From Verrucomicrobiota bacterium (GTDB lineage: Bacteria; Verrucomicrobiota; Verrucomicrobiia; Opitutales; Opitutaceae): a stretch of 64,000 nucleotides of DNA. Under the pieces are notes generated by a model, which searched no databases, was not told the DNA's origin, and worked only from the letters and a program-made list of their open reading frames with translations. The position numbers were made by a program, and so were the translations under genes. The stretch spans positions 1-64,000 of the forward strand of contig JACRKC010000073.1 of the NCBI GenBank assembly GCA_016235555.1, read 5' to 3'. Positions 1 through 64,000 of this stretch are shown piece by piece (position 1 is the stretch's first letter; every line of letters begins with the position of its first letter).

Positions 1-62
1 AAAATTAAAATCCCCGGGGCATTTGACCAAACCTGTGATGCCGTTTTCACCCACCGCGCGTC

Positions 63-112
63 GCGGCGAGCGCCTGCGAGCCGACGCTCTTCGACTCGCT
101 GGCGCTCGCCGC
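63..112. repeat. Hairpin-forming palindrome
   Basis: The left arm GCGGCGAGCGCCTGCGAG and the right arm CTCGCTGGCGCTCGCCGC are reverse complements at 17 of 18 positions, around a loop of 14 bases. No second copy was found in the window, so it may be a REP-like sequence or simply a strong stem-loop. Confidence 0.6.
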
Positions 113-184
113 TACCCAATCAAGGCGAAGCAAGCTTCGCGGTCTCGGACCCAACGAGAAGGAAACGCGACGTGGCGCGGCCTG

Positions 185-238
185 GTAGCTGCAAGGCCCA
201 CCCGCTGGGCAGGCAGCCCGGCCACCGGCCGGGCCTAC
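185..238. repeat. Double GC hairpin framed by GTAG/CTAC
   Basis: Two adjacent stems, GGCCCA-CCCGC-TGGGC and GCCCGGCCACCGGCCGGGC, are enclosed by GTAG on the left and CTAC on the right. The same GTAG...CTAC frame is seen around other palindromes here (10098-10140, 40012-40080), which suggests a common structural class. Confidence 0.5.
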
Positions 239-336
239 AGTCCGAGGCAAGGTGACGTTGGCATAAGGTCGGGGTCGGTGAGGAGACGGTTGGCTATGCT
301 CACTACGTGGGCAGATTCTGATCCGCGCCCGCGACC

Positions 337-457
337 GGCACGGCTTTCCGGTGTGACTGCACAAATTGTTCCCGCGTAGGCCAGCGCGCTGGCGCGCGCC
401 AGACCGTGCTCGCAAGCGAGCTGACCTGCAGTCACGAAACCAAACCGGAAGGCCATG
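337..457. repeat. Terminal-inverted-repeat element, copy 1
   Basis: The left end reads GGCACGGCTTTCCGGTGTGA and the right end ACCAAACCGGAAGGCCATGC, so the ends are approximate inverted repeats of about 13 bases. Related copies occur at 7220-7307 and 27241-27318. Shared internal blocks are TGCACAAATTGTTCCCGCG near the left end and CTGACCTGCAGTCACGAAAC near the right. The right end supplies the ATG at 455, in frame with the downstream transporter. Confidence 0.75.
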
Positions 458-523
458 CTGCGACCCGGCGCCCGCCGTTTTCTGGCTTCCCACGGAAAAC
501 CGCGGACGCTTTGCTCGGCGGGC

Positions 524-1789
524 GTGAAGCCCAACGACTCGAAACCCCTCTGGCCGATCGCGTCGCTCGCCCTGCTGACCGGGCTCAACCTGCTCGACTA
601 CATCGACCGGTGGGTGCTCGCCGCCGTGTTCACTCCGCTGAAGGATGAGTTGCACCTGACCGACGAGCAGCTGGGCACGCTGCAGAGCGCGTTCATCTGG
701 GGCTATTTTCTCACGTCGCCGCTTTTCGGCTATCTCGGCGACCGCATGCCGCGGCGCTGGCTGGTCGCGGCCGGGGTGTTCGTGTGGAGCGTGGGCACGC
801 TGATGTCGGGGCACGTGGGCACATTTGGCTCGCTGCTGATCTTCCGCGTGCTGGTGGGCTTCGGTGAAGCGAGCTTCGGCACGATCAGCCCGGGGTGGAT
901 CGCGGACTTGTTTCCGCGCGCGTCGCGCAACAACGCGATCTCGATCTTCTACCTGGCGATCCCGGTGGGCTCGGCGCTCGGCTACATCATCGGCGGCAGC
1001 GTGGCGGCGCACCACGGGTGGCGGGCGGCGTTCCTGTGGGTGGGCTATCCGGGATTGTTGCTGGCGTTCCTGATGTTCCTCCTGCGCGAACCGCCCCGCG
1101 GGGCGGCGGAGGCCGATGCGCCGGCGGCGGCGCCGTCAGCCAGCGGGTGGCGGGTGTATCTCGAACTCGGCAAAATTCCGCGCTACGTGCTCGTGGTGGC
1201 CGGCTACGCGGCGCAGACGTTCGCCGTGGGCGGGTTCGCCGCGTGGGCCGCGGTGTTTCTCCACCGCGTGCACCACCTCGACAACGAGGCCGCGAATCAT
1301 TTCTTCGGGCTGACGCTGGCCGGGACCGGATTGGTGGCGACGATCGCGGGCGGCTACGCCGCGACGCGGTGGGAACGGCGCACCGGCACGGGCTACGTGT
1401 GGGTGCTGGCCCTGAGTTCGCTGGCCTCGGCGCCGGTGGCGTTTTTCGCCTTTTCGGTGCCGGACCTGCTGGTGTCGAAGGTGGCGCTGGCCGTGTCGAT
1501 GTTCCTCATCTTCCTCGCGACCGGGCCGGTGAACACGCTCATCCTCGAAACGGTGCCGGTCACAATGCGGGCGAGCGCGATGGCCGCCTCGATCTTTGCG
1601 ATCCACATGTTCGGGGACGTGTGGTCGCCCCGCATCGTGGGCCGCTTCTCCGATCAGTGGGGCAATCTGCAACGCGCCGTGCTGTGGGTTTTGCCGGTCT
1701 CCCTGGTTGTCTGCACCGTTTTCTGGGGCTGGCTCGTGATGCAGACGAAGCGCGAACTCAAGTCAGGCGCCGCTGCCGAGGGCGCGTAA
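524..1789 (+). CDS. MFS transporter, spinster-like
   Basis: A major facilitator superfamily permease of about 421 residues, with the usual twelve hydrophobic segments. The first helix carries LNLLDYIDR, and the loop between helices 2 and 3 carries the MFS signature GDRMPRR. The DYIDR start and the FGEASFGTISPGW segment resemble the spinster/hexuronate-like branch, but the substrate cannot be told. An in-frame ATG exists at 455, but it lies inside the end of a repeated element; the GTG at 524 leaves a short tail before helix 1 and is preferred. The last 27 bases overlap the convergent ispH gene. Confidence 0.85.
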   Translation: MKPNDSKPLWPIASLALLTGLNLLDYIDRWVLAAVFTPLKDELHLTDEQLGTLQSAFIWGYFLTSPLFGYLGDRMPRRWLVAAGVFVWSVGTLMSGHVGTFGSLLIFRVLVGFGEASFGTISPGWIADLFPRASRNNAISIFYLAIPVGSALGYIIGGSVAAHHGWRAAFLWVGYPGLLLAFLMFLLREPPRGAAEADAPAAAPSASGWRVYLELGKIPRYVLVVAGYAAQTFAVGGFAAWAAVFLHRVHHLDNEAANHFFGLTLAGTGLVATIAGGYAATRWERRTGTGYVWVLALSSLASAPVAFFAFSVPDLLVSKVALAVSMFLIFLATGPVNTLILETVPVTMRASAMAASIFAIHMFGDVWSPRIVGRFSDQWGNLQRAVLWVLPVSLVVCTVFWGWLVMQTKRELKSGAAAEGA

Positions 1790-3508
1790 CACGTCGTCCA
1801 CGGGGCGGAGCTGGTCGGCGGGGAAGAACGAATTGATGCGCGCGATCACCTGCTGGATGATGCCATCGGGGCAACTCGCGCCGCCGGTCACCAGCACGCG
1901 TTTCGGGGCGTGGCACGCGTCTCCCGACCCGTGCGTCGTGCCATCACGGTTCGGGAGATTCGTGCCACTGGACCAAAGCGGACGCAGTTCCGTGCGGCCG
2001 GTGCCGCCGCCCACATAGAGATAGTGTTCGACGGCTTCGCTCGAGCGGATGCTGGCCTCGCTCTGGATGAAGAACGCTTTGGTGCCGAGCCGCTGCTCGC
2101 ACAGCCGGAACAGTTGGTAGGTGTTCGAGGAATTTTTTCCGCCGATCACGAAGGCGGCGTCGAGCGGCTCGGCGAGCGCGCGGCTGAGCGCGTCCTGATT
2201 GACCTGCGTGGCGTAGCACAGCGTGTCGCGCCGGCTCGTGCCGCCCACCCGGGTGTCGTCGCCGAACTTTCCCTGATACACCGAACGCAGGTGTTCGATG
2301 ATGGCGACGGTGTCGTTCATCAGGAGCGTGGTTTGATTCACGACCGCCACGCGATCGAGGTGGCGGGTGACGTCGAAACCGGGCGAGAAGCGGCCGGCAA
2401 ACATCTCGTAGAACCGCGCGCGCGCGACCGGATCGTCGCTGGCGATGAGTTCGCCGAGCCGGCGCGTCTCGTCGAGGTTGCGCACGATCACGGCGGGCGC
2501 GTGGCGGCGCGTGTTGGAAAAAGTCGCTTTCGTCTCCTCGTGCTCGTGCTTGCCGTGGATGACGACCGTGTAGCCTTCCCGGCCGTAGGCGCGGGCGGCC
2601 TTCCAGACTTTCTCCACGAGCATGCAGGTCGCGTCGTATTGGCAGACCGCGATGCCCTTGCGGACGAGGCGGCGCTTGTCGTCATCGGTCGCGCCGAAGG
2701 CCGGGATGATCACGATGTCGTCGGGCGTGAGCGTGTCCCAGAGCGCCGGCGCGCCCGGCGTGCCGTCCACCGTGTAGGGCGCGCCCTTGTCGGTCTGCAG
2801 GTAGCGGAGGCCGCGGCGCAGGAGATCCTCGTTGACGAACGGATTGTGGATCAGCTCCGAGAGCATGAACACACGCCGGCCGGGATTCTCGGCGAGGGTC
2901 TCGTAGGCGCGCTCGATCGCATTCTTCACTCCGAGGCAAAAACCGAAATGGCTCGGAATCGAGTAGCGCACGGCGCCGAAATCGAGTGCGACCGGCGCGG
3001 AGGCGCTGCGCTCCAGCTGGCGGGCGAGCGTCTTGATCGCGGCGCAGAGCTGCGATTGGTAAAGCGCCCGCGAGGCTTCGTCCTGCGCGTAGATGGCGGT
3101 GTTGCGCTCGGCGGCCGGGCGGAATTTGTAGATGAAATCATTTTCCCCGAGGTGCAGGTAGGGAATCTCGACCAGATGCGGTTCGAGCGCCGCGACGAGG
3201 GCGGCGAGCGATGGCGCAAGCGCGGCCGGTTGGGCGGCCAGTTTTTCGATGGACCAGAATTCGATCTCGGCGTCGGCAGGCACGCCGGCGACCTGCGCGA
3301 AAAACACCCGGTAGCTGCGCCCGCCCGCATCGGTGGAAAAATACTCCGCGGGCGCCGTGTGGTCGCGAAACGCACCTTCGAGGCGCGCCGTCGCCATCGC
3401 GGGATCGGTGCCGGTGAACGCGAGGCCGGCCTTGGAGCCGAGTTTGCGCACGGCGAGGCGGTTGCTCGGATCGAATGCCAGCAGGCAGGCGAGGGCGGGG
3501 GCGGACAT
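1763..3508 (-). CDS. ispH: 4-hydroxy-3-methylbut-2-enyl diphosphate reductase, N-terminally extended
   Basis: IspH (LytB) catalyses the last step of the MEP isoprenoid pathway, making IPP and DMAPP from HMBPP with a [4Fe-4S] cluster. The three cluster cysteines are visible in GFCLGVKNAIE (about residue 191), QYDATCMLVEKVW and DTLCYATQ; TGGASCPDGII is the usual C-terminal segment. The protein is about 581 residues, against roughly 310-400 for common IspH, because about 180 residues that I do not recognise precede the first cluster cysteine. The ATG giving MSAPALACL is chosen because it lies 10 bases after the stop of the upstream ORF. It is the last gene of hemJ-ORF-ispH. Confidence 0.92.
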   Translation of the reverse strand: MSAPALACLLAFDPSNRLAVRKLGSKAGLAFTGTDPAMATARLEGAFRDHTAPAEYFSTDAGGRSYRVFFAQVAGVPADAEIEFWSIEKLAAQPAALAPSLAALVAALEPHLVEIPYLHLGENDFIYKFRPAAERNTAIYAQDEASRALYQSQLCAAIKTLARQLERSASAPVALDFGAVRYSIPSHFGFCLGVKNAIERAYETLAENPGRRVFMLSELIHNPFVNEDLLRRGLRYLQTDKGAPYTVDGTPGAPALWDTLTPDDIVIIPAFGATDDDKRRLVRKGIAVCQYDATCMLVEKVWKAARAYGREGYTVVIHGKHEHEETKATFSNTRRHAPAVIVRNLDETRRLGELIASDDPVARARFYEMFAGRFSPGFDVTRHLDRVAVVNQTTLLMNDTVAIIEHLRSVYQGKFGDDTRVGGTSRRDTLCYATQVNQDALSRALAEPLDAAFVIGGKNSSNTYQLFRLCEQRLGTKAFFIQSEASIRSSEAVEHYLYVGGGTGRTELRPLWSSGTNLPNRDGTTHGSGDACHAPKRVLVTGGASCPDGIIQQVIARINSFFPADQLRPVDDVLRALGSGA

Positions 3509-3518
3509 GCGCGGCGGG

Positions 3519-3767
3519 CTAGTCCTCGTTCTCCGTGGCATCGTCGGCGAACGGGTCGCCCACGAACTCCGTGCCGAAGAAGTCCTCCTCCTCGAGCACG
3601 GCCATCACCCCATCGACGACTTTCTTCCGCTCAACCGGGCTGAGGGCCGGATGCTCCAGCGTGACAAACTCCTCGACACCGGCGCGGCCCTGCCGGCGGT
3701 CCTGGGCGTCGGCGAGGAAGTCGTCGGCCTGCGCAGCGATGTCGTGAATGATGGCGGCGTGATTCAT
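3519..3767 (-). CDS. Small acidic protein between hemJ and ispH
   Basis: This encodes 82 residues starting MNHAAIIHDIAAQADDF and ending in a strongly acidic tail (ADDATENED). It has no signal peptide, membrane segment or cysteines. The start falls 2 bases after the hemJ stop and the stop 10 bases before the ispH start, so all three are probably cotranscribed and translationally coupled. I do not recognise the family. The tight spacing is the main evidence that it is real. Confidence 0.7.
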   Translation of the reverse strand: MNHAAIIHDIAAQADDFLADAQDRRQGRAGVEEFVTLEHPALSPVERKKVVDGVMAVLEEEDFFGTEFVGDPFADDATENED

Positions 3768-3769
3768 GT

Positions 3770-4297
3770 TCAGGATTTGCCCTGAAGTTTCTTTAGCAGA
3801 AACACCACGAGCACGACAAACAGCAAAGCCAGGCCGCCCAGCGCCCACAGCGCGACCGAGACGGTCTTGCTGACCGCGGCGAACACGATGCCGACGAGCA
3901 ACACCGTCGCCACCTCGTTGTAGGCGCGGAGTTGTTTCGCCGTGAACGGACGCGCGTCGCGGGCGAGTTGCTGGCCGATCCAGCCGCAGTGAAAATGGTA
4001 GGCGAACAGCAGCGCGAGCAACGCGAGTTTGAAATGGAGCCACGGGCTCTGCGCGATCGAGTGAGAGGTGAGGAGCCACGCACCGCTGCCGGCCGTGAGA
4101 AACATCGCGGGCACGGTGATACCCAGCCACAGCCGGCGCGCCATGATCTTGAACTGGTCGGTCAGGATCTCGCGCTTCGGCGACGGCTCGTCGAGCGCCT
4201 CCGTGTGGTAGATGAACAACCGCACGATATAGAACAGCCCGGCGAACCAGCACACGACGCCGACCAGGTGGATGGCTTTGACGACGATGTAGGTCAT
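3770..4297 (-). CDS. hemJ: Protoporphyrinogen oxidase HemJ family membrane protein
   Basis: A 175-residue integral membrane protein of the HemJ (UPF0093) family, which replaces HemG/HemY in haem synthesis by oxidising protoporphyrinogen IX. Family marks are KAIHLVGVVCWFAGLFYIVR at the N-terminus with its conserved His, the central WLHFKLALLALLFAYHFHCG, and RAYNEVATVLLVGIVF. Length and the hydrophobic segments fit the family. It is the first gene of the hemJ-ORF-ispH group. Confidence 0.9.
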   Translation of the reverse strand: MTYIVVKAIHLVGVVCWFAGLFYIVRLFIYHTEALDEPSPKREILTDQFKIMARRLWLGITVPAMFLTAGSGAWLLTSHSIAQSPWLHFKLALLALLFAYHFHCGWIGQQLARDARPFTAKQLRAYNEVATVLLVGIVFAAVSKTVSVALWALGGLALLFVVLVVFLLKKLQGKS

Positions 4298-4359
4298 GGC
4301 AGGGGGGCCGGCCGGGGCGAGGTCGCGGACGGGCGACGGTGAATCAGGGATCGTCCGCC

Positions 4360-7119
4360 CTACCTCAATACCTCAGCGAGCTTCGTGACGTCTTTGCCGC
4401 CACCCATGGCGAAGTCGGGTTTGCCACCGCCTTTGCCCCCGAGTTGCGCGCTGAGAGCCTGGACGATCTTGCCGGCTTGGTGGCCGGCCTTGATCGCCGC
4501 GGGCGAGCAGAACGCAACCACGGTCGCTTTGTCGCCGAACGAGGCGCCGAGTTGCACGACACCTTCGCCGAGCTTGGCCACGACCTGCGAGCCGAGGGCG
4601 CGCAACGCATCAGGGGCGTCGGCGGTGACGACCGCGGAGACGAACTTGAGGCCGTCGCGCACGGTCGCCTTCGACGCGAGGTCGTCGGCGAGGCCGGCGG
4701 CGGCTTTTTGCTCGAAGGCCTTGAGCTTCTTTTCGAGCTCGGCCTTGTGCGTGAGGAGCGCGTCGAGTTTCTGGGCAACATCGAGCGGGCCGGCGTTGAG
4801 CTTGGCGCCGACAGTTTTGAGCGCGGCTTCGTGATCCTCCACGAGGTCGAACGCGGGCTGGCCGGCGACCGCTTCGATGCGGCGCGTGCCCGCGGCGATG
4901 GCCATCTCGGCCACGAAACGAATGATGCCGATTTCGCCGGTGGTCGCGGTGTGCGTGCCGCCGCAGAGTTCCATCGAGTAACCGTTGAGCTTCGCGGGTT
5001 CGCCGCCGATCTGGACGACGCGCACGCGGTCGCCGTATTTGTCGCCGAAGAACTGGAGCACATCGGCGCGGCCCTTCACGTCGGCGTAGGGCACCTCGGC
5101 GTAGGCGACGGTGGCGTTGTCGAGGACCTTCTCGTTCACGAGATGTTCGATCTCGCGGAGTTGTTCGGGCTTCACCTGCTCGAAATGCAGGAAGTCGAAA
5201 CGCAGGCGCTCCTTCGTTTTCGAGGTGCCGGCCTGGCGGACATGCGTGCCGAGGACCTTGCGCAGCGCCCAGTGCACGAGGTGCGCGGCGGTGTGGTGGC
5301 GCGAGATCGCGCGGCGCGTGAGCGGCGAGACGCCGATCTGGGCGCGCTGGCCGATGAGGGAAGTTGAGGGTTGAGAGTTGAGAGTTGAGACATCCAGCGC
5401 ACAGGCGGGGGCGAGCTTGTGCAGGTGGCGGCCGGCCTTGTCCTTCACGACGTCGACGATGGCGAAGTTCTGACTGCCGATGCGCGCAGCGCCGTGATCG
5501 CCGGCCTGACCGCCCATCTCGGCGTAAAGCGGCGTCTGGTCGAAGACGAAGAACACGTCTTTGTCGGCCTTGACCACGTCGATGAGCGTGGCCTCAGCGG
5601 TGAGCTGGCCGTAGCCGATGAAGTTTGTGGGCTTCTGGTCGGTGGCTTCGCCTTCAGTGGCTGCGACGATGATTTCTTTCTTCTGGGCAGCGCGGCCGCG
5701 TTCGCGCTGCTTTTCCATCTCCGCTTCGAAGCCAGCCGTGTCGACCGTGAGCCCGCGCTCGGTCGCGAGGAGCTGCGTCATGTCGAGCGGGAAGCCGTAG
5801 GTATCGTAGAGCAGGAACGCCTGTGCTCCAGCGAGGACTTTTGTATTCGGATTTAGTTCGAGCGCGAATTGAAACTGGCTGAGGCCTTTTTCGAGCGTTC
5901 GTCCGAAGCTCTCCTCCTCACTCTTGATCACCCGCTGAACGATCGTCTGCTGCGCCTTCAGTTCGGGGAAGACGGCGCCGAGCGACTCGACGACGGGCGT
6001 GACGAGTTGTTCAAAAAAGCCGGTCTTCAGGCCGAGTTTGGTGCCGTAGAGAATCCCGCGGCGCAGGATGCGGCGGATGACGTAGTTGCGGCCTTCGTTG
6101 CCGGGGAGGATGCCGTCGGCGATCGCGCAGCTCACGCAGCGCGCGTGGTCGGCGAGCACGCGGAAGGCGACATCGATGTTCTCCTGTTCGGTCAGGCCTT
6201 CGCGTTTGGTCGGGACCGTGGCTTGGTAGGTCTTGCCGGAGAGCTCGGCGACTTTCTTGAAGAGCGGGGCGAAGACGTCGGCGGCGTAGTTTGACGGGTC
6301 CTTGGAAAAATCCTTGAAGCCACCGGTCGTGGCGTGGATGCCGGCGACGCGTTCGAAGCCCATGCCGGTGTCGACGTGCTTCGCGGCGAGCGGGGCGAAG
6401 GTGCCGTCGGCGTTGGCGTTGAACTGGATGAAAACGTGATTCCAGATTTCGATGCAACGCGGGCTGGAGGCGTTGACGAGTTTGCGGCCCTCGGCCTCGT
6501 CGTCGCTCGGCAGGAGGTTGAAGTGGATTTCCGAGCACGGGCCGCAGGGGCCGGTGTCGCCCATCATCCAGAAATTGTCCTTCTTGTTGCCGTTGACGAT
6601 GTGAACGGCGGGATCGAGGCCTTCCTGGCGAAAGATGGTGGCCCAGATGTCGTAGGCTTCTTGATCGCGTTCGGAGGGGTCGCCCTTGGCTTTGTCGGGG
6701 TTGTAGATCGTCGCGAAGAGGCGCTTCGGCGGGATGCCCCAGACCTTGGTGATGAGTTCCCAGCCCCAGGTGATCGACTCCTGCTTGAAGTAGTCGCCGA
6801 AGGACCAGTTGCCCAGCATCTCGAACATCGTGTGATGGTAGGTATCGAAGCCGACGTCTTCGAGGTCGTTGTGTTTGCCGCCGGCGCGGATGCATTTCTG
6901 GGTGTCGGCGGCGCGGGTGTCCTTGGACGGGCGGACACCGGCCCACTTGGAGACGTCGGGCGCGCGGTCGCCGAGGAAGATGGGCACGAACTGGTTCATG
7001 CCGGCGTTCGTGAAGAGGAGTCCGGGCGAGTCGGGCAGGAGCGAGGATGAGGGAACGATCGTGTGGCCCTGCTGCGCGAAGAAATCGAGGAACGACTGGC
7101 GGATGTCGGCGGAGGTCAT
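4360..7119 (-). CDS. alaS: Alanine-tRNA ligase
   Basis: Charges tRNA-Ala in the cytoplasm. The 919 residues show the full architecture: N-terminal catalytic and tRNA-binding domains (MTSADIRQSFLDFF, GLLFTNAGMNQFVPIFLG, HHTMFEMLGNWSFGDYF), the editing domain with zinc ligands HHTAAH (about 606) and CGGTH (about 720), and a C-Ala domain after a coiled coil. An upstream in-frame start at 7206 was rejected because the family begins at MTSADIR. Unusual: residues about 575-585 read STLNSQPSTS, encoded by a TCAAC-type simple repeat (5361-5391) just before the editing zinc motif, apparently a repeat insertion tolerated in frame. Confidence 0.97.
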   Translation of the reverse strand: MTSADIRQSFLDFFAQQGHTIVPSSSLLPDSPGLLFTNAGMNQFVPIFLGDRAPDVSKWAGVRPSKDTRAADTQKCIRAGGKHNDLEDVGFDTYHHTMFEMLGNWSFGDYFKQESITWGWELITKVWGIPPKRLFATIYNPDKAKGDPSERDQEAYDIWATIFRQEGLDPAVHIVNGNKKDNFWMMGDTGPCGPCSEIHFNLLPSDDEAEGRKLVNASSPRCIEIWNHVFIQFNANADGTFAPLAAKHVDTGMGFERVAGIHATTGGFKDFSKDPSNYAADVFAPLFKKVAELSGKTYQATVPTKREGLTEQENIDVAFRVLADHARCVSCAIADGILPGNEGRNYVIRRILRRGILYGTKLGLKTGFFEQLVTPVVESLGAVFPELKAQQTIVQRVIKSEEESFGRTLEKGLSQFQFALELNPNTKVLAGAQAFLLYDTYGFPLDMTQLLATERGLTVDTAGFEAEMEKQRERGRAAQKKEIIVAATEGEATDQKPTNFIGYGQLTAEATLIDVVKADKDVFFVFDQTPLYAEMGGQAGDHGAARIGSQNFAIVDVVKDKAGRHLHKLAPACALDVSTLNSQPSTSLIGQRAQIGVSPLTRRAISRHHTAAHLVHWALRKVLGTHVRQAGTSKTKERLRFDFLHFEQVKPEQLREIEHLVNEKVLDNATVAYAEVPYADVKGRADVLQFFGDKYGDRVRVVQIGGEPAKLNGYSMELCGGTHTATTGEIGIIRFVAEMAIAAGTRRIEAVAGQPAFDLVEDHEAALKTVGAKLNAGPLDVAQKLDALLTHKAELEKKLKAFEQKAAAGLADDLASKATVRDGLKFVSAVVTADAPDALRALGSQVVAKLGEGVVQLGASFGDKATVVAFCSPAAIKAGHQAGKIVQALSAQLGGKGGGKPDFAMGGGKDVTKLAEVLR
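5361..5391. repeat. TTGAG/CTCAA simple repeat inside alaS
   Basis: On the + strand the bases read AAGTTGAGGGTTGAGAG followed by two more GTTGAGA units. The same unit occurs in the metG leader at 18006-18036. Here it lies in frame in alaS and encodes STLNSQPSTS on the minus strand. Confidence 0.75.
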
Positions 7120-7434
7120 TTTCAGTGGCGAAAAGCGAGAGGACAGAGGGGCCGGGCAGGGCTGGCAAGTGGGGAATTCGAACGTCGAGGCCGCCCACTG
7201 CGACAAGCCCGGCGCTGATCACAGCTTTGCGGTGTGAATGCACCAATCGTCCCCGCGCTCGCCAGCGCGCTGGCCTACAGTTACGACACCAAACCGGAAA
7301 GCCGTGCGGCGCCGATCCGCGTTCCGGAGTGGTGTGGCTCCCGAGCCAAGAAATGCGTGAAGTTCGACTCCTGATGCCTAGTCCGGGACCAAGGAAACTC
7401 CCATACTTCCGCCGCACCCCACTTGCATGAACGC
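7120..7434. other. Divergent intergenic region, alaS and hybrid kinase
   Basis: This 315-base region separates the divergent alaS and hybrid sensor kinase genes and must hold both promoters, though I cannot assign -35/-10 boxes with confidence. It contains the second copy of the terminal-inverted-repeat element (7220-7307). No gene is seen. Confidence 0.5.
7220..7307. repeat. Terminal-inverted-repeat element, copy 2
   Basis: It starts ACAGCTTTGCGGTGTGAATG and ends CACCAAACCGGAAAGCCGTG. It shares the TGCACCAATCGTCCCCGCG and CTACAGTTACGACACCAAAC blocks with the copies at 337-457 and 27241-27318. It is shorter than copy 1 because the middle hairpin (GCCAGCGCGCTGGC) is reduced. Confidence 0.7.
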
Positions 7435-10101
7435 ATGAACAGCGTCGACGTCGACTCGACCCGCCCAAACGCCGAACCGGTGCCGCCGGCAAACGTGGCG
7501 GGCAAGACCATTGGCGAAAGCGTGGATCGCATGGCCCTGCGCGTGTCGCTGGGTTACGCGATCCTCGGTGCGCTGTGGATTCTGTTTTCGGACACGCTGC
7601 TCACCTCCCTGATTTCCGATCGAAAGATATTCGAATGGGTGTCGATCGCCAAGGGCTGGGGCTTCATCGCCGTAACCGCGATGCTCTTCTACGGCGCGCT
7701 CCGCACGCAGCTCCGGCAGGTGCGGACGGAGTGGGAGGCGCGCCGGGCAGCGAGCGAGGCTCTGGCGACGCGTGAAGCGCAGCTCTCAGCCGCCCTGCAC
7801 CTGGTGACGGCGGGACACTGGGAATTCGATCTGATGACGCGCAAGCTCCGCTGCAACGACCACCTTTACCGCGTGCTGCGCACGACGGCGCAGCGCGAGG
7901 GAGGCTACGAGATGACGGCGGAGCGCTTTGTCAGCGGCTTCATGGCGGCCGAGGACGCGGGGTTGCTCGATGCGGAAATCGAACGGGCGCGGGCGGCCCA
8001 AGGGCCGACCTACGTGCGGGAGTTCCAGCACCAGGTGAAGTTCGGCGATGGCGCGCCCGGCTTTCTGCACACGAGGATTTTCGCCCGGAAGGGCGAAACG
8101 GGACAGACGACCATCGTGCAGGGCGTGACGGTCGACTACACGCGCCAGCACACGGCGGAGGCCGCTCTGCGCAACAGCGAAGCGCGTTTCCGGGCGATGT
8201 TCGAAAACAGTCTCGATGGCCTCCTGTTGACCGACCCGAACACCGACCGCGTGCTGGCGGCGAATGCGGCGGCGTGCCGGATGTTCCGGTTGAGCGAGGA
8301 GGGCCTCTGCCGGGCGGAGAGCGACCGGCTGATGGCGCCGGATGATCCGCGGTCGGCGGAGCTGCTGCGCGAACGACGGCGCCTTGGCCGGGCCAAGGGC
8401 CAGCTCACACTGGTGCGGGGCGACGGCACGCGATTCGAGGGTGACGTGGCGTCGCATGTGTTCGCCACCGCCGAAGGCATGCGCGGCACGATGGTCATCC
8501 ACGATCTGACCGCTCGCCGGCATGCCGCCGAATCGCTGCGCCGCAGCGAGCAGGCGGCGCGCATCCTGTCCCGGGCCATCGAGCAGAGCCCGGTGTCGAT
8601 CGTCATCACCGATCCGCAGGGCCACATCGAATATGTGAACCCGCGCTTCACCGAGGTGAGCGGCTATGCGCGCGACGAAGTGCTCGGAAAGAATCCCCGC
8701 ATCTTGAAGTCAGGACGAACCCCGCCGGAGACCTACGAGAGTCTCTGGGCGACCATCACCGCCGGCCGCGAGTGGCACGGCGAACTGTGCAACCGGCGGA
8801 AGGACGGCGAACAGGTTTGGGAGCATGTGTCGGTTTCGCCGGTGCTGGACGATGCGGGACGCATCGCGCACTTCGTCGCGGTCAAGGAGGATATCACCGA
8901 GCGGCGCAGCCTCGAGGAGCAACTGCGGCGCAGCCAGCGGCTGGAGGCGATCGGCGCGCTTTCGAGCGGCATCGCGCACGATCTGAACAACATCCTCGCG
9001 CCCATGTTGATGGCGCCCGCGCTGCTGCGCGAATCGCTCCCGGCGGAGTCCGACCGCAACATCCTCGTGCTGATCGAGCAGAGCGCGCGGCGCGGGGCGG
9101 ACATTGTGAAGCAATTGCTGACCTTCAGCCGCGGGAGCGGCGGCGAACGCGTGCCGATCCAAGTGCGCCACCTGTTGAAAGACATGCGCGCGATCGTGAT
9201 GGAGACGTTTCCGCGCGAGATCACGCCGGTCTTCGACGTGGCGTCCAACGTCCTGCTCGTGCTCGGCGACGCCACCCAGCTTCACCAGGTGTTGCTCAAC
9301 CTGTGTGTGAACGCCCGCGATGCGATGCCCGGCGGCGGCACCCTGACGCTGACCGTCCGCAATACGATGATCGACGCGGAGCAGGCCCGCCGGCACCCGC
9401 CCGTCGCCGTCGGACCGTTCGTCGTCATTTCGGTGCAGGACACGGGGCACGGCATCCCGTCCACCATCCTCGAGCGCATCTTCGATCCGTTCTTCACGAC
9501 CAAGGAGCCGGGCAAGGGCACGGGCCTCGGCCTGTCGACGGTGATCGGCATCGTGCGCAGCCACGGCGGCTTCGTGGAAGTGGAGAGTGAAGTGGGCCGC
9601 GGGGCGACTTTCCGTGTGTTCCTCCCGGCCGCGCCGACGGAACTGCCGGTGCCGCCGAGCGCCATGCTCACCGAACCGGCCCGCGGCCACGATGAACTCA
9701 TCCTGGTGGTCGATGACGAACCCAACATCCGCGAGGCGACGCGCGTCGTGCTCGAACGGCAGGGCTACCGGGTGGTGATCGCGTCGCGCGGGGACGAAGC
9801 GTTGGCGCTGTTCCGCCTGCGCGGCGACGAGATCAAGGTGGCGCTCACCGACGTTATGATGCCGGTGATGAATGGCGTGACGCTGATCCAGGAGATCCGG
9901 AAGTTGCGGCCCGGCACACCCATCATCGTCACCACCGGCATGGCGTCAGACGCCAAACACGCCGAAATCGAACAGTTGAGCGTCGCCGCCGTGCTCGCGA
10001 AACCGTGCGGGGCGACCGAGTTGCTGGAGGCGGTGGCGGCGGCGCTGAGCGAAAACCTCCCGTCGACCGCCGATGGCGAAGGCAGCGTGGCCGGGCGGTA
10101 G
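7435..10101 (+). CDS. Hybrid sensor histidine kinase with PAS domains and receiver
   Basis: About 888 residues. Two transmembrane segments near the N-terminus (LGYAILGALWILF and WGFIAVTAMLFYGAL) are followed by a short coiled coil, three PAS/PAC-like sensor modules (about 115-490; the last holds ITDPQGHIEYVNPRF), a HisKA dimerisation domain with the phospho-acceptor His in SSGIAHDLNNIL (about 513), an HATPase domain (NLCVNARDAMPGGG, DTGHGIP, GTGLGLSTV) and a C-terminal receiver (LVVDDEPNIREA, ALTDVMMPVMNG). The output target is unknown because no separate effector is adjacent. The ATG at 7435 is used; another in-frame ATG lies at 7423. Confidence 0.93.
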   Translation: MNSVDVDSTRPNAEPVPPANVAGKTIGESVDRMALRVSLGYAILGALWILFSDTLLTSLISDRKIFEWVSIAKGWGFIAVTAMLFYGALRTQLRQVRTEWEARRAASEALATREAQLSAALHLVTAGHWEFDLMTRKLRCNDHLYRVLRTTAQREGGYEMTAERFVSGFMAAEDAGLLDAEIERARAAQGPTYVREFQHQVKFGDGAPGFLHTRIFARKGETGQTTIVQGVTVDYTRQHTAEAALRNSEARFRAMFENSLDGLLLTDPNTDRVLAANAAACRMFRLSEEGLCRAESDRLMAPDDPRSAELLRERRRLGRAKGQLTLVRGDGTRFEGDVASHVFATAEGMRGTMVIHDLTARRHAAESLRRSEQAARILSRAIEQSPVSIVITDPQGHIEYVNPRFTEVSGYARDEVLGKNPRILKSGRTPPETYESLWATITAGREWHGELCNRRKDGEQVWEHVSVSPVLDDAGRIAHFVAVKEDITERRSLEEQLRRSQRLEAIGALSSGIAHDLNNILAPMLMAPALLRESLPAESDRNILVLIEQSARRGADIVKQLLTFSRGSGGERVPIQVRHLLKDMRAIVMETFPREITPVFDVASNVLLVLGDATQLHQVLLNLCVNARDAMPGGGTLTLTVRNTMIDAEQARRHPPVAVGPFVVISVQDTGHGIPSTILERIFDPFFTTKEPGKGTGLGLSTVIGIVRSHGGFVEVESEVGRGATFRVFLPAAPTELPVPPSAMLTEPARGHDELILVVDDEPNIREATRVVLERQGYRVVIASRGDEALALFRLRGDEIKVALTDVMMPVMNGVTLIQEIRKLRPGTPIIVTTGMASDAKHAEIEQLSVAAVLAKPCGATELLEAVAAALSENLPSTADGEGSVAGR

Positions 10102-10140
10102 GTCCGGTTTGCGACCGGACTCGTCAGCGAGCTGACCTAC
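10098..10140. repeat. GTAGGTC...GACCTAC palindrome
   Basis: Outer arms GTAGGTC and GACCTAC enclose a small hairpin (GTCCGGTTTGCGACCGGAC) and a second one (CTCGTCAGCGAG). It starts in the last codons of the hybrid kinase gene and may act as a 3-prime stem-loop. Confidence 0.5.
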
Positions 10141-10171
10141 TGAGTCTCGCGAAATAGGGTGACCAAAAGTT

Positions 10172-10291
10172 CGGTGGTTCGGGGAGCGCACCCGTCTCGG
10201 GTGCTGGTGCCGGCGTCTCGCCGACACCTCCGAAATCCTCGGCGAGACGCCGAGGACAGCCCGCGGAACGCGGGCGCTCCCTGAACCACCG
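10172..10291. repeat. 120-bp four-hairpin element, copy 1 (inverted)
   Basis: The ends CGGTGGTTCGGGGAGCGC and GCGCTCCCTGAACCACCG are inverted repeats. Inside are four stem-loops in a row: ACCCGTCTCGGGT, GGTGCCGGCGTCTCGCCGACACC, GTCCTCGGCGTCTCGCCGAGGAC (read on the minus strand) and GCCCGCGGAACGCGGGC. Its reverse complement matches the copies at 12311-12430 and 32222-32341 almost base for base, and all three are 120 bp. It sits between convergent kinase genes. Confidence 0.85.
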
Positions 10292-10352
10292 TGTGTCACT
10301 CAATTGTGCGGGCCTCAGTAGGGTTGCGAAGCCAGACCGGAACGCCGGGGGC

Positions 10353-11486
10353 TCACCGGCGGCGGAGGGTCAGCGTGAAGCGGGTGCCGTCTTCCGCCGA
10401 GGTCGAGAAGGCGACCTGACCGCCGAGGAATCGCTCGCCGAGGAGCTTGAGGCTGTAGGTGCCGATGCCGCGCCCGGGGCCCTTGGTGGAGAAGCTGCGC
10501 TGGAAAACTTGAAAAGCGGCCTCGGCCGGAATCCGGCCTTCGTTGTGACACCAAAAGATGACGGTCTCGGTGGTGAGGTCGGCTCCCAGCCACACCGTGT
10601 CGCCGGAGCGGCTGGCTTCGAGCGCGTTCTTTAGCATGTCGCCGAGCACGCGCTGCAGGATCGCAGGATCGGTCGTGACGGTCGCCTCGCCGGCGGCGCA
10701 TTCGATTTCGACCTGTTTGCCGGCACCGGCGGGATGATTGCGGTGGAGTCCGCGCACGGTGTGCAGCACCTCGGTTACGCCGACGGTGGCGGGCCGCACC
10801 AGCAATTCGTCATGCTCGGCCGCCCGCAGCATGCGCTGGCCGGTGATCTCGCTGATCAGCGCCTCGGCGCCCGCCGCCAGATCGTCCTTCAAATCGTAGC
10901 ACAGCGCCGGCTCGTTCCGCAGGACCGCGGCGAGGCCCGCCAGGCTGGTGGCGGCGTTGAGCACATCGTGGAAAAAGGCCTGCTCGAGCACTTGGCGACG
11001 CTTCTGGTCGCTGAGGTCGTTGACGGCGACCAGGAGGTAGGAGCGGCCGCCCCAGACGAAGGGGCTCGCGGTCACGCGGAAATCAAAGGCATCGCCGTCC
11101 CGCGTCGCGATCCGGCACTCCCGCTCGGTGCGTTGCCCCGTCAGTGCGCCGAGCATCGCCTGAATGGCGCCGCACAGGCGGCAGGCTTCGCTGGTCCCGC
11201 AACCGGAGGGGGCGGTCAATGTCCGGTGGCATGAGAGAAATTCGCCAAAGCGCAGCCCCTCGCACGTGCTCCGGCCCAACCCGTCGGCGAACTGCCGGAA
11301 GGCCTGGTTGCCGGCGAGAATCTGCCGCTCGGGGTTGAGCACGATGACGGCGCCGGGGATGGAATCCAGCAGGGGACGCAGGCCGTCGAAGTCCGCGGTG
11401 AGGGCTGCAACTTGGTCGGCGATTTCCGCAGCCGAACGGCGCGCCGCGGGGGCGAAGTAGGTCAGGGGCGAAGAGTTGGCATTCAT
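10353..11486 (-). CDS. Sensor histidine kinase with Cys-rich PAS domain
   Basis: A soluble kinase of 377 residues with no membrane segment. A PAS domain (about 35-165; LLDSIPGAVIVLNPERQIL at its start) contains four cysteines at 86, 96, 102 and 105, spaced C-x9-C-x5-C-x2-C, suggesting a metal, Fe-S or redox site. It is followed by a dimerisation helix with the presumed His in FFHDVLNAATSLAGL, and an HATPase domain (MLKNALEAS, GRGIGTYSLKLLGERF). The PAS/HATPase assignment is clear; the ligand of the cysteines is inference. No response regulator is next to it. It is convergent with the hybrid kinase upstream. Confidence 0.88.
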   Translation of the reverse strand: MNANSSPLTYFAPAARRSAAEIADQVAALTADFDGLRPLLDSIPGAVIVLNPERQILAGNQAFRQFADGLGRSTCEGLRFGEFLSCHRTLTAPSGCGTSEACRLCGAIQAMLGALTGQRTERECRIATRDGDAFDFRVTASPFVWGGRSYLLVAVNDLSDQKRRQVLEQAFFHDVLNAATSLAGLAAVLRNEPALCYDLKDDLAAGAEALISEITGQRMLRAAEHDELLVRPATVGVTEVLHTVRGLHRNHPAGAGKQVEIECAAGEATVTTDPAILQRVLGDMLKNALEASRSGDTVWLGADLTTETVIFWCHNEGRIPAEAAFQVFQRSFSTKGPGRGIGTYSLKLLGERFLGGQVAFSTSAEDGTRFTLTLRRR

Positions 11487-11661
11487 AGCGGCGGAGTGCG
11501 CCGGGGTTCCGCCTTGGTCGGGCGAGGCCCGTTGGCACGGGTGCAGTCTGCCATGAACGCGCGCCCGGCGCGATCCGGTGATCTACGGATTCGCGCCTAA
11601 GGAAATGCGCCAGTGACCGGTGGTCCGGGGGGCGCGAGTGGGCGTGCGGCGTTCCGGCCAT

Positions 11662-12114
11662 TCAGCCGGCCGCGAGCGCGTGGCGGCAGCCGCGTGCCGT
11701 GCCGCGATGCACGCAAATCCCGCAGAATCCGTCGATCTCGTCCCGGGCCAGGTGGCGCACGACGAACTGCACTTCCGCGAGATCGTGGCCGGTCCGGGCA
11801 ATCTGCGGAAGGCCGACCTGCACGAGGACGAGCGCCTCCACCAACGCCTGTTCGCCGGCGATGAAGTAGGCGATGTAAGGGTTGTTGCCGCAGTGGCAGT
11901 CGATCAGACACTCCTTCGGGGCGGGCAAGGCGTGAACCTTGACCGGATGCGACAGGGCCTGGAAAATCTGCTCCAGCGAGCTGGGGATGAGGTGCGCGAG
12001 GGTGTCCGGATTGGCGAGCGGGCCATTGACGGGTTCGACGTGCAGCAAGGTGTCCCAGTGTTTGCGAATGAACGGGGCACGGGCGCGCAGCGCGCGGAGG
12101 ATCGCAGGGTCCAT
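11662..12114 (-). CDS. Cys-rich protein of unknown function
   Basis: About 150 residues from MDPAILRALRARAPFI (a further in-frame ATG lies 18 bases upstream). The N-terminal part is helical with HWDTLLHVEPVNGPLANPDTL. The centre has CLIDCHCGNNPYIAYFIAG, and the C-terminus GFCGICVHRGTARGC, giving six or more clustered cysteines that could bind a metal or cofactor. I do not recognise the family. It follows the Cys-rich PAS kinase on the same strand, about 175 bases upstream of it in transcription order, so they might share a redox theme. Confidence 0.7.
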   Translation of the reverse strand: MDPAILRALRARAPFIRKHWDTLLHVEPVNGPLANPDTLAHLIPSSLEQIFQALSHPVKVHALPAPKECLIDCHCGNNPYIAYFIAGEQALVEALVLVQVGLPQIARTGHDLAEVQFVVRHLARDEIDGFCGICVHRGTARGCRHALAAG

Positions 12115-12531
12115 GCGGCCAGAGTAATGCATCCGCCCGGCCAGAGCTGCGCAGCGGTTGGCGACCGCTGCGCGTGGTTTGGCGGCCCATCGGGCAAAAT
12201 CGCGATCGGGTCAGGCAGCAACATCGAAACCCTCGGTGACCAGGCAGACACGCCGTGCGTTCAGGGGATTTGTCATAGGCTGCTGAAGCTCGCAAGAATC
12301 TTGCGACGCACGGTGGTCCGGGGAGCGCCCGCGTCCCGCGGGCTGTCCTCGGCGGCTCGCCGAGGACTTCCGAGGTGTCGGCGAGACGCCGACACCAGCA
12401 CCCGAGACGGGTGCGCTCCCCGAACCGCCGGGCTGCCTGGCATTCTGCGTTGCGCGAACCTCGGTGGACGACAAACGCGCGCGGCGCCGGCCTCCTCACG
12501 TCGGCCGCTACCTTCGGCGGCCCGAGTCAGC
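12115..12531. other. Intergenic region with repeat copies
   Basis: This 417-base region lies between the Cys-rich ORF and the end of leuB. It holds the second copy of the 120-bp element (12311-12430) and, around 12485-12525, one arm of the GTAGCGGCCGA-type repeat (CCTCCTCACGTCGGCCGCTACC). Small ORFs here are repeat-derived and not supported as genes. Confidence 0.55.
12311..12430. repeat. 120-bp four-hairpin element, copy 2
   Basis: It begins CGGTGGTCCGGGGAGCGC and ends GCGCTCCCCGAACCGCCG. The internal hairpins are GCCCGCGTCCCGCGGGC, GTCCTCGGCGGCTCGCCGAGGAC, GGTGTCGGCGAGACGCCGACACC and GCACCCGAGACGGGTGC. It is in the same orientation as 32222-32341 and opposite to 10172-10291. Confidence 0.85.
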
Positions 12532-13632
12532 TCAGAGCGCCGCGATGATCGCGTCGGCCATCGCCTTGGTGCCGACGGACGGTTTGCCGAAGGCGATGTC
12601 GCCGGTGCGCGTGCCGCCGGTGACGGCGCGCTTCACCGCGGACTCGATGCGCGCGGCGATCGTTTCAAGACCGAAGCTGTAGCGCAGCATGAGTGCTGCG
12701 GAGAGGACCTGCGCGCAGGGATTCGCGATGCCCTTGCCCGCGATGTCGGGCGCCGTGCCGCCGGCGGGCTCGTAGAGGCCGAAGGGGAGGCCGAGGGAAT
12801 TTTTGCCGGCGCCGAGCGAGGCGGAGGACAACATGCCGAGCGAGCCGCAGATGACGGCCATCTCGTCGGAGAGGATGTCGCCGAACATGTTTTCGGTCAC
12901 GAACACGTCGAACTGGTTCGGGTCGCGCGCGAGCTGCATCGCGGCGTTGTCGACATACATGTGACTGAGCGTGAGGTCGGGCGCGTGTTTCGCGATGAAC
13001 TCGGTGGCGGTCTTGCGCCAGAGGACGGACGTCTCGAGGACGTTGGCCTTGTCGATGGAGCAGAGTTTCTTCTTCCGCGCGCGGGCGGTCGCGATCGCGG
13101 TGGTGAGGATGCGCTCGATCTCGCTGCGGCGGTAGACCATGGTGTCGACGGCCTGCACGTCGCCATCGGGGAGCGTCTTCGTTTCCTTGGGCTGGCCGAA
13201 ATACACGCCGCCGGTGAGTTCGCGGATGCACACGATATCGATGCCGTCGGGGATCCGCTCGGTCTTGAGCGGCGAGGCGTCGGTGAGCTCGCGATAAAGG
13301 AGGCCGGGCCGGATGTTGGCGAAGAGCGTGAAGTGTTTGCGCAGCGGGAGAAGGGCGGCGCGCTCGGGCTGTTCCTTGGGCGGAAGCTTTTCCCACTTGG
13401 GGCCGCCGACGGAGCCGAAGAGAATGGCGTCGGACGACTCGCAGACTTTGAGCGTGGAGTCGGGGAGCGCCTTGCCGTGATGATCGATGCCGGCGCCGCC
13501 GACGTCGGCTTTCGTATAGGACAGCGTCAGGTTTTCCTGCCGGGCGACGTGCTCGAGCACGCGCAGGGCCTCGGTCATGACCTCGGGTCCGATGTAGTCT
13601 CCGGCGAGAACGGCAAACTTGAGTGTGGGCAT
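12532..13632 (-). CDS. leuB: 3-isopropylmalate dehydrogenase
   Basis: LeuB oxidises and decarboxylates 3-isopropylmalate with NAD+ in leucine synthesis. The 366 residues show the family landmarks in order: the N-terminal GDYIGPEV (usually GDGIGPE), [35 protein letters not shown], the metal/substrate segment [20 protein letters not shown] and the NAD-binding [16 protein letters not shown]. Length is normal. It is divergent from the metallo-hydrolase-ribD-rdgB operon. leuA and leuCD are not present in the window. Confidence 0.96.
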
Positions 13633-13723
13633 AGGCGGGCAGTGAGGTAGTGAGGGAAGCGTGAAAGTGGAAGGGGAAATTTTTCGCGATTGCGGGCGGC
13701 GGGAAAGCGCGTGGATTGGGGGC

Positions 13724-14359
13724 GTGAATCTCCACGTCCTGCCAGCCGGACCGATTCAGACGAATGCCTACCTCCTCACGGCGCCCGAGCGCGGCGAGGC
13801 GGTGCTGATCGACGCGCCCGGCAGCGTGTGGCCCGACGTCGAACCCATCCTCGCGGCGGAAAAGTGCCGGCTCACTGAACTGTGGCTCACGCACGGGCAC
13901 TGGGACCACATGCAGGGCGGCGACGAAGTGGTGCGCGCCTCCGGCGCCCGCACCACCGGGCACGCGGCGGACCAGGCGATGTTCGAGTCGCCGCAGATGA
14001 TGGAACGTTTCATGGGCCAGCGCCTCGGGTTGCAACCGGTGAAGATCGAGCGCTGGGTGAAACCGGGCGACACGCTCGCGGCGCTGGGGCGGGAGTTCGA
14101 GGTGCGGCACGTGCCGGGACATTGTCCGGGCAACGTGGCATTTTACTGTGCGCGGGCGGGCGCGGTGTTCGTCGGTGACGCGTTGTTCGCCGGCAGCATC
14201 GGACGGACGGACTTGCCGGGCGGAAGTTTCGAGCAGCTCGAGCAGTCGATCCGCGCGCAGCTCTACACGCTGCCGGATGCGACGGCGGTCTATCCCGGCC
14301 ACGGCCCGGCGACGACCATCGGCGAAGAAAAGGAGAACAACCCCTATGTCAGCGGCTGA
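13724..14359 (+). CDS. Metallo-beta-lactamase-fold hydrolase, glyoxalase II-like
   Basis: About 211 residues. The start VNLHVLPAGPIQTNAYLL and the zinc motif THGHWDH, with later GHCPGN, VGDALF and PGHGP motifs, place it in the glyoxalase II-like branch of the metallo-beta-lactamase fold. The substrate is unknown. The GTG at 13724 gives the family N-terminus and follows GGGG; a GTG at 13661, after GAGGGA, would add 21 residues. The end overlaps the ribD start by 14 bases, so the pair is translationally coupled. Confidence 0.88.
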   Translation: MNLHVLPAGPIQTNAYLLTAPERGEAVLIDAPGSVWPDVEPILAAEKCRLTELWLTHGHWDHMQGGDEVVRASGARTTGHAADQAMFESPQMMERFMGQRLGLQPVKIERWVKPGDTLAALGREFEVRHVPGHCPGNVAFYCARAGAVFVGDALFAGSIGRTDLPGGSFEQLEQSIRAQLYTLPDATAVYPGHGPATTIGEEKENNPYVSG

Positions 14360-15503
14360 ACCCGAGGTCTTCATGCGGCGCGCGTTGGAGCTGGCGCGCA
14401 GCGAGTGGGGCAACACGCATCCGAATCCGATGGTGGGCGCGCTCATCGTCGAGGAAGGCCGCATCGTGGCGGAGGGCGCGCACGCCCAGGACGGCGGCCC
14501 TCATGCCGAACGCCTCGCCTTGCTCGCCCGCGGCAAGACCCCGCGGCCCGGGGCAACCATGTATGTGACGCTCGAACCATGCTCGACGCCCGGTCGCACC
14601 GGCGCCTGCACGGACGCCATCATCGCCTCCGGCATCAAACGCGTGGTCGTGGGTGCGACCGATCCGTTTGCGGAACATGCGGGACGCGGATTCGAGGTGC
14701 TGCGCCGGGCCGGCATCGAGGTCATCACCGGGGTGCTGGAGCGCGAATGCGCCGACCTGAACCTGGTTTTCAATCATTGGGTGAAACACGGACCCATGCT
14801 GGCGGCGAAGGCGGCGATCACGCTCGACGGGAAAATCGCCTGCCGCACGGGCGACTCAAAGTGGATCACCAACGAGTCGGCGCGGGCGGACGTGCATCGC
14901 TGGCGCCGGCTGTTCCCCGGCATCGCGGTCGGCGCGATGACGGTGCTCAAAGACAACCCGCGCCTGACCGCGCGGTGCGAAGGGCAGCCGGAGTGGTGCC
15001 CGTGGCGCTTCGTGTTCGACGGGCTGCTGCGCACCGTGGTGGACAAGAACCCGCCGCGGGTCTTCACCGACGAGTTTCGCGAGCGCACCATCGTCGTGAC
15101 GACACCCCATGGCGGGCTCGGCTATGTGCGCAAACTGCGCGACCTCGGCATCAAGGTGTGGTGCTTCGAGTCGGAGACGCAGCGCGTGGCGTTCGCCGAT
15201 TTCAGAAAGAAGTGCGCGGAGGAGCGGATCGCGGGGGTGTATTTCGAGGGCGGAGCGCAGCTCCTGAGCGAACTGGTGCGGGCCCGGCAACTCGACTATT
15301 TCTTCATCTACCGCGCACCGGTGCTGTTTGCGGACGACAAGGCGAAAAGCGCGATCAGCGGCCTGCGCCCCGAGCGCGTCGATCAGGCCGTGCGGTTGAG
15401 CGACGTGCGCCACCATCAGTTCGGCGACGACGCGATGATGCGCGGCAACCTCCTCTATCCTGAAAAAATGCTGGTCGATGAAACTGTATTTAGCCTCCGG
15501 TAA
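14346..15503 (+). CDS. ribD: Bifunctional riboflavin deaminase/reductase
   Basis: RibD deaminates the GTP-cyclohydrolase product and then reduces its ribosyl side chain. The 385 residues have an N-terminal zinc deaminase domain (HAER at 53, PCSTPGRTGAC with Cys 79 and 88) and a C-terminal reductase domain starting near AKAAITLDGKIACRTGDSKWI. The ATG giving MSAAEPEVFMRRALEL lies inside the end of the upstream hydrolase gene; the longer frame upstream of it is a shadow. The last 26 bases overlap rdgB. Confidence 0.95.
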   Translation: MSAAEPEVFMRRALELARSEWGNTHPNPMVGALIVEEGRIVAEGAHAQDGGPHAERLALLARGKTPRPGATMYVTLEPCSTPGRTGACTDAIIASGIKRVVVGATDPFAEHAGRGFEVLRRAGIEVITGVLERECADLNLVFNHWVKHGPMLAAKAAITLDGKIACRTGDSKWITNESARADVHRWRRLFPGIAVGAMTVLKDNPRLTARCEGQPEWCPWRFVFDGLLRTVVDKNPPRVFTDEFRERTIVVTTPHGGLGYVRKLRDLGIKVWCFESETQRVAFADFRKKCAEERIAGVYFEGGAQLLSELVRARQLDYFFIYRAPVLFADDKAKSAISGLRPERVDQAVRLSDVRHHQFGDDAMMRGNLLYPEKMLVDETVFSLR

Positions 15504-16083
15504 TGCGCACAAGGTCGCCGAGCTGCAGGCGCTCGCGGATGCGGCCAGACTACCCGTGGCGATCGTCTCGGCCCGCGCGGTCGGCGGCATGCCCGGCGTC
15601 GAGGAGGACACGGGGACGTTCGTCGGCAACGCCCGGAAAAAGGCGCTGGCCTTGCGCGCAAAGCTGCCGGCCGGAGCCTGGACGCTCGCCGACGACAGCG
15701 GCGTGTGCGTCGATGCCCTGGACGGCGGACCGGGCGTGGAGTCGGCGTATTTCGCCGGGCCGCAGGGCGACTTTGCGGCGAATCTGCAAAAGCTCACACG
15801 CGTGATGCGCGACGTGCCGGCCGGCCGGCGCGGGGCCCATTTCTATTGTGTGCTCGTGCTGTGCGGCCCGGCCGGGGAGGAACACGTATTCGAGGGGCGC
15901 TGTGACGGCACGCTGCTGGTCGAACCGCGCGGCGGCAGCGGCTTCGGCTATGACCCGCTGTTTCAACCGCAAGGATACGAGCGGAGCTATGCGGAGATGA
16001 GCGAGGCGGAAAAAAACGCCCTCAGCCATCGCGCCCGCGCCTGGGCGAAGCTGGCGGAGTTTGTCGCGGCGCGAAAACCCTAG
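15478..16083 (+). CDS. rdgB: dITP/XTP pyrophosphatase (HAM1 family)
   Basis: A house-cleaning enzyme that hydrolyses ITP, dITP and XTP to monophosphates. The 201 residues show LASGNAHKVAEL at the N-terminus, FVGNARKKAL, the acidic metal site TLADDSGVCVDAL, and the C-terminal GSGFGYDPLF and SHRARA motifs, all typical. It overlaps ribD by 26 bases and ends the hydrolase-ribD-rdgB operon. Confidence 0.95.
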   Translation: MKLYLASGNAHKVAELQALADAARLPVAIVSARAVGGMPGVEEDTGTFVGNARKKALALRAKLPAGAWTLADDSGVCVDALDGGPGVESAYFAGPQGDFAANLQKLTRVMRDVPAGRRGAHFYCVLVLCGPAGEEHVFEGRCDGTLLVEPRGGSGFGYDPLFQPQGYERSYAEMSEAEKNALSHRARAWAKLAEFVAARKP

Positions 16084-16117
16084 GGCAGCGACACCGAGAT
16101 TTCGTGGAGTGCAGCCG

Positions 16118-16158
16118 CGAGCGTGAGCCAGTGGTTTCCGGGCGAGCCACTCGCTCAC
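16118..16158. repeat. Imperfect hairpin after rdgB
   Basis: GCGTGAGCCAGTGG and CCACTCGCTCACGG form imperfect arms around TTTCCGGGCGAG in the gap between rdgB and the convergent response regulator. It has no U-tract and is not a classic terminator. Confidence 0.4.
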
Positions 16159-16204
16159 GGAGCTACCCGGCGTTGCGATGTCACGTTTCTTCCGGGGCGC
16201 TGCA

Positions 16205-16867
16205 CTAGGTTTTCGCGGAGCGCGAACCTTGGGCGTAGATCACGGCGGCCTCGGCGCGGCGCGACACGTGAAGTTTTTCGAAAACCGTGCTGAGGTAGTT
16301 CTTCACGGTCTTCTCGCTGAGGCCGAGTTGGGCGGCGACCTCCTTGTTCGTGCACCCCCCGGCAATCAGCGCGAGCACGCGCTTTTCCTGCGGCGAGAGC
16401 GAGGCGAGGGCGTCGGGTCCCGAGTGGCCGGACTTCACGAGTTGCAGCACCCGGGCCGTGATGGCGGGGTCGAGAATGGACTTCCCGGCGGCGACCTCCT
16501 GGATCGCCTGGACGAGCCCGCGGCCGTCGATCTCTTTGAGAAGGTAGCCGTGGGCGCCGGCCCGGATGGCCTCGTCCACGAGTGAGTCGTCCACCACCGA
16601 CGTCAGGATCAGGATGCGCGTCTCCGGCAGTTTCTTGAGAATCTGCCGGCAGGCATCGAGACCCGTGCCGTCCGGCAGGCGGATATCAAGCAAGGCGACA
16701 TCGGGGCGCTCCCGCAGGCACAACTCGACGCCCGAGACGACGCCGCCGGCCTCGCCGGCCACCTCGATGACGGGGGCGGTGCCGAGCAGGGCGCGCAGAC
16801 CGACGCGCACGACTTCGCTGTCATCCACGAGCACGAGGCGGATGCGGGACTTGGTGGAGTTGATCAT
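16205..16867 (-). CDS. NarL/LuxR-family response regulator
   Basis: 220 residues: a receiver domain (LVLVDDSEVVRVGLRAL, phospho-acceptor Asp in ALLDIRLPDGTG at about 61, TSVV and the Lys in GYLLKEID) followed by a LuxR-type helix-turn-helix (LSPQEKRVLALIAGG, NKEVAAQLGLSEKTVKNY). It is coupled to the sensor kinase upstream by a 4-base ATGA overlap, so the two form a two-component pair. Target genes are unknown. Confidence 0.95.
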   Translation of the reverse strand: MINSTKSRIRLVLVDDSEVVRVGLRALLGTAPVIEVAGEAGGVVSGVELCLRERPDVALLDIRLPDGTGLDACRQILKKLPETRILILTSVVDDSLVDEAIRAGAHGYLLKEIDGRGLVQAIQEVAAGKSILDPAITARVLQLVKSGHSGPDALASLSPQEKRVLALIAGGCTNKEVAAQLGLSEKTVKNYLSTVFEKLHVSRRAEAAVIYAQGSRSAKT

Positions 16868-17919
16868 ACGATGGGATGGACGGGGACGGTGAGCACGAGG
16901 CGCGTGCCCTCGCTGGGCTGGCTGGTGAGCTTGATCCGCGCGCCGATCCGGTCGGCCCGGGCGCGCATGTTGTGGAGGCCGTGCCCCCCCTCGCGCGTGG
17001 TCGAAGCGTCGAAACCCGCGCCGTTGTCCTGCACCAGCAGGCCGATTTCCTGATCGCCCTGATGCACCCGCACGGCCACGCGCGTGGCCGCGCCGTGGCG
17101 CAGGGCATTGCTCACGGCCTCGCGCGCGATCTGGAGCGCCTCCACGGTCTGGTCGGCGTTGAGCAGCGAGGTCGCCTCATCGTCGATCTCGACGGCAAAC
17201 TCGACCTCGCGCCCGGCGCGCAGCTCGCCGAGCACGGAGCGCAGGGCCTGACCGAAGGAAGCGCGCTTGAGGTTCTCGGGGGCGAGGCCGGTGATGTAGG
17301 CGCGCACGTCGCGGATCGTGGCATTCAACGCCGCGCGAGTCTCCTCCAACCGCCGCTCGGCCGCGTCGGGATCGGACTTCAGCTGGGCGCGGAGGGTTTC
17401 GAGCGTCAGGCCGACGGCATAGAGCGATTGGATGATGCCGTCGTGCAGATCGCGACCGAGGCGGATCTTCTCGTCCAGCGACTGCGAGAGCAGGTGCTGC
17501 TTCATCTGCGCATCCTCCTCGGCGCGGCGACGCACATCGCGCTCGCGGCTCAGCTCCGCGCCCTGGGCCACCGATGACTCGGCGAGCCTGGCCAGCGTGC
17601 CGATCTCCTGACGCACGGTCACAAAGGGCGAGCCGGACTCGGTGCCGCGGGCGCCGCGGAGGCTCATGCTGAACAGCAGGGCGACGGCCAGCACGACACC
17701 GATCAGCGCCACGGCGAACGCCAGCTTGGGCACGGCGGCAGCGAGCCGGGCCGCCCGGGGGGGCGGGTTGACGGCGGACTCGGCGACCGACGTCCCGGGT
17801 TCGCGTCGCGCGGCCGGGTCGGGTGCGGCGCCCCGCCAGGCCGGCGTGGCGAGCAGTGCCGCCAGCACCGCCAGCACGACAAACAGGGCGTAAGCCAGAA
17901 GGCGCGGCAGCGGATTCAT
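16864..17919 (-). CDS. Sensor histidine kinase, HisKA_3 (NarX/DesK) type
   Basis: 351 residues. Two membrane segments (about 9-26, and AFAVALIGVVLAVALLF at about 70-86) flank a short Pro/Ala/Arg-rich periplasmic loop, so there is little room for an external sensor domain. A coiled coil leads to the HisKA_3 motif LGRDLHDGIIQSLYAVG and an HATPase domain (REAVSNALRHG, DNGAGFD, GGHGLHNMRARA). It overlaps its response regulator by 4 bases. Confidence 0.94.
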   Translation of the reverse strand: MNPLPRLLAYALFVVLAVLAALLATPAWRGAAPDPAARREPGTSVAESAVNPPPRAARLAAAVPKLAFAVALIGVVLAVALLFSMSLRGARGTESGSPFVTVRQEIGTLARLAESSVAQGAELSRERDVRRRAEEDAQMKQHLLSQSLDEKIRLGRDLHDGIIQSLYAVGLTLETLRAQLKSDPDAAERRLEETRAALNATIRDVRAYITGLAPENLKRASFGQALRSVLGELRAGREVEFAVEIDDEATSLLNADQTVEALQIAREAVSNALRHGAATRVAVRVHQGDQEIGLLVQDNGAGFDASTTREGGHGLHNMRARADRIGARIKLTSQPSEGTRLVLTVPVHPIV

Positions 17920-18005
17920 GCGAGGAGGGGAGGCTGCCGCGCGGGCGCGGGCGCGTCAAAACTTTCGACATTTCGCCCCGGGCCCGTTTTGTTCGCCGGC
18001 TCGAT

Positions 18006-18091
18006 CAGTTGAGCGTTGAGGGTTGAGCGTTGAGGGGGCGATCCGCCAGCGGGTGGTTCGGACTCTCAACTCTTCGCTCATAACCCTCAAC
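18006..18091. repeat. TTGAG/CTCAA inverted repeats in the metG leader
   Basis: CAGTTGAGCGTTGAGGGTTG at 18006 is mirrored by CTCTCAACTC and CATAACCCTCAAC at 18063-18091, just before the metG start. The units match the simple repeat inside alaS (5361-5391). The arms could pair in the leader transcript. Confidence 0.65.
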
Positions 18092-18103
18092 TTCCTCCAT
18101 TCC

Positions 18104-19648
18104 ATGAAGTCCTTCTACATCACCACCGCCATCGACTACGTGAACGGTGCGCCGCACGTGGGCCACGCCTACGAAAAAGTGCTCACCGATGTCATCGCCC
18201 GGTTCCGGCGGCAGATGGGCGATCGGGTGCATTTCCTGACGGGAGCGGACGAACATGGGCAAAAAGTCCAGGCGAGTGCGCGCAAGCAGGGCGTCGACCC
18301 GCAGCGCTACGTCGATGAAACCAGCGCGCAGTTTCGCGCGCTCTACGACCGGCTGGGGGTCAGTTACGACGATTTTATCCGCACCACCGAGCCGCGCCAC
18401 AAGCAGGTCGTCCGCGGCATCCTGCAGCAGCTCTTCGACAAGGGCGAAATCTACCGCGCCGAATACCGCGGCTTTTACTCCACCCGCCAGGAGCAGTTTC
18501 TACAGGAGAAAGATCGCAACCCCGACGGCACGTGGCCCGAGATTTTCGGCGAGGTCACGGAGATCGTGGAGCCGAACTATTTCTTCCAACTGAAGAAATA
18601 CCAGCCGTGGCTTGTCGAGTTTCTGACCGCGAACCAGGATTTCATCTTCCCGCACTACCGGCAGAAACAGGTGCTCGAGTTCCTGAAGGAGCCGCTCAAC
18701 GACCTGTGCATCTCGCGGCCGAAGGAGCGGCTGGAGTGGGGCATCCCGCTGCCGTTCGATGAAGGTTATGTGACCTACGTGTGGTTCGACGCGCTGCTCA
18801 ACTACTACTCCGCGGTCGTGGACAAGGGCCTGTGGCCGGCGACGTGGAATCTCATCGGCAAGGACATCCTCGTGCCGCCGCACGCCGTCTACTGGCCGAT
18901 CATGCTTAAAGCGGCCGGCCTGCCGCCCCCGCAGGGCCTGCTCGTGCATGGCTGGTGGCTGCAGAGCGGCGCGAAGATGTCCAAGAGCACCGGCGGCGGC
19001 GTCAACCCGCTCGCGCTCGTCGACGAATTCGGCGTCGATGCGTTCCGCTATTTCCTCCTGCGCGAGATGAACGTGGGGCAGGACAGCGAGTTCACCCGCG
19101 AGCAGTTCCTCGTGCGCTACAACAGCGAACTGGCCAACAACCTCGGCAACCTCGTCAACCGCACGCTGAACATGACGACCCGCTACGTCGGTGGCGTCGT
19201 GCCCGCGCCCGAGGTGAGCGAGGAACTGGAGAAATCGCTGCACGCCCTGTGGGCGAAGACGCGCGACGAAGTCCTCCCGCTGTGCGAAGGCTTCCAGTTT
19301 CACACGGCGCTGGAGCGCACGATGGTGTTTCTCACCGAGACCAACGCCTACGTGGAAAAACGCGCGCCCTTCCGCCTCGCCAAATCCGCCGACGCCAGGG
19401 ATCAGGCCCTGCTGCGCACGTCGCTCGCGACGATGGCCGAGTCGCTCCGCCTCGCCGTCGCGCTCATGCAGCAGGTGACGCCGACCGCGACGGCGAAGAT
19501 CAATGCCGTGCTCGGCTACACGCCGGGGGCTCACTGGCGCGACGAACTCGACTGGGGCTCACGCCTCACCGGATCGAAGGTGGCGGCGTCGCTGGTGTTG
19601 TTTCCGCGGCCGACACCGACTGACAAGACGCCGGCGAAGCCGGCGTAA
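18104..19648 (+). CDS. metG: Methionine-tRNA ligase
   Basis: Charges tRNA-Met. The 514 residues show the class I signatures VNGAPHVGHAYEKV (HIGH-like) and KMSKSTGG (KMSKS), with DAFRYFLLRE and the anticodon-binding helical domain after it. The C-terminal tRNA-binding (OB-fold) domain of long MetRS is absent, and I see no CxxC zinc pair in the connecting region, which fits the short type. The ATG giving MKSFYITTAIDYV is chosen; the frame upstream is encoded by the TTGAG-type repeat. Confidence 0.96.
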   Translation: MKSFYITTAIDYVNGAPHVGHAYEKVLTDVIARFRRQMGDRVHFLTGADEHGQKVQASARKQGVDPQRYVDETSAQFRALYDRLGVSYDDFIRTTEPRHKQVVRGILQQLFDKGEIYRAEYRGFYSTRQEQFLQEKDRNPDGTWPEIFGEVTEIVEPNYFFQLKKYQPWLVEFLTANQDFIFPHYRQKQVLEFLKEPLNDLCISRPKERLEWGIPLPFDEGYVTYVWFDALLNYYSAVVDKGLWPATWNLIGKDILVPPHAVYWPIMLKAAGLPPPQGLLVHGWWLQSGAKMSKSTGGGVNPLALVDEFGVDAFRYFLLREMNVGQDSEFTREQFLVRYNSELANNLGNLVNRTLNMTTRYVGGVVPAPEVSEELEKSLHALWAKTRDEVLPLCEGFQFHTALERTMVFLTETNAYVEKRAPFRLAKSADARDQALLRTSLATMAESLRLAVALMQQVTPTATAKINAVLGYTPGAHWRDELDWGSRLTGSKVAASLVLFPRPTPTDKTPAKPA

Positions 19649-19666
19649 TCTTTCTCACCCTTCTTT

Positions 19667-19731
19667 ATCTTTCTCTTTCGTCAGGGCTGCTGCGCAGAGA
19701 AAGATTGAAGAGAAAGACGAAAGAGAAAGAT
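19667..19731. repeat. 16-bp perfect inverted repeat before menF
   Basis: ATCTTTCTCTTTCGTC (19667-19682) and GACGAAAGAGAAAGAT (19716-19731) are exact reverse complements with a 33-base loop. The right arm ends 3 bases before the menF ATG and contains its only purine-rich ribosome-binding stretch, so pairing would hide it. Confidence 0.75.
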
Positions 19732-19734
19732 CGC

Positions 19735-21150
19735 ATGACGATCCTGCCGATCAATCCCGCGCAAAACGCCACGCCCGATGCATTGCGGGCGTTTCTTGCC
19801 CAATGCCGGGAGGCGGCGATGCGCGCCGGGCGCATGAAACTCGTCAGCATTTCGCTGGCGGTCGACGCCCTCGATCCGCTGGCGGTGCTGGAGTCGATCT
19901 TCGAGCCGGACGAGCCGCATTTCTACACGGAGCGACCGGGGCTGGAGAGCGCGATCGCGGGCGCCGAGATCGCCGCGGCCGGGAGCGCGAGCGGCCCCGG
20001 ACGCTTTGCCGCGGTGCAGCGCTTTGTGGAGGAGACGCTGGCGCACACGATCGCGGTCGGCGATGTGACGGCACCTTTCGGCGGGCCGCATTTCTTCGCG
20101 GCGTTTGCGTTTCAGGACGAGGTCGAGCCGGGCGAGCCGTTTCCGGCCGCGCACGTGTTTGTGCCGCGCTGGCAGGTGGCGCGCGCGGGCGGAATCACGA
20201 CGGCCGTGGCCAACGTGCCCGTCACGGCCGACTCAAATCTCGAGGCACTGACGGAGCGGGTCTGGCGCGCGCACGGGAAATTTTCGGGTTTCCGCTATGG
20301 CGAAACCGCGGCTCCGCCGACGGGCGAGGCCATTTCGTTTTCGCACCGGGAGGCGGGCAACTATCGCGGCGTCGTGGCGCAGGGGCTCGCCCACATCGCC
20401 GCGGGCGAGTTGCGGAAAATCGTGCTGGCCCGGGCGCAGGACGTGACCTCCGCGCAGGCGCTCCACCCCCTGCGGCTGCTGAACGGCCTCCGGCAGCGGT
20501 TTCCGGACTGTTATGCCTTCTCGCTCGCGAACGGGCGGGGCCAGAGTTTCATCGGCGCGAGTCCGGAGCGGCTGGTGCGGGTGAGCAAGGGCACGCTGGA
20601 GACCGAGGCGCTCGCGGGCTCGGCGAAACGCGGCGCCAGCGCCAGCGAGGACGCCGCCCTCGCCGCCGCGCTCCTGCACAGCGAAAAGGATGGGCGCGAG
20701 CAACGCGAGGTGATCGACGACATCGTCGCCCGGCTCGCCCCGCTCGGCCTGACCTTGGAGCATCCGGCGCAGCCGCAGTTGCGCCGGCTGGCCAACGTCC
20801 AGCACCTGCACACGCCGCTGCGGGCGAATCTGCCCGAGCACGTGCGGTTGCTCGATGCGCTGGCCGCACTCCACCCCACGCCCGCGGTCGGCGGCAGCCC
20901 GCGGCCGGCCGCGCTCGCCCGCATTCGCGCGCTGGAAGGTTTTCCGCGCGGTCTTTATGCCGGGGCGCTGGGCTGGCTCAACGCCCGCGGCGGCGGTGAA
21001 TTCTTCGTCGGCATCCGGTCGGCACTGGTGGCCGGCACGACGGCGCGGGTGTATGCCGGGGCGGGGATCGTGGCGGGCTCGGCACCGGACAAGGAGTTTG
21101 CCGAGACCGAACTGAAGTTTCACGCCATGCTGGACGCGTTGCGGACGTGA
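19735..21150 (+). CDS. menF: Isochorismate synthase
   Basis: Converts chorismate to isochorismate for menaquinone synthesis. The 471 residues carry the chorismate-binding domain: KIVLARAQDVTS, SFIGASPERLVRV, the TEALAGSAKRG segment, GREQREVIDDIVARL, HPTPAVGGSPR and the C-terminal GAGIVAGSAPDKEFAETELK. It is named MenF rather than EntC or TrpE because menD and menB are nearby and no siderophore or tryptophan genes are. The start at 19735 excludes a repeat-encoded MKRKTKEKDR leader. It overlaps the convergent LysR gene by 31 bases. Confidence 0.92.
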   Translation: MTILPINPAQNATPDALRAFLAQCREAAMRAGRMKLVSISLAVDALDPLAVLESIFEPDEPHFYTERPGLESAIAGAEIAAAGSASGPGRFAAVQRFVEETLAHTIAVGDVTAPFGGPHFFAAFAFQDEVEPGEPFPAAHVFVPRWQVARAGGITTAVANVPVTADSNLEALTERVWRAHGKFSGFRYGETAAPPTGEAISFSHREAGNYRGVVAQGLAHIAAGELRKIVLARAQDVTSAQALHPLRLLNGLRQRFPDCYAFSLANGRGQSFIGASPERLVRVSKGTLETEALAGSAKRGASASEDAALAAALLHSEKDGREQREVIDDIVARLAPLGLTLEHPAQPQLRRLANVQHLHTPLRANLPEHVRLLDALAALHPTPAVGGSPRPAALARIRALEGFPRGLYAGALGWLNARGGGEFFVGIRSALVAGTTARVYAGAGIVAGSAPDKEFAETELKFHAMLDALRT

Positions 21151-22043
21151 GGCCCGGCGGCCTGGACGCGGCGGCGGAGAATCTCCACGTAGTGTTGCAG
21201 GAGCACCGACTGCTGGTCGCGCGGCCAGACGGCACAGAGTTCGATCGGACGGCAGTCGGAGCGCAGGAAGCGGAGCGTCGGCTGGCTGGTGGGGCGCATG
21301 AACGCCGGGAGCACGCCGACCCCGTAGCCGGTCGCGACCAGCGAGAGCAGCGCCTCCAGCGAGGAGGCCGCCTGTGGCGCGAAAGCCGGGGCGAAGCCGG
21401 CCAGCCGGCAGATCTGGGTGACGTAGGTGCGGTAGCCGTCGCCGTGGTCGCCGTTCAGTTTGATCCACGCTTCGTCGCGCAGGGTGGCGATCGGCACCTG
21501 CCGCCGGCGGGCGAGCCGGTGGCCCGGACCGACCACGACGCACAGATCGGAGCGAATCAACAGCAGCGACTCGAGGTCGCCGCGGGGGACAAGTTCCTCC
21601 TGCAGCAAAAAACCGATATGAGCCTGCCGCGTGCGCAGCGCCGAAACCTGCTCGGACATATGCAGCTCCTTCAGCACGACGTCCACATGCGGGTAGCGGG
21701 TGCGAAACTCCGCGATGCTCTCGGGGATCAGGTTGATGGAGAGCCGCCAGTCGGCGCAAATCGTGAGCTGGCCGCCGTGGCCGCGGTTCGTGTCCCGCAC
21801 CGAAGCGATTGCGATGTCGACCTGAGCCAGGAGTTTCGAGACGTGCTGGTGGAATGTCCGGCCGGCATCGGTGAGCTGCACGCGCACGCGGTTCCGATCG
21901 AACAGGCGCGCGCCGATTTCCGCTTCGAGGTCGCGGATTTGCCGGCTGAGGGCGGGCTGCGCCACGTGGAGGCGCTCCGCCGCGCGGCTGAAGTTCAGCT
22001 GCTCGGCGACGGCCTGAAAGTAACGGAGGTGCCGCAGTTCCAC
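21120..22043 (-). CDS. LysR-family transcriptional regulator
   Basis: 307 residues. The N-terminal winged helix-turn-helix reads MELRHLRYFQAVAEQLNFSR and HVAQPALSRQIRDLE, followed by a periplasmic-binding-like effector domain. It lies 83 bases downstream of the RND pump gene on the same strand, so it may be cotranscribed with the efflux operon or have its own promoter in that gap. The effector is unknown. Confidence 0.93.
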   Translation of the reverse strand: MELRHLRYFQAVAEQLNFSRAAERLHVAQPALSRQIRDLEAEIGARLFDRNRVRVQLTDAGRTFHQHVSKLLAQVDIAIASVRDTNRGHGGQLTICADWRLSINLIPESIAEFRTRYPHVDVVLKELHMSEQVSALRTRQAHIGFLLQEELVPRGDLESLLLIRSDLCVVVGPGHRLARRRQVPIATLRDEAWIKLNGDHGDGYRTYVTQICRLAGFAPAFAPQAASSLEALLSLVATGYGVGVLPAFMRPTSQPTLRFLRSDCRPIELCAVWPRDQQSVLLQHYVEILRRRVQAAGPHVRNASSMA

Positions 22044-22126
22044 TTCGCCACGCTAGCGGTGCGCGCACAGCCGGCCAATCCCGGGTCGGCCACGCGGCTC
22101 GATAAAAGCGCGGGTGATTCGCTGCA

Positions 22127-25100
22127 TTATGCTCCGTGGATCGGGGGCGAGGCGGGAGCCGAAGCCGAGGCGACGGTGCCGGGCGCGGCCGGCCGGTCGC
22201 GGGCGATGAGCACGTAGAACGCGGGCACGACAAACAGGGTGAACAGCGTGCCGATGGCCATGCCGGCGGCGATCACGAGGCCCATGCTGAAGCGCGCCTC
22301 CGCACCCGCCCCGCGTGCGAACACGAGCGGCATGACGCCGAACACCATGGCGGCGGTGGTCATCAGGATCGGCCGCAGCCGGATGCCGGCGGCGTGCTCG
22401 ATCGCCGCGCGCACCGGCTGGCCCTCGTCCTGCTCGCGGTTCGCAAAATCCACCATGAGGATGCCGTGTTTGGTGATGAGCCCGACGAGCGTGATGAGGC
22501 CGACCTGCGTGTAAATGTTGAGCGTCGCCGCGCCGAGAAACAGGAACACGAGCGCGCCGGCCAGGGAGAGCGGCACCGCCATCATGATGATGAATGGATC
22601 GCGCCAGCTTTCGTATTGCGCCGCGAGCACGAGGAAGATCACCACCACGGCCAGGGCAAAGGTGACGAGCAGCGAGCTGCCTTCCTGCACGTATTGGCGG
22701 AGTTCGCCCTTGTATTCCACCGAGTAGCCTTCGGGGAACGTGCGCCGCGCCTCGGCCGTGAGCCAGTCGAGTGCTTCACCCATCGACACGCCCGGCGCCG
22801 GCAGGAGCGAGAGTGTCGCGGCGTTGAGTTGTTGCATGCGGCGCAGGTCGCGCGGTTGCGTGGAAGGCACGAGCGTGGCCACCGTCGAGAGCGGCACGAG
22901 CCCGCCCTTGGTGGACGTCACGTAATAATCGCCCAGCTGGTCCGGCGTCAGCCGGTAGCTGCGCGAGACCTGGGGGATCACCTTGTAGGCGCGACCCTGA
23001 ATGGCGAAGCGGTTGACGTAGCCACCGCCGAGCATCGTGCCGAGGTCGGCGCCAAACTGTTGCATGGAGAGCCCCACGGCGGCGGCTTTGTCGCGATCGA
23101 GCTCGAGGTCGACCTGGGGCTGGTCGAATTTCAGATCGTTGTCGCCATACATGAACTTGCCGCTCGCGAGCGCGCGCTGGAGCAGGTCGTTGGCGACCTC
23201 GACCACGCGCAGGTGGTCATCGGTCGAGCAGACGACGAACTGGACCGGCAGGCCGAAGCCGGCCCCGGGCAGGGAGGGCGGCACGAAGGCGGCGGCCGAG
23301 ACCCCGGCGACGCCCATCGCCTGGCCGGTGAGCATCTGGCTGAGTTGCGCGGTATTGCGCTGGCGTTGATTCCACGGCTGCAACTGCCACATGAGCAGGC
23401 CCGAACTGGGCGAGGGCAGGTGCGAACCCATGTCGATGCCGGCGACGGCGAAGAAGTTGGTGGTCTCCGCAAACCCGCTGAGCAACTGCTCGAGCTGACG
23501 CGTGGATTGCAGCGATTGTTCGAGCGACGCGTTGGGTGCGCCCTTGGTCATCGCGACGATGAACCCGCGGTCCTCGGGCGGCGCCAGTTCCTTCTTGGTC
23601 ATCAGGAAGAAAACCGGGATGGCCCCCAGGATCATCAACGCCACGAGGTAAACCGCCGGCCGGGTGTCGAGCACCCGATCGAGCAGGCGCTCGTAGTGGG
23701 TGCGCAGTTTTTCGAACGCCACGTCGAGGAGGTGTTCGATGCCGCGCGGGTTCGGATTGTGGCGCAGCCAGCGGGAGGAGAGCATCGGCGAAAGGGTGAG
23801 GGCGACGAACCCGGAGATGAAAACCGCACCGGCGAGCGTGAACGCGAATTCGCGGAACAACGCCCCCGTCACGCCGCTTTGCAGCCCGAGCGGGGTGTAG
23901 ACGGACACCAGCGTGATCGTCATCGCGATCACGGGCCCGATGAGTTCGTGCGCGCCCTTGAACGCCGCGGCGAGCGGCGTGAGTCCCTCCTCGATGTGCC
24001 GGTGAATGTTTTCGACGACGACGATCGCGTCGTCGACCACGAGCCCGATGGCCAGCACCATCGCCAGCAACGTGAGCAGGTTGATCGAGAACCCCATCGC
24101 CAGCATGAGCACCGCGGAGCCGACCAGGGACAGCGGGATGGCGACGATGGGAATCAGGACGGAACGGAACGAACCGAGAAACAAGTAGATCACCACGATC
24201 ACGATCAGCATCGCCTCGACCAGCGTTTTCATGACCTCGTCGATCGAGTCGTTGATGAACGCCGTCGCATCGTAGACGATGTTGCCCTCGATGCTGCCGG
24301 GCAGCTGGCTGACGATCTCGGGCCAGACGGTGCGCACGCGTTTCACCACGTCGAGGGAGTTGGCGGTGGGCAGCACGGAGATCGCGATCATGGTGTTCTC
24401 CTTCCCGCGCAGGAGCACCTTCACCTCGTAATCGTCGGCACCGAGCTCCACCTCGGCGATGTCACCGACGCGCACCACGGCGCCATTACGCTCGCGGACG
24501 ATCAGCTCACGGAAGGCCGCGGCGGAGTGGACGTCCGTCCTGGCGGTGAGATTGACGAGCGTCATCTCGCCCTTGGTCTTGCCGACGGCGGACAGGTAGT
24601 TCTGCGCCGCGAGGGCGGACCACACCTCGGCCGAACCCAGCCCGTAGGCCGCCATGCGGTCGGGCTTGAGCCAGACCCGCATCGCAAACGTGCGCGCGCC
24701 GAGAATCTCGGCTTTTTGCACGCCCTCGATCGTCGAAAGGCGCGGCTGGACGACCCGCACGAGGTAGTCGGTGATCTGGTTCGATTGGAGCGTGGCGCTC
24801 GAGAAGCTCAGATACATCGAAGCCGTGGTCTCGCCGACCTGGATCTCAAACATGGGATCCTCGGCGCCGGCCGGGAGTTCGCGACGCACGCGGTTGACCT
24901 TCGAGGTGATCTGGGTGAGCGCGTCGTTCGGGTCGTAGTTGAGCCGAAGCTGCGAGCGGACCACGGAGACGTTGGGCGCGCTGACGGACTCGACGTAGTC
25001 GATGCCGTCGGCCGAGGCGATTTCGCGTTCGAGCGGAGTCGTGATGAAGCCGCGCACGAGATCGGCACTTGCGCCGGGATAGGCGGTGGTGACGGTGACG

Positions 25101-25231
25101 ACGGCGTTCTTGGTCTCCGGGTATTGGCGCACGTTGAGTTCCTTCAACGCCAGCCCGCCCGCGAGCAGGAGGAAGAGATTGACGACGGTCGCGAGGACCG
25201 GCCGTTTGATGAAGAGATCGGTGAAGCGCAT
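22127..25231 (-). CDS. RND-family efflux pump, inner-membrane transporter
   Basis: A proton-driven HAE-1 type multidrug efflux transporter of 1034 residues, with twelve transmembrane segments and two large periplasmic loops. It starts MRFTDLFIKRPVLATVVNLF, and the proton-relay pair Asp-Asp is seen in LAIGLVVDDAIVVVENI in TM4. Substrate range cannot be inferred. It follows the membrane-fusion gene by 12 bases; no outer-membrane factor (TolC/OprM) gene is adjacent, so it must use one encoded elsewhere. Confidence 0.95.
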   Translation of the reverse strand: MRFTDLFIKRPVLATVVNLFLLLAGGLALKELNVRQYPETKNAVVTVTTAYPGASADLVRGFITTPLEREIASADGIDYVESVSAPNVSVVRSQLRLNYDPNDALTQITSKVNRVRRELPAGAEDPMFEIQVGETTASMYLSFSSATLQSNQITDYLVRVVQPRLSTIEGVQKAEILGARTFAMRVWLKPDRMAAYGLGSAEVWSALAAQNYLSAVGKTKGEMTLVNLTARTDVHSAAAFRELIVRERNGAVVRVGDIAEVELGADDYEVKVLLRGKENTMIAISVLPTANSLDVVKRVRTVWPEIVSQLPGSIEGNIVYDATAFINDSIDEVMKTLVEAMLIVIVVIYLFLGSFRSVLIPIVAIPLSLVGSAVLMLAMGFSINLLTLLAMVLAIGLVVDDAIVVVENIHRHIEEGLTPLAAAFKGAHELIGPVIAMTITLVSVYTPLGLQSGVTGALFREFAFTLAGAVFISGFVALTLSPMLSSRWLRHNPNPRGIEHLLDVAFEKLRTHYERLLDRVLDTRPAVYLVALMILGAIPVFFLMTKKELAPPEDRGFIVAMTKGAPNASLEQSLQSTRQLEQLLSGFAETTNFFAVAGIDMGSHLPSPSSGLLMWQLQPWNQRQRNTAQLSQMLTGQAMGVAGVSAAAFVPPSLPGAGFGLPVQFVVCSTDDHLRVVEVANDLLQRALASGKFMYGDNDLKFDQPQVDLELDRDKAAAVGLSMQQFGADLGTMLGGGYVNRFAIQGRAYKVIPQVSRSYRLTPDQLGDYYVTSTKGGLVPLSTVATLVPSTQPRDLRRMQQLNAATLSLLPAPGVSMGEALDWLTAEARRTFPEGYSVEYKGELRQYVQEGSSLLVTFALAVVVIFLVLAAQYESWRDPFIIMMAVPLSLAGALVFLFLGAATLNIYTQVGLITLVGLITKHGILMVDFANREQDEGQPVRAAIEHAAGIRLRPILMTTAAMVFGVMPLVFARGAGAEARFSMGLVIAAGMAIGTLFTLFVVPAFYVLIARDRPAAPGTVASASAPASPPIHGA

Positions 25232-25243
25232 GACGGACGGTCC

Positions 25244-26344
25244 TCAGCCTTCGACCGGTTTCGGAGCGGGGTTCGCCGAGGGGGCGGCGGAGTTGTCCAC
25301 GCGCACGGGGCTGCCGTTGCGCAGCTTGATCTGGCCCGAGGTCACGACGGTTTCGCCAGCGTTCAGGCCGGAGACGACGGCGATCAGGTTGCCGCGTTGC
25401 GGTCCGGTCTGGATGAAGCGCTGGCGGGCCACACCGTTTTCGACCACGTAGACGAAGTTGCCGTAGGGATTGTAGACGACGGCTGCGCCGGGGAGCACGA
25501 TCGTGCGCTCGTTGCCGGGCAGGAGGACTTCGACCCGGCCGAACATTCCCGGGCGCAGCGCTTCGTCGCGGTTGGGCACGGTCGCGCGCAGACTGAGACT
25601 GCGCGTGGCGTCGCTCACGCGCGGGGCGATCGCGGCGATGGTGCCCTCGAACACGCGGTCCGGGAAGGCGTCCACCTGCACGCGAACCGTCTGACCGGCG
25701 GCCACGCGTCCGATCGTCTGCTGTGGCAGGGTGAAGTCGACATACACGGAATCGAGTGTCTCGAGCTGGACGATGGATTCGGCCTTGCCGAGAAACTGAC
25801 CGGGATGGATCAACGCGATCCCCAACCGGCCGGCGAAGGGCGCGACGATATGCTTCTTGGCGAGGGTGGCGTGAAGCTGCGCGACCGCCGCTTGGGTCTG
25901 CGCCGCGGCGGCCTCGGCCGCGTCAAGGTCCGCGACCGTGTTGGTGCCGGCCGCGCGCAATTCGCGGGCGCGACCGAGGTTGGCACTCGCGAGACGGGCC
26001 TGCGCCTCGAGGCCCGGCAGGCTCGCGGACTCGATGGAGTCGTCGAGGTCGACGAGCGGCGTGCCGGCCGCGACCGACGCTCCCGATTCGAACGCGATGC
26101 GGCGCACGGCGCCCTCGAGTTCCGTCTTGATCGTGATCCCGCGAAAGCTCGCGCAGGAGCCGGTGGCGTGGAGCGAGTTTGGCCAGGTCTCCTCCCGCGC
26201 ACTCGTGGCGCTCACCGTCGCCGGCGGGCGGACTTGGGCGGCACGGGCGGCCAGCGCCCGGCGGATCGTCAGGAACTTGTAGCCGAAAATCGCGCCAAAC
26301 ACGGCGGCGGCGATCAGGACTGTCAGGACTGTGCGGGTTTTCAT
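25244..26344 (-). CDS. RND efflux periplasmic adaptor (membrane fusion protein)
   Basis: 366 residues with an N-terminal membrane anchor (VLTVLIAAAVFGAIFGY), no lipobox, then the HlyD/AcrA-type layout: a half biotinyl-lipoyl domain (GAVRRIAFESGASVAAGTPL), an alpha-helical hairpin rich in Ala, the second lipoyl half (IVAPFAGRLGIALIHPGQFL) and beta-barrel domains. It links the RND pump to an outer-membrane channel. Its start overlaps the MarR stop by 4 bases. Confidence 0.94.
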   Translation of the reverse strand: MKTRTVLTVLIAAAVFGAIFGYKFLTIRRALAARAAQVRPPATVSATSAREETWPNSLHATGSCASFRGITIKTELEGAVRRIAFESGASVAAGTPLVDLDDSIESASLPGLEAQARLASANLGRARELRAAGTNTVADLDAAEAAAAQTQAAVAQLHATLAKKHIVAPFAGRLGIALIHPGQFLGKAESIVQLETLDSVYVDFTLPQQTIGRVAAGQTVRVQVDAFPDRVFEGTIAAIAPRVSDATRSLSLRATVPNRDEALRPGMFGRVEVLLPGNERTIVLPGAAVVYNPYGNFVYVVENGVARQRFIQTGPQRGNLIAVVSGLNAGETVVTSGQIKLRNGSPVRVDNSAAPSANPAPKPVEG

Positions 26345-26928
26345 GAGAGAGGGATCCCGCCACGCGGGGCATGGCTGGCGGTCGTGGTGGCGTTCGCACC
26401 GGACTCGAGGAGCGTGCAGCCGAGCCGGAACCGGGTTTGCGGCCCGGCCGGCATGAGCCGGGCAATGTCGCCGAGCAACCGGAGCAACTGCACGGCCGCG
26501 CGATCAGCCGCGGTGCGGCCGGCGGAGGTCAGGCGGAAGTAGGTGCGCCTCCGGTCGGTTGGTTCACGCCGGCCTCTCACCAACTTCTGCTCCTGCAAGC
26601 CAGCAAGCGCCACCGACACGGAAGGCCGGTCGAGTCCGGTGTGCTGGGCGAGATCCGAGGGCGAGGCGGGCAGGGGATCGAGCGCGAAGAGTGCGACCAA
26701 CAGCGCGAGCTTGGGCCGCGTCAACCGATCGGCGGCGAGCTGCTCACGAATGCAGGCGCGCACGGATTCACTGGCGTCCAGGAACTCGATGACGGTGCGG
26801 CAGCGATGCTCGCTGAGCCCCTGCCGCTGGCGGGCCATCGTCAGGAGGGTTTGCACCAGCAGCGTCGACACGCGGGTTCCACCCGGAGCGCACGGCGGGT
26901 GAGGACTGGAGACGGCGGACGAGGCCAT
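26341..26928 (-). CDS. MarR-like transcriptional regulator
   Basis: 195 residues with a winged helix: RPKLALLVALFAL, SPSDLAQHTGLDRPSVSVALAG and the wing-like RREPTDRRRTYFRLTSAG. It is the first gene of the efflux operon and overlaps the adaptor gene by 4 bases, so it is probably the local repressor. The first about 15 residues (Ser/Pro-rich) may not be translated; start choice is uncertain. Confidence 0.88.
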   Translation of the reverse strand: MASSAVSSPHPPCAPGGTRVSTLLVQTLLTMARQRQGLSEHRCRTVIEFLDASESVRACIREQLAADRLTRPKLALLVALFALDPLPASPSDLAQHTGLDRPSVSVALAGLQEQKLVRGRREPTDRRRTYFRLTSAGRTAADRAAVQLLRLLGDIARLMPAGPQTRFRLGCTLLESGANATTTASHAPRGGIPLS

Positions 26929-27146
26929 GGCCGGAGCATATCGGCTGGCCGCGGTGGATGGAAATACTTCGCCGCGCTCTCAGTCATGCCTTTCCGGCAT
27001 GAGCGGTTTCGGGCGTGGCGAACTTCGGGTGCGACGCCGGGTTGGCCGCGACACAAAGCACATTCCATGATGCCCGCCCGTTCTAACCCTCAGTCGAAGG
27101 GAGTATTTCGGCGCGGGGTGAATTCCGGATAGGATGGTGTCCGGAT

Positions 27147-27230
27147 ATGACTCCTTCGTTGGCCGCCATCATCGTCGTCGCATTGTTGGTCATTCTCATG
27201 GCGACCGACGATCGGCCGGGCGAGGGGTAG
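27147..27230 (+). CDS. Possible 27-residue membrane peptide
   Basis: The ATG opens a frame reading MTPSLAAIIVVALLVILMAT followed by DDRPGEG and a stop: one hydrophobic helix with a charged tail. It is much like the 25-residue peptide at 33661-33738. The purine-rich GGAT at 27143 gives a poor ribosome-binding site. Whether it is translated is uncertain; a GC-rich stretch can give such a frame by chance. Confidence 0.35.
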   Translation: MTPSLAAIIVVALLVILMATDDRPGEG

Positions 27231-27240
27231 GGCAGGTGGT

Positions 27241-27318
27241 TGGCACGGCTTTCTGGTGGGAATGCACACATTGTTCGCGCGCTGACCTACAGTTACGAAG
27301 CCAAACCGGAAAGCCGTG
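27241..27318. repeat. Terminal-inverted-repeat element, copy 3
   Basis: The left end TGGCACGGCTTTCTGGTGGG and right end CCAAACCGGAAAGCCGTGAG are inverted repeats (CACGGCTTTC against GAAAGCCGTG). Internal blocks ATGCACACATTGTTCGCGCG and CTGACCTACAGTTACGAAGC match copies 1 and 2. It is the shortest copy at 78 bp; the middle hairpin is missing. Confidence 0.75.
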
Positions 27319-27333
27319 AGGTGGTTGGCGGGC

Positions 27334-27465
27334 GCAACAGGAAGTGAGTCAGCCAGCTGTAGCGGCGGTCTGCGACCGCCGGCGATGCGCCAAGGGTTCT
27401 CGTTCGGCGGTCGCAGACCGCCGCTACAACCAAGGCCTCGGTTTACTGACCTCACTTCCTGTTGC
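27334..27465. repeat. Nested palindrome, copy 1
   Basis: The outer arms GCAACAGGAAGTGAGTCAG and CTGACCTCACTTCCTGTTGC are inverted repeats. Within them TGTAGCGGCGGTCTGCGACC and GGTCGCAGACCGCCGCTACA form a second, perfect stem. A related sequence with different outer arms is at 63098-63218. Confidence 0.8.
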
Positions 27466-27535
27466 ACCGGTGGCTGGCCGGGAGGCAACGAAGTGGTAGC
27501 CACGGGCCGCGATTCCTGTTCAATCGGCGCGACCC

Positions 27536-29266
27536 ATGGCCGACATCGAAATCGACTCCCGGAACGTCAACTCACTTTGGGCAAGCGTGCTCGTGGAGAC
27601 GTTCGTGCGCGCGGGAGTGCGGCACGCGGTCGTGTCCCCCGGCTCGCGTTCGACGCCGCTGACGATGGCGCTGGCGCGCCACGGGGGCATCGAGGCGATA
27701 CCGGTGCTCGACGAGCGCTCGGCGTCGTTCTTCGCCCTCGGTCTGGCCAAGCGCACGGGGGCGCCGACGGCGCTGGTGTGCACGAGTGGCACCGCGGGGG
27801 CCAATTACTTTCCGGCGGTGATCGAGGCGCAGGAATCGCGCGTGCCGTTGGTCGTGCTGACCGCCGACCGTCCGCCGGAGCTGCGCGCCTGCGGCTCCGG
27901 ACAGACGATCGATCAGGTGAAACTTTTTGGAGGGCACGTGGAGTTCTTTCACGAGTTCGCGGTGCCCGAGGCGGGCGAGGCGCCGCTGCGTTACGTGCGG
28001 CAGATGGCGTTGCACGCCGTCGATCGGGCGGTCGAGGCAGGCGGGCCGGTGCACCTGAACGTGCCATTGCGCGACCCGCTGCCGCCGCTGCCCGACGACG
28101 GCAGCGCGGCGAAAACCGCCGCCGCAATCGATTGGCCCCGGTTCTTCGGCGCCGTTGCGCCGGCGGTGCGCCCGCTGCTGGCGGGACCGTCGCTTGAATT
28201 CGCCGCCGCGGTGCACGGTTTGATCGTCGTGGGACCGCGGGCCGCTGCCGATGCGTCCGCCGAGGCGACACTCGTCGGCCGGATCGCGGCGAAGCTCGGC
28301 TGGCCGGTGCTGGCTGATGGCCTCACGCCGCTGCGCACGCACGCCCGGGCGGTGCCGAATCTCGTCACGACCTACGATCTCGTCCTGCGGAACCCGGCCG
28401 TCGCAGAACGGCTCAGACCGGAGGTCGTGCTCTGCCTCGGGGAGTGGCCGACCAGCAAGGTGCTGCGCGCATGGCTGGAGGCGAACGACGGGCCGGTGTG
28501 GTTCATCAGCGACCGTGCGGACAATCGCGACGCGTTGCACAGTCGCGCCCGTCGCGCGACGATGTCGCTCGCCGCGCTTCCCGCGGCGCTGCCGCAGGCC
28601 GCCGCCGACAACGACTACACGCGCCGGTGGGCGCGTTACGATCGGGCCGCGCGCATCGCACTGGATGACGCGCTCGGCGCGAGCGATGCGATGTTCGAGG
28701 GCCGGGCCGCCTGGCTGCTCGCGCAGCATCTGCCACCCGAGACGCCGCTGTTCGTGGCCAACTCGATGCCCGCACGCGACGTGGAGTATTTCTGGCCCCC
28801 GGGCGAATGCGGCGCGCACATTTACTTCAACCGCGGCGCCAACGGCATCGACGGCACGCTTTCGACCGCGCTCGGGGTCGCCCACGGCGGCGACCGGCCG
28901 GCTGTGCTCCTGACGGGCGATCTCGCGCTGCTGCACGACACGAACGGATTCCTGCTGCGGGCGAAATTCCGCGGTTCGCTCACGATCGTGCTGATCAACA
29001 ATCGCGGCGGCGGCATCTTCGAGCACCTGCCGGTCGCGCAATTCGAGCCGCCGTTCGAGGAATTTTTCGCCACGCCGCAGGCGGTGGACTTCGCGGGATT
29101 GTGCGCGAGCCACGGCGTGGAGCACGTGACCGTGCGCGACTGGGCGCACTTCACGGCCCTCGTCGCGACCCTGCCGGCGCGGGGCCTGCGCGTGCTCGAA
29201 TTGCCCACGGACCGCAAGCGCGACGCGGCGCGGCGGAAGCAGATGTTCGCCGCGATCGCGGCGGGC

Positions 29267-29272
<6 letters not shown>
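27536..29272 (+). CDS. menD: SEPHCHC synthase
   Basis: The thiamine-diphosphate enzyme that joins isochorismate and 2-oxoglutarate in menaquinone synthesis. 578 residues with the N-terminal VSPGSRSTPLTMALARHG typical of MenD, the ThDP-activating Glu region TSGTAGANYFPAVIEAQ, and the C-terminal ThDP/metal site RGANGIDGTLSTALG and LTGDLALLHDTNGFL. menF lies 6 kb upstream and menB 2 kb downstream on the same strand. The end overlaps the convergent kup gene by 6 bases. Confidence 0.96.
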
Positions 29273-31159
<1,887 letters not shown>

Positions 31160-31301
31160 GAGGAAGGGTTGAGTCTCCGAAAAAACCGGCGGCCGTTCCA
31201 ACCTGATTTCCGGGGGGATGGATTTGAGCTTGATTTCAACTGCACGCGCTGTGCGCAGGCTGGTGGACAAGCGCCGTGAAAGCCACCACGCTGCGCGCCC
31301 T

Positions 31302-32135
31302 ATGACACCCGACTGGCAGGTCGCCAAAACCTACACCGACATCCTTTACCACAAGGCCGACGGCATCGCCAAGGTGACGATCAACCGGCCGGAGAAGCGC
31401 AACGCGTTCCGGCCCGAGACGGTCGCGCAGATGCTCGACGCGTTTTCCGATGCGCGCGAGGATCCGAAAACCGGCGTCGTGCTGCTCACGGGCGCGGGGC
31501 CGCACACCGACGGCAAATACGCCTTTTGCGCGGGTGGCGACCAGAGCGTGCGCGGGCCGGCGGGCTACATCGGGGACGACGGCGTCCCGCGGCTCAACGT
31601 GCTCGATCTGCAGAAACTCATCCGCTCGATGCCGAAGGTCGTGATCGCGCTGGTGGCGGGTTACGCGATCGGTGGCGGCCACGTGCTCCATGTCGTCTGC
31701 GATCTCAGCCTCGCGGCGGACAACGCGATCTTCGGGCAGGTTGGGCCGCGGATGGGAAGTTTCGATGGCGGCTTCGGTTCCAGTTACCTGGCGCGGGTCG
31801 TGGGGCAGAAGAAGGCGCGGGAAATCTGGTTTCTGTGCCGGCAATACGGCGCCAGGGAGGCGCTCGACATGGGCCTCGTCAACGCCGTGGTGCCGGTCGC
31901 GGAACTCGAGGCCGAAGGCGTGAAATGGGCCAGGGAGGTCCTCGCCAAAAGTCCGCTCGCGATCCGGCTGCTCAAGAGCGGCTTCAACGCCGAGCTCGAC
32001 GGCCAGGCCGGCATCCAGGAACTGGCCGGCAACGCGACTTTGCTCTACTACCTGAGCGAGGAGGCGAAGGAGTTTCACCGCGCCCAGCGCGAGAAGCGCG
32101 CGCCCGACGCCCGGAAGTGGCCGTGGCTGCCATGA
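31302..32135 (+). CDS. menB: 1,4-dihydroxy-2-naphthoyl-CoA synthase
   Basis: A crotonase-fold enzyme that closes the second ring of the menaquinone precursor from o-succinylbenzoyl-CoA. The 277 residues show [18 protein letters not shown], the MenB-specific GGDQSVRG and the following [36 protein letters not shown] and the C-terminal tail with [11 protein letters not shown]. The start giving [15 protein letters not shown] is used. menE, menC and menH are not in the window. Confidence 0.96.
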
Positions 32136-32446
32136 GGCGTCACGGGCCGTGGCTGCCGAATCCAATGTCCACTAGTTCAGGGGAACTGGTGTCGCTGAGG
32201 CTCGCATAGTTGAGTGCCCCGCGGTGGTCGGGGGAGCGCCCTCGTCCCGCGGGCTGTCCTCGGCGTCTCGCCGAGGACTTCGGAGATGTCGGCGGGACGC
32301 CGACACGAGCACCCGAGACGGGTGCGCTCCCCGGACCACCGAGCGCTTTTGCCACCCTGTTTTGCAGGAATCGGTATTCCAATTACGAAGAACCTTTGGA
32401 CCGACGGGCCGGCCCTGCGAAGTCCAAGCACATCTCGTAACTGGTA
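32136..32446. other. Intergenic region between menB and yebC
   Basis: 311 bases between convergent genes. It contains the third 120-bp four-hairpin element (32222-32341), which could serve as a transcriptional barrier. The rest shows no gene or recognisable motif; the ORFs here are encoded by the repeat. Confidence 0.6.
32222..32341. repeat. 120-bp four-hairpin element, copy 3
   Basis: It starts CGGTGGTCGGGGGAGCGCC and ends GCGCTCCCCGGACCACCG. The internal hairpins GTCCTCGGCGTCTCGCCGAGGAC, TGTCGGCGGGACGCCGACA and GCACCCGAGACGGGTGC match copy 2 with few changes, some of them compensatory or at loops. Confidence 0.85.
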
Positions 32447-33181
32447 TTACTTGACGGCGGCCCAGACGCGCTGGACGTCGTCGTGGTCTTCGAGGGACTG
32501 GAGGAACTCGCCGACCTCGCCGCGCTGAGTTTCGTTCAGCTCCGGAAACATCTTGGCGATGTAGCCGAGTTCGGCGGTGACCACGCTCCAGCCATTCTGC
32601 TTGAGCCAGGTGGCCGCGGCGTGCACGCCGGTGCGATCAGTGAGAAAACGCGCGCCCGCGGCGCCTTCGGGGATGTCGTCGTTTTGCGCGTGCGTGAGCG
32701 CCTCGAACTCGTTGGCGCCGGCCTCGATCGCGGCGGCCTCGAGATCGACCTTGGTGTCCGCGTGGTGCGCCTCGACGATACCCGCGTGGTCGAAGAGAAA
32801 CTTGTTGCTGCCGGCGCCGCCGAGCGTGCCGCCTTCCTTGAAGAGCACCCGGATCTCACCGGCGCTGCGGTTGTGATTGTCGGTCATCACCTCGACGATC
32901 ACCGGCACCTTGTGCGGCGCGTAGCCCTCGTAGACGACGTGTTCGAGCGAGGCGCCGTCGCCGCCGCCGCCCGCGCCCTTTTTGATCGCGCGCTCGATCA
33001 CATCGCGCGTCACGCTGGCCTTCTTTGCTTTCTCCACCGCGGCGAAGAGCCGGGCGTTGCCTTCGGGATCGCCGCCGCCGAGTTTGGCGGCGACGGTGAT
33101 TTCCTTCACGAGTTTCTGCGTTACCTGGCCTTTCTTCAGGTTGACGATTGCGCGCTTAGCGTGGAGCCATTGACGTCCCAT
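32447..33181 (-). CDS. yebC: YebC/PmpR-family regulatory protein
   Basis: 244 residues of the YebC/TACO1 family, which acts as a DNA-binding regulator in some bacteria and as a translation factor for polyproline stretches in others. Landmarks are the N-terminal GRQWLHAKR (family: GHSKWANIK), FTKLVKEITVAA-like QKLVKEITVAAKLGG, AVEKAKKASVTRDVIERAIK, YEGYAPHKVPVIVEVMTDNHNR and GGTLGGAGSNKFLFD. It follows a small ORF by 21 bases. Confidence 0.94.
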   Translation of the reverse strand: MGRQWLHAKRAIVNLKKGQVTQKLVKEITVAAKLGGGDPEGNARLFAAVEKAKKASVTRDVIERAIKKGAGGGGDGASLEHVVYEGYAPHKVPVIVEVMTDNHNRSAGEIRVLFKEGGTLGGAGSNKFLFDHAGIVEAHHADTKVDLEAAAIEAGANEFEALTHAQNDDIPEGAAGARFLTDRTGVHAAATWLKQNGWSVVTAELGYIAKMFPELNETQRGEVGEFLQSLEDHDDVQRVWAAVK

Positions 33182-33202
33182 AGTCGGCCAACGTGAGAGT
33201 GC

Positions 33203-33586
33203 TCATGGAATGGTGCAATGCCGAATCTCGGAGCGGGGTCCGCGTGCCGGCCCGGCTTCGAATCCGACTCGAGCGGCGCGACGTCGCGCGGGTCGAGCCG
33301 GGCGAGCCGGTCGTGCGGTCTGTCGGGGAAAGAGCGCACGTTCGAGTTTCACCGCCAGACAGCACTCGTGATAACAGAGCAGGTAGCGCTGTTCGTCGGT
33401 CGTGAGGCCGGTGAGCCAGCGGCGGACCTCGGCCTTGTTCAGGCGGCGCAATTCATGCAATGGACAATCGATGGGATCGTCCTCGGCCAGGGGGCAGGCC
33501 GAGGCGATGGCGAGCAGACGTTCGTAAACCGGCGCAAGGGGACGCAAAGGCTCCGGCGGGGTAAACGGGGCATTCACAACGGCCAT
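33203..33586 (-). CDS. Small protein of unknown function upstream of yebC
   Basis: 127 residues from MAVVNAPFTPPEPLRPLAPV. The first about 83 residues look like a folded domain with IDCPLHELRRLNKAEVRRWL and EQRYLLCYHECCLAVKLE, including several His and Cys that could bind a metal. The rest is a low-complexity Arg/Pro/Ala tail that may be poorly conserved. A longer start at 33694 overlaps the small peptide ORF and is less likely. Family not recognised; probably cotranscribed with yebC. Confidence 0.6.
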   Translation of the reverse strand: MAVVNAPFTPPEPLRPLAPVYERLLAIASACPLAEDDPIDCPLHELRRLNKAEVRRWLTGLTTDEQRYLLCYHECCLAVKLERALFPRQTARPARPARPARRRAARVGFEAGPARGPRSEIRHCTIP

Positions 33587-33660
33587 TTTATCCCCCGGCC
33601 CCCTGAACAAAAGCGCAATTCCTGCGCGGAAATTGTGCGGCGCCTCCGCACCAGCTGCCG

Positions 33661-33738
33661 CTAACGGTCGCAATTGCTGCTGTGACACAGCCATGCCATG
33701 AGCACGATGATGACCGTGAAAATCACAATAAGGAGCAT
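33661..33738 (-). CDS. Possible 25-residue membrane peptide
   Basis: Reads MLLIVIFTVIIVLMAWLC then HSSNCDR and stop, a single hydrophobic helix with a short polar tail. It resembles the 27-residue peptide at 27147-27230 in size and plan. It lies 74 bases upstream of the small ORF before yebC. Translation is not proven. Confidence 0.4.
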   Translation of the reverse strand: MLLIVIFTVIIVLMAWLCHSSNCDR

Positions 33739-33854
33739 TGGCGCGGGGTAAGTAACTGAAGCCCGTCTAGGCAAACGACGCCCAATGTCACTGGCCAGCA
33801 CTTTATTTTTGAACGCCCTTTTTGCCTTTGCGACCGCCGGTCACCTCGGTGCCA

Positions 33855-35075
33855 ATGGCCCTCGTGGCCGCCCGTTTGTCCAACCCAGTCACGACCCCGG
33901 CTTTGCCGATCATCGTCCACCTCGATGCCGATGCGTTTTTCGTGTCGTGCGAGCTCGCGCTTCAACCGGAACTCCGCGGCCGGAAATGCGCCGTGGGCGG
34001 CCGGGAGCGCGGCATCATCTCGTCGGCCAGCTACGAGGCCCGGGCCTGCGGGGTCTACACCCCGATGCCCACCCAGCGCGCCCTGAAGGTGTGTCCCGAC
34101 CTCATCATGCTGCCGCACACCAGCGGGCTCTACTCGAAGGTGTCGCGCCAGATGTTCGACCTCTGCGAGACGCTCACGCCGATCGTGCAGCGCAACTCCA
34201 TTGACGAAGGCTACCTCGACCTCGGCCCGTGCGGACTTTCGACCACCATCGAACTCGAAGAGCGCGTGCGCGGCCTGCAACGCCGCCTGTGGGACGAACT
34301 CCAGATTCCGGTCTCGATGGGACTCGCCGCCAACAAACTCGTCGCGCAGATCGCGTCCAAGCTCCGCAAGCCCCGCGGCTTCGTCATCGTGCCACCGGGC
34401 ACCGAGGAGGAGTTTCTCGCGCCGCTCCCGCTCGGCAAACTCCCCGGCATCGGCGCCAAGACCGAGGCCTCGCTCGGGGCGAAACACGGCCTGAAATTCG
34501 TGCGCGACATCACGGCGCGCAGCGAGGGCGAGTTGCAGCGCATCTTTGGCGATTCCTGGCCCGACATGCTCGCGACCGCCCGCGGCCAGGACTGTCGCCC
34601 GGTTGAGACCGATCGGGACGACGCGAAGAGTTATTCCCAGCAGGAGACGTTTTTCACGGACATCGGCGACTTCGCCGAGATCGAGCGGGTGGCCAAGCGC
34701 ATGGTGGACGAACTCCTCCCGAAGGTCCGCGCCGACGGCAAGCGCGTGCGCACGATCACGATCAAGGTGCGCTACCCCGATTTTACGCAGGAGTCGCATG
34801 GCCGCAGCCTCGACACCGCTTCCGATCTCGAGTCGCCGTTTTACCCGCTCATCGCGCCGCTCCTCCGTGTCGCGTGGAAAAAACCGCGGCCGCTGCGCCT
34901 CATCAGCGTGAAATTTTCCGGCGTCGACGACGGGCCGGCGCAGCTCGAGATGTTCGCTCAAACCGACGAGAAGCGCCGCCGGCTGGCGGGTGTGCTCGAC
35001 CAACTGAACCGACGGGCGGGCGACCACGTCGTGCAGCACGGACATCAGCTTGCCAAACGTTCCGCCGCCTCCTAA
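33855..35075 (+). CDS. dinB: DNA polymerase IV
   Basis: A Y-family translesion polymerase of about 406 residues. Catalytic acids are visible in IIVHLDADAFFVSCE and NSIDEGYLDLG; ISSASYEARACGVYTPMPT, LAANKLVAQIASK and LPLGKLPGIGAKTE (helix-hairpin-helix in the thumb) complete the family pattern, and the little-finger domain follows. No C-terminal beta-clamp motif is obvious. The start at 33855 is preferred; the frame is open further upstream to 33822. Confidence 0.94.
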   Translation: MALVAARLSNPVTTPALPIIVHLDADAFFVSCELALQPELRGRKCAVGGRERGIISSASYEARACGVYTPMPTQRALKVCPDLIMLPHTSGLYSKVSRQMFDLCETLTPIVQRNSIDEGYLDLGPCGLSTTIELEERVRGLQRRLWDELQIPVSMGLAANKLVAQIASKLRKPRGFVIVPPGTEEEFLAPLPLGKLPGIGAKTEASLGAKHGLKFVRDITARSEGELQRIFGDSWPDMLATARGQDCRPVETDRDDAKSYSQQETFFTDIGDFAEIERVAKRMVDELLPKVRADGKRVRTITIKVRYPDFTQESHGRSLDTASDLESPFYPLIAPLLRVAWKKPRPLRLISVKFSGVDDGPAQLEMFAQTDEKRRRLAGVLDQLNRRAGDHVVQHGHQLAKRSAAS

Positions 35076-35088
35076 CACGCGCCCGTCT

Positions 35089-35652
35089 ATGCCGATCTAC
35101 GAGTATTACTGTCCGGACAACCACACGATCTACCAGTTCTACGCCAAGACGTTCGCGCAGGGACAGACGGTGCCGCAGTGCCCCGAGAACCCGAAGTTCA
35201 AGCTGCGCAAGCTCGTCTCCGCCTTCGCAGTCACCAAAGGCGGCAAGAGAGACGACGCCACCGAATCGAAGCCTGCCGCCGATCCCGGTGACGCCGCCGA
35301 AGACGCCCGCATGGAGGCCGCGATGGGCGCGATGGAAAAGGAATTCTCCGCCGTCGACGAAAACGACCCGCGCGCCATGGCTCGCATGATGCGTCGCATG
35401 GGTGAGCTGACCGGCGAGAAGTTCGACGAGCCGATGGAGGAGGCCGTCCGCAAACTCGAGGAAGGCGCCGATCCCGATTCGCTCGATGAGCAACTCGGCG
35501 GCGACACGCCCGGCGGTGAGTCCGATCCCCACGGCGATGACACGGGTATGGGCGGCCCGCCGCCACCCGCGAAGGATCCGAAGGAAAAACGTCACCGCTT
35601 CCGCGCCCGCCGGCCGCTGCGTCGCGATCCGAAGCTCTACGATTACGAATGA
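35089..35652 (+). CDS. FmdB-like zinc-ribbon protein with long acidic tail
   Basis: 187 residues. The N-terminus MPIYEYYCPDNHTIYQFYAK and PQCPENPKFKLRKLVSAF resemble the FmdB/CxxC zinc-ribbon family, but each half keeps only one clear cysteine (CPDNH, CPENP), so metal binding may be lost. The rest is charged and low complexity (Asp/Glu/Pro-rich), ending in an Arg-rich stretch and KLYDYE. It starts 13 bases after dinB. Function unknown. Confidence 0.8.
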   Translation: MPIYEYYCPDNHTIYQFYAKTFAQGQTVPQCPENPKFKLRKLVSAFAVTKGGKRDDATESKPAADPGDAAEDARMEAAMGAMEKEFSAVDENDPRAMARMMRRMGELTGEKFDEPMEEAVRKLEEGADPDSLDEQLGGDTPGGESDPHGDDTGMGGPPPPAKDPKEKRHRFRARRPLRRDPKLYDYE

Positions 35653-35660
35653 GCGGATTG

Positions 35661-35727
35661 AACCACTGATCGACACTGATGTTCACTGATTGATTTAATC
35701 ACTGCCCCTGAGTGTGAATCAGTGGTT
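35661..35727. repeat. AACCACTGAT inverted repeat
   Basis: The arms AACCACTGAT and ATCAGTGGTT are perfect, 10 bases each; between them are two more CACTGAT units (at about 35675 and 35683). It spans the gap before the inositol-phosphatase-like gene, ending 5 bases before its ATG, so it could fold over the ribosome-binding site. Confidence 0.7.
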
Positions 35728-35732
35728 TCACG

Positions 35733-36530
35733 ATGTCTTCGCCAGAAATCACTCCCCGCATCGAGGCCGCCAAGCGCGCGGTCCTCGCCCAAACCGACTT
35801 GCTCCATCGCGAATTCGGCCGTGCCGAAAGCCGGTGGAAAGCCGACGGCACACGCGTGACGGCGATCGACATCGCGATTTCCGAAAACATCTTTCGCGAC
35901 CTCCGCGCAGCGTTCCCGGCCGATCAATTTCTCAGCGAGGAACTGACCGATCCCGGCGCGCCCATCCCGGTGACTGCGCGCTTCTGCTGGGTGCTCGATC
36001 CGATCGACGGCACCAACAACTTCGCCCTCGGCCTGCGGCACTGTGCCATCTCGCTCGCGCTGTGCGAACACGGCGAGCCCGTCTACGGCGTCGTCTACGA
36101 CCTCAGTCGCAGCACGCTCATCCATGGCGGCCCCGGTTTCGGTGTGCGCGACGGCGAGCGCGACACGCGGGTGCGCACGGCGGCGATTTCCAAGGAGACA
36201 CTCATCGGTTTCCACGGCCCCTTCGACAAATCACTCCTGCCGATGGCATCGGGGGTCGTGGCCAATTTCAAAGTCCGCGCGCTCGGCAGCGCGACACTGC
36301 ACCTTGCCTACGTGGCCGCCGGCATTCTCGACGGCTGCGTCGACTACAACGTCAAGATCTGGGACCTCGCCGCCGCCATCGCGTTGACCCGCGCCGCCGG
36401 TGGCGAAGTGCATTTCCTGAACGGCGACCGGCTGCCGCTACAGTCCTTCGACTTGAACATGAAGCGCATCGTCTACTGCGCCGGCGGTCCGACGATCTGT
36501 GCCCGACTGAAAGAAGTGATGGGCGCCTGA
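35733..36530 (+). CDS. Inositol monophosphatase-family phosphatase
   Basis: 265 residues of the Mg2+-dependent inositol monophosphatase/CysQ/FBPase superfamily. The metal-binding motifs are LSEEL (about 68), VLDPIDGTNNF (87-97) and the C-terminal WDLAAAIALTRAAGG. The substrate (inositol phosphate, histidinol phosphate or another) cannot be told from the sequence. It ends 8 bases from the convergent beta-CASP gene. Confidence 0.9.
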   Translation: MSSPEITPRIEAAKRAVLAQTDLLHREFGRAESRWKADGTRVTAIDIAISENIFRDLRAAFPADQFLSEELTDPGAPIPVTARFCWVLDPIDGTNNFALGLRHCAISLALCEHGEPVYGVVYDLSRSTLIHGGPGFGVRDGERDTRVRTAAISKETLIGFHGPFDKSLLPMASGVVANFKVRALGSATLHLAYVAAGILDGCVDYNVKIWDLAAAIALTRAAGGEVHFLNGDRLPLQSFDLNMKRIVYCAGGPTICARLKEVMGA

Positions 36531-36538
36531 GCCAGCGC

Positions 36539-37897
36539 CTAAACCTGATAGGTCTTCAACGGCACCGGATCGAGCACCTTGGATTTGGGCGCTTGCCTGG
36601 CGAGTTCCTCGGCGAACCAGGCGCGGGCAGGCGGGTCGCCGTGGGTGAGGACGATGCTGCGGGCGCCGGTTTGCACGGCGAATTCCAGCAACTCCTCGCG
36701 ATCGGCGTGCCCGCTCAGCTCGAATTTTTCCACCCGGGCCTTCAGCTTCGCTTTTACATGCACCTTCTCGAACACGAAGGGGTCGCCGGGTTTCGCGGCG
36801 AGCAGCCGGCCGCCGGGCGTGTCGGGATCGCAGTAGCCGACAAAGCCGACGGTGTTGCGCGCGTGCGCGATCAGGCCGGAGGCGAGGATGTAGCTCGGCG
36901 TGTTTTCGACCATCATCCCGGAGCTCACGATATAGAGCGCGTTTTGCTGCGGGTCCTCGCCCGGGCTGAGTTTGCGCGGCGTGGGCTTGATCTTGAGATC
37001 CTTGACGATGCTGCGCGTGAACTGCACGTGCTTGGTCTTGCGCGAGATTTCATCGAAGTAGTCGGCGATGTCCATGCCGAGTCCCGAGGCGTAGACCGGG
37101 CACTCCACAAGGCGGCCGAACTTCCGGGCGTCGTGGACAATCGCCAGCACTTCCTGCATGCGGCCGAGTGCGAACACCGGCATCAGGAACGAGCCGCCGC
37201 GCTGGATGGTGTCGTTGATGGAGGTGACGAGGCGCGCCATTTCGGCGGCGCGGTTCTTCTCGGGCGGACGCTCCGTGTCGCCGCGCGTGGTCTCGGTGAT
37301 GAGCGTGTCGAAATGCCCGGCGGGAAAACGTGCGCCGGGGAGCGTGCGCTGGGCATCGAAGAGCACATCGCCCGTGAGGAAGATCGCGCGGTGCTTGTGC
37401 ACGATCTCGACGGCGGCGGCGCCGGCGACGTGCCCGGCGGGGTGGAGGATGATCTCGATCTCGTCCCTGGCCCCGCGGAACCGCTTGGCGTGACCAAAGG
37501 GCAGGCCGGTCATGCGTTTGGCGCAGCGGTCCACTTCGTCGTGGGTGAAGAGCGGATAATCGGCCAGATTTTCCTCCTCCTTCTGGCGCGTCATCACGTT
37601 CACCGAGTTGTGCAACATGCGCTCGATGATGATGCGACTCGAGGTGGTCATGATCACGGGCGTGTTCGGGTGCTCGCGCATCGCCACCGGCAGGCTGCCG
37701 ATATGGTCGAGGTGGCAGTGCGTGATGATGATGAGGTCGAGCGTCACCCCGCGCAGTGGCCGAAGGTCGGGGCCGGCTTCACGACCGACTTTCTTCGGGT
37801 GGAGACCGCAATCGACCAGGACGTTGAGGTCGCCGAGCTGGAGGAACAGCGAGTTGGCGCCGATGCCACCGTCGCGGTTCAGATCAGTAAGCTTCAT
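36539..37897 (-). CDS. Metallo-beta-lactamase/beta-CASP RNA-processing nuclease-like protein
   Basis: 452 residues. The metallo-beta-lactamase motif THCHLDHIGS, followed by the second-domain pattern ALGRMQEVLAIVHD and the C-terminal motif EKFELSGHADREEL with THGDPPAR, matches the CPSF/Ysh1-like beta-CASP family, which cleaves RNA. A GANSLFLQLGDLNVLVDCG start is usual. Whether it is an RNase in this bacterium is inference. apaG lies just upstream on the same strand. Confidence 0.88.
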   Translation of the reverse strand: MKLTDLNRDGGIGANSLFLQLGDLNVLVDCGLHPKKVGREAGPDLRPLRGVTLDLIIITHCHLDHIGSLPVAMREHPNTPVIMTTSSRIIIERMLHNSVNVMTRQKEEENLADYPLFTHDEVDRCAKRMTGLPFGHAKRFRGARDEIEIILHPAGHVAGAAAVEIVHKHRAIFLTGDVLFDAQRTLPGARFPAGHFDTLITETTRGDTERPPEKNRAAEMARLVTSINDTIQRGGSFLMPVFALGRMQEVLAIVHDARKFGRLVECPVYASGLGMDIADYFDEISRKTKHVQFTRSIVKDLKIKPTPRKLSPGEDPQQNALYIVSSGMMVENTPSYILASGLIAHARNTVGFVGYCDPDTPGGRLLAAKPGDPFVFEKVHVKAKLKARVEKFELSGHADREELLEFAVQTGARSIVLTHGDPPARAWFAEELARQAPKSKVLDPVPLKTYQV

Positions 37898-37945
37898 TCG
37901 GCGACAGCGAGAACGAGAAAGCGCGTGAGAACGAGAAAGATTTTC

Positions 37946-38362
37946 CTATTCGCGCGGAATGTGCAGCTCGAACGGCGCGAGGATCACGTGGATTTTGCGC
38001 CCCAGTTCGTCGACGCCGTGAAAACTCCCGTGGGCCGTCGCATCGATGCCCGTGACGTGGTAGCTGTTGTAGGAAAACTGCTCGCCGGGCGCCAGTCGCG
38101 GGGTCTCGCCGACGATCTTGTCGCCCTCGATCACCAGACGCGTGCCATCGGCGTGCATCACGACCCACTTGCGGCCGAGGAGCGTGACGGTGCGGTTGGA
38201 GGCGTTGCGGATGGTGATGAAGTAGACGAACGCGTGCGGCTTGTCGGCGGGCAGACTCGCGCCGCCGTGGTGGTAGCACAGCTTGTCGAGGCGGGCGGAG
38301 AGACCGGAGAGTTCGCTTGAGCCGGAGGACACGCGGACAAAGAGAGCGCGGATCGCATCCAT
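37946..38362 (-). CDS. apaG: ApaG-domain protein
   Basis: 138 residues of the ApaG (DUF525) family, an immunoglobulin-like fold of uncertain role, linked by E. coli genetics to Co2+ resistance and Mg2+ efflux. The core reads [39 protein letters not shown] and PGEQFSYNS, with a C-terminal [10 protein letters not shown]. It is divergent from purH, 81 bases away. The start MDAIRALF is used; an in-frame MLPLA start is 15 bases upstream. Confidence 0.92.
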
Positions 38363-38443
38363 CGCAAGCGGCAACATCGGGCGGGCGGCATGACCGCTTT
38401 CCGCCTTGCCGGGCGAAGTCGCGGCCCGCACAAACGCGCACCT

Positions 38444-39991
38444 ATGGCGAAACTGGCTCTCCTTTCCGTCAGCGACAAACAGGGTCTCGTGGAGTTCGCG
38501 ACCGCGCTCGTGCGCACGCACGGCTACACGATCCTCTCCACGGGTGGCACCGCCAAGCTGCTCGCCGAGCGCAGCCTGCCGGTGACCGAGGTGAGCCAGC
38601 ACACCGGCTTCCCGGAAATCATGGAGGGCCGCGTGAAAACGCTGCACCCGAAGATCCACGGCGGCCTGCTCTGCCGCCGCGACAAGCCCGATCACCTCGC
38701 GCAGGCCGCCAAGAACAACATCGAACTGATCGATCTGGTGGTGGTGAATCTCTACCCGTTCGAGCAGACGGTGGCGAAGCCCGGCGTGCATTTCGAGGAG
38801 GCGATCGAGAACATCGACATCGGCGGCCCGTCGATGCTGCGCAGCGCGGCGAAGAATCACGAAAGCGTGACCGTGGTGTGCGATCCCGCCGACTACGGGG
38901 CGGTGCTCGCGACGATGGGTGACGAAAAGAAAACCGTGGAGCTGCGCCGCAAGCTGGCGTTGAAGGTATTCCAACGCACCGCGAGCTACGATGCGGCGAT
39001 CGCGCGCTATCTTGAGACGCAGGCGGCGGAGCCGGACCTGGAGGCCTTGAGCGGCTTTCCCGCAACGCTGTCACTCTCGTGGAAGAAGGCGCAATCGCTC
39101 CGCTACGGCGAAAACCCGCACCAGAAGGCTGCGCTCTACGGAACGTTTCACGATCACTTCGAGCAGCTCCAGGGGAAGGAACTTTCCTACAACAACATTT
39201 TGGACATCACGGCAGCGACCTACCTCATCGGGGAGTTCGAGCGCCCGACCGTCGCCATCCTCAAGCACACCAACCCCTGCGGCGTCGCGAGCGCGGACTC
39301 GCTCATCGACGCGTGGGACAAGGCCTACGCGACAGACAAACAGGCGCCGTTCGGCGGCATCATCATTGTCAACCAGACCCTCGACGGCGCGCTCGCAAAA
39401 GCGATCGCCGAAATTTTCACCGAGGTGATCATCGCGCCGCGCTTCAGCGACGAGGCGCTCGCGATCTTCGGCAAAAAGAAAAACCTGCGGTTGATGATCG
39501 CCAAGGGCGGGATCGGCGCGGATGCGTTGCAGGAGCTCCGTTCGGTCGTCGGCGGCGTCCTCGTTCAGGATCGCGATCGCACGCTGGGGAATGTGGCGGA
39601 ATTCAAGGTCGTCACGCAGCGCCAGCCCACGGCCGAGGAGTGGGCCGCGATGATGTTCGGCTGGAAAGTCGGCAAGCATGTGAAGTCGAACTCCATCGTT
39701 TACTGCCGCGGCGAGCAGACGCTCGGCGTCGGCGCCGGGCAGATGGCGCGGGTGGACAGCTCGCGCATCGCCGTGTGGAAAGCCGGCGAAGCGCAGCTCG
39801 ATTTGCGTGGCTCCGTGGTGTGCAGCGAGGCGCTGTTTCCGTTTCCGGACGGGCTGCTCGCGGCGGCCGATGCCGGCGCCACCGCGGCGATCCAGCCGGG
39901 CGGCGCGATCCGCGATGCCGAGGTGATCGCGGCGGCCGATGCGCGCGGCATGGCGATGGTGTTCACGGGCTCGCGGCACTTCAAACACTGA
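38444..39991 (+). CDS. purH: Bifunctional AICAR transformylase/IMP cyclohydrolase
   Basis: Catalyses the last two steps of IMP synthesis. The 515 residues show the IMP cyclohydrolase domain ([44 protein letters not shown]) and the transformylase domain with [15 protein letters not shown], the catalytic [10 protein letters not shown], and [11 protein letters not shown]. The ATG giving MAKLALLSV is chosen; the frame upstream of it is a shadow of the apaG side. Confidence 0.97.
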
Positions 39992-40011
39992 CGAAACCTG
40001 CTCGGGTGGCT

Positions 40012-40080
40012 GGTAGCGGCCGAGGTGACGAGGCCGGAGGCGCGATCTCCCCGCACCAGCCTCCTTGCGTCGGCTGCTAC
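40012..40080. repeat. GTAGCGGCCGA-type palindrome, copy 1
   Basis: GGTAGCGGCCGAGGTGACG at the left is mirrored by CGTCGGCTGCTAC at the right, around a GC-rich middle (GAGGCCGGAG..CCAGCCTCC). A related arrangement is at 55743-55814 and a half copy at about 12485-12525. Confidence 0.55.
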
Positions 40081-40133
40081 GCGATGCAACCTGCCGCTTG
40101 CTTCGTGGTCACAGGCGGCAATCCTTCCCGTCC

Positions 40134-40946
40134 ATGAAGACCCGACTCCTGCTTCTCGTGGTGGCCACGGGCGCGTTGCTCGCCAACGCGGGTTGCTATA
40201 CGAACCCCGTGACCGGCCGGCAGTCGCTCATGCTGATTTCACAAGGGCACGAACTGTCGCTCGGCGCGGAATCGTTCGCGCAGATGCGCAAGACTGAGAA
40301 AGTATCCACCGACCCCGGCCAGAACGCGCGCGTGAAGCGAGTGGGCGAACGGATCGCCGGCGCCGTGGGCGACCAATTGCCGAACGCGAAATGGGAATTT
40401 GTCGTCTTCGAATCGAAGGACGTGAACGCCTTCGCGCTGCCCGGCGGCAAGGTCGGCGTTTACACGGGGCTGCTCAAGCTGGCCGAAAACGACAGCGAAC
40501 TCGCCATCGTGATGGGGCACGAAATCGGCCACGTGATCGCGCGGCATGGCGCGGAGCGAATGTCGGAGGGCATGGTGATCGCGGGCGTGGGCGCGCTCGG
40601 CGGTGTGGTGGCGGAGAGCAAATACGATGCGCGCACGCGCGATCTGTTCCTGCTCGCCTACGGCGGGGCGACCACGGTCGGCCGCGTGCTGCCGCACTCC
40701 CGGAACAACGAGAGCGAAGCCGATCGGATGGGCGCGATCTACGCCGCCAGAGCCGGCTACGACCCGCGGGGTGCGATCACGTTTTGGAAAAAAATGGCCG
40801 CGCAGAAGGAAACCGGGAAATCCGGTGCGAAACTTCCGGCGTGGCTCTCGACGCACCCGGCCGACGCCAAACGCGTGGCCGACCTCGAGGCGTTCATGCC
40901 GCAAGTCGTGCCGGTCTACGAAGCGAACAAGGGACGGTTTCAGTGA
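40134..40946 (+). CDS. M48-family metallopeptidase, probable lipoprotein
   Basis: 270 residues. The N-terminal signal peptide MKTRLLLLVVATGALLANAG precedes Cys 21, a lipobox-like site with an unusual Asn at -3. The zinc motif MGHEIGHVIARHG (HExxH) and the downstream RNNESEADRMG (third ligand Glu) mark the M48 (HtpX/Oma1/BepA-like) family; YTNPVTGRQSLML is typical of the N-terminal part. It is likely an outer-membrane- or periplasm-associated protease in protein quality control. Confidence 0.93.
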   Translation: MKTRLLLLVVATGALLANAGCYTNPVTGRQSLMLISQGHELSLGAESFAQMRKTEKVSTDPGQNARVKRVGERIAGAVGDQLPNAKWEFVVFESKDVNAFALPGGKVGVYTGLLKLAENDSELAIVMGHEIGHVIARHGAERMSEGMVIAGVGALGGVVAESKYDARTRDLFLLAYGGATTVGRVLPHSRNNESEADRMGAIYAARAGYDPRGAITFWKKMAAQKETGKSGAKLPAWLSTHPADAKRVADLEAFMPQVVPVYEANKGRFQ

Positions 40947-41044
40947 ACCCCCGAGCGCGACCGCGGGCGGTGGCGCTCCCGGTCAAGGCCCCCGGAGTTT
41001 TTTTCCGATTGGCGCGCGGCGTCTAATTCGCCCACCGTGGCGGC

Positions 41045-42418
41045 ATGTTCGATCCTGTTGAAAAACTGAAGGAGTTCATCCGCCACAAGAGCATCTCGAC
41101 CGACTCGAGCCAGCGTGAAGGCATGGCCGGGGCCCAGCAATTCGTCGCCGATCTGCTCGGTTCGCTCGGATTCGCGGTGGATGTCGTCAAGACCGACCTG
41201 CACCCGATCATCTTCGCCCGGCGTGGCGGCGACAAAAGCTGGCCGCACGTCGTGATCTACGGGCACTACGACGTGCAACCCGCCGATCCATTGAATCTGT
41301 GGAAGACGCCCGCGTTCGAGCCGACGATCGTCGGCAATCGCATCTACGGTCGCGGCGCGGCCGACAACAAGGGGCCGCTGCTGACGAACATCGCCGCCGT
41401 CGCGCAGGTGCTGGAGGCGAATCCGAACCTGCCGCTGCGCATCACGTTTCTCGTCGAGGGCGAGGAGGAGATGGGCAGCCCGAGTTTCCCGAAATTCCTC
41501 GAGCGCTACGCCGACAAGTTGCGCGAGGCCGACTTCGTCTATCTCTCCGACACCGCGTTGCCGAACCCGGACCAGGTCGTGCTGACGTGCGGCCTGCGCG
41601 GTTTGGCGCTCTTCGACGTGCAGGTGACTGGAGCCAAGGGCGACCTGCACTCCGGCCTGCATGGCGGCGTGTTGCGCAACCCGATCCAGGCGCTCGCGGA
41701 AATCCTCGCGACGCTGCACACCCCGGATGGGCGGGTGAACGTGCCGGGATTCTACGACGACGTGCTCGACGTGCATCCGTGGGAACGCGAGGAGCTGAAG
41801 AAGCTCGGCACCGACGAAAAGGCGTATGCGGAGTTTCTCGGGATCGATGCGTTCTACACGACGCCGGGGTTTTCACCGTTCGAGTCGGCGCGCTTTCAGC
41901 CGACGCTCGAGTTCAACGGGATCGGCGGTGGCTACCAAGGGGAGGGGACGAAGACCGTGATCCCGAGCAAGGCGTTCGCGAAGCTTTCGTGCCGCCTCGT
42001 GCCGAACCAGCAGCCGGACAAGATCAAGCAGCTCGTGCGCGACACGATCCGCGCACGCACGCCGCAAGGCATCAAACTGGAGTTCGTCGATCAGCACAAG
42101 GGCGAGCCCTACGTGGTCGTGCCGCCGGGTCGTTCGAATACGCCCAAGGATCAATCCCCGGTGCTCGCACGGGCGTTTCGCGCGACGGAGGCGGCGGTGA
42201 CCGAGGTATGGGGTCGTCCGCCGCTCTATCTGCGGGAAGGCGGCAGCGTGCCGATCATCTCCCAGATCAAGCAGGTGACCGGGCTCGATTCGGTGATGCT
42301 CGGCCTGTTCCTGCCCGAGGACAATCTCCACGCCCCGAACGAAGGCTTCAGTCTCGACGTGATGAAGAAAGGCACGGAGACGACGCGGCGGATGCTGCTG
42401 GCGCTGGCGAAGGGGTGA
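41045..42418 (+). CDS. M20-family dipeptidase
   Basis: 457 residues of the dinuclear zinc M20 peptidase family. Metal ligands are seen in VIYGHYDVQPAD, GRGAADNKGP and LVEGEEEMGSPSF, and the dimerisation domain follows with GLRGLALFDVQVTGAKGDLHS. REGGSVPIISQIK near the C-terminus is typical. It is probably a cytoplasmic carnosinase-like dipeptidase; substrate not determined. Confidence 0.93.
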   Translation: MFDPVEKLKEFIRHKSISTDSSQREGMAGAQQFVADLLGSLGFAVDVVKTDLHPIIFARRGGDKSWPHVVIYGHYDVQPADPLNLWKTPAFEPTIVGNRIYGRGAADNKGPLLTNIAAVAQVLEANPNLPLRITFLVEGEEEMGSPSFPKFLERYADKLREADFVYLSDTALPNPDQVVLTCGLRGLALFDVQVTGAKGDLHSGLHGGVLRNPIQALAEILATLHTPDGRVNVPGFYDDVLDVHPWEREELKKLGTDEKAYAEFLGIDAFYTTPGFSPFESARFQPTLEFNGIGGGYQGEGTKTVIPSKAFAKLSCRLVPNQQPDKIKQLVRDTIRARTPQGIKLEFVDQHKGEPYVVVPPGRSNTPKDQSPVLARAFRATEAAVTEVWGRPPLYLREGGSVPIISQIKQVTGLDSVMLGLFLPEDNLHAPNEGFSLDVMKKGTETTRRMLLALAKG

Positions 42419-42491
42419 CGACTGGGAGCACGACCGCCCTCGGTCGCTGAACAAAATTGCGGCCGGCGGCGATCGCGTTCCCAGCAAAAGA

Positions 42492-42521
42492 AAAAGGCGG
42501 GCAATCTCGTGCCCGCCTTTT
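42492..42521 (-). terminator. Intrinsic terminator after the Pal-like gene
   Basis: AAAAGGCGGGCA and TGCCCGCCTTTT form a perfect 12-bp stem with a 6-base loop (ATCTCG), about 22 bases past the stop of the minus-strand Pal-like gene. On the minus strand the T-rich arm continues into TTTCTTTT, a suitable U-tract; it is also possible in the + direction for the M20 gene. Confidence 0.85.
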
Positions 42522-42542
42522 GACTGGTGGCGTAATCGGAAA

Positions 42543-43112
42543 TTACTTCGCGGCCTTCGACACAATGAGGTCGACGCGGCGGTCCTTTTCCATCGTGGCG
42601 GCGTCGGCATTGGGCTTGGCGTCGAGGCTGCCCTTGGAGAGGGTCTCGAGTTTGTCGGCGGCAACACCGATCGAGAGCAGGTATTTCTTCACGGCATTGG
42701 CGCGGCGGTCACCGAGGCCGAGATTGTATTCGGCGGTGCCGCGCCAGTCGCAGTGGCCTTCGAGGAGGAGGCGGAGGCCGGGATTCTTGTCGAGATACTC
42801 CTTGGCGCCCTTCAGCTTTTCCCGCTCGCTGGCTTTGATGGCAGATTGGTCGAAATCGAAGTAAACCGTGTTGGCGGCGAGGGCGGTGCGGTTCTGGCCG
42901 GTGACCGGATCAAAATCGTCACGCGGCGCGAGCAGTGGCGCCTCGGGATTGGTGGGAATCGTGGATTGTGAGAGACCTTGATTCATACCGCCGCCCTGCT
43001 GGCCCAACGCAGTCACGCTGGGGTCCCGCCGGGTGGGCTTCTTGGTGCAACCCGCGGCCAGAAGCGCGGCGCCGGCGATAACGACGAAAAGTTTTTTCGA
43101 GAGCAGTTTCAT
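42543..43112 (-). CDS. pal: Pal-like OmpA-family lipoprotein
   Basis: 189 residues. A lipoprotein signal peptide ends in LLAAGC (Cys 22), and the C-terminal OmpA/Pal peptidoglycan-binding domain has TVYFDFDQSAIKASE, LLLEGHCDWRGTAEYNLGLGDRRA and VKKYLLSIGV. It probably tethers the outer membrane to peptidoglycan as in the Tol-Pal system; tolB and tolQRA are not in the window. A clear terminator follows at 42492-42521. Confidence 0.92.
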   Translation of the reverse strand: MKLLSKKLFVVIAGAALLAAGCTKKPTRRDPSVTALGQQGGGMNQGLSQSTIPTNPEAPLLAPRDDFDPVTGQNRTALAANTVYFDFDQSAIKASEREKLKGAKEYLDKNPGLRLLLEGHCDWRGTAEYNLGLGDRRANAVKKYLLSIGVAADKLETLSKGSLDAKPNADAATMEKDRRVDLIVSKAAK

Positions 43113-43182
43113 GTGGAGAAGGTGAGTGCGCGGTGGCCGTTAGCTATTGGTCAAGCGCCGGGGTGCGGCAAGGAAAAGAAAC

Positions 43183-43830
43183 TCACAGGGTTTTCTTCGG
43201 CTCGATGAGGCCGACCTCGAGGGCGTAGCGGGTGAGGCTGGCGACGTCGTGGAGGTTCAGTTTGCGCATCAGGTTGGTGCGGTGGTTGTCGACCGTTTTC
43301 ACGCTGATGCCGAGCTTGGCCGCGATTTCCTTGGTGCTGTGGCTCTCGGCCACGAGTTGGAGGATTTCGCGCTCGCGATCGGTGAGGAAATCGGGGGCGT
43401 TGCTGGTGGCGGGGTTGGCGACGACGTTGCGCAGCAGGGCGGCGACGGCGGGACCGAAGTAGGTGCCGCCGTTGGCGACGGTTTCGAGCCCCTTCTTGAA
43501 CTCGAAAAGCCCGGCCGTTTTTTCGACGAAACCGTGGGCTCCGGCTTCGAGCATTTCGCGCACGAGCACCGGGTTTTCGTGGCCCGAAAAGACCAGCACG
43601 CGCATCGACGGCAGCTTCTTCGAGATGCGGCGCAGGATATCGACGCCGTTGAGGCCCGGGAGCTTGGCATCGAGCACGCACACGTCGGGCTGGGCATCCA
43701 GGCAGAGCTGGATGGCGGCCTGGCCATCACCCGCCTCACCCACGAGCTTGTAATTGGCATCGAGGCGGAGAATCTCGACCAACATTTCGCGAATGGCGGT
43801 CTGGTCTTCGATGATGACGAGGCGTTTCAT
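43183..43830 (-). CDS. LuxR/NarL-family response regulator (orphan)
   Basis: 215 residues: receiver domain (MKRLVIIEDQTAIREML, phospho-Asp in DVCVLDAKLPGLNGV, SGHE, FVEKTAG) then a LuxR-type helix-turn-helix (LTDREREILQLVAESHSTKEI and LGISVKTVDNHRTNLMRKL). No histidine kinase is adjacent, so the partner is elsewhere. Confidence 0.94.
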   Translation of the reverse strand: MKRLVIIEDQTAIREMLVEILRLDANYKLVGEAGDGQAAIQLCLDAQPDVCVLDAKLPGLNGVDILRRISKKLPSMRVLVFSGHENPVLVREMLEAGAHGFVEKTAGLFEFKKGLETVANGGTYFGPAVAALLRNVVANPATSNAPDFLTDREREILQLVAESHSTKEIAAKLGISVKTVDNHRTNLMRKLNLHDVASLTRYALEVGLIEPKKTL

Positions 43831-43855
43831 TAAGAGAGGTTTGGAAAATATCCGC

Positions 43856-43930
43856 TGGTGGGTCGGCTGGGACTCGAACCCAGAACCAACGACTTAAAAG
43901 GACGCTGCTCTACCATTGAGCTACCGACCC
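43856..43930 (-). tRNA. tRNA-Lys (anticodon TTT)
   Basis: The minus strand folds as a cloverleaf: acceptor GGGTCGG/CCGACCC, D arm GCTC...GAGC, anticodon loop CTTTTAA with anticodon TTT, T arm CTGGG-TTCGAGT-CCCAG, and an encoded 3-prime CCA. One oddity: the anticodon stem GCGTC/GTCGT contains a T-T mismatch and a G-T pair. Confidence 0.93.
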
Positions 43931-44010
43931 CCAGACGTAAAGGGCGATAAATGCGTTTGTCGCGCGGACCTTGGCAAGAAATTTCTCCCCGTCGGAGCGC
44001 TTCGCAGCCG

Positions 44011-44039
44011 TTGACCAAGCGTGGAACCGAACATAAGCA
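44011..44039 (+). promoter_or_regulatory. Possible promoter of the ECF sigma gene
   Basis: TTGACC (44011-44016) and TAAGCA (44034-44039) are separated by 17 bases and lie 63 bases upstream of the sigma factor start. The -35 is close to consensus, the -10 weak. Nearby GGAACC could be part of an ECF-type -35, but no matching -10 was convincing. Confidence 0.3.
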
Positions 44040-44102
44040 ATGCGGCTCCTACAAATCTTGGGAACAATTCAAAAATACGCCCATCAGAGCGAGGCAGACC
44101 GC

Positions 44103-44708
44103 ATGTCCTCCAAAGCTCAAGAAGTGGCGCTCGACCGTGTTCTCGTGGATCGCTTCAAAAGCGGCGACCAGGGGGCGTTTGACGAAATGGTCTCGCGCTA
44201 CTGGGACCGCATTTACTCCATGGTCCACCAGCTTCTGCGCAATCCCCAGGACGCCGAGGAAGTGACACAGGACGCGTTCATTCGGGCCCATCGGGGGCTC
44301 GCGAACTTCCGGGGGGACTCGGCCTTTTCGACCTGGCTTTATCAGATCGCCACCAACCTCGCGCGGAACCGCTACTGGTATTGGTGGCGTCGCAAACGCG
44401 ACCAATCCGTGTCCATCGACGCACCCGTGGGCCCCGAAAACGACCTGACCCTGGCCGACGTCATCCCGGCGGAAGTCGAAACGCCGGACGATATCACGGT
44501 GACCGCCGAATTTGTTGACCGCATCGGCAAAGGCATGGAGAAACTCAGTGCGAAACATCGCGAGATTCTCGTGCTCCGTAACGTGAAGAACCTGTCCTAC
44601 GAAGAAATCGCCGCCATCCTCGGCATCTCCGTCGGCACCGTGAAAAGCCGCATCGCCCGCGCGCGCGACAGCCTGCGCGGCAAGCTCGGCGAAGATTTCA
44701 AGACCTGA
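44103..44708 (+). CDS. ECF-type RNA polymerase sigma factor
   Basis: 201 residues with region 2 (FDEMVSRYWDRIYSMVHQLL, DAEEVTQDAFIRAHRG, STWLYQIATNLARNRY) and region 4 (LSAKHREILVLRNVKNLSYE, AAILGISVGTVKSRIARARDSL), the RpoE/SigW-like layout. It lies 49 bases upstream of a predicted membrane protein that is probably its anti-sigma factor. The ATG giving MSSKAQEVALDRV is used; the frame is open upstream to 44040. Confidence 0.94.
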   Translation: MSSKAQEVALDRVLVDRFKSGDQGAFDEMVSRYWDRIYSMVHQLLRNPQDAEEVTQDAFIRAHRGLANFRGDSAFSTWLYQIATNLARNRYWYWWRRKRDQSVSIDAPVGPENDLTLADVIPAEVETPDDITVTAEFVDRIGKGMEKLSAKHREILVLRNVKNLSYEEIAAILGISVGTVKSRIARARDSLRGKLGEDFKT

Positions 44709-44757
44709 CCACACCTGACCGAGACCGCACCGACCCGGGCACCAACCAGCAAACGCC

Positions 44758-45447
44758 ATGAAAGACTCCGAGTTCATCGAGCTGCTCAATCTCTACCTCG
44801 ACCACGAAATCTCCGCCGCCGATGCGGCGCGACTCGAGGCCGAGGTGCAGCGCAATCCTGCGCGCCGCGAGATCTACCGCCAATACTGTCAGATGCAGAA
44901 GGCGTGCTCCCTGCTGGCGTCCGACTTCACGGCTGCGCCCGCCGAGGGCAGGAAGGTGGTGTCGTTCGAGCAGCCGCGTCACGCGGCATGGCAGCCGCTG
45001 CGGTGGAGCGCGGCGGGGCTCGCGGCGGCGGCGTGCATCGCGTTCGTGGTGCTCAACCGCAACACGAACCCGACGCCATCGGCGCAGGCGCCGGTTGCGC
45101 AATTTGCAGCGCCCGTCGTCGAACCGCAGACGCCGCCGCCCGCCACTGACACCCGCACCATCGCGCGGACCGTGACGACCCCCAGTCGTCCTGCGGAACT
45201 GCAGCCGGCATTGAACACGACGTCCTTTTCGCTGACGAGCAGCCAGGGGGCTGTCGCGCTCAGGCCCGAGCAGTTTGAGTGGCTGCGCAACGTGCAGGTT
45301 GCGCCCATGCCGCAAGCGCCGTCGGTCGACGAGTTGCTCCGGTTTGAGACCCGGCCCGCCACGCTCAAAACCGGTCCCGCGACCTACCGCAGCGGGCGTC
45401 CCATGCAGGGGCAGGCGGAGTTCGTCGGCTTCGAGTTCAAGAAGTAG
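44758..45447 (+). CDS. Probable anti-sigma factor, single-pass membrane protein
   Basis: 229 residues. The N-terminal cytoplasmic part EFIELLNLYLDHEISAADAA resembles anti-sigma domains (zf-HC2/RsiW-like) but lacks the HxxxCxxC zinc motif; only Cys in YRQYCQMQKACSLL are present. A single membrane segment GLAAAACIAFVVL is followed by a Pro/Thr-rich periplasmic region. Position right after the ECF gene supports the role; the partner stimulus is unknown. Confidence 0.75.
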   Translation: MKDSEFIELLNLYLDHEISAADAARLEAEVQRNPARREIYRQYCQMQKACSLLASDFTAAPAEGRKVVSFEQPRHAAWQPLRWSAAGLAAAACIAFVVLNRNTNPTPSAQAPVAQFAAPVVEPQTPPPATDTRTIARTVTTPSRPAELQPALNTTSFSLTSSQGAVALRPEQFEWLRNVQVAPMPQAPSVDELLRFETRPATLKTGPATYRSGRPMQGQAEFVGFEFKK

Positions 45448-45482
45448 CCGCGGGCTTCCGCGGTTTTCGCACGCTACGCCAA

Positions 45483-45515
45483 AGGCGCCGGCCGACAACC
45501 GGCGCCTGTTTTTTA
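45483..45515. terminator. Bidirectional intrinsic terminator
   Basis: AGGCGCCGG (45483-45491) and CCGGCGCCT (45499-45507) form a 9-bp stem with a 7-base loop; a T run follows (45509-45514). It serves the anti-sigma gene on the + strand and sits at the stop of ruvA on the minus strand. Confidence 0.85.
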
Positions 45516-46112
45516 ACCGAGCGCCTTTTTGATGAGCGCCTCGGTGGTTGCCTTGGCGCCAAGGGAAAGCGCCGCGCGACGGACCGATTGATCGGCATCG
45601 CCGGCCTTGTAGCCGAGCGCGACGAGTGCGGCCACGGCGTCGCGGTGTGCATTGGGTTCGATGGGGGCCGATTCACCTGATGCGCCGGCCACGGCGGAGG
45701 CGTCGCCGCCGCCGACCTTGGCCTTGAGTTCCACGACGAGGCGCTCGGCGGTTTTCTTGCCGATGCCGGGCACCTTGGCGAGCGTGGCGATGTCACCGCT
45801 GCGGATCGCGCCCTCCAGCAGCGCCAGCGAAAGCCGGCTCATGATCGCGAGTGCGCTCTTCGGTCCGATGCCCGTGACGTTTTCGATCATCAGCCGGAAA
45901 AAATCGCGCTCGGCCGGTGTGGCGAAACCGTAGAGCGTCTGCGCGTCCTCCCGGTAGATCACGAGCGTGTGCAGTTTTACGAGGGCGCCGGGCGAGGGGA
46001 GCTTTTCGGCGGTCGTGACGGGGATGTTCACCTCGTAGCCGAGCCCGTTCAGCTCGATGACCGCGTGGAGCGGCGTGGCCGCAGCGAGCGTGCCCTGAAT
46101 CGAAGTGATCAT
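45513..46112 (-). CDS. ruvA: Holliday junction branch migration protein RuvA
   Basis: RuvA binds Holliday junctions and loads the RuvB motor. The 199 residues have the N-terminal OB domain (MITSIQGTLAAATPLHAVIELN), the helix-hairpin-helix region (FFRLMIENVTGIGPKSALAI, LAKVPGIGKKTAERLVVELK) and the small C-terminal RuvB-binding domain (AVAALVALGYKAGDADQSVR). It is the last gene of dapA-dapB-ruvA, 1 base after dapB. ruvB and ruvC are not in the window. Confidence 0.96.
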   Translation of the reverse strand: MITSIQGTLAAATPLHAVIELNGLGYEVNIPVTTAEKLPSPGALVKLHTLVIYREDAQTLYGFATPAERDFFRLMIENVTGIGPKSALAIMSRLSLALLEGAIRSGDIATLAKVPGIGKKTAERLVVELKAKVGGGDASAVAGASGESAPIEPNAHRDAVAALVALGYKAGDADQSVRRAALSLGAKATTEALIKKALG

Positions 46113-46113
46113 G

Positions 46114-46845
46114 CTACTTCAGCCCGAGCACGTCCTGCATGTCGTAAACGCCGGGCGGCTGCTTCACGACCCACTGCGCCGCGCGCAACGCGCCCCGCGC
46201 AAAAATTCCACGATCGCTCGCCTTGTGCGTGAGTTCGATGCGCTCGCCGAGCGCGGCGAACATCACCGTGTGATCGCCGACCACGTCGCCGCCGCGCAGA
46301 GCGTGGATGCCGACTTCGGTTGGCTGGCGCTCGCCGGTGATGCCCTTGCGCCCGTGGCGCAACGCCTCGGCGGTGAGCTTGCGCTCTTCGAGAATGATTT
46401 CGAGCAGACGGGCGGCGGTGCCGCTGGGGGCGTCCTTCTTGAAACGGTGGTGCATCTCGACGACCTCGGCGTCGTAGTCGGCGCCGAGCACGCCGGCGGC
46501 GCGGCGGGTGAGGGCGAAGAGCAGGTTCACGCCCACCGAAAAATTGCCCGCCCACACGCATGGCACTTTCGCGGCGAGCACGAGCAACTCGGCTTTCTCG
46601 GCGGCACCGTGCCCGGTGGTGCCGATGACGATCGGCTTGCGGTGGGCGACGGCGGTTTCCAGCACGGCTGGGGTGACGGAGTGAAAACTGAAGTCGACAA
46701 TCACGTCGCTCTTCGCGAGCCCGGCGGCGAGATCGTCGCCCACGTCGACGGCGGCGCCGAGTTGCAGTCCCATCTCCTCGGCGGCATCGGCGAGGGCCTG
46801 GCCCATGCGGCCCTTGGAGCCGTTGATCAAGACACGAAGTGACAT
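46114..46845 (-). CDS. dapB: 4-hydroxy-tetrahydrodipicolinate reductase
   Basis: NAD(P)H-dependent reductase of the lysine/diaminopimelate pathway. 243 residues, with the N-terminal nucleotide loop LINGSKGRMGQAL, VDFSFHSVTP, IGTTGH, GNFSVGVNLLF and the substrate motif EMHHRFKKDAPSGTA. It starts 10 bases after the dapA stop. Confidence 0.96.
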   Translation of the reverse strand: MSLRVLINGSKGRMGQALADAAEEMGLQLGAAVDVGDDLAAGLAKSDVIVDFSFHSVTPAVLETAVAHRKPIVIGTTGHGAAEKAELLVLAAKVPCVWAGNFSVGVNLLFALTRRAAGVLGADYDAEVVEMHHRFKKDAPSGTAARLLEIILEERKLTAEALRHGRKGITGERQPTEVGIHALRGGDVVGDHTVMFAALGERIELTHKASDRGIFARGALRAAQWVVKQPPGVYDMQDVLGLK

Positions 46846-46855
46846 GGCGGGTGGG

Positions 46856-47743
46856 TCAGCGACCGAGCGCGGCGAGGGTGCGCACGAGGGTGGCCTCGTT
46901 GGCTGACGACATCTCGCACAGCGGCGCCCGCACCTCGGCGGAGCCGATGATGCCCGCCCGCTGGAGCGCGAACTTGACCGGCACGGGATTGGGCTCGATG
47001 AAGAGCGTCTTGAACACGGGGTAAAGTTTGCGGTGGAGTTTGCCGGCCTTTGGAAAATCGCCCGCGAGCGCGAGCTTCACCATCTGTGAGATGTCGCGCA
47101 CAAAAAGGTTTGAGGCCACGCTGATCACGCCTTCGGCGCCGACCGACATGAAGGGCAGCGTGAGCGAGTCGTCGCCGGAGAGCACCGTGATGTCGTTGCC
47201 GAGCGCCTGCTTGAGCTGATCGACGCGGTCGACGCTGCCGCCGGCTTCTTTGATCCACCGCACGTGCTCGTATTTCGCCCGCAGACGCTCGACGACGCCC
47301 ACACTGATCTCGATGCCGCAGCGGCCCGGGATCGAGTAGAGGACGATCGGCTTGTCCGTCGCGTCGGCGAGGGTGCAGAAGTGGCGGAAGAGGCCTTCCT
47401 GGCTCGGCTTGTTGTAATACGGCGCGACCACGAGCATCGCATCGGCGCCGGCGTCGTGGGACAGTTTGGTGAGGTGGAGCGCCTCGTCGGTCGAGTTGGA
47501 ACCGGTTCCGGCAATCACGGGCACCCGGCCGGCCACGCAGGCGATCACGGCGCGAATCACCTCCATGTGTTCCTCGTGCGACAGGGTGGGAGACTCCCCG
47601 GTGGTGCCGACCGGAACCACGCCGTCGATGCCGCCCTTGAGTTGATGCGCGACCAGTTTTTTCAGGTCGTCATACGAGACCGCGCCGTGGCGGAACGGCG
47701 TGGCGAGGGCGGTGATGGTGCCGGTGAGCGGGCGGAGTTTCAT
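46856..47743 (-). CDS. dapA: 4-hydroxy-tetrahydrodipicolinate synthase
   Basis: Condenses pyruvate with aspartate semialdehyde in lysine/diaminopimelate synthesis. The 295 residues carry VPVGTTGESPTL, the catalytic Tyr region VVAPYYNKPSQEGLF, LYSIPGRCGIE and the Schiff-base Lys in WIKEAGGSVDR. The start giving MKLRPLTGTITALATPF is used; the frame extends upstream without family support. First gene of dapA-dapB-ruvA, divergent from pilT. Confidence 0.96.
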   Translation of the reverse strand: MKLRPLTGTITALATPFRHGAVSYDDLKKLVAHQLKGGIDGVVPVGTTGESPTLSHEEHMEVIRAVIACVAGRVPVIAGTGSNSTDEALHLTKLSHDAGADAMLVVAPYYNKPSQEGLFRHFCTLADATDKPIVLYSIPGRCGIEISVGVVERLRAKYEHVRWIKEAGGSVDRVDQLKQALGNDITVLSGDDSLTLPFMSVGAEGVISVASNLFVRDISQMVKLALAGDFPKAGKLHRKLYPVFKTLFIEPNPVPVKFALQRAGIIGSAEVRAPLCEMSSANEATLVRTLAALGR

Positions 47744-47811
47744 GTCGCGGGCAATGCAGTCTTGCCCACCACACCACGGCGAAATAGGCATGGCGCAACG
47801 CTTTTTTCCCA

Positions 47812-48915
47812 ATGCCCACCGTCACACCTCACACAGAAATGATGAACGACCTGCTTAAGCTCGCGGTAGACAGCGGGGTAAGCGACGTGATCATCAAATC
47901 AAACAAGCCCGGCTACGTGCGCCTCGCGGGCAAGCTCAAGCCGGTCGACATGGACCCGATCACCAACGCCGAGGCCAACGCGTGGGTGGAGGAGCACGTG
48001 CCGAAGGTATTCCGCTCGCGGTGGGACGACGAGGGCCAGGTGGACTTCGCGTATGCTTGGGAGGGAATTGGGCGCTTTCGCGTGAACGCGTTTCACCAGC
48101 GGGGCCTCGTGAGCATCGTGCTGCGCAACATCAAGAGCACCGTGCCGACGTTTGAGCAGCTCGGCCTCGGGCCGACGGCCGACGCGCTGATCAAGCTCGC
48201 TCAATCCAAGGACGGCATCCTGCTCGTGTGCGGCGCCACCGGCTCGGGCAAGAGTTCCACGATGGCTGCGATGATGAACTGGATTAACCACAATCTGGAC
48301 AAACACATCGTCACCATCGAGGACCCGATCGAATACACGTTCAGCGACGGCCAGTGCCTCTTCCAGCAACGCGAAATCGGCCTCGATGTGCCGAGCTTCG
48401 AATTGGCGATCAAGGCTGTGCTGCGCCAAAACCCCGACATCATCCTCGTCGGCGAAATGCGTGATCGCGAGACGTTCGAGACGGCGATCGGTGCGGCGGA
48501 GACGGGGCACCTGGTGTTCTCGACGATGCACGCGGCCACGGTCGCGCAATCGCTCACCCGCCTGTTCGAGTTCTTCCCCGCGGAGGAAGTCGTGCAGGCC
48601 CGCCGCGCGATCGCGGGCTCGCTGCGGGGATTCATCTGCCAGAAGCTCGTTCCGACGATCGACGGCAACGCCCGCGTGCCGGCCAACGAAATCCTCTACG
48701 CCGACGCGACGGTGAAGAACCTGATTCTCGAGGGCCAGAATGAGAAAATTCAGGGCCTGCTCGAAAGCAATGCGGACTCGGCGACGTTCTCGTTCAACAA
48801 GGATATCTACCGCCTGTGGAAGGAAGGTCGTGTCAGCAAACAGGACGCGCTGAAATTCTCGCCGAATCCCCAGCAGCTCGAGATGAACATGAAGGGCATC
48901 TTCATCAAATCCTGA
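47812..48915 (+). CDS. pilT: Type IV pilus retraction ATPase PilT
   Basis: A 367-residue hexameric secretion ATPase that retracts type IV pili for twitching motility. Walker A is GATGSGKSSTMAA, the Asp-box region DPIEYTFSDGQCLFQQ and the His-box segment ETGHLVFSTMHA follow, and SLRGFICQKLVP is typical of PilT/PilU. Possible starts at 47839 or 47842 would shorten it. No other pil genes lie nearby. Confidence 0.94.
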   Translation: MPTVTPHTEMMNDLLKLAVDSGVSDVIIKSNKPGYVRLAGKLKPVDMDPITNAEANAWVEEHVPKVFRSRWDDEGQVDFAYAWEGIGRFRVNAFHQRGLVSIVLRNIKSTVPTFEQLGLGPTADALIKLAQSKDGILLVCGATGSGKSSTMAAMMNWINHNLDKHIVTIEDPIEYTFSDGQCLFQQREIGLDVPSFELAIKAVLRQNPDIILVGEMRDRETFETAIGAAETGHLVFSTMHAATVAQSLTRLFEFFPAEEVVQARRAIAGSLRGFICQKLVPTIDGNARVPANEILYADATVKNLILEGQNEKIQGLLESNADSATFSFNKDIYRLWKEGRVSKQDALKFSPNPQQLEMNMKGIFIKS

Positions 48916-48937
48916 GTGATTCGTCGCAGCCGGCGTC

Positions 48938-49801
48938 ATGCGCTCGTTTCAGACAGGCCTGATCATTTTCGCCGGCACCATCGCGGCGCTGGCCGCCGAC
49001 GATGCCACGGCCAGGAAGGGACCGGCCGCGCCCGACGAGGACGCGATCGCGGCGGCCAAGCGGGAGTTTGATGCCCTGAAAGCCGCTCGCACCACACCGG
49101 ACTTGACGACAGCGGAACTGCCGAAGTTTGCCGCGCCACGATTGCAGGTGGGCGACGCTGCGTATTTCCCACCAACCGCGCGAGCCGAGGATCGTGCCGG
49201 GGCGAAGAAGAAATCCGCCAACTGGCTGGTGGACGCGATGGCAGCCCCGGACCGTAAATCCGATCTCCGCGGAACGCGCCAGATAGCCGCGGATGGGCTG
49301 GCGCCCGGCGACTCGACCGATCCCACCGTCGAACAATACAAAGAAAGACGGCCCGAAAAGAAGCCAACCGACGCCGTTCTCAACCCGCTCGATCGCTATT
49401 TGGAGTCATGGATGACACCGCAGGACCTGGCGCTGTTGAAGCCGGTGCTGAAGGCCGACGCCACTAGTCCCGTCGGCACCGAGCCGTTGAGGATTCCGAC
49501 TTTGACCGAGACGACGCGCTCGCCGATGGCTGACCGTGAAGTTTCCTCGTCCTTCGGCGCTGGCTCCGCCGGAAAATCGATGCCCGGCCGCGAAAACCCT
49601 TATCTCGCCACGCTCGGTGTGCCGTCTCCGGCCAGTCCGCCGGTCTTCGTCTCTCCGCCGGCGTCGGCGGTGAACCGCGCCAACGTCCCGGCGCCTGCGC
49701 CGCTGACACCGGCGTCAGTCCCGGCACAAAAGCCGCCGACTCCGGGTTTTGTGAAGCCCCGCGAGGACGAAAAGTTCAACAAGCAGATGAAACGTTTTTA
49801 G
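48938..49801 (+). CDS. Secreted Pro/Ala-rich protein of unknown function
   Basis: 287 residues with a Sec-type signal peptide (LIIFAGTIAALAAD) and then a charged, low-complexity region rich in Ala, Pro and Lys; the C-terminal third is Pro-rich (PAPAPLTPASVPAQKPPTP). LNPLDRYLESWMTPQDLALL is the only segment that looks folded. It follows pilT by 22 bases, but no link to pili can be shown. Family not recognised. Confidence 0.7.
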   Translation: MRSFQTGLIIFAGTIAALAADDATARKGPAAPDEDAIAAAKREFDALKAARTTPDLTTAELPKFAAPRLQVGDAAYFPPTARAEDRAGAKKKSANWLVDAMAAPDRKSDLRGTRQIAADGLAPGDSTDPTVEQYKERRPEKKPTDAVLNPLDRYLESWMTPQDLALLKPVLKADATSPVGTEPLRIPTLTETTRSPMADREVSSSFGAGSAGKSMPGRENPYLATLGVPSPASPPVFVSPPASAVNRANVPAPAPLTPASVPAQKPPTPGFVKPREDEKFNKQMKRF

Positions 49802-49815
49802 GGCTTGGATTTGGC

Positions 49816-49840
49816 ACGGGCGGGCGCTTGTCTCGCCCGT
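49816..49840 (+). terminator. Weak terminator-like hairpin before fabD
   Basis: ACGGGCG and CGCCCGT form a 7-bp stem, followed by TT only. It lies between the secreted-protein gene and fabD and ends 8 bases before the fabD ATG. It may attenuate or merely flank the start. Confidence 0.3.
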
Positions 49841-49847
49841 TTCCATC

Positions 49848-50759
49848 ATGGCATTGGCATTCTTATTTGCAGGGCAGGGAGCCCAAAAGGTCGGCATGGG
49901 TCGGTCGTTATACGAGCAATCTGCTGCGGCGCGTGCGCTTTACGACGAGGCCGGGCGCGTGCTCGGCTGGGATCTCGCGAAGGTGAGCTTCGAAGGGCCC
50001 GAGGCCGAACTCACGCAAACGAAAGTCTGCCAGCCGGCGCTTTTTGTGCATGGCCTCGCCGCCTTGGCCGCGATGCGCGAGTCGGGCAAGGTGCCGGCCG
50101 GCGCGCCGCAGTTCGCCCTTGGATTGAGCCTCGGCGAACTCACGGCGTATTGCGCCGCGGGTGTCTACGACTTCGCCACGGGCCTGCGCATCGTCGCTGA
50201 GCGCGGCCGTCTCATGCAGCAGGCCTGCGAACAATCGGTCGGTGGCATGGCCGCGATCATCGGCGAAGAGCGCGCCAAGGTTTACGAATTGTGCAAGGAG
50301 TTCGACATCGAGGCGGCGAATTTCAACGCGCCCGGTCAGATCGTCGTGTCCGGCGAAAAGGCCAAGGTCGACGCCGCGGTGGCCGGCGCAAAGGCCCGCG
50401 GCATGAAGAAGGTCATGCCGCTGACGGTCGCCGGCGCCTATCACTCTCGCCTGATGGAGCCGGCGCGCGCGGCGTTCGAAGCGTTCCTGGCCGGTATCAC
50501 GTTTGCCGCGCCGAAATTCGCCGTGTTCACCAACACCACCGGCGCAGCCATCAGCGATCCCACGCAGATCAAGGCCGCGCTCGTGAAGCAGGTGGTGTCG
50601 TCCGTGCTGTGGGAGGATTGCATGCGCAGCGCCACGGCCGCGGGAGCCACCGGGTTTTGGGAGTTTGGGCCGGGTGGGGTGCTGGCCGGCCTCGCGCGCC
50701 GCACCGACCGGGCTTGGGCCGTGAAGAGCTTTTCCGAATTTTCCGACCTGACCGCCTGA
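49848..50759 (+). CDS. fabD: Malonyl-CoA:ACP transacylase
   Basis: Transfers malonyl units to ACP for fatty acid synthesis. 303 residues with FLFAGQGAQKVGMGR, the nucleophile motif GLSLGELTAY (Ser nucleophile; Leu in place of the usual His before it), NAPGQIVVSGE and the catalytic His region AGAYHSRLMEPA. Ends 2 bases before lepA, so the two are probably cotranscribed. Confidence 0.95.
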   Translation: MALAFLFAGQGAQKVGMGRSLYEQSAAARALYDEAGRVLGWDLAKVSFEGPEAELTQTKVCQPALFVHGLAALAAMRESGKVPAGAPQFALGLSLGELTAYCAAGVYDFATGLRIVAERGRLMQQACEQSVGGMAAIIGEERAKVYELCKEFDIEAANFNAPGQIVVSGEKAKVDAAVAGAKARGMKKVMPLTVAGAYHSRLMEPARAAFEAFLAGITFAAPKFAVFTNTTGAAISDPTQIKAALVKQVVSSVLWEDCMRSATAAGATGFWEFGPGGVLAGLARRTDRAWAVKSFSEFSDLTA

Positions 50760-50761
50760 CG

Positions 50762-52558
50762 ATGCCCCACCAACTGACCCGCAATTTCTGCATCATCGCG
50801 CACGTCGACCACGGCAAGACGACGCTCTCCGACCGCCTGCTTGAATACACCAACACCGTCGAGCAGCGCGTGATGACCGACCAGCATCTCGATGCGATGG
50901 ACCTCGAGAAGGAACGAGGCATCACGATCAAGTCGCACCCCGTCACGATGCGTTACCACGCGAAGGACGGGCAGGTCTACAAGCTCAACCTCATGGACAC
51001 GCCCGGCCACGTGGACTTCTCCTACGAAGTCTCGCGTTCGCTTGCGGCGTGCGAAGGCGCCGTGCTGCTCATCGATGCGGCGCAGGGCGTCGAGGCCCAG
51101 ACCGTCGCGAACGCGCACCTCGCGTTCGGCCAGAAGCTCAAGGTCATTCCCGTCATCAACAAGATCGACCTCCCGAGCGCGAACCTCGATCTCTGCCTGA
51201 AGCAGCTTGAGGATATCCTCACGATCTCCGCGGAAGAGGCGATTCTCGCCAGCGGCAAGGCCGGCATCGGCATCGTCGATATTCTCGAAGCCGTCGTGCA
51301 GCGCGTGCCGTCACCGCGTTGGACGGACTATGCGCAGACGCGCGCGCTCGTGTTCGACTCACTCTACGATTCCTACCGCGGCGTGATTTCCTACGTGCGC
51401 GTGTTCTCGGGCGCGGTGCGCGCAGGCGAATTCATGTTGCTGATGAGCAACAGCGCGAAGTCGGAAATCAAGGAGGTCGGCGTCTTCATGCCGAAGATGG
51501 AAAAAACGGCGTCCCTCGGAGCCGGCGACGTGGGCTATGTCGTCTCCAACATCAAGGATCCGTCCGAAATCAAAATCGGCGATACACTCACGCTTTCCGC
51601 CAAGCCCGCCGCCGCCATGCTGCCGGGCTACAAAGAGGTCCGCCCCATGGTGTTTTGCGGGCTTTATCCAGTCGAGACCTCCGACTACGAGAAACTCAAA
51701 GCCGCACTTGGCCGGCTGCGGCTCAACGACGCGGCTTTTGTCTATTCCTCCGAAAGTTCGGTCGCGCTCGGTTTCGGTTTCCGCTGTGGCTTCCTCGGGC
51801 TGCTCCACATGGAAATCATCCAGGAACGCATCCGCCGGGAGCACGACGTCGATATCATTTCGACCTATCCGAGTGTCGTTTACCGGGTGGTGAAACACGG
51901 CGACGTGACCATCGAGGTCGATAACCCGGTGAACCTCCCGGACCCCGGCGAAATCCTCGAAATCCGCGAACCCACGATCAAGGCGGCCATCCATATCCCG
52001 AACGATTCGATGGGCGACATTCTCGCGCTCATCATGGAAAAGCGGGGCGTGGTCGATCACACCGACACGCTCGACGCCACGCGCGTGATGCTCACCTGCA
52101 TCCTGCCGCTGAATGAAATACTCGTCGATTTCAACGACCGCCTGAAGAGCGTCACGCACGGTTACGGCTCGATGGATTACGAACTCGGCGAGTATCGCGC
52201 CGCGGATCTCGTGAAGATGGAGATTCTCGTCAACGCGGATCCCGTCGACGCGTTTGCCAGCATTGTCCACCGCGAGAAGGCCGAAGGGAAAGGCCGCGAA
52301 CTCTGCGAGAAACTCGCCGACATCATCCCGCCGCAGATGTTCAAGGTCGCCATCCAGGCCGCCATCGGCGGCAAGATCATCGCCCGCGACAACGTGAAGG
52401 AGATGCGGAAGGATGTGACCGCGAAATGCTACGGCGGCGACATCAGCCGCAAGCGAAAGCTCCTCGACAAACAGAAAGAGGGCAAAAAGAAGATGAAGCA
52501 GTTCGGGCGGGTTTCGATTCCATCCGACGCCTTCATCAAAGTCCTCAAAACCAACTGA
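50762..52558 (+). CDS. lepA: Elongation factor 4 (LepA)
   Basis: A ribosome-associated GTPase that back-translocates or aids translation under stress. The 598 residues have G1 AHVDHGKTTLSDRLLEYT, switch region ERGITIKS, G3 DTPGHVDFSYE, G4 NKIDLPSA and the LepA-specific C-terminal domain (CYGGDISRKRKLLDKQKEGK). The start giving MPHQLTRNFCIIAHVD is 2 bases after fabD. Confidence 0.97.
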   Translation: MPHQLTRNFCIIAHVDHGKTTLSDRLLEYTNTVEQRVMTDQHLDAMDLEKERGITIKSHPVTMRYHAKDGQVYKLNLMDTPGHVDFSYEVSRSLAACEGAVLLIDAAQGVEAQTVANAHLAFGQKLKVIPVINKIDLPSANLDLCLKQLEDILTISAEEAILASGKAGIGIVDILEAVVQRVPSPRWTDYAQTRALVFDSLYDSYRGVISYVRVFSGAVRAGEFMLLMSNSAKSEIKEVGVFMPKMEKTASLGAGDVGYVVSNIKDPSEIKIGDTLTLSAKPAAAMLPGYKEVRPMVFCGLYPVETSDYEKLKAALGRLRLNDAAFVYSSESSVALGFGFRCGFLGLLHMEIIQERIRREHDVDIISTYPSVVYRVVKHGDVTIEVDNPVNLPDPGEILEIREPTIKAAIHIPNDSMGDILALIMEKRGVVDHTDTLDATRVMLTCILPLNEILVDFNDRLKSVTHGYGSMDYELGEYRAADLVKMEILVNADPVDAFASIVHREKAEGKGRELCEKLADIIPPQMFKVAIQAAIGGKIIARDNVKEMRKDVTAKCYGGDISRKRKLLDKQKEGKKKMKQFGRVSIPSDAFIKVLKTN

Positions 52559-52604
52559 CAGGCCGCCCCTGATCTACTCAATTGCCTCTATGCCCAGACC
52601 GGCC

Positions 52605-52700
52605 TGTCATTCTGAACGGAGCGAAGAATCCAGCGAAACTCGTGAAGCACACTGCGGAAGCGATCATCCTGCTGGATTCTTCGCTCCGCTCAGAATGACA
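52605..52700. repeat. CATTCTGA..AGAATCCAG palindrome
   Basis: TGTCATTCTGAACGGAGCGA and the following AGAATCCAGC are mirrored at the right end by GCTGGATTCTTCGCTCCGCT and CAGAATGACA, giving about 30-base arms with one or two mismatches. It occupies most of the gap between lepA and lepB and may act as a terminator or mRNA end. Confidence 0.75.
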
Positions 52701-52738
52701 AACGCTTTTGTTGTCCACCGCTAACCCTCTGCATCCAA

Positions 52739-54043
52739 ATGTTCGGCCTTTTCGCCTCCCAGGAGAAAAAGATGCGAGAGAACGCGGGCAACTGGCTCGA
52801 ACTCGCCGAGAAAGTTTATCACTTTCGCCGCGATGTCCTTGCGGCTGCTCAGGTCGAGGAACTCACCGGCCACATCGCCGGCTTGAAAACGAAGCTCAAG
52901 GAGCGGGCCGGGGCTGAAGATCTCAAGCTCGCCATCGAGCGCTTAGAGGAAGTCCTGCGGCGGACGGGTGGGGCGATCTACCCGAAGACTTCGCTGGTCG
53001 AGAATGTCGAGTTCTTCCTCGTGGCGGCGATCGTGATCCTCGGCATCCGCACGTATTTCGTGCAGCCGTTCAAGATCCCGACGAACTCGATGTGGCCGAC
53101 CTACAACGGCATGACGCCCGAAGTCTTCGCCGACAAGACCGCCGAGCCCAATGTCGCCGTCGAGGCCGTGCGCATGGTGGCGTTCGGCGCGTGGCCGCAC
53201 CGGCTCGACGCGCCCGTGGATGGCGAAATCCTCGTTCCGGTCGGCGGCGAATCGCGCGGGATCGTGCATTGCCGGACGGTGCCGGGGCGCACGTGGCTCG
53301 TGATTCCCACGGAGCTGCGCGAATACACGGTGCTTGTCGGCGACAAACCCGTGAGCGTGAAGCTCCCGATGGACTTCGATTTCGACTGGGCGGTGTTCAA
53401 CGCGTTCTTCGCCGAGCCCGGCGAGCAATACACGCCGCAGCGCCTCGCCGCGGCCATCGGTCGCCGCATCCAGGCGCGCGCCTTCGAGGATCGCGAACTC
53501 AACGGCGCGCCGGTGCGAATGATCCGAACCGGAAGGAAAGCGCGGGCCGGCGAGCGTGTGCTGAGTTTCGACGAACTGACCGGCGATCAGCTTTTCGTCG
53601 ACCGCGTGAGCTATCACTTTGTGCGACCCAGCGTGGGCAGCGGTTTTGTCTTCCGCACCGAGAACATCGACAGCCCCTACATGAAGGATCGGGCCGGCCG
53701 GCAGGTCGAAAGTTACTATATCAAGCGCCTCATCGGCGTCCCCGGCGACACCATCGAGATCGTCGAGCCGGGCATCCAGCGCAACGGCGCGCCGATCACG
53801 GGCGCGGGAGCGTTCGCGGCCAATGCGAAACGTGAAGGCGGCTACACCGGATATTTCGCGCTCGGGCTGCTTGACAAGGGGCAGAAGCTGACCGTGCCGG
53901 CCAGCGGCTATTTCGCGATGGGCGACAACTCCGGCAACAGCCAGGACGGCCGCTACTGGGGTTTCGTCCCGGCCAAGGATGTGGTCGGGAAGCCGTTGTT
54001 GGTCTATTTCCCGTTCACGCGTCACTGGGGACCGGCGAAGTGA
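52739..54043 (+). CDS. lepB: Signal peptidase I with large insertion
   Basis: 434 residues, well above the usual 200-320. An N-terminal charged, coiled-coil-like region (residues 1-75) precedes one membrane segment (EFFLVAAIVILGIRTYF). The catalytic Ser 117 is in IPTNSMWPT and the general-base Lys is in YYIKRLIGVPGD at about 328, followed by the usual MGDNSGNSQDGRYWG. About 210 residues separate Ser and Lys, against about 55 in the E. coli enzyme, so a large extra domain lies between. It cleaves signal peptides at the outer face of the inner membrane. Confidence 0.93.
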   Translation: MFGLFASQEKKMRENAGNWLELAEKVYHFRRDVLAAAQVEELTGHIAGLKTKLKERAGAEDLKLAIERLEEVLRRTGGAIYPKTSLVENVEFFLVAAIVILGIRTYFVQPFKIPTNSMWPTYNGMTPEVFADKTAEPNVAVEAVRMVAFGAWPHRLDAPVDGEILVPVGGESRGIVHCRTVPGRTWLVIPTELREYTVLVGDKPVSVKLPMDFDFDWAVFNAFFAEPGEQYTPQRLAAAIGRRIQARAFEDRELNGAPVRMIRTGRKARAGERVLSFDELTGDQLFVDRVSYHFVRPSVGSGFVFRTENIDSPYMKDRAGRQVESYYIKRLIGVPGDTIEIVEPGIQRNGAPITGAGAFAANAKREGGYTGYFALGLLDKGQKLTVPASGYFAMGDNSGNSQDGRYWGFVPAKDVVGKPLLVYFPFTRHWGPAK

Positions 54044-54111
54044 AGATTTTCCCAGCTGAATGTCGCACAATGGAGGTTATGTTAAGTAAAGGTGATTAGC
54101 GCACCTGCCAG

Positions 54112-55722
54112 TTGGAATGCGAACGGCTATGGGCTCCGGAGTCCCAGATCACAAATTTGAAACCGACCGCCGAAACACACTCTCCTCTTTTCAACTGGCT
54201 CGACCACCGTGCGGCGGGCGTGCTGTTGCACCCGACTTCGCTCCCGAGTCCGTTCGGCGTTGGCGCACTCGATGAGCATGCGTTTGAATTCGTCGATTTT
54301 CTCGCGCACGCGGGGATGAAATACTGGCAGGTGTGTCCGCTCGGGCCGACGGGTTTTGGCGACTCCCCCTACCAGTGCTTTTCGTCGTTCGCGGGGAATC
54401 CCTACCTGATCGATCCCGCTGCGCTCGAGTGTGCCGGTCTGCTGAGCGCGAGCGACATCGAACCGCTGCGCGCGCTCAATCCGAACCACGTCGACTTCGG
54501 CGCGCTCTATCAACGCAAACTCCCGCTCCTGTTTTCGGCACACGCCACCTGGGTGCGCGGTGCGCGACGGGCGCTGCCCTACGGCGACTTCGATGCTTTT
54601 CGCTCGGCGCAGGCCGGCTGGCTCGAAGGCTACGCCCTCTTTTCCGCGTTAAAGGATCATTTCGGCGGTCGTCCGTGGTGGGAATGGCCCGCGGAGGTTC
54701 GCTCGCTCTCCATCGCGCAAAAAAGCCCGCTGCGCCGCCAGGTCGCCACCCGTGCCGAGGCCTACGAGTTCATCCAATATCTTTTCTTCGGCCAGTGGGC
54801 CGCCGTGCGCGCTCACGCCGCAAAGCTCGGAGTCGGCATCATCGGCGATACCCCGATCTTCACCGCCCTGGACAGCGCCGATGTATGGTCCAGCCCGCAA
54901 CTTTTCCAACTCGACCCGCAGACCGCCCGGCCGACTTTCGTCGCCGGCGTGCCACCCGACTATTTCTCGGCCGACGGCCAGCTCTGGGGCAACCCGCTCT
55001 ACGCCTGGCCCGCGCATGCCGCTGACGGCTACGCCTGGTGGCTCGCCCGCCTGCGCGCCAATTTCGCCCTCTGCGACGTCATCCGCATCGATCATTTCCG
55101 CGGTTTCGACACCTACTGGGCAATTCCGGCGGGGTCAGCCACGGCGCGCACCGGCAGTTGGGAGCGCGGCCCTGGGCTCGCATTCTTCGAAAAACTTCGC
55201 GCCGCCCTCCCCGACGCCAAGCTCATCGCCGAAGATCTCGGCGATCTGGCGCCTTCCGTCATCACGTTGCGTGAGGCCACCGGCCTGCCCGGCATGGTCA
55301 TCTACCAGTTCGCCTTTGGCGGTGATGCGAAGAACCTCTACCTTCCGCACCATCACCGCGCCAACAGCGTCGTCTACCCCGGCACGCACGACAACGACAC
55401 CACGCTCGGGTGGTATGCGACGACCGACGAGAAGTCCCGCGACCACGTGCGCCGCTACTTCCGGGTGAGCGGACGCGAAGTCGGCTGGGATTTCGTGCGC
55501 GCGGCCTACGCCTCCGTCGCCAACCTCGCCGTCGTTCCGCTGCAAGACCTGCTCAGTCTCGGTTCCGAAGCCCGCTTCAACACCCCCGGCAAGAGCCAGG
55601 GCAACTGGACGTGGCGCTACCGCCCCGAACAACTCCGCGCCCTACGCGATAACTCCGCCACCTACCTGCGCGACCTCGCGGAACTCACCGGGCGCGATGG
55701 CCAGCCAGGCAGTGCGGGCTAA
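54112..55722 (+). CDS. malQ: 4-alpha-glucanotransferase
   Basis: 536 residues of the glycoside hydrolase family 77 amylomaltase type, which rearranges maltodextrins in glycogen or maltose metabolism. Landmarks: GVLLHPTSLPSPFGVGALDE, QVCPLGPTGFGDSPYQCFS, the nucleophile Asp in IRIDHFRGFDTYW, the acid/base Glu in LIAEDLGDL and the transition-state Asp in PGTHDNDTT. An in-frame TTG at 54157 is an alternative start. It is convergent with the ole operon. Confidence 0.95.
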   Translation: MECERLWAPESQITNLKPTAETHSPLFNWLDHRAAGVLLHPTSLPSPFGVGALDEHAFEFVDFLAHAGMKYWQVCPLGPTGFGDSPYQCFSSFAGNPYLIDPAALECAGLLSASDIEPLRALNPNHVDFGALYQRKLPLLFSAHATWVRGARRALPYGDFDAFRSAQAGWLEGYALFSALKDHFGGRPWWEWPAEVRSLSIAQKSPLRRQVATRAEAYEFIQYLFFGQWAAVRAHAAKLGVGIIGDTPIFTALDSADVWSSPQLFQLDPQTARPTFVAGVPPDYFSADGQLWGNPLYAWPAHAADGYAWWLARLRANFALCDVIRIDHFRGFDTYWAIPAGSATARTGSWERGPGLAFFEKLRAALPDAKLIAEDLGDLAPSVITLREATGLPGMVIYQFAFGGDAKNLYLPHHHRANSVVYPGTHDNDTTLGWYATTDEKSRDHVRRYFRVSGREVGWDFVRAAYASVANLAVVPLQDLLSLGSEARFNTPGKSQGNWTWRYRPEQLRALRDNSATYLRDLAELTGRDGQPGSAG

Positions 55723-55742
55723 ACCGGAAGGGTGCAATCGGC

Positions 55743-55814
55743 CGTAGCAGCCGATGTGAGGAGGCTGGAGCAAGGTGAGTCGCGTCAACCCGCCTCGTTA
55801 CCTCGGCGGCTACC
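55743..55814. repeat. GTAGCGGCCGA-type palindrome, copy 2
   Basis: CGTAGCAGCCGATGTGAGGA is mirrored by TACCTCGGCGGCTACCACG at the right, with a middle related to that of 40012-40080. It lies between the convergent malQ and oleB genes. Confidence 0.5.
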
Positions 55815-55860
55815 ACGTTTCGTGCACTTCTACTGCAACGTTGCGGACAACAGCACCGCC

Positions 55861-56721
55861 CTACTGCAGAAACTCCTTTACACTCTCGATCACTTCATCG
55901 CGTGCGTCCTCGAGCACGTAGTGCCCGGCGTCGGCGAACCGTGTCACCGTCGCCTGCGGAAAAATTCCCCGCCAGCGCGCGAGAAAGCCGTCGTTGAAAC
56001 AAAAGTCCCGCCCGCCCCAGAGCACGATCGCGGGACGATCGCGGAAATGCGCGAGCCCCTGCTCGACCGCCGCGAGCGTCGACCACGTCGGATGCGATGC
56101 CTCCATCGGGATGTCGCGCACGAATGCGCTTACTGCCACGCGATTCGCCCACGAATCATACGGGAGCAGATAAGCGCGCTTTTCCTCGGCCGTCAGCTGA
56201 CGCCGGTGCATCGCCATCCACGTCGCCGGCCACGCGAAGCCGTTCAGTCCGCGCACGATGAACGGCCCGACCAGCGGCGCCTTGCAGAGCGCGATGCGGG
56301 CCGGGAGGTGCGGCGACACGAACGCCGCCGTGTTCAGAATCACCAGCCGCCCGATCATCGCGGGGTGCCGCGCGGCAAATCCAAATCCAATCGCCCCGCC
56401 CCAGTCATGCACGACGAGATGCACGCGCTTGAGACCGAGCGACGCAACGAGCGCCTCGAGATCGGCGATCCGCGTGGCCAGCGTGTAGTCGTAGGCCTCC
56501 GGCTTTTCTGACAGGCCCATGCCGATGTGGTCGGGCGCGATGCAGCGCATCGCCGGCGCGAGCGCCGCGATCAGATGGCGGAAGTAATACGACCACGTGG
56601 GATTGCCGTGCACCATCAGCACCGCCTCGTCGCTCCGCGGGCCGGCGTCGATGAAACTCATCCGCGCCCCCCGCGGCGTCGCAAACGTCCGCGGCTCGAA
56701 ATGCGTGCCGGGGATCACCAT
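55861..56721 (-). CDS. oleB: OleB-type alpha/beta hydrolase (beta-lactone decarboxylase)
   Basis: 286 residues of the haloalkane-dehalogenase branch of alpha/beta hydrolases. Oxyanion segment HGNPTWSYYFRHL, nucleophile Asp 106 in VVHDWGGAIGFGFA, and the catalytic His in FADAGHYVLED are visible. In the known head-to-head hydrocarbon pathway OleB decarboxylates a beta-lactone to the cis-olefin; that is the likely role here because oleA is directly upstream. The chosen ATG overlaps the oleA stop (GAATGGTGA), showing tight coupling; an earlier in-frame ATG at 56742 is possible. Last gene of the operon; no oleC follows. Confidence 0.85.
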   Translation of the reverse strand: MVIPGTHFEPRTFATPRGARMSFIDAGPRSDEAVLMVHGNPTWSYYFRHLIAALAPAMRCIAPDHIGMGLSEKPEAYDYTLATRIADLEALVASLGLKRVHLVVHDWGGAIGFGFAARHPAMIGRLVILNTAAFVSPHLPARIALCKAPLVGPFIVRGLNGFAWPATWMAMHRRQLTAEEKRAYLLPYDSWANRVAVSAFVRDIPMEASHPTWSTLAAVEQGLAHFRDRPAIVLWGGRDFCFNDGFLARWRGIFPQATVTRFADAGHYVLEDARDEVIESVKEFLQ

Positions 56722-57740
56722 TCGAGTGCGAGCATCAGGCAATTCAAGCCGCTGCCAATCCCGAGCAATCCAACCCGGTCGCCATCGCGCACCTCACCGG
56801 CTTCGACCGCCGTCGCGAGCGTGGCCGGCAGCGCGACCGACCCCGTGTTGCCGAGTTTTTCAAAGGTGGAAAAATCCTTCGCCAGCCCGAGCCCGAGGGT
56901 CTCGTAGAGTTTCCGCCGATGGGTGCTGCCGACTTGGTGACAGATGAAACGCGCAAACTCGCTCCCCTGCTCCGCCGTGAACGCCCCCCACGTCTCCTTC
57001 GCCAGCGCCACGCCCGCGAGCAGCAATTGCTCCGAGTCGGTCTGCATCGCGAGCGCGTCGGCGCCGTGCGTGTCGCCCTGGCACAGCTCGCTGTGCTGCG
57101 TGGCCGCGCGTGCGACGCCCCCCAGCAGCCGATGGACGCGTCCGCGCGCGAGCGATCGGTGGCACACCATCGCGCCCACCGCGCCCGAGCCGATCGTGAG
57201 GTTGGCGAAAAACGGTTTGATTTCGTTCCGGTTGAGCGGGCGTTCGAGCAGCGTCTTCAGCGTCTGCTCCACGAGCGGCCGCCCGTTCTCTCCGCATACG
57301 ATCATGGCGCAGCGGATCTGTCCCGACTCGATCAGCCCGCCCGCAATCGTCAGGGCGTTGAGGAAGCCGAGGCAGGCATTGGACACGTCGAAAATCTGCG
57401 CGGTGCCGGGCAGGCCGATCTTGCGATGCGCAAACGACGCCGTCGCCGGCTCCAGCATGTCGCGACTCACGGCACCATGGATGAACAATTCCACGTGCTC
57501 CGCCCGCAGGGCTGATTTCGCCAGCACCGCCTTGCCCGCAGCGGCGCTCGCGTCAGACGGCCGCGTGCCGGCCGGCCACATGCGGCGCTCGCGGATGCCC
57601 GTCATCAATTCGAGGCGGCCGGCGGGGAGTTTCAATCGTTCATAGAGCGGGCCCAGGCGCTCTTCGATGTGCGCCGAGGTCCAGATTTCGTCGGGCAGCG
57701 CGACGGCAAGCGATTCGATGCAGACGTTTTCGAATTTCAT
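56715..57740 (-). CDS. oleA: OleA-type thiolase (head-to-head acyl-CoA condensation)
   Basis: 341 residues of the thiolase/KAS III family. From memory, Xanthomonas OleA has Cys, His and Asn active-site residues plus a special Glu reaching in from the partner subunit; here these are Cys 123 (DVSNACLGFLNAL), His 268 (FICHQVGST), Asn 298 (KLGNTGSVALP) and Glu 97 in SRDMLEPATAS. The C-terminus GLLGIGSGLNCLML also matches that family and not FabH. OleA joins two acyl-CoA chains to a beta-keto acid. The start giving MKFENVCIESLAVALPDEIW is 7 bases after fabI. Confidence 0.88.
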   Translation of the reverse strand: MKFENVCIESLAVALPDEIWTSAHIEERLGPLYERLKLPAGRLELMTGIRERRMWPAGTRPSDASAAAGKAVLAKSALRAEHVELFIHGAVSRDMLEPATASFAHRKIGLPGTAQIFDVSNACLGFLNALTIAGGLIESGQIRCAMIVCGENGRPLVEQTLKTLLERPLNRNEIKPFFANLTIGSGAVGAMVCHRSLARGRVHRLLGGVARAATQHSELCQGDTHGADALAMQTDSEQLLLAGVALAKETWGAFTAEQGSEFARFICHQVGSTHRRKLYETLGLGLAKDFSTFEKLGNTGSVALPATLATAVEAGEVRDGDRVGLLGIGSGLNCLMLALEW

Positions 57741-57747
57741 CCGGCAC

Positions 57748-58560
57748 TCACTTTTCCGGGCGCATCGCGAGCCGGATGATTTCCTTGTCGAAGTAATTCG
57801 CGCCGAGCCCGGCATCGACCACGAGCGTCGTGCCATTCACGCCGCTGCTTCGCTCACTGAGTAGAAAGAGCACCGTGTTCGCGACCTCCTGCGTCTCGAG
57901 GTTTTTCTTCCGGAAAGTGAGCTTCTCCGCGTAGAGGTAGCTTTCGAGGTAGCCGGGGATGCCCGCCGACGCGCTGGTCTTGAGCGGGCCGGCGCCGACG
58001 GCGTTGAACCGCACGGCAGAGTCGGCGCTGAATGATTTCGCCAGAAACCGCACGCTCGACTCCAGCGCCGCTTTGATCGGTCCCATGTAGCCGTAGTTGT
58101 CGGGCGTCACCAGCAGCGACGAAATACCAATCGTCACGACCGAGGCGTTCGGCGCGAGGTGGGGCTTGAAAGCACGCGCGATCTCCACGAGCGAGAAAGC
58201 CGACACGGCCGTCGCTTGCAGGAAGTCCGCGCGTTTCGTTTCATGAAAAGCTTTGAAGCCCTCGCTGTAGTTGGCGAACGCGATCGAGTGGACGATGCCG
58301 TGCAGCGGGCCATGCCCGGCGGCGGCGATGTCCGCGGCGAGCCGAGCGACCGCGCCCTCCTGCTCGACGTCGCAGACGAAGACCGGCTTGCCCGCGAGCA
58401 GTGTTTCGAGCGACTTGCGGCGCGGCTCCGATCGCACGCTGTAGAGCACGCGCGCGCCCTGCTCTTCGAGCGACTTCGCCACAAACCACGCGACGCTCTT
58501 CTTGTTGGCGACGCCGAAGACGAGGAAGGCCATGCCCGCGAGTTGGAGGAAATCAGCCAT
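57748..58560 (-). CDS. fabI: Enoyl-ACP reductase, FabI type
   Basis: An SDR-fold NADH-dependent reductase of 270 residues for the last step of fatty acid elongation. The N-terminus FLVFGVANKKSVAWFVAK carries the FabI-specific nucleotide motif, DVEQEGAV and HSIAFA follow, and the catalytic Tyr 156-x6-Lys 163 reads NYGYMGPIKAALES. It is downstream of a FabZ-like dehydratase and upstream of oleA, suggesting that it reduces acyl chains for that pathway. Whether it is the only FabI of the cell is not known. Confidence 0.92.
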   Translation of the reverse strand: MADFLQLAGMAFLVFGVANKKSVAWFVAKSLEEQGARVLYSVRSEPRRKSLETLLAGKPVFVCDVEQEGAVARLAADIAAAGHGPLHGIVHSIAFANYSEGFKAFHETKRADFLQATAVSAFSLVEIARAFKPHLAPNASVVTIGISSLLVTPDNYGYMGPIKAALESSVRFLAKSFSADSAVRFNAVGAGPLKTSASAGIPGYLESYLYAEKLTFRKKNLETQEVANTVLFLLSERSSGVNGTTLVVDAGLGANYFDKEIIRLAMRPEK

Positions 58561-58577
58561 GCGACGGTTTTCTTGTT

Positions 58578-58622
58578 GGAGCCTGCTTGCAGGCGATTCG
58601 AATCGCGCGCAAGCGCGCTCCT
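58578..58622. repeat. Twin-hairpin palindrome between fabZ-like gene and fabI
   Basis: GCCTGCTTGCAGGC and GCGCGCAAGCGCGC are two stem-loops, joined by GATTCGAATC and framed by GGAG and CTCC. It sits in the only long gap (60 bases) of an otherwise tight operon and could set relative expression. Confidence 0.6.
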
Positions 58623-59067
58623 ACCTGCCGGCCTCCGGAACTTTCCACGCCACCGAGAAATCGACCGTCAGGACGCGCGTGCCGTCCGCCTTTTTCACCG
58701 AGCCGCTCATCATCGTGAAGCCGCCCATCGCCTCTTTCTTTTTCGCCTCAATGAGCACGGTGTCCCCGGGGTAGACCGGGTTGCGGAAACGCACCTCGGT
58801 GACCTTGGCGAGCAGCGGCACGCCTTCACCGGGCTTGGCGCCGGCGGCTTGCGCGAGCCGGGCCATCAGCAGACCGCCGGTCTGGAAGACGGCCTCGCAC
58901 AACAGCACGCCGGGTGTGATGGGCGCGCCGGGATAGTGGCCCTTGTAGAAATCCTCATCGGCGCGCCAGGTGCGCTTCGCCACCAGCGAGTCGGCCGACT
59001 GCGACACGATTTCATCGACGAACAAAAATGGCGGCCGGTGCGGGATGAGTTCAGTGACGGGAGACAT
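58621..59067 (-). CDS. FabZ-like 3-hydroxyacyl-ACP dehydratase
   Basis: 148 residues of the hot-dog fold. IPHRPPFLFVDEI at the N-terminus and the active-site pattern FYKGHYPGAPITPGVLLCEA with His 44 and Glu 58 identify a FabZ-type dehydratase, which makes trans-2-enoyl from 3-hydroxyacyl chains. Whether it serves primary fatty acid synthesis or a dedicated pathway is inference; the operon with oleA and fabI suggests the latter. It starts 15 bases after the CrtI-like gene. Confidence 0.88.
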   Translation of the reverse strand: MSPVTELIPHRPPFLFVDEIVSQSADSLVAKRTWRADEDFYKGHYPGAPITPGVLLCEAVFQTGGLLMARLAQAAGAKPGEGVPLLAKVTEVRFRNPVYPGDTVLIEAKKKEAMGGFTMMSGSVKKADGTRVLTVDFSVAWKVPEAGR

Positions 59068-59082
59068 GACAGTGGATCTGGA

Positions 59083-60534
59083 TCAGGCGGCAGCGGCGCG
59101 TTTCAGGTCGAACAGCGCCTTGTCGATCTTGTTGGCGGTGATCACGCCGTAATTGATCGTGCCGAGCCAGCCGGACATGATGATACCGACGGAACCGGCG
59201 TGATAGAGGCCCGGCAATTTCTCGGAGAGGTTCATAGAGACGGGCAGGCCCTCGAACTTGGTGCCGAACGACGTGCCGGCCATGTGCGTCGTGTAGCGTT
59301 CGACGGTGCGCGGCGTCGCCGCCTCCTTCCAATCGATTTTCGCGCCGACACCGGGGATGAACTTCTCCAGGGCCGCGATCGCCTCGTCGATCAGGCGCTG
59401 TTTATGGCGCTCGTAAGTGGCATCGTCCATGGCGGCCCAGTCCGCATGGCGGGCATTGAGCGACGCAACGACCGTGTAGCGGTCGGAGCCGGGGCGCGTG
59501 TCGGGATAGTAAACGGAAAAGGTGCGGCTGGTCGTGTGCAGGTCGGTCAGCTCGCGGTTGTCATAGGCCGGCGATGCCGACGTGAACACGAGGTCGCCGA
59601 TGTGCGGGATCGATTCGCCCTTGCGGATGCCGAGGTAGACCTGACACGAGCTCGAATTGATGCGCACCTTGCGCGCTTCCTCGACGAACTCCGTCGGGAA
59701 ATTCTCCGCGCCGGCGAGCCGGAAGATGGTGTTATGGATGTTGGCGTTCGAGAGGATCGCCTTCGCACGGATCACGCGGCCATTGCCAGCGACGATGCCG
59801 GCGGCGACCTTCCGGCCGTCGCGTTCCTCGACGAGGATGCGTTCGACGAGCACCTTCTTGCGGAGTTCGACGCCGTTGCGCCGCAGCTCGGCGGTCATCT
59901 TCTCGATGAGATCATCGGAGCCACCGCGATAGGTGTAGACGCCCGCGCCCATGAAGTTGGAAAACACGATGCCAAACGTGATCGCGGGGTCGTCGAAATC
60001 CGAGCCGTTGGCGTAGGAGATGGGCTCCATGAGGAGGCGCTGCACACCGGCGTGCCCGGGGAAGAACCGCTCCAACATCGCGCCCGTCGTCTCGGGGTTG
60101 TTGTCGTAGTAATTCATGGCGCGGAGGTAGTCGTAGAACGCCTCCACTTTTTCCCGTGCGACGCCGAACTTCTCCACGAGCACGCGGGTGTAATCCTCGC
60201 GCGTGAAGGTCGTCCACACGTCCATCTGCGGGTTGACGAAGCGGACGTCCTTCAACTGCACGATCGAGTCCGCGATCTCCTTGGTCCAGTATTTGCGGCA
60301 GGACTTGATCATGCCGATCGGGAAACCATGCAGCGAAATGTCGAAGATGTGGCCGCCCTTGCGCGTAAACCACGTGGCCAGGCCGCCGAACTGGTAGTGG
60401 TGTTCGAGCAGCAGCACGCGATGGCCGGCCTTCGCGAGCACATTTGCGCCCGTGAGGCCGCCCAGACCGCTGCCGATGACGATCACGTCATACTCGTCGG
60501 CGACGCCTTTGAGCCAGTCGTAAGCCATGAACAA
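59083..60534 (-). CDS. FAD-dependent oxidoreductase, phytoene desaturase/CrtI-like
   Basis: 483 residues with the N-terminal Rossmann dinucleotide motif [20 protein letters not shown] then [11 protein letters not shown], and the C-terminal CrtI/RetSat-type [19 protein letters not shown]. The middle has no transmembrane span. Family members desaturate, isomerise or saturate polyene chains; a carotenoid cluster is absent, so a role on fatty acyl or hydrocarbon chains in this operon is inference. First gene of a five-gene leftward operon. Two in-frame ATGs lie at the start; the second (60528) is equally possible. Confidence 0.85.
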
Positions 60535-60658
60535 AGAAGCGTGGGCACCGGCGCGGCAGGGTGCAACTCCGAGTTTGGGCCGGTGCGCGACACCTCAATC
60601 CTGACGGTGGTTTCCCGGTGGAGCTGGCACCACGCCGCGCGAGTGACGTTAGTGCGCT

Positions 60659-60734
60659 TGGTGGGCCCACTGGGATTCGAACCCAGAACCAAAGGATTAT
60701 GAGTCCTCTGCTCTGACCGTTGAGCTATAGGCCC
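60659..60734 (-). tRNA. tRNA with CAT anticodon (Ile2 or elongator Met)
   Basis: Cloverleaf with acceptor GGGCCTA/TGGGCCC, D arm GCTC..GAGC, anticodon loop CTCATAA (anticodon CAT), T arm CTGGG-TTCGAAT-CCCAG and an encoded CCA. The anticodon stem-loop AGGACTCATAATCCT resembles lysidine-modified tRNA-Ile2, but identity cannot be fixed from sequence by eye. Confidence 0.9.
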
Positions 60735-60862
60735 GCGTTGCAGTTTCATGGTTGAGAAATCCACCGGCGGCGCAAGCGGACATCTCCCGCCCGCCCCCGT
60801 GCGGCCGAATAATCTTGGAACCTCCCCTCGGCCCGCCCGTCATCCCGCGTGTCCCTGACACC

Positions 60863-61723
60863 ATGATGCGCCTCGCCCTTGCCGGTGTTGCCGGCGTTCT
60901 CGCTATCGTCTCCGCCCTGGCCGCGCCGACCGACACCGCGATCGTCGCCGCGATGAAGCTGCCGGATTTCCCGAACTACTCGTGGGTGTCCGAAATTGTC
61001 GACGACGCCCGCTCCTACGAAGTGGTGGGCAAGACCGATCGCGCGACGGACTACTCGCTCGTCACCATGCCCATGGTCGGCGCCGTCCGCCGGCGCGCGG
61101 TCCGCGGCTCCAGCGGCACGGACAACCAGGCCACCGCTCTTTTCCGAGGGGCCGAGCGCTTCGTGTTGCAAACCGACAATGGCTGGAGGCTGCCCGAGGA
61201 GATGCCGGCGATGGCCGCGCGCAGCAGCCGCGGCGGTTCTCCCGGAGGCGGCTACCCGGGCGGAGGGTTTCCCGGCGGGATGCGCGGTCGCGGGCGGCGC
61301 GGCGGCGGCCCGTTTCCCAGCGAGGACGGTTCCCCGCCTACTCCCGCCTACAGCAACCTCCAGCAGACCCTCAGCCGTCCCCACGAGGAAATCGCCATCA
61401 TCGTGGCCGGCTACACCGAGTTGAAGGCCGAGGAGGGCGGCGTGTTTTCCGGCACGCTGAACGAGACCGCCGCCAAGCTCCTGCTCGTGCACGCGGGCCA
61501 GAATGAAATCACTCCGCTCAGGGCCAGCGGCACGTTCCGCCTGTGGATCGCGAACGGCACGCTCGTGAAATACGAAACCAAACTCGAGGGCACGCTCCAG
61601 GTCGAGACGCGCTCGGCGAAACATGAGGTCGTCGTGCATCAGCGCTCGACCACGACGCTCAAAGACGCGGGCGCGACGACGTTCGAGGTGCCGGACGAGG
61701 CACGCAAGAAACTCGGTGCGTGA
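60863..61723 (+). CDS. Secreted protein with Gly-rich linker, unknown function
   Basis: 286 residues with a signal peptide (LALAGVAGVLAIVSALAAP) and two folded-looking parts joined by a Gly/Arg/Pro-rich linker (about residues 120-155; GGGYPGGGFPGGMRGRGRRG). The C-terminal half has EIAIIVAGYTELKAEEG and KAEEGGVFSGTLNETAAKLL, like a repetitive beta-rich extracellular domain. Family not recognised. The ATG at 60863 is preceded by ACACC; the upstream frame is unlikely. Probably periplasmic or exported. Confidence 0.7.
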   Translation: MMRLALAGVAGVLAIVSALAAPTDTAIVAAMKLPDFPNYSWVSEIVDDARSYEVVGKTDRATDYSLVTMPMVGAVRRRAVRGSSGTDNQATALFRGAERFVLQTDNGWRLPEEMPAMAARSSRGGSPGGGYPGGGFPGGMRGRGRRGGGPFPSEDGSPPTPAYSNLQQTLSRPHEEIAIIVAGYTELKAEEGGVFSGTLNETAAKLLLVHAGQNEITPLRASGTFRLWIANGTLVKYETKLEGTLQVETRSAKHEVVVHQRSTTTLKDAGATTFEVPDEARKKLGA

Positions 61724-61736
61724 TCGCCACAAGGTG

Positions 61737-61844
61737 GAGCGCGTTGCCCTCAACGCGCTGGTTTGCAGGTGGGAGCGGGTTTACCTCGCGACTCGTCGGG
61801 GCGTAAAGCCCCTCCCACCAAAAGCGCGTTGGGGCAACGCGCTC
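61737..61844. repeat. Nested palindrome after the Gly-rich protein gene
   Basis: The outer arms GAGCGCGTTGCCCTCAACGC and GCGTTGGGGCAACGCGCTC are inverted repeats and enclose inner arms GGTGGGAGCGGGTTTAC and GTAAAGCCCCTCCCACC. It separates the convergent secreted-protein and DGQHR genes and may act as a terminator for both. Confidence 0.7.
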
Positions 61845-61848
61845 ACCC

Positions 61849-62973
61849 CTACCCCTTCCCGCGCGCCGCGATCCCGGCGAGTCGATTGAGTTCGCGGTGG
61901 ATGCGCGTGACGCGCTCGACCTGGCCCTTGGCCGGAAAGCGCTCGTAAAAGCCCTCGTTGCGGAATTCTCGTGTCTGGTCCGTCCACGGCGCGAGCTTCG
62001 CCACCCAACGCTCGACGCGACCGTCCGCCGGTTCGGTATCGACCGCGGCGAGGTCGGCGCACACGCGGAGCATGGCTTTCAGGGTGACCGGTTTCGTGAC
62101 CATGTAACCGCTGTCGCCCCACGCTTCGCCCCAGACCTGCGCGCCTGCCTTCAGGAAGTCGCGCACCACGGCGTAGTATTTCGCCGCCGCGCGCTTGTCG
62201 GTGCCCTCGGCCTCGATCTGCTTCCACGCGAGCTTCACCCAGCGGTGCAGTTCGTTGAAAAGCTCGGCCTGCAAAATCCATTTCTCCTGCTTGCTGCGGC
62301 CGCCCAGGCGGTTGATGCGGTAGCGCAACGGCGAGTCGCCTTCGCTGTAGAGCATTTCGGCGATGTGCGCGGCGAAACGCCGGTCCGGCTCGGCCCACGA
62401 CACGCGCTCGTAGAGATCCACGAGGTGGCTCTTGTTGATGCGTGTCGGCGTGGAGTTGATGATCACGAACATCTCCGTGGCGAAATCCTCCGTGCGCCCG
62501 TCGAAAATCACGCACGGCACGGAAATATTCTTCGCGTCGTCCGGATGCGTGCGCTCGAAAAACTGGAGCGCGGCGAGCCGGTGCTGTCCGTCGATGATGA
62601 GAAATTTCTCGTCGGGTTCCTGCAACTGCCCCACGCCGCTGCCATCGTCCCAGGCCCGGAAGTTGAGCTTTTGCGGCGTGAAGAGCAGCACCACGCCGGG
62701 AATCGGCGGCTGTGTGATCGCGGTCTCGTAGAAATTACGGATGGCGCCGACCTTCGCGCGCGACATCTGCCGCTGAAAGGCTTTGTCGCTGCGTTCGATG
62801 CGGGCGATGAACTGGCCGACATCGTCGTCGGCTGCGACCGCCTCGGGTTGGATGCCTTCGCCGCCCTCCTCGTAAAACCGGCTGATGAACCGCACCTTGG
62901 TGAGCAATTGCTCCGACGGATACGAAGCGAAGTAGAAGATGGCGTCTTTCTGGCGGATTTGGGTGGCGATCAT
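61849..62973 (-). CDS. DGQHR-domain protein (DndB-like)
   Basis: 374 residues. The diagnostic motif FLIIDGQHRLAALQFF is at about 124-139 and VIFDGRTEDFATEMFVIINS follows, as in the DGQHR family that includes DndB, the regulator of DNA phosphorothioation genes, and ParB-like relatives. No dndCDE or restriction genes are near, so it is an orphan and its role is unknown. The start giving MIATQIRQKDAIFYFAS is used because the upstream Cys/Arg/His-rich extension looks like a shadow. Confidence 0.85.
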   Translation of the reverse strand: MIATQIRQKDAIFYFASYPSEQLLTKVRFISRFYEEGGEGIQPEAVAADDDVGQFIARIERSDKAFQRQMSRAKVGAIRNFYETAITQPPIPGVVLLFTPQKLNFRAWDDGSGVGQLQEPDEKFLIIDGQHRLAALQFFERTHPDDAKNISVPCVIFDGRTEDFATEMFVIINSTPTRINKSHLVDLYERVSWAEPDRRFAAHIAEMLYSEGDSPLRYRINRLGGRSKQEKWILQAELFNELHRWVKLAWKQIEAEGTDKRAAAKYYAVVRDFLKAGAQVWGEAWGDSGYMVTKPVTLKAMLRVCADLAAVDTEPADGRVERWVAKLAPWTDQTREFRNEGFYERFPAKGQVERVTRIHRELNRLAGIAARGKG

Positions 62974-63097
62974 GGTGGGAGCCTCGGGTTGACAGACAGT
63001 GAGCGGAGCCGCGACGTGCGGACGCCTGCGATGCATAAGCCGGCCGCAGCCAGGGAGCAAGTTCCGTTCCCGCAACCAGCCGGTGTCGGGCGCAACC

Positions 63098-63218
63098 CAA
63101 ACTGATGTCAGTTCTCGAAGGCCTCGGTTGTAGCGGCGGTCTATGACCGCTGTCGTTGCGGCAAGGGGATTCGTTCGGCGATCACAGACCGCCGCAACAA
63201 AGCACTGACCGCAGTTTG
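63098..63218. repeat. Nested palindrome, copy 2
   Basis: Outer arms CAAACTGATGTCAGT and ACTGACCGCAGTTTG (13 of 15 pairs) enclose TGTAGCGGCGGTC and its near-complement GACCGCCGCAACA. The inner TGTAGCGGCGGTCT/AGACCGCCGC core is shared with 27334-27465, but the outer arms differ, so the outer parts seem to be gained separately. Confidence 0.7.
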
Positions 63219-63245
63219 CGTCTCACCCGCTGGCGACGGCGCGTT

Positions 63246-64000
63246 TCACCGCGGCGCCGTCGGCGCCTGCCAGCGCACGCGCAGCAACGCGGCCTCGGCT
63301 TCGTCGGCGGGCACGATGACGCCGATAAATTCGCGATTCGCGCTATCGATCACATTTCGCCCGCCGTCACGATAATCGGCCAGCGTCGTGCCGGCCGGCA
63401 CGTAGCCGGCGGGCATCACCGCCGAGTCGGTCACCGGCCAACTGCCGATCCCACTGCTCGCCGCCGGGGTATTCCATGCAAAGCTTTCCGGCGAAACGGC
63501 ACGGTCGAAGCCGAGGTCCACCGGCGACGACGAAGCCGGGAACGACTCCCAATTGTTGCTCCGCAACACCGTGATAAACCCGAGCGGCTCGATGCCGATC
63601 TGGTTGTTCACCGCCAACCTGAGCCCCTCGAAATGTGAATCCTCCACGCGGACGGCAGCGCCAGAGGTGGCGGCCACACCACTGAGCACCAGGCCAAACA
63701 CGCCGCGCCCGGCCCCGCTCTCCGCGATCAGATTAAACACGTGCGCGTTGCCGAAGCGCAGGCGCGGCATGCGCTGGTCGACGTTGAGATACCAGTTGTG
63801 GTGAAACGTGACATTGAGGTAGCCGAGATCGTGGGCGCGCGTGTTGGCGTCGGTGCCGTTGCCAACGAGGTTGGACTTCTGCTGGAACGATTCCTTCGCG
63901 AAAATCTCCGCCATGCTGCGGGTGGCGCGCAGCGAGTTGTAATACGGGAAGCTCGCGCGGTTTGCCTCGAGGTAGTCGAGCTGCCGCCGCAACCAGCGCA
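63246..64000 (-). CDS. Pectate lyase family protein, partial
   Basis: The C-terminal part of a secreted right-handed beta-helix protein; the gene runs off the window end. VTFHHNWYLNVDQRMPRLRF (the PL1 NxxQRxPRxRFG pattern) with NAHVFNLI identifies a polysaccharide lyase family 1 protein acting on pectate, with Asn, Arg and Pro around the substrate/Ca2+ site. The C-terminus after the helix is long. The N-terminal signal peptide is outside the window, so export is inferred. Confidence 0.85.
   Translation of the reverse strand, partial: RWLRRQLDYLEANRASFPYYNSLRATRSMAEIFAKESFQQKSNLVGNGTDANTRAHDLGYLNVTFHHNWYLNVDQRMPRLRFGNAHVFNLIAESGAGRGVFGLVLSGVAATSGAAVRVEDSHFEGLRLAVNNQIGIEPLGFITVLRSNNWESFPASSSPVDLGFDRAVSPESFAWNTPAASSGIGSWPVTDSAVMPAGYVPAGTTLADYRDGGRNVIDSANREFIGVIVPADEAEAALLRVRWQAPTAPR

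Follow-up and report, generated by a model that had tools for sequence, protein, structure and literature searches.

Within the alaS gene of a Verrucomicrobiota bacterium (Opitutaceae) lies a short repeat that belongs to a dispersed family of heptad arrays, mostly of four GTTGAGN units. Such arrays recur at about fifty places in the genome of this bacterium and are also present in relatives. The alaS copy was found in a 64,000-nt window (contig JACRKC010000073.1), by which we mean the whole stretch of DNA analysed. The genome of the window, referred to as G000, is a draft of 8.03 Mb in 140 contigs.

The heptad array of alaS

The + strand of the array (Table 1) consists of four GTTGAG hexamers separated by G, A and A, which on the coding strand of alaS become (CTCAACN)x4; TRF, run on the window, reports a period of 7 with 4.1 copies (5362-5390). 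The first-pass annotation had described a simple TTGAG repeat. This unit length is wrong, since the pentamer reading (TTGAGTTGAG) is ruled out, with 1 match at one mismatch versus 1.86 expected. The window contains six exact two-unit and two exact four-unit matches of the heptad, versus none of either kind in 60 dinucleotide shuffles, and 11 matches versus 3.8 expected when up to two mismatches are allowed.

Table 1. Heptad arrays of the window and the aminoacyl-tRNA ligase genes associated with them
Feature	Positions	Strand	Basis
Four-unit heptad array (GTTGAGN)x4	5363..5389	+	sequence, TRF, pattern count, shuffles
alaS (alanine--tRNA ligase), frame open across the array	4360..7119	-	ORF, Pfam, NCBIfam
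Second four-unit array (N = C, G, C), metG leader	18008..18034	+	sequence, TRF, pattern count
Degenerate inverted heptads pairing with 18008-18034	18063..18091	-	sequence; 18079-18091 at 2 mismatches
metG (methionine--tRNA ligase), 3' of the inverted pair	18104..19648	+	ORF, family match

As the annotation had proposed, the repeat lies in an intact alaS frame (TIGR00344 match of 809 bits; NCBIfam). It is translated as STLNSQPSTS, which occupies residues 585-594 in an AlaRS reading of 926 residues and lies upstream of the HHTAAH motif, which as read from the sequence begins 20 residues past the insert and which we take to have a role in editing. The insert falls between two Pfam matches, PF01411 (aminoacylation, 12-576) and PF07973 (editing domain, 706-756); solved AlaRS structures were matched by sequence only. 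AlaS was found in 38 of the 38 genomes searched, G000 included, and the loop was compared in 30 loci, i.e. that of the window and 29 from the 37 other genomes. CTCAACT heptads are absent from all 29, and in the nearest relative (G021, 81-83% identical) the site is 18 nt shorter and holds one CTCAAC only. Within the compared set, the residues STLNSQPSTS were not seen in distant AlaS proteins whose DNA is free of the repeat. These comparisons bear out the proposal that the loop is tolerant and that the repeat was inserted into it in frame. Two of the other loci carry period-7 arrays built of different units: the array of G015 is of TCAGC type with a lag-7 score of 11, and that of G024, a weaker case of TCATT type, scores 7. 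This makes three of the 30 loci with heptad arrays, each with its own unit. Inside the protein, the heptad copy is most likely a neutral filler.

A dispersed family of heptads

The 13-mer GTTGAGNGTTGAG has 77 exact matches in G000, and 95 and 240 repeat matches were found in two relatives, G004 and G003, respectively. The genome-wide search for the unit, suggested by the first-pass annotation, thus shows that it recurs throughout the genome, inverted pairs included. A three-unit pattern (GTTGAGNGTTGAGNGTTGAG) is present in 25 of 100 genomes of the family, with 95 matches in G003 and 41 in G004. Among named genomes, the matches listed for the three-unit pattern come from contigs labelled Bacteroidales, Planctomycetota, Fibrimonadales, Cyanobacteria, Verrucomicrobia and others, and some of these may be due to chance.

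An evenly spaced 800 kb sample of G003 contains 30 lag-7 arrays versus 0-13 at other lags between 4 and 22, apart from lag 14, a multiple of 7, which gives 19. Forty pieces of G004, 28 of them picked for arrays, contain 70 lag-7 arrays versus 0-13 elsewhere (lag 14: 46). Neither the 12 unselected G004 pieces nor 17 AlaS loci from the family show an enrichment of lag 7: each set has one such array, a number that some other lags match or exceed, which indicates that the arrays are sparse. A universal 'GA' core of the units was considered and rejected, as it is missing in 17 of 86 G004 arrays and is shown by 27 of 40 arrays of other lags.

Counted after extension through degenerate units, the arrays comprise two to five units, the commonest size being four (45/53 in G004, 31/54 in G000 and 16/27 in G003). 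The idea that the repeat expands finds no backing here: in the three genomes counted there is no sign of run-away growth. Phase-variable simple sequence repeats are marked by a copy number that varies and thereby switches frame or expression; the variation seen in these genomes is the span of two to five units, with its mode of four. With a 7-bp tandem unit and many copies scattered genome-wide, these heptads almost certainly belong to the class of dispersed heptameric tandem repeats of bacteria.

Location in genes and intergenic spacers

Genes were called with a home-made two-model caller, which replaced a version with one codon model (coding density 0.65). In the sense CTCAAC, 39 of the 53 arrays of G004 and 25 of the 54 of G000 lie in genes, with one further GTTGAG-sense case in each genome, so that 64 of 66 in-gene arrays are in the open orientation. 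In G003, genes contain five of the 14 listed GTTGAG-type arrays, each of them read as CTCAAC. The remaining arrays are intergenic (13/53 in G004, 28/54 in G000, and 9 of the 14 listed in G003). In its CTCAAC sense an array has no stop codon in any frame; GTTGAG repeats carry TGA in each frame, and the opposite orientation would therefore stop translation.

The host genes checked with Pfam and NCBIfam encode enzymes or machines of ordinary kinds: AlaRS, MetH (with three arrays), ProA, asparagine synthase (AsnB), a carbamoyltransferase, an AMP-binding ligase, a DEAD_2-type helicase, an MMPL protein and a T2SSE ATPase. One of the eight proteins run, that of locus L235, matched no NCBIfam family.

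Insertion into loops and arrays at matching sites

Comparison of orthologues indicates that arrays are inserted in frame into loops, at sites which are mostly empty in other genomes. At the second MetH site the linker is 24 nt long in 25 of 29 orthologues and 33, 42, 72 or 99 nt in the others; in G000 it measures 69 nt. The G000 insert consists of an array followed by GGTCGCCAGAACGA, which, when reverse-complemented, is identical to the native sequence downstream, TCGTTCTGGCGACC. In the 99-nt linker of G073, the insert contains CTCAGCT heptads together with an equivalent inverted arm that has a single mismatch. The left arms of G000 and G073 show three differences, and for two of these both sides match. 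In AsnB, the loop is 33-45 nt long in all 19 orthologues compared and 75 nt in G004, where AATTCCGCGCGC mirrors GCGCGCGGAATT; here, too, the insert holds an inverted copy of adjoining DNA. In ProA, heptads are found in four of 30 orthologues at a score of at least 9, and the hairpin arm is not clearly an addition. No array was seen in the five carbamoyltransferase orthologues shown (12 other genomes have a match).

The same loop may carry different units in different genera. In the AMP-ligase linker, the lag-7 score is at least 7 in seven of 30 loci (query included) and at least 9 in six, with the units CTCAACT, AATCCAA, CCCATCG, GCGAAGA and CAGCCTT; among other lags, one locus scores 9 (lag 12), besides six at the multiple 14. 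In MetH, several units reach a score of at least 9 at the first site (6/29 orthologues) and the third site (8/29), one locus at the third site scoring 9 at another lag.

Arrays may also share their position between genera. Matching positions were found in a gene for a DinG-like helicase (G021, G000 and G004), in another gene (G041, G003 and G004), and in the pairs G040 with G070, G027 with G000 (with an inverted partner) and G095 with G000, at the last of which G003 has at most a decayed array. In other homologous pairs (e.g. L056 with L284) the array positions do not match by coordinates. The loci of this comparison were mostly chosen for bearing arrays. The presence of copies at one position across genera implies that they are old or recur there.

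Hairpins and inverted pairs

Stems of at least 8 bp within 40 nt occur on the 5' side of 9% (n=53), 17% (n=54) and 7% (n=27) of GTTGAG arrays, versus 0.6%, 2.0% and 1.7% of random stretches, and on the 3' side of none of 134 arrays. The hairpin sequences vary between sites, and a fixed palindrome was consequently rejected as the element; likewise, there is no conserved palindrome or pair of terminal inverted repeats per copy of the kind that defines REP/RAYT or MITE elements, single arrays being dominant.

Inverted pairs of arrays within 120 nt are uniformly GTTGAG-first in 2.74 Mb of DNA from the family, with 13 distinct cases (14 entries, one array being in two) and no CTCAAC-first pair. Inspection by eye showed CTCAAC-first pairs in other phyla, in at least two cases (L100 and L142).

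The inverted repeat that the first-pass annotation had placed in the metG leader is of this kind, with four heptads facing a degenerate inverted set. The array-spacer-inverted-array block stops 12 nt ahead of the metG ATG. Inverted pairs in spacers, such as this one, may form an RNA hairpin with an effect on expression; the predicted fold of the leader stretch as RNA has an energy of -48.3 kcal/mol (z -5.1).

Strand polarity

Replication polarity was derived from two complete genomes, G004 and G003. In G004, parS lies at 2,155,199 and the GC skew changes sign near there; with the terminus assumed opposite parS, the leading strand carries GTTGAG at 47 of the 54 arrays (p 2e-8). Of the seven contrary arrays, three are in a locally reversed piece (L219), three are GTTGAGC and one is GTTGAGT. 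With the terminus set at 4.60 Mb from the skew, the in-gene arrays of G004 fall into 37 lagging-strand and two leading-strand genes, the latter being those of L219, plus one GTTGAG-sense case; unselected coding sequence of this genome is 54% lagging (54:46). In G003, the orientation of 23 of the 27 arrays agrees with the G-rich strand (skew mostly 0.03-0.11). The heptads of both genomes are thus skewed to the leading strand, as are replication-polar chromosome motifs of the KOPS and Chi type. The polarity could also follow strand composition, the GC skew of G004 being near 0.3, and composition and replication are not fully separable.

Template switching as a possible route of spread

The polarity, the one-sided hairpins, the inverted local copies and the GTTGAG-first pairs all point to a switching 3' end on one strand. 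The explanation we favour, and to which we give about an even chance of being correct, is that the heptads spread by replication template switching biased to the leading strand. The nascent leading-strand 3' end would leave its template during replication, might double back on itself to copy a few of its own bases, and would then take a short heptad stretch from another (donor) array before resuming; arrays copied in this way would land in new or recurring sites. The donor array, the switch and its timing are what we infer; together they would also account for the lineage-specific units per loop. Template switching leaves the 7-bp unit and the four-unit size unexplained.

Related events are described in the E. 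coli literature: hairpins can arise through template switching (PMC8794818), and 5-azacytidine raised template switching more on the leading strand (PMC6357072). The quasipalindrome mutations treated in these sources resemble what is proposed here, as fold-back copying produces hairpins and was stronger on the leading strand in that experiment; they are small templated changes, with no dispersed heptad copied in. Several observations made here speak against template switching. Most arrays have no adjacent hairpin; the hairpin of the DinG-like gene is common to two genera and may be older than the array; a relative that carries a different unit has part of the AMP-ligase hairpin; and the right arm in AsnB, whose first bases are within a variable stretch, is surely native only in part.

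Two alternatives appear to us about equally improbable. According to the first, local slippage, a native CTCAAC of alaS expanded in place through 7-nt polymerase steps, and each array was born separately. The single CTCAAC at the homologous place of the G021 alaS gene and the different units per loop fit independent births, and slippage has already been proposed for the abundance of heptamers (quoted in PMC4692102). Such births are difficult to reconcile with the occurrence of one unit at so many places in G000, with the mode of four units and with inserts that hold inverted copies of adjoining DNA at two loci. A further argument against slippage is a non-heptad tail, AGACGGA, present on 16 of 53 G004 arrays (background 8.5e-5 per position) and on none of the 54 arrays of G000 or the 27 of G003; this tail suggests that array flanks past the heptads were copied from a donor array.

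The second alternative, which we likewise consider unlikely, is a functional sequence under selection, i.e. a binding site, an RNA or translation element near starts, or a polar chromosome mark. In G000, 14 of 21 CTCAAC-sense spacer arrays are located 5-18 nt ahead of a called start (null mean 4.6, maximum 10, 2000 draws), and four of the 21 are 5-18 nt past a stop. Only 13-17% of the called genes have an SD-like motif ahead of them, and a translational role has been proposed by MacGregor for TAACTGA heptads ahead of start codons (PMC4679880). The strong hairpin predicted for the metG leader fits a functional element, as does the conservation of orthologous arrays, which in nine pairwise comparisons are 85-96% identical with flanks of 56-79%; this difference could reflect selection rather than copying. 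Against such a function, the proximity to starts is not repeated in G004 (1/7) or G003 (0/8), the many arrays in coding loops make no sense for a translation element, 75 of the 100 genomes of the family are without three-unit arrays, and the unit varies between genera within one loop.

The annotation had also suggested that the repeat is mobile, which is true only in the sense that its copies are dispersed; neither of the two mobile-gene families covered (RVT_1 and Y1_Tnp) is tied to the heptads. A non-autonomous mobile element that depends on a reverse transcriptase or on a Y1 (single-strand) transposase is very improbable. Dispersed copies, strand polarity and one-sided hairpins do resemble single-strand transposition, and 89 of the 100 genomes of the family, G000, G003 and G004 included, have Y1_Tnp matches, but the hairpin sequences vary by site, unlike a fixed element end, Y1 is nearly ubiquitous (missing in 2/25 array-bearing and 9/75 array-free genomes), and neither G000 nor the complete G003, with its numerous repeats, has an RVT_1 match, RVT_1 being present in 7/25 array-bearing versus 26/75 array-free genomes. 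Accordingly, Y1 transposase was rejected as a non-discriminating marker, and reverse transcriptase (retron, DGR or group II intron) as the agent in G000 and G003, at Pfam sensitivity.

A more far-reaching idea, which we put forward as speculation that is probably wrong, is that a replication-coupled process writes genome-specific heptads of about four units on the nascent leading strand, overwriting earlier units. If so, the loops and spacers of the whole family would record a succession of heptad 'dialects', and the constant 7-nt step would point to a dedicated or polymerase-intrinsic mechanism, undescribed so far.

Relation to known repeats

Rickettsia palindromic elements are longer palindromes that are inserted in frame into functional genes. 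The elements described here differ in being direct heptad arrays of ~28 nt, only some of which have an inverted partner.

Heptamers of the same class, GGGAATC and GGGGA(T/C)T, have been reported from Xanthomonas and Nostoc (Rehm 2015, PMC4692102), and that paper already describes four units, convergent pairs and positions common to sister species. According to the same paper, these heptamers are 89-93% intergenic in Xanthomonas and 68% in Nostoc, GGGAATC has no leading/lagging preference in Xanthomonas, and the units can form G-quadruplexes. In contrast, 46% of the arrays of G000 and 74% of those of G004 are in genes (the share is lower in G003, 5/14 listed GTTGAG-type arrays), the heptads of G004 and G003 favour the leading strand, and GGG is found only in units with N = G. 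Another paper (MacGregor 2015, PMC4679880) describes TAACTGA direct repeats, known near starts, from Beggiatoaceae, Cyanobacteria and Bacteroidetes as mostly intergenic, with ORF copies mainly at protein ends, whereas the GTTGAG heptads occupy loops in the middle of conserved enzymes.

No description of heptamer repeats in Verrucomicrobia or Opitutaceae was found in the literature searched (judged partly by the titles listed), nor were heptamers found in PMC7015867. Searches with the letters of the repeat returned, by title, plant, animal or fungal papers only, and the peptide STLNSQPSTS returned none. As far as this literature shows, the abundance of in-frame arrays in mid-protein loops, the leading-strand polarity, the genus-specific units at one site and the inverted local copies within inserts are new.

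In these genomes, the heptads are visible as insertions in alignable coding sequence, with empty and filled sites, junctions, lineage-specific units and polarity. An old puzzle is thereby turned into testable questions, i.e. what the copying agent is, why seven and why four. The loops of AlaRS, MetH and ProA repeatedly accept such DNA in frame, which makes it a plain source of new linkers.

Structured RNAs and the metG leader

The metG leader is predicted to fold into a strong hairpin (z -5.1) that ends just 5' of the start codon. At the Rfam gathering threshold this leader matched no family, and across the whole window nothing matched beyond two tRNA genes.

Structured RNA and repeat features in the window
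Feature	Position	Strand	Remarks
metG leader hairpin	18005-18102		predicted
degenerate AGAGAAAGATGAA tandem repeat	19696-19731		shortly past metG
tRNA gene	43859-43930	-	Rfam match at gathering threshold
tRNA gene	60662-60734	-	Rfam match at gathering threshold

Related arrays and their genomic setting

Arrays of the GTTGAGC or GTTGAGT type, oriented oppositely to the main family, lie for the most part in gene spacers in GTTGAG sense, both in the genome of the window (loci L256 and L262) and in G004, the complete genome of an array-bearing relative (L213, L231, L232 and L237). GC skew in the G004 pieces examined (L211-L250) is very strong, at about 0.3 per replichore, and changes sign near parS; one piece, L219, shows a local reversal, and its arrays are reversed too.

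In a further genome, G040, the MetH linker (L394) is 48 nt longer at the site of the second MetH array and carries no heptads; the additional sequence is perhaps a decayed or replaced array.

Other heptad families, e.g. ACGGTGG, ATTTTCG and AGAGCCG, also occur in G003, a second complete array-bearing genome (L378, L357, L362, L365). Among the matches listed, two from other phyla, in Prevotella (L103) and Planctomycetaceae (L151), are long GTTGAG arrays of at least a dozen units, whereas the arrays described here mostly comprise four.
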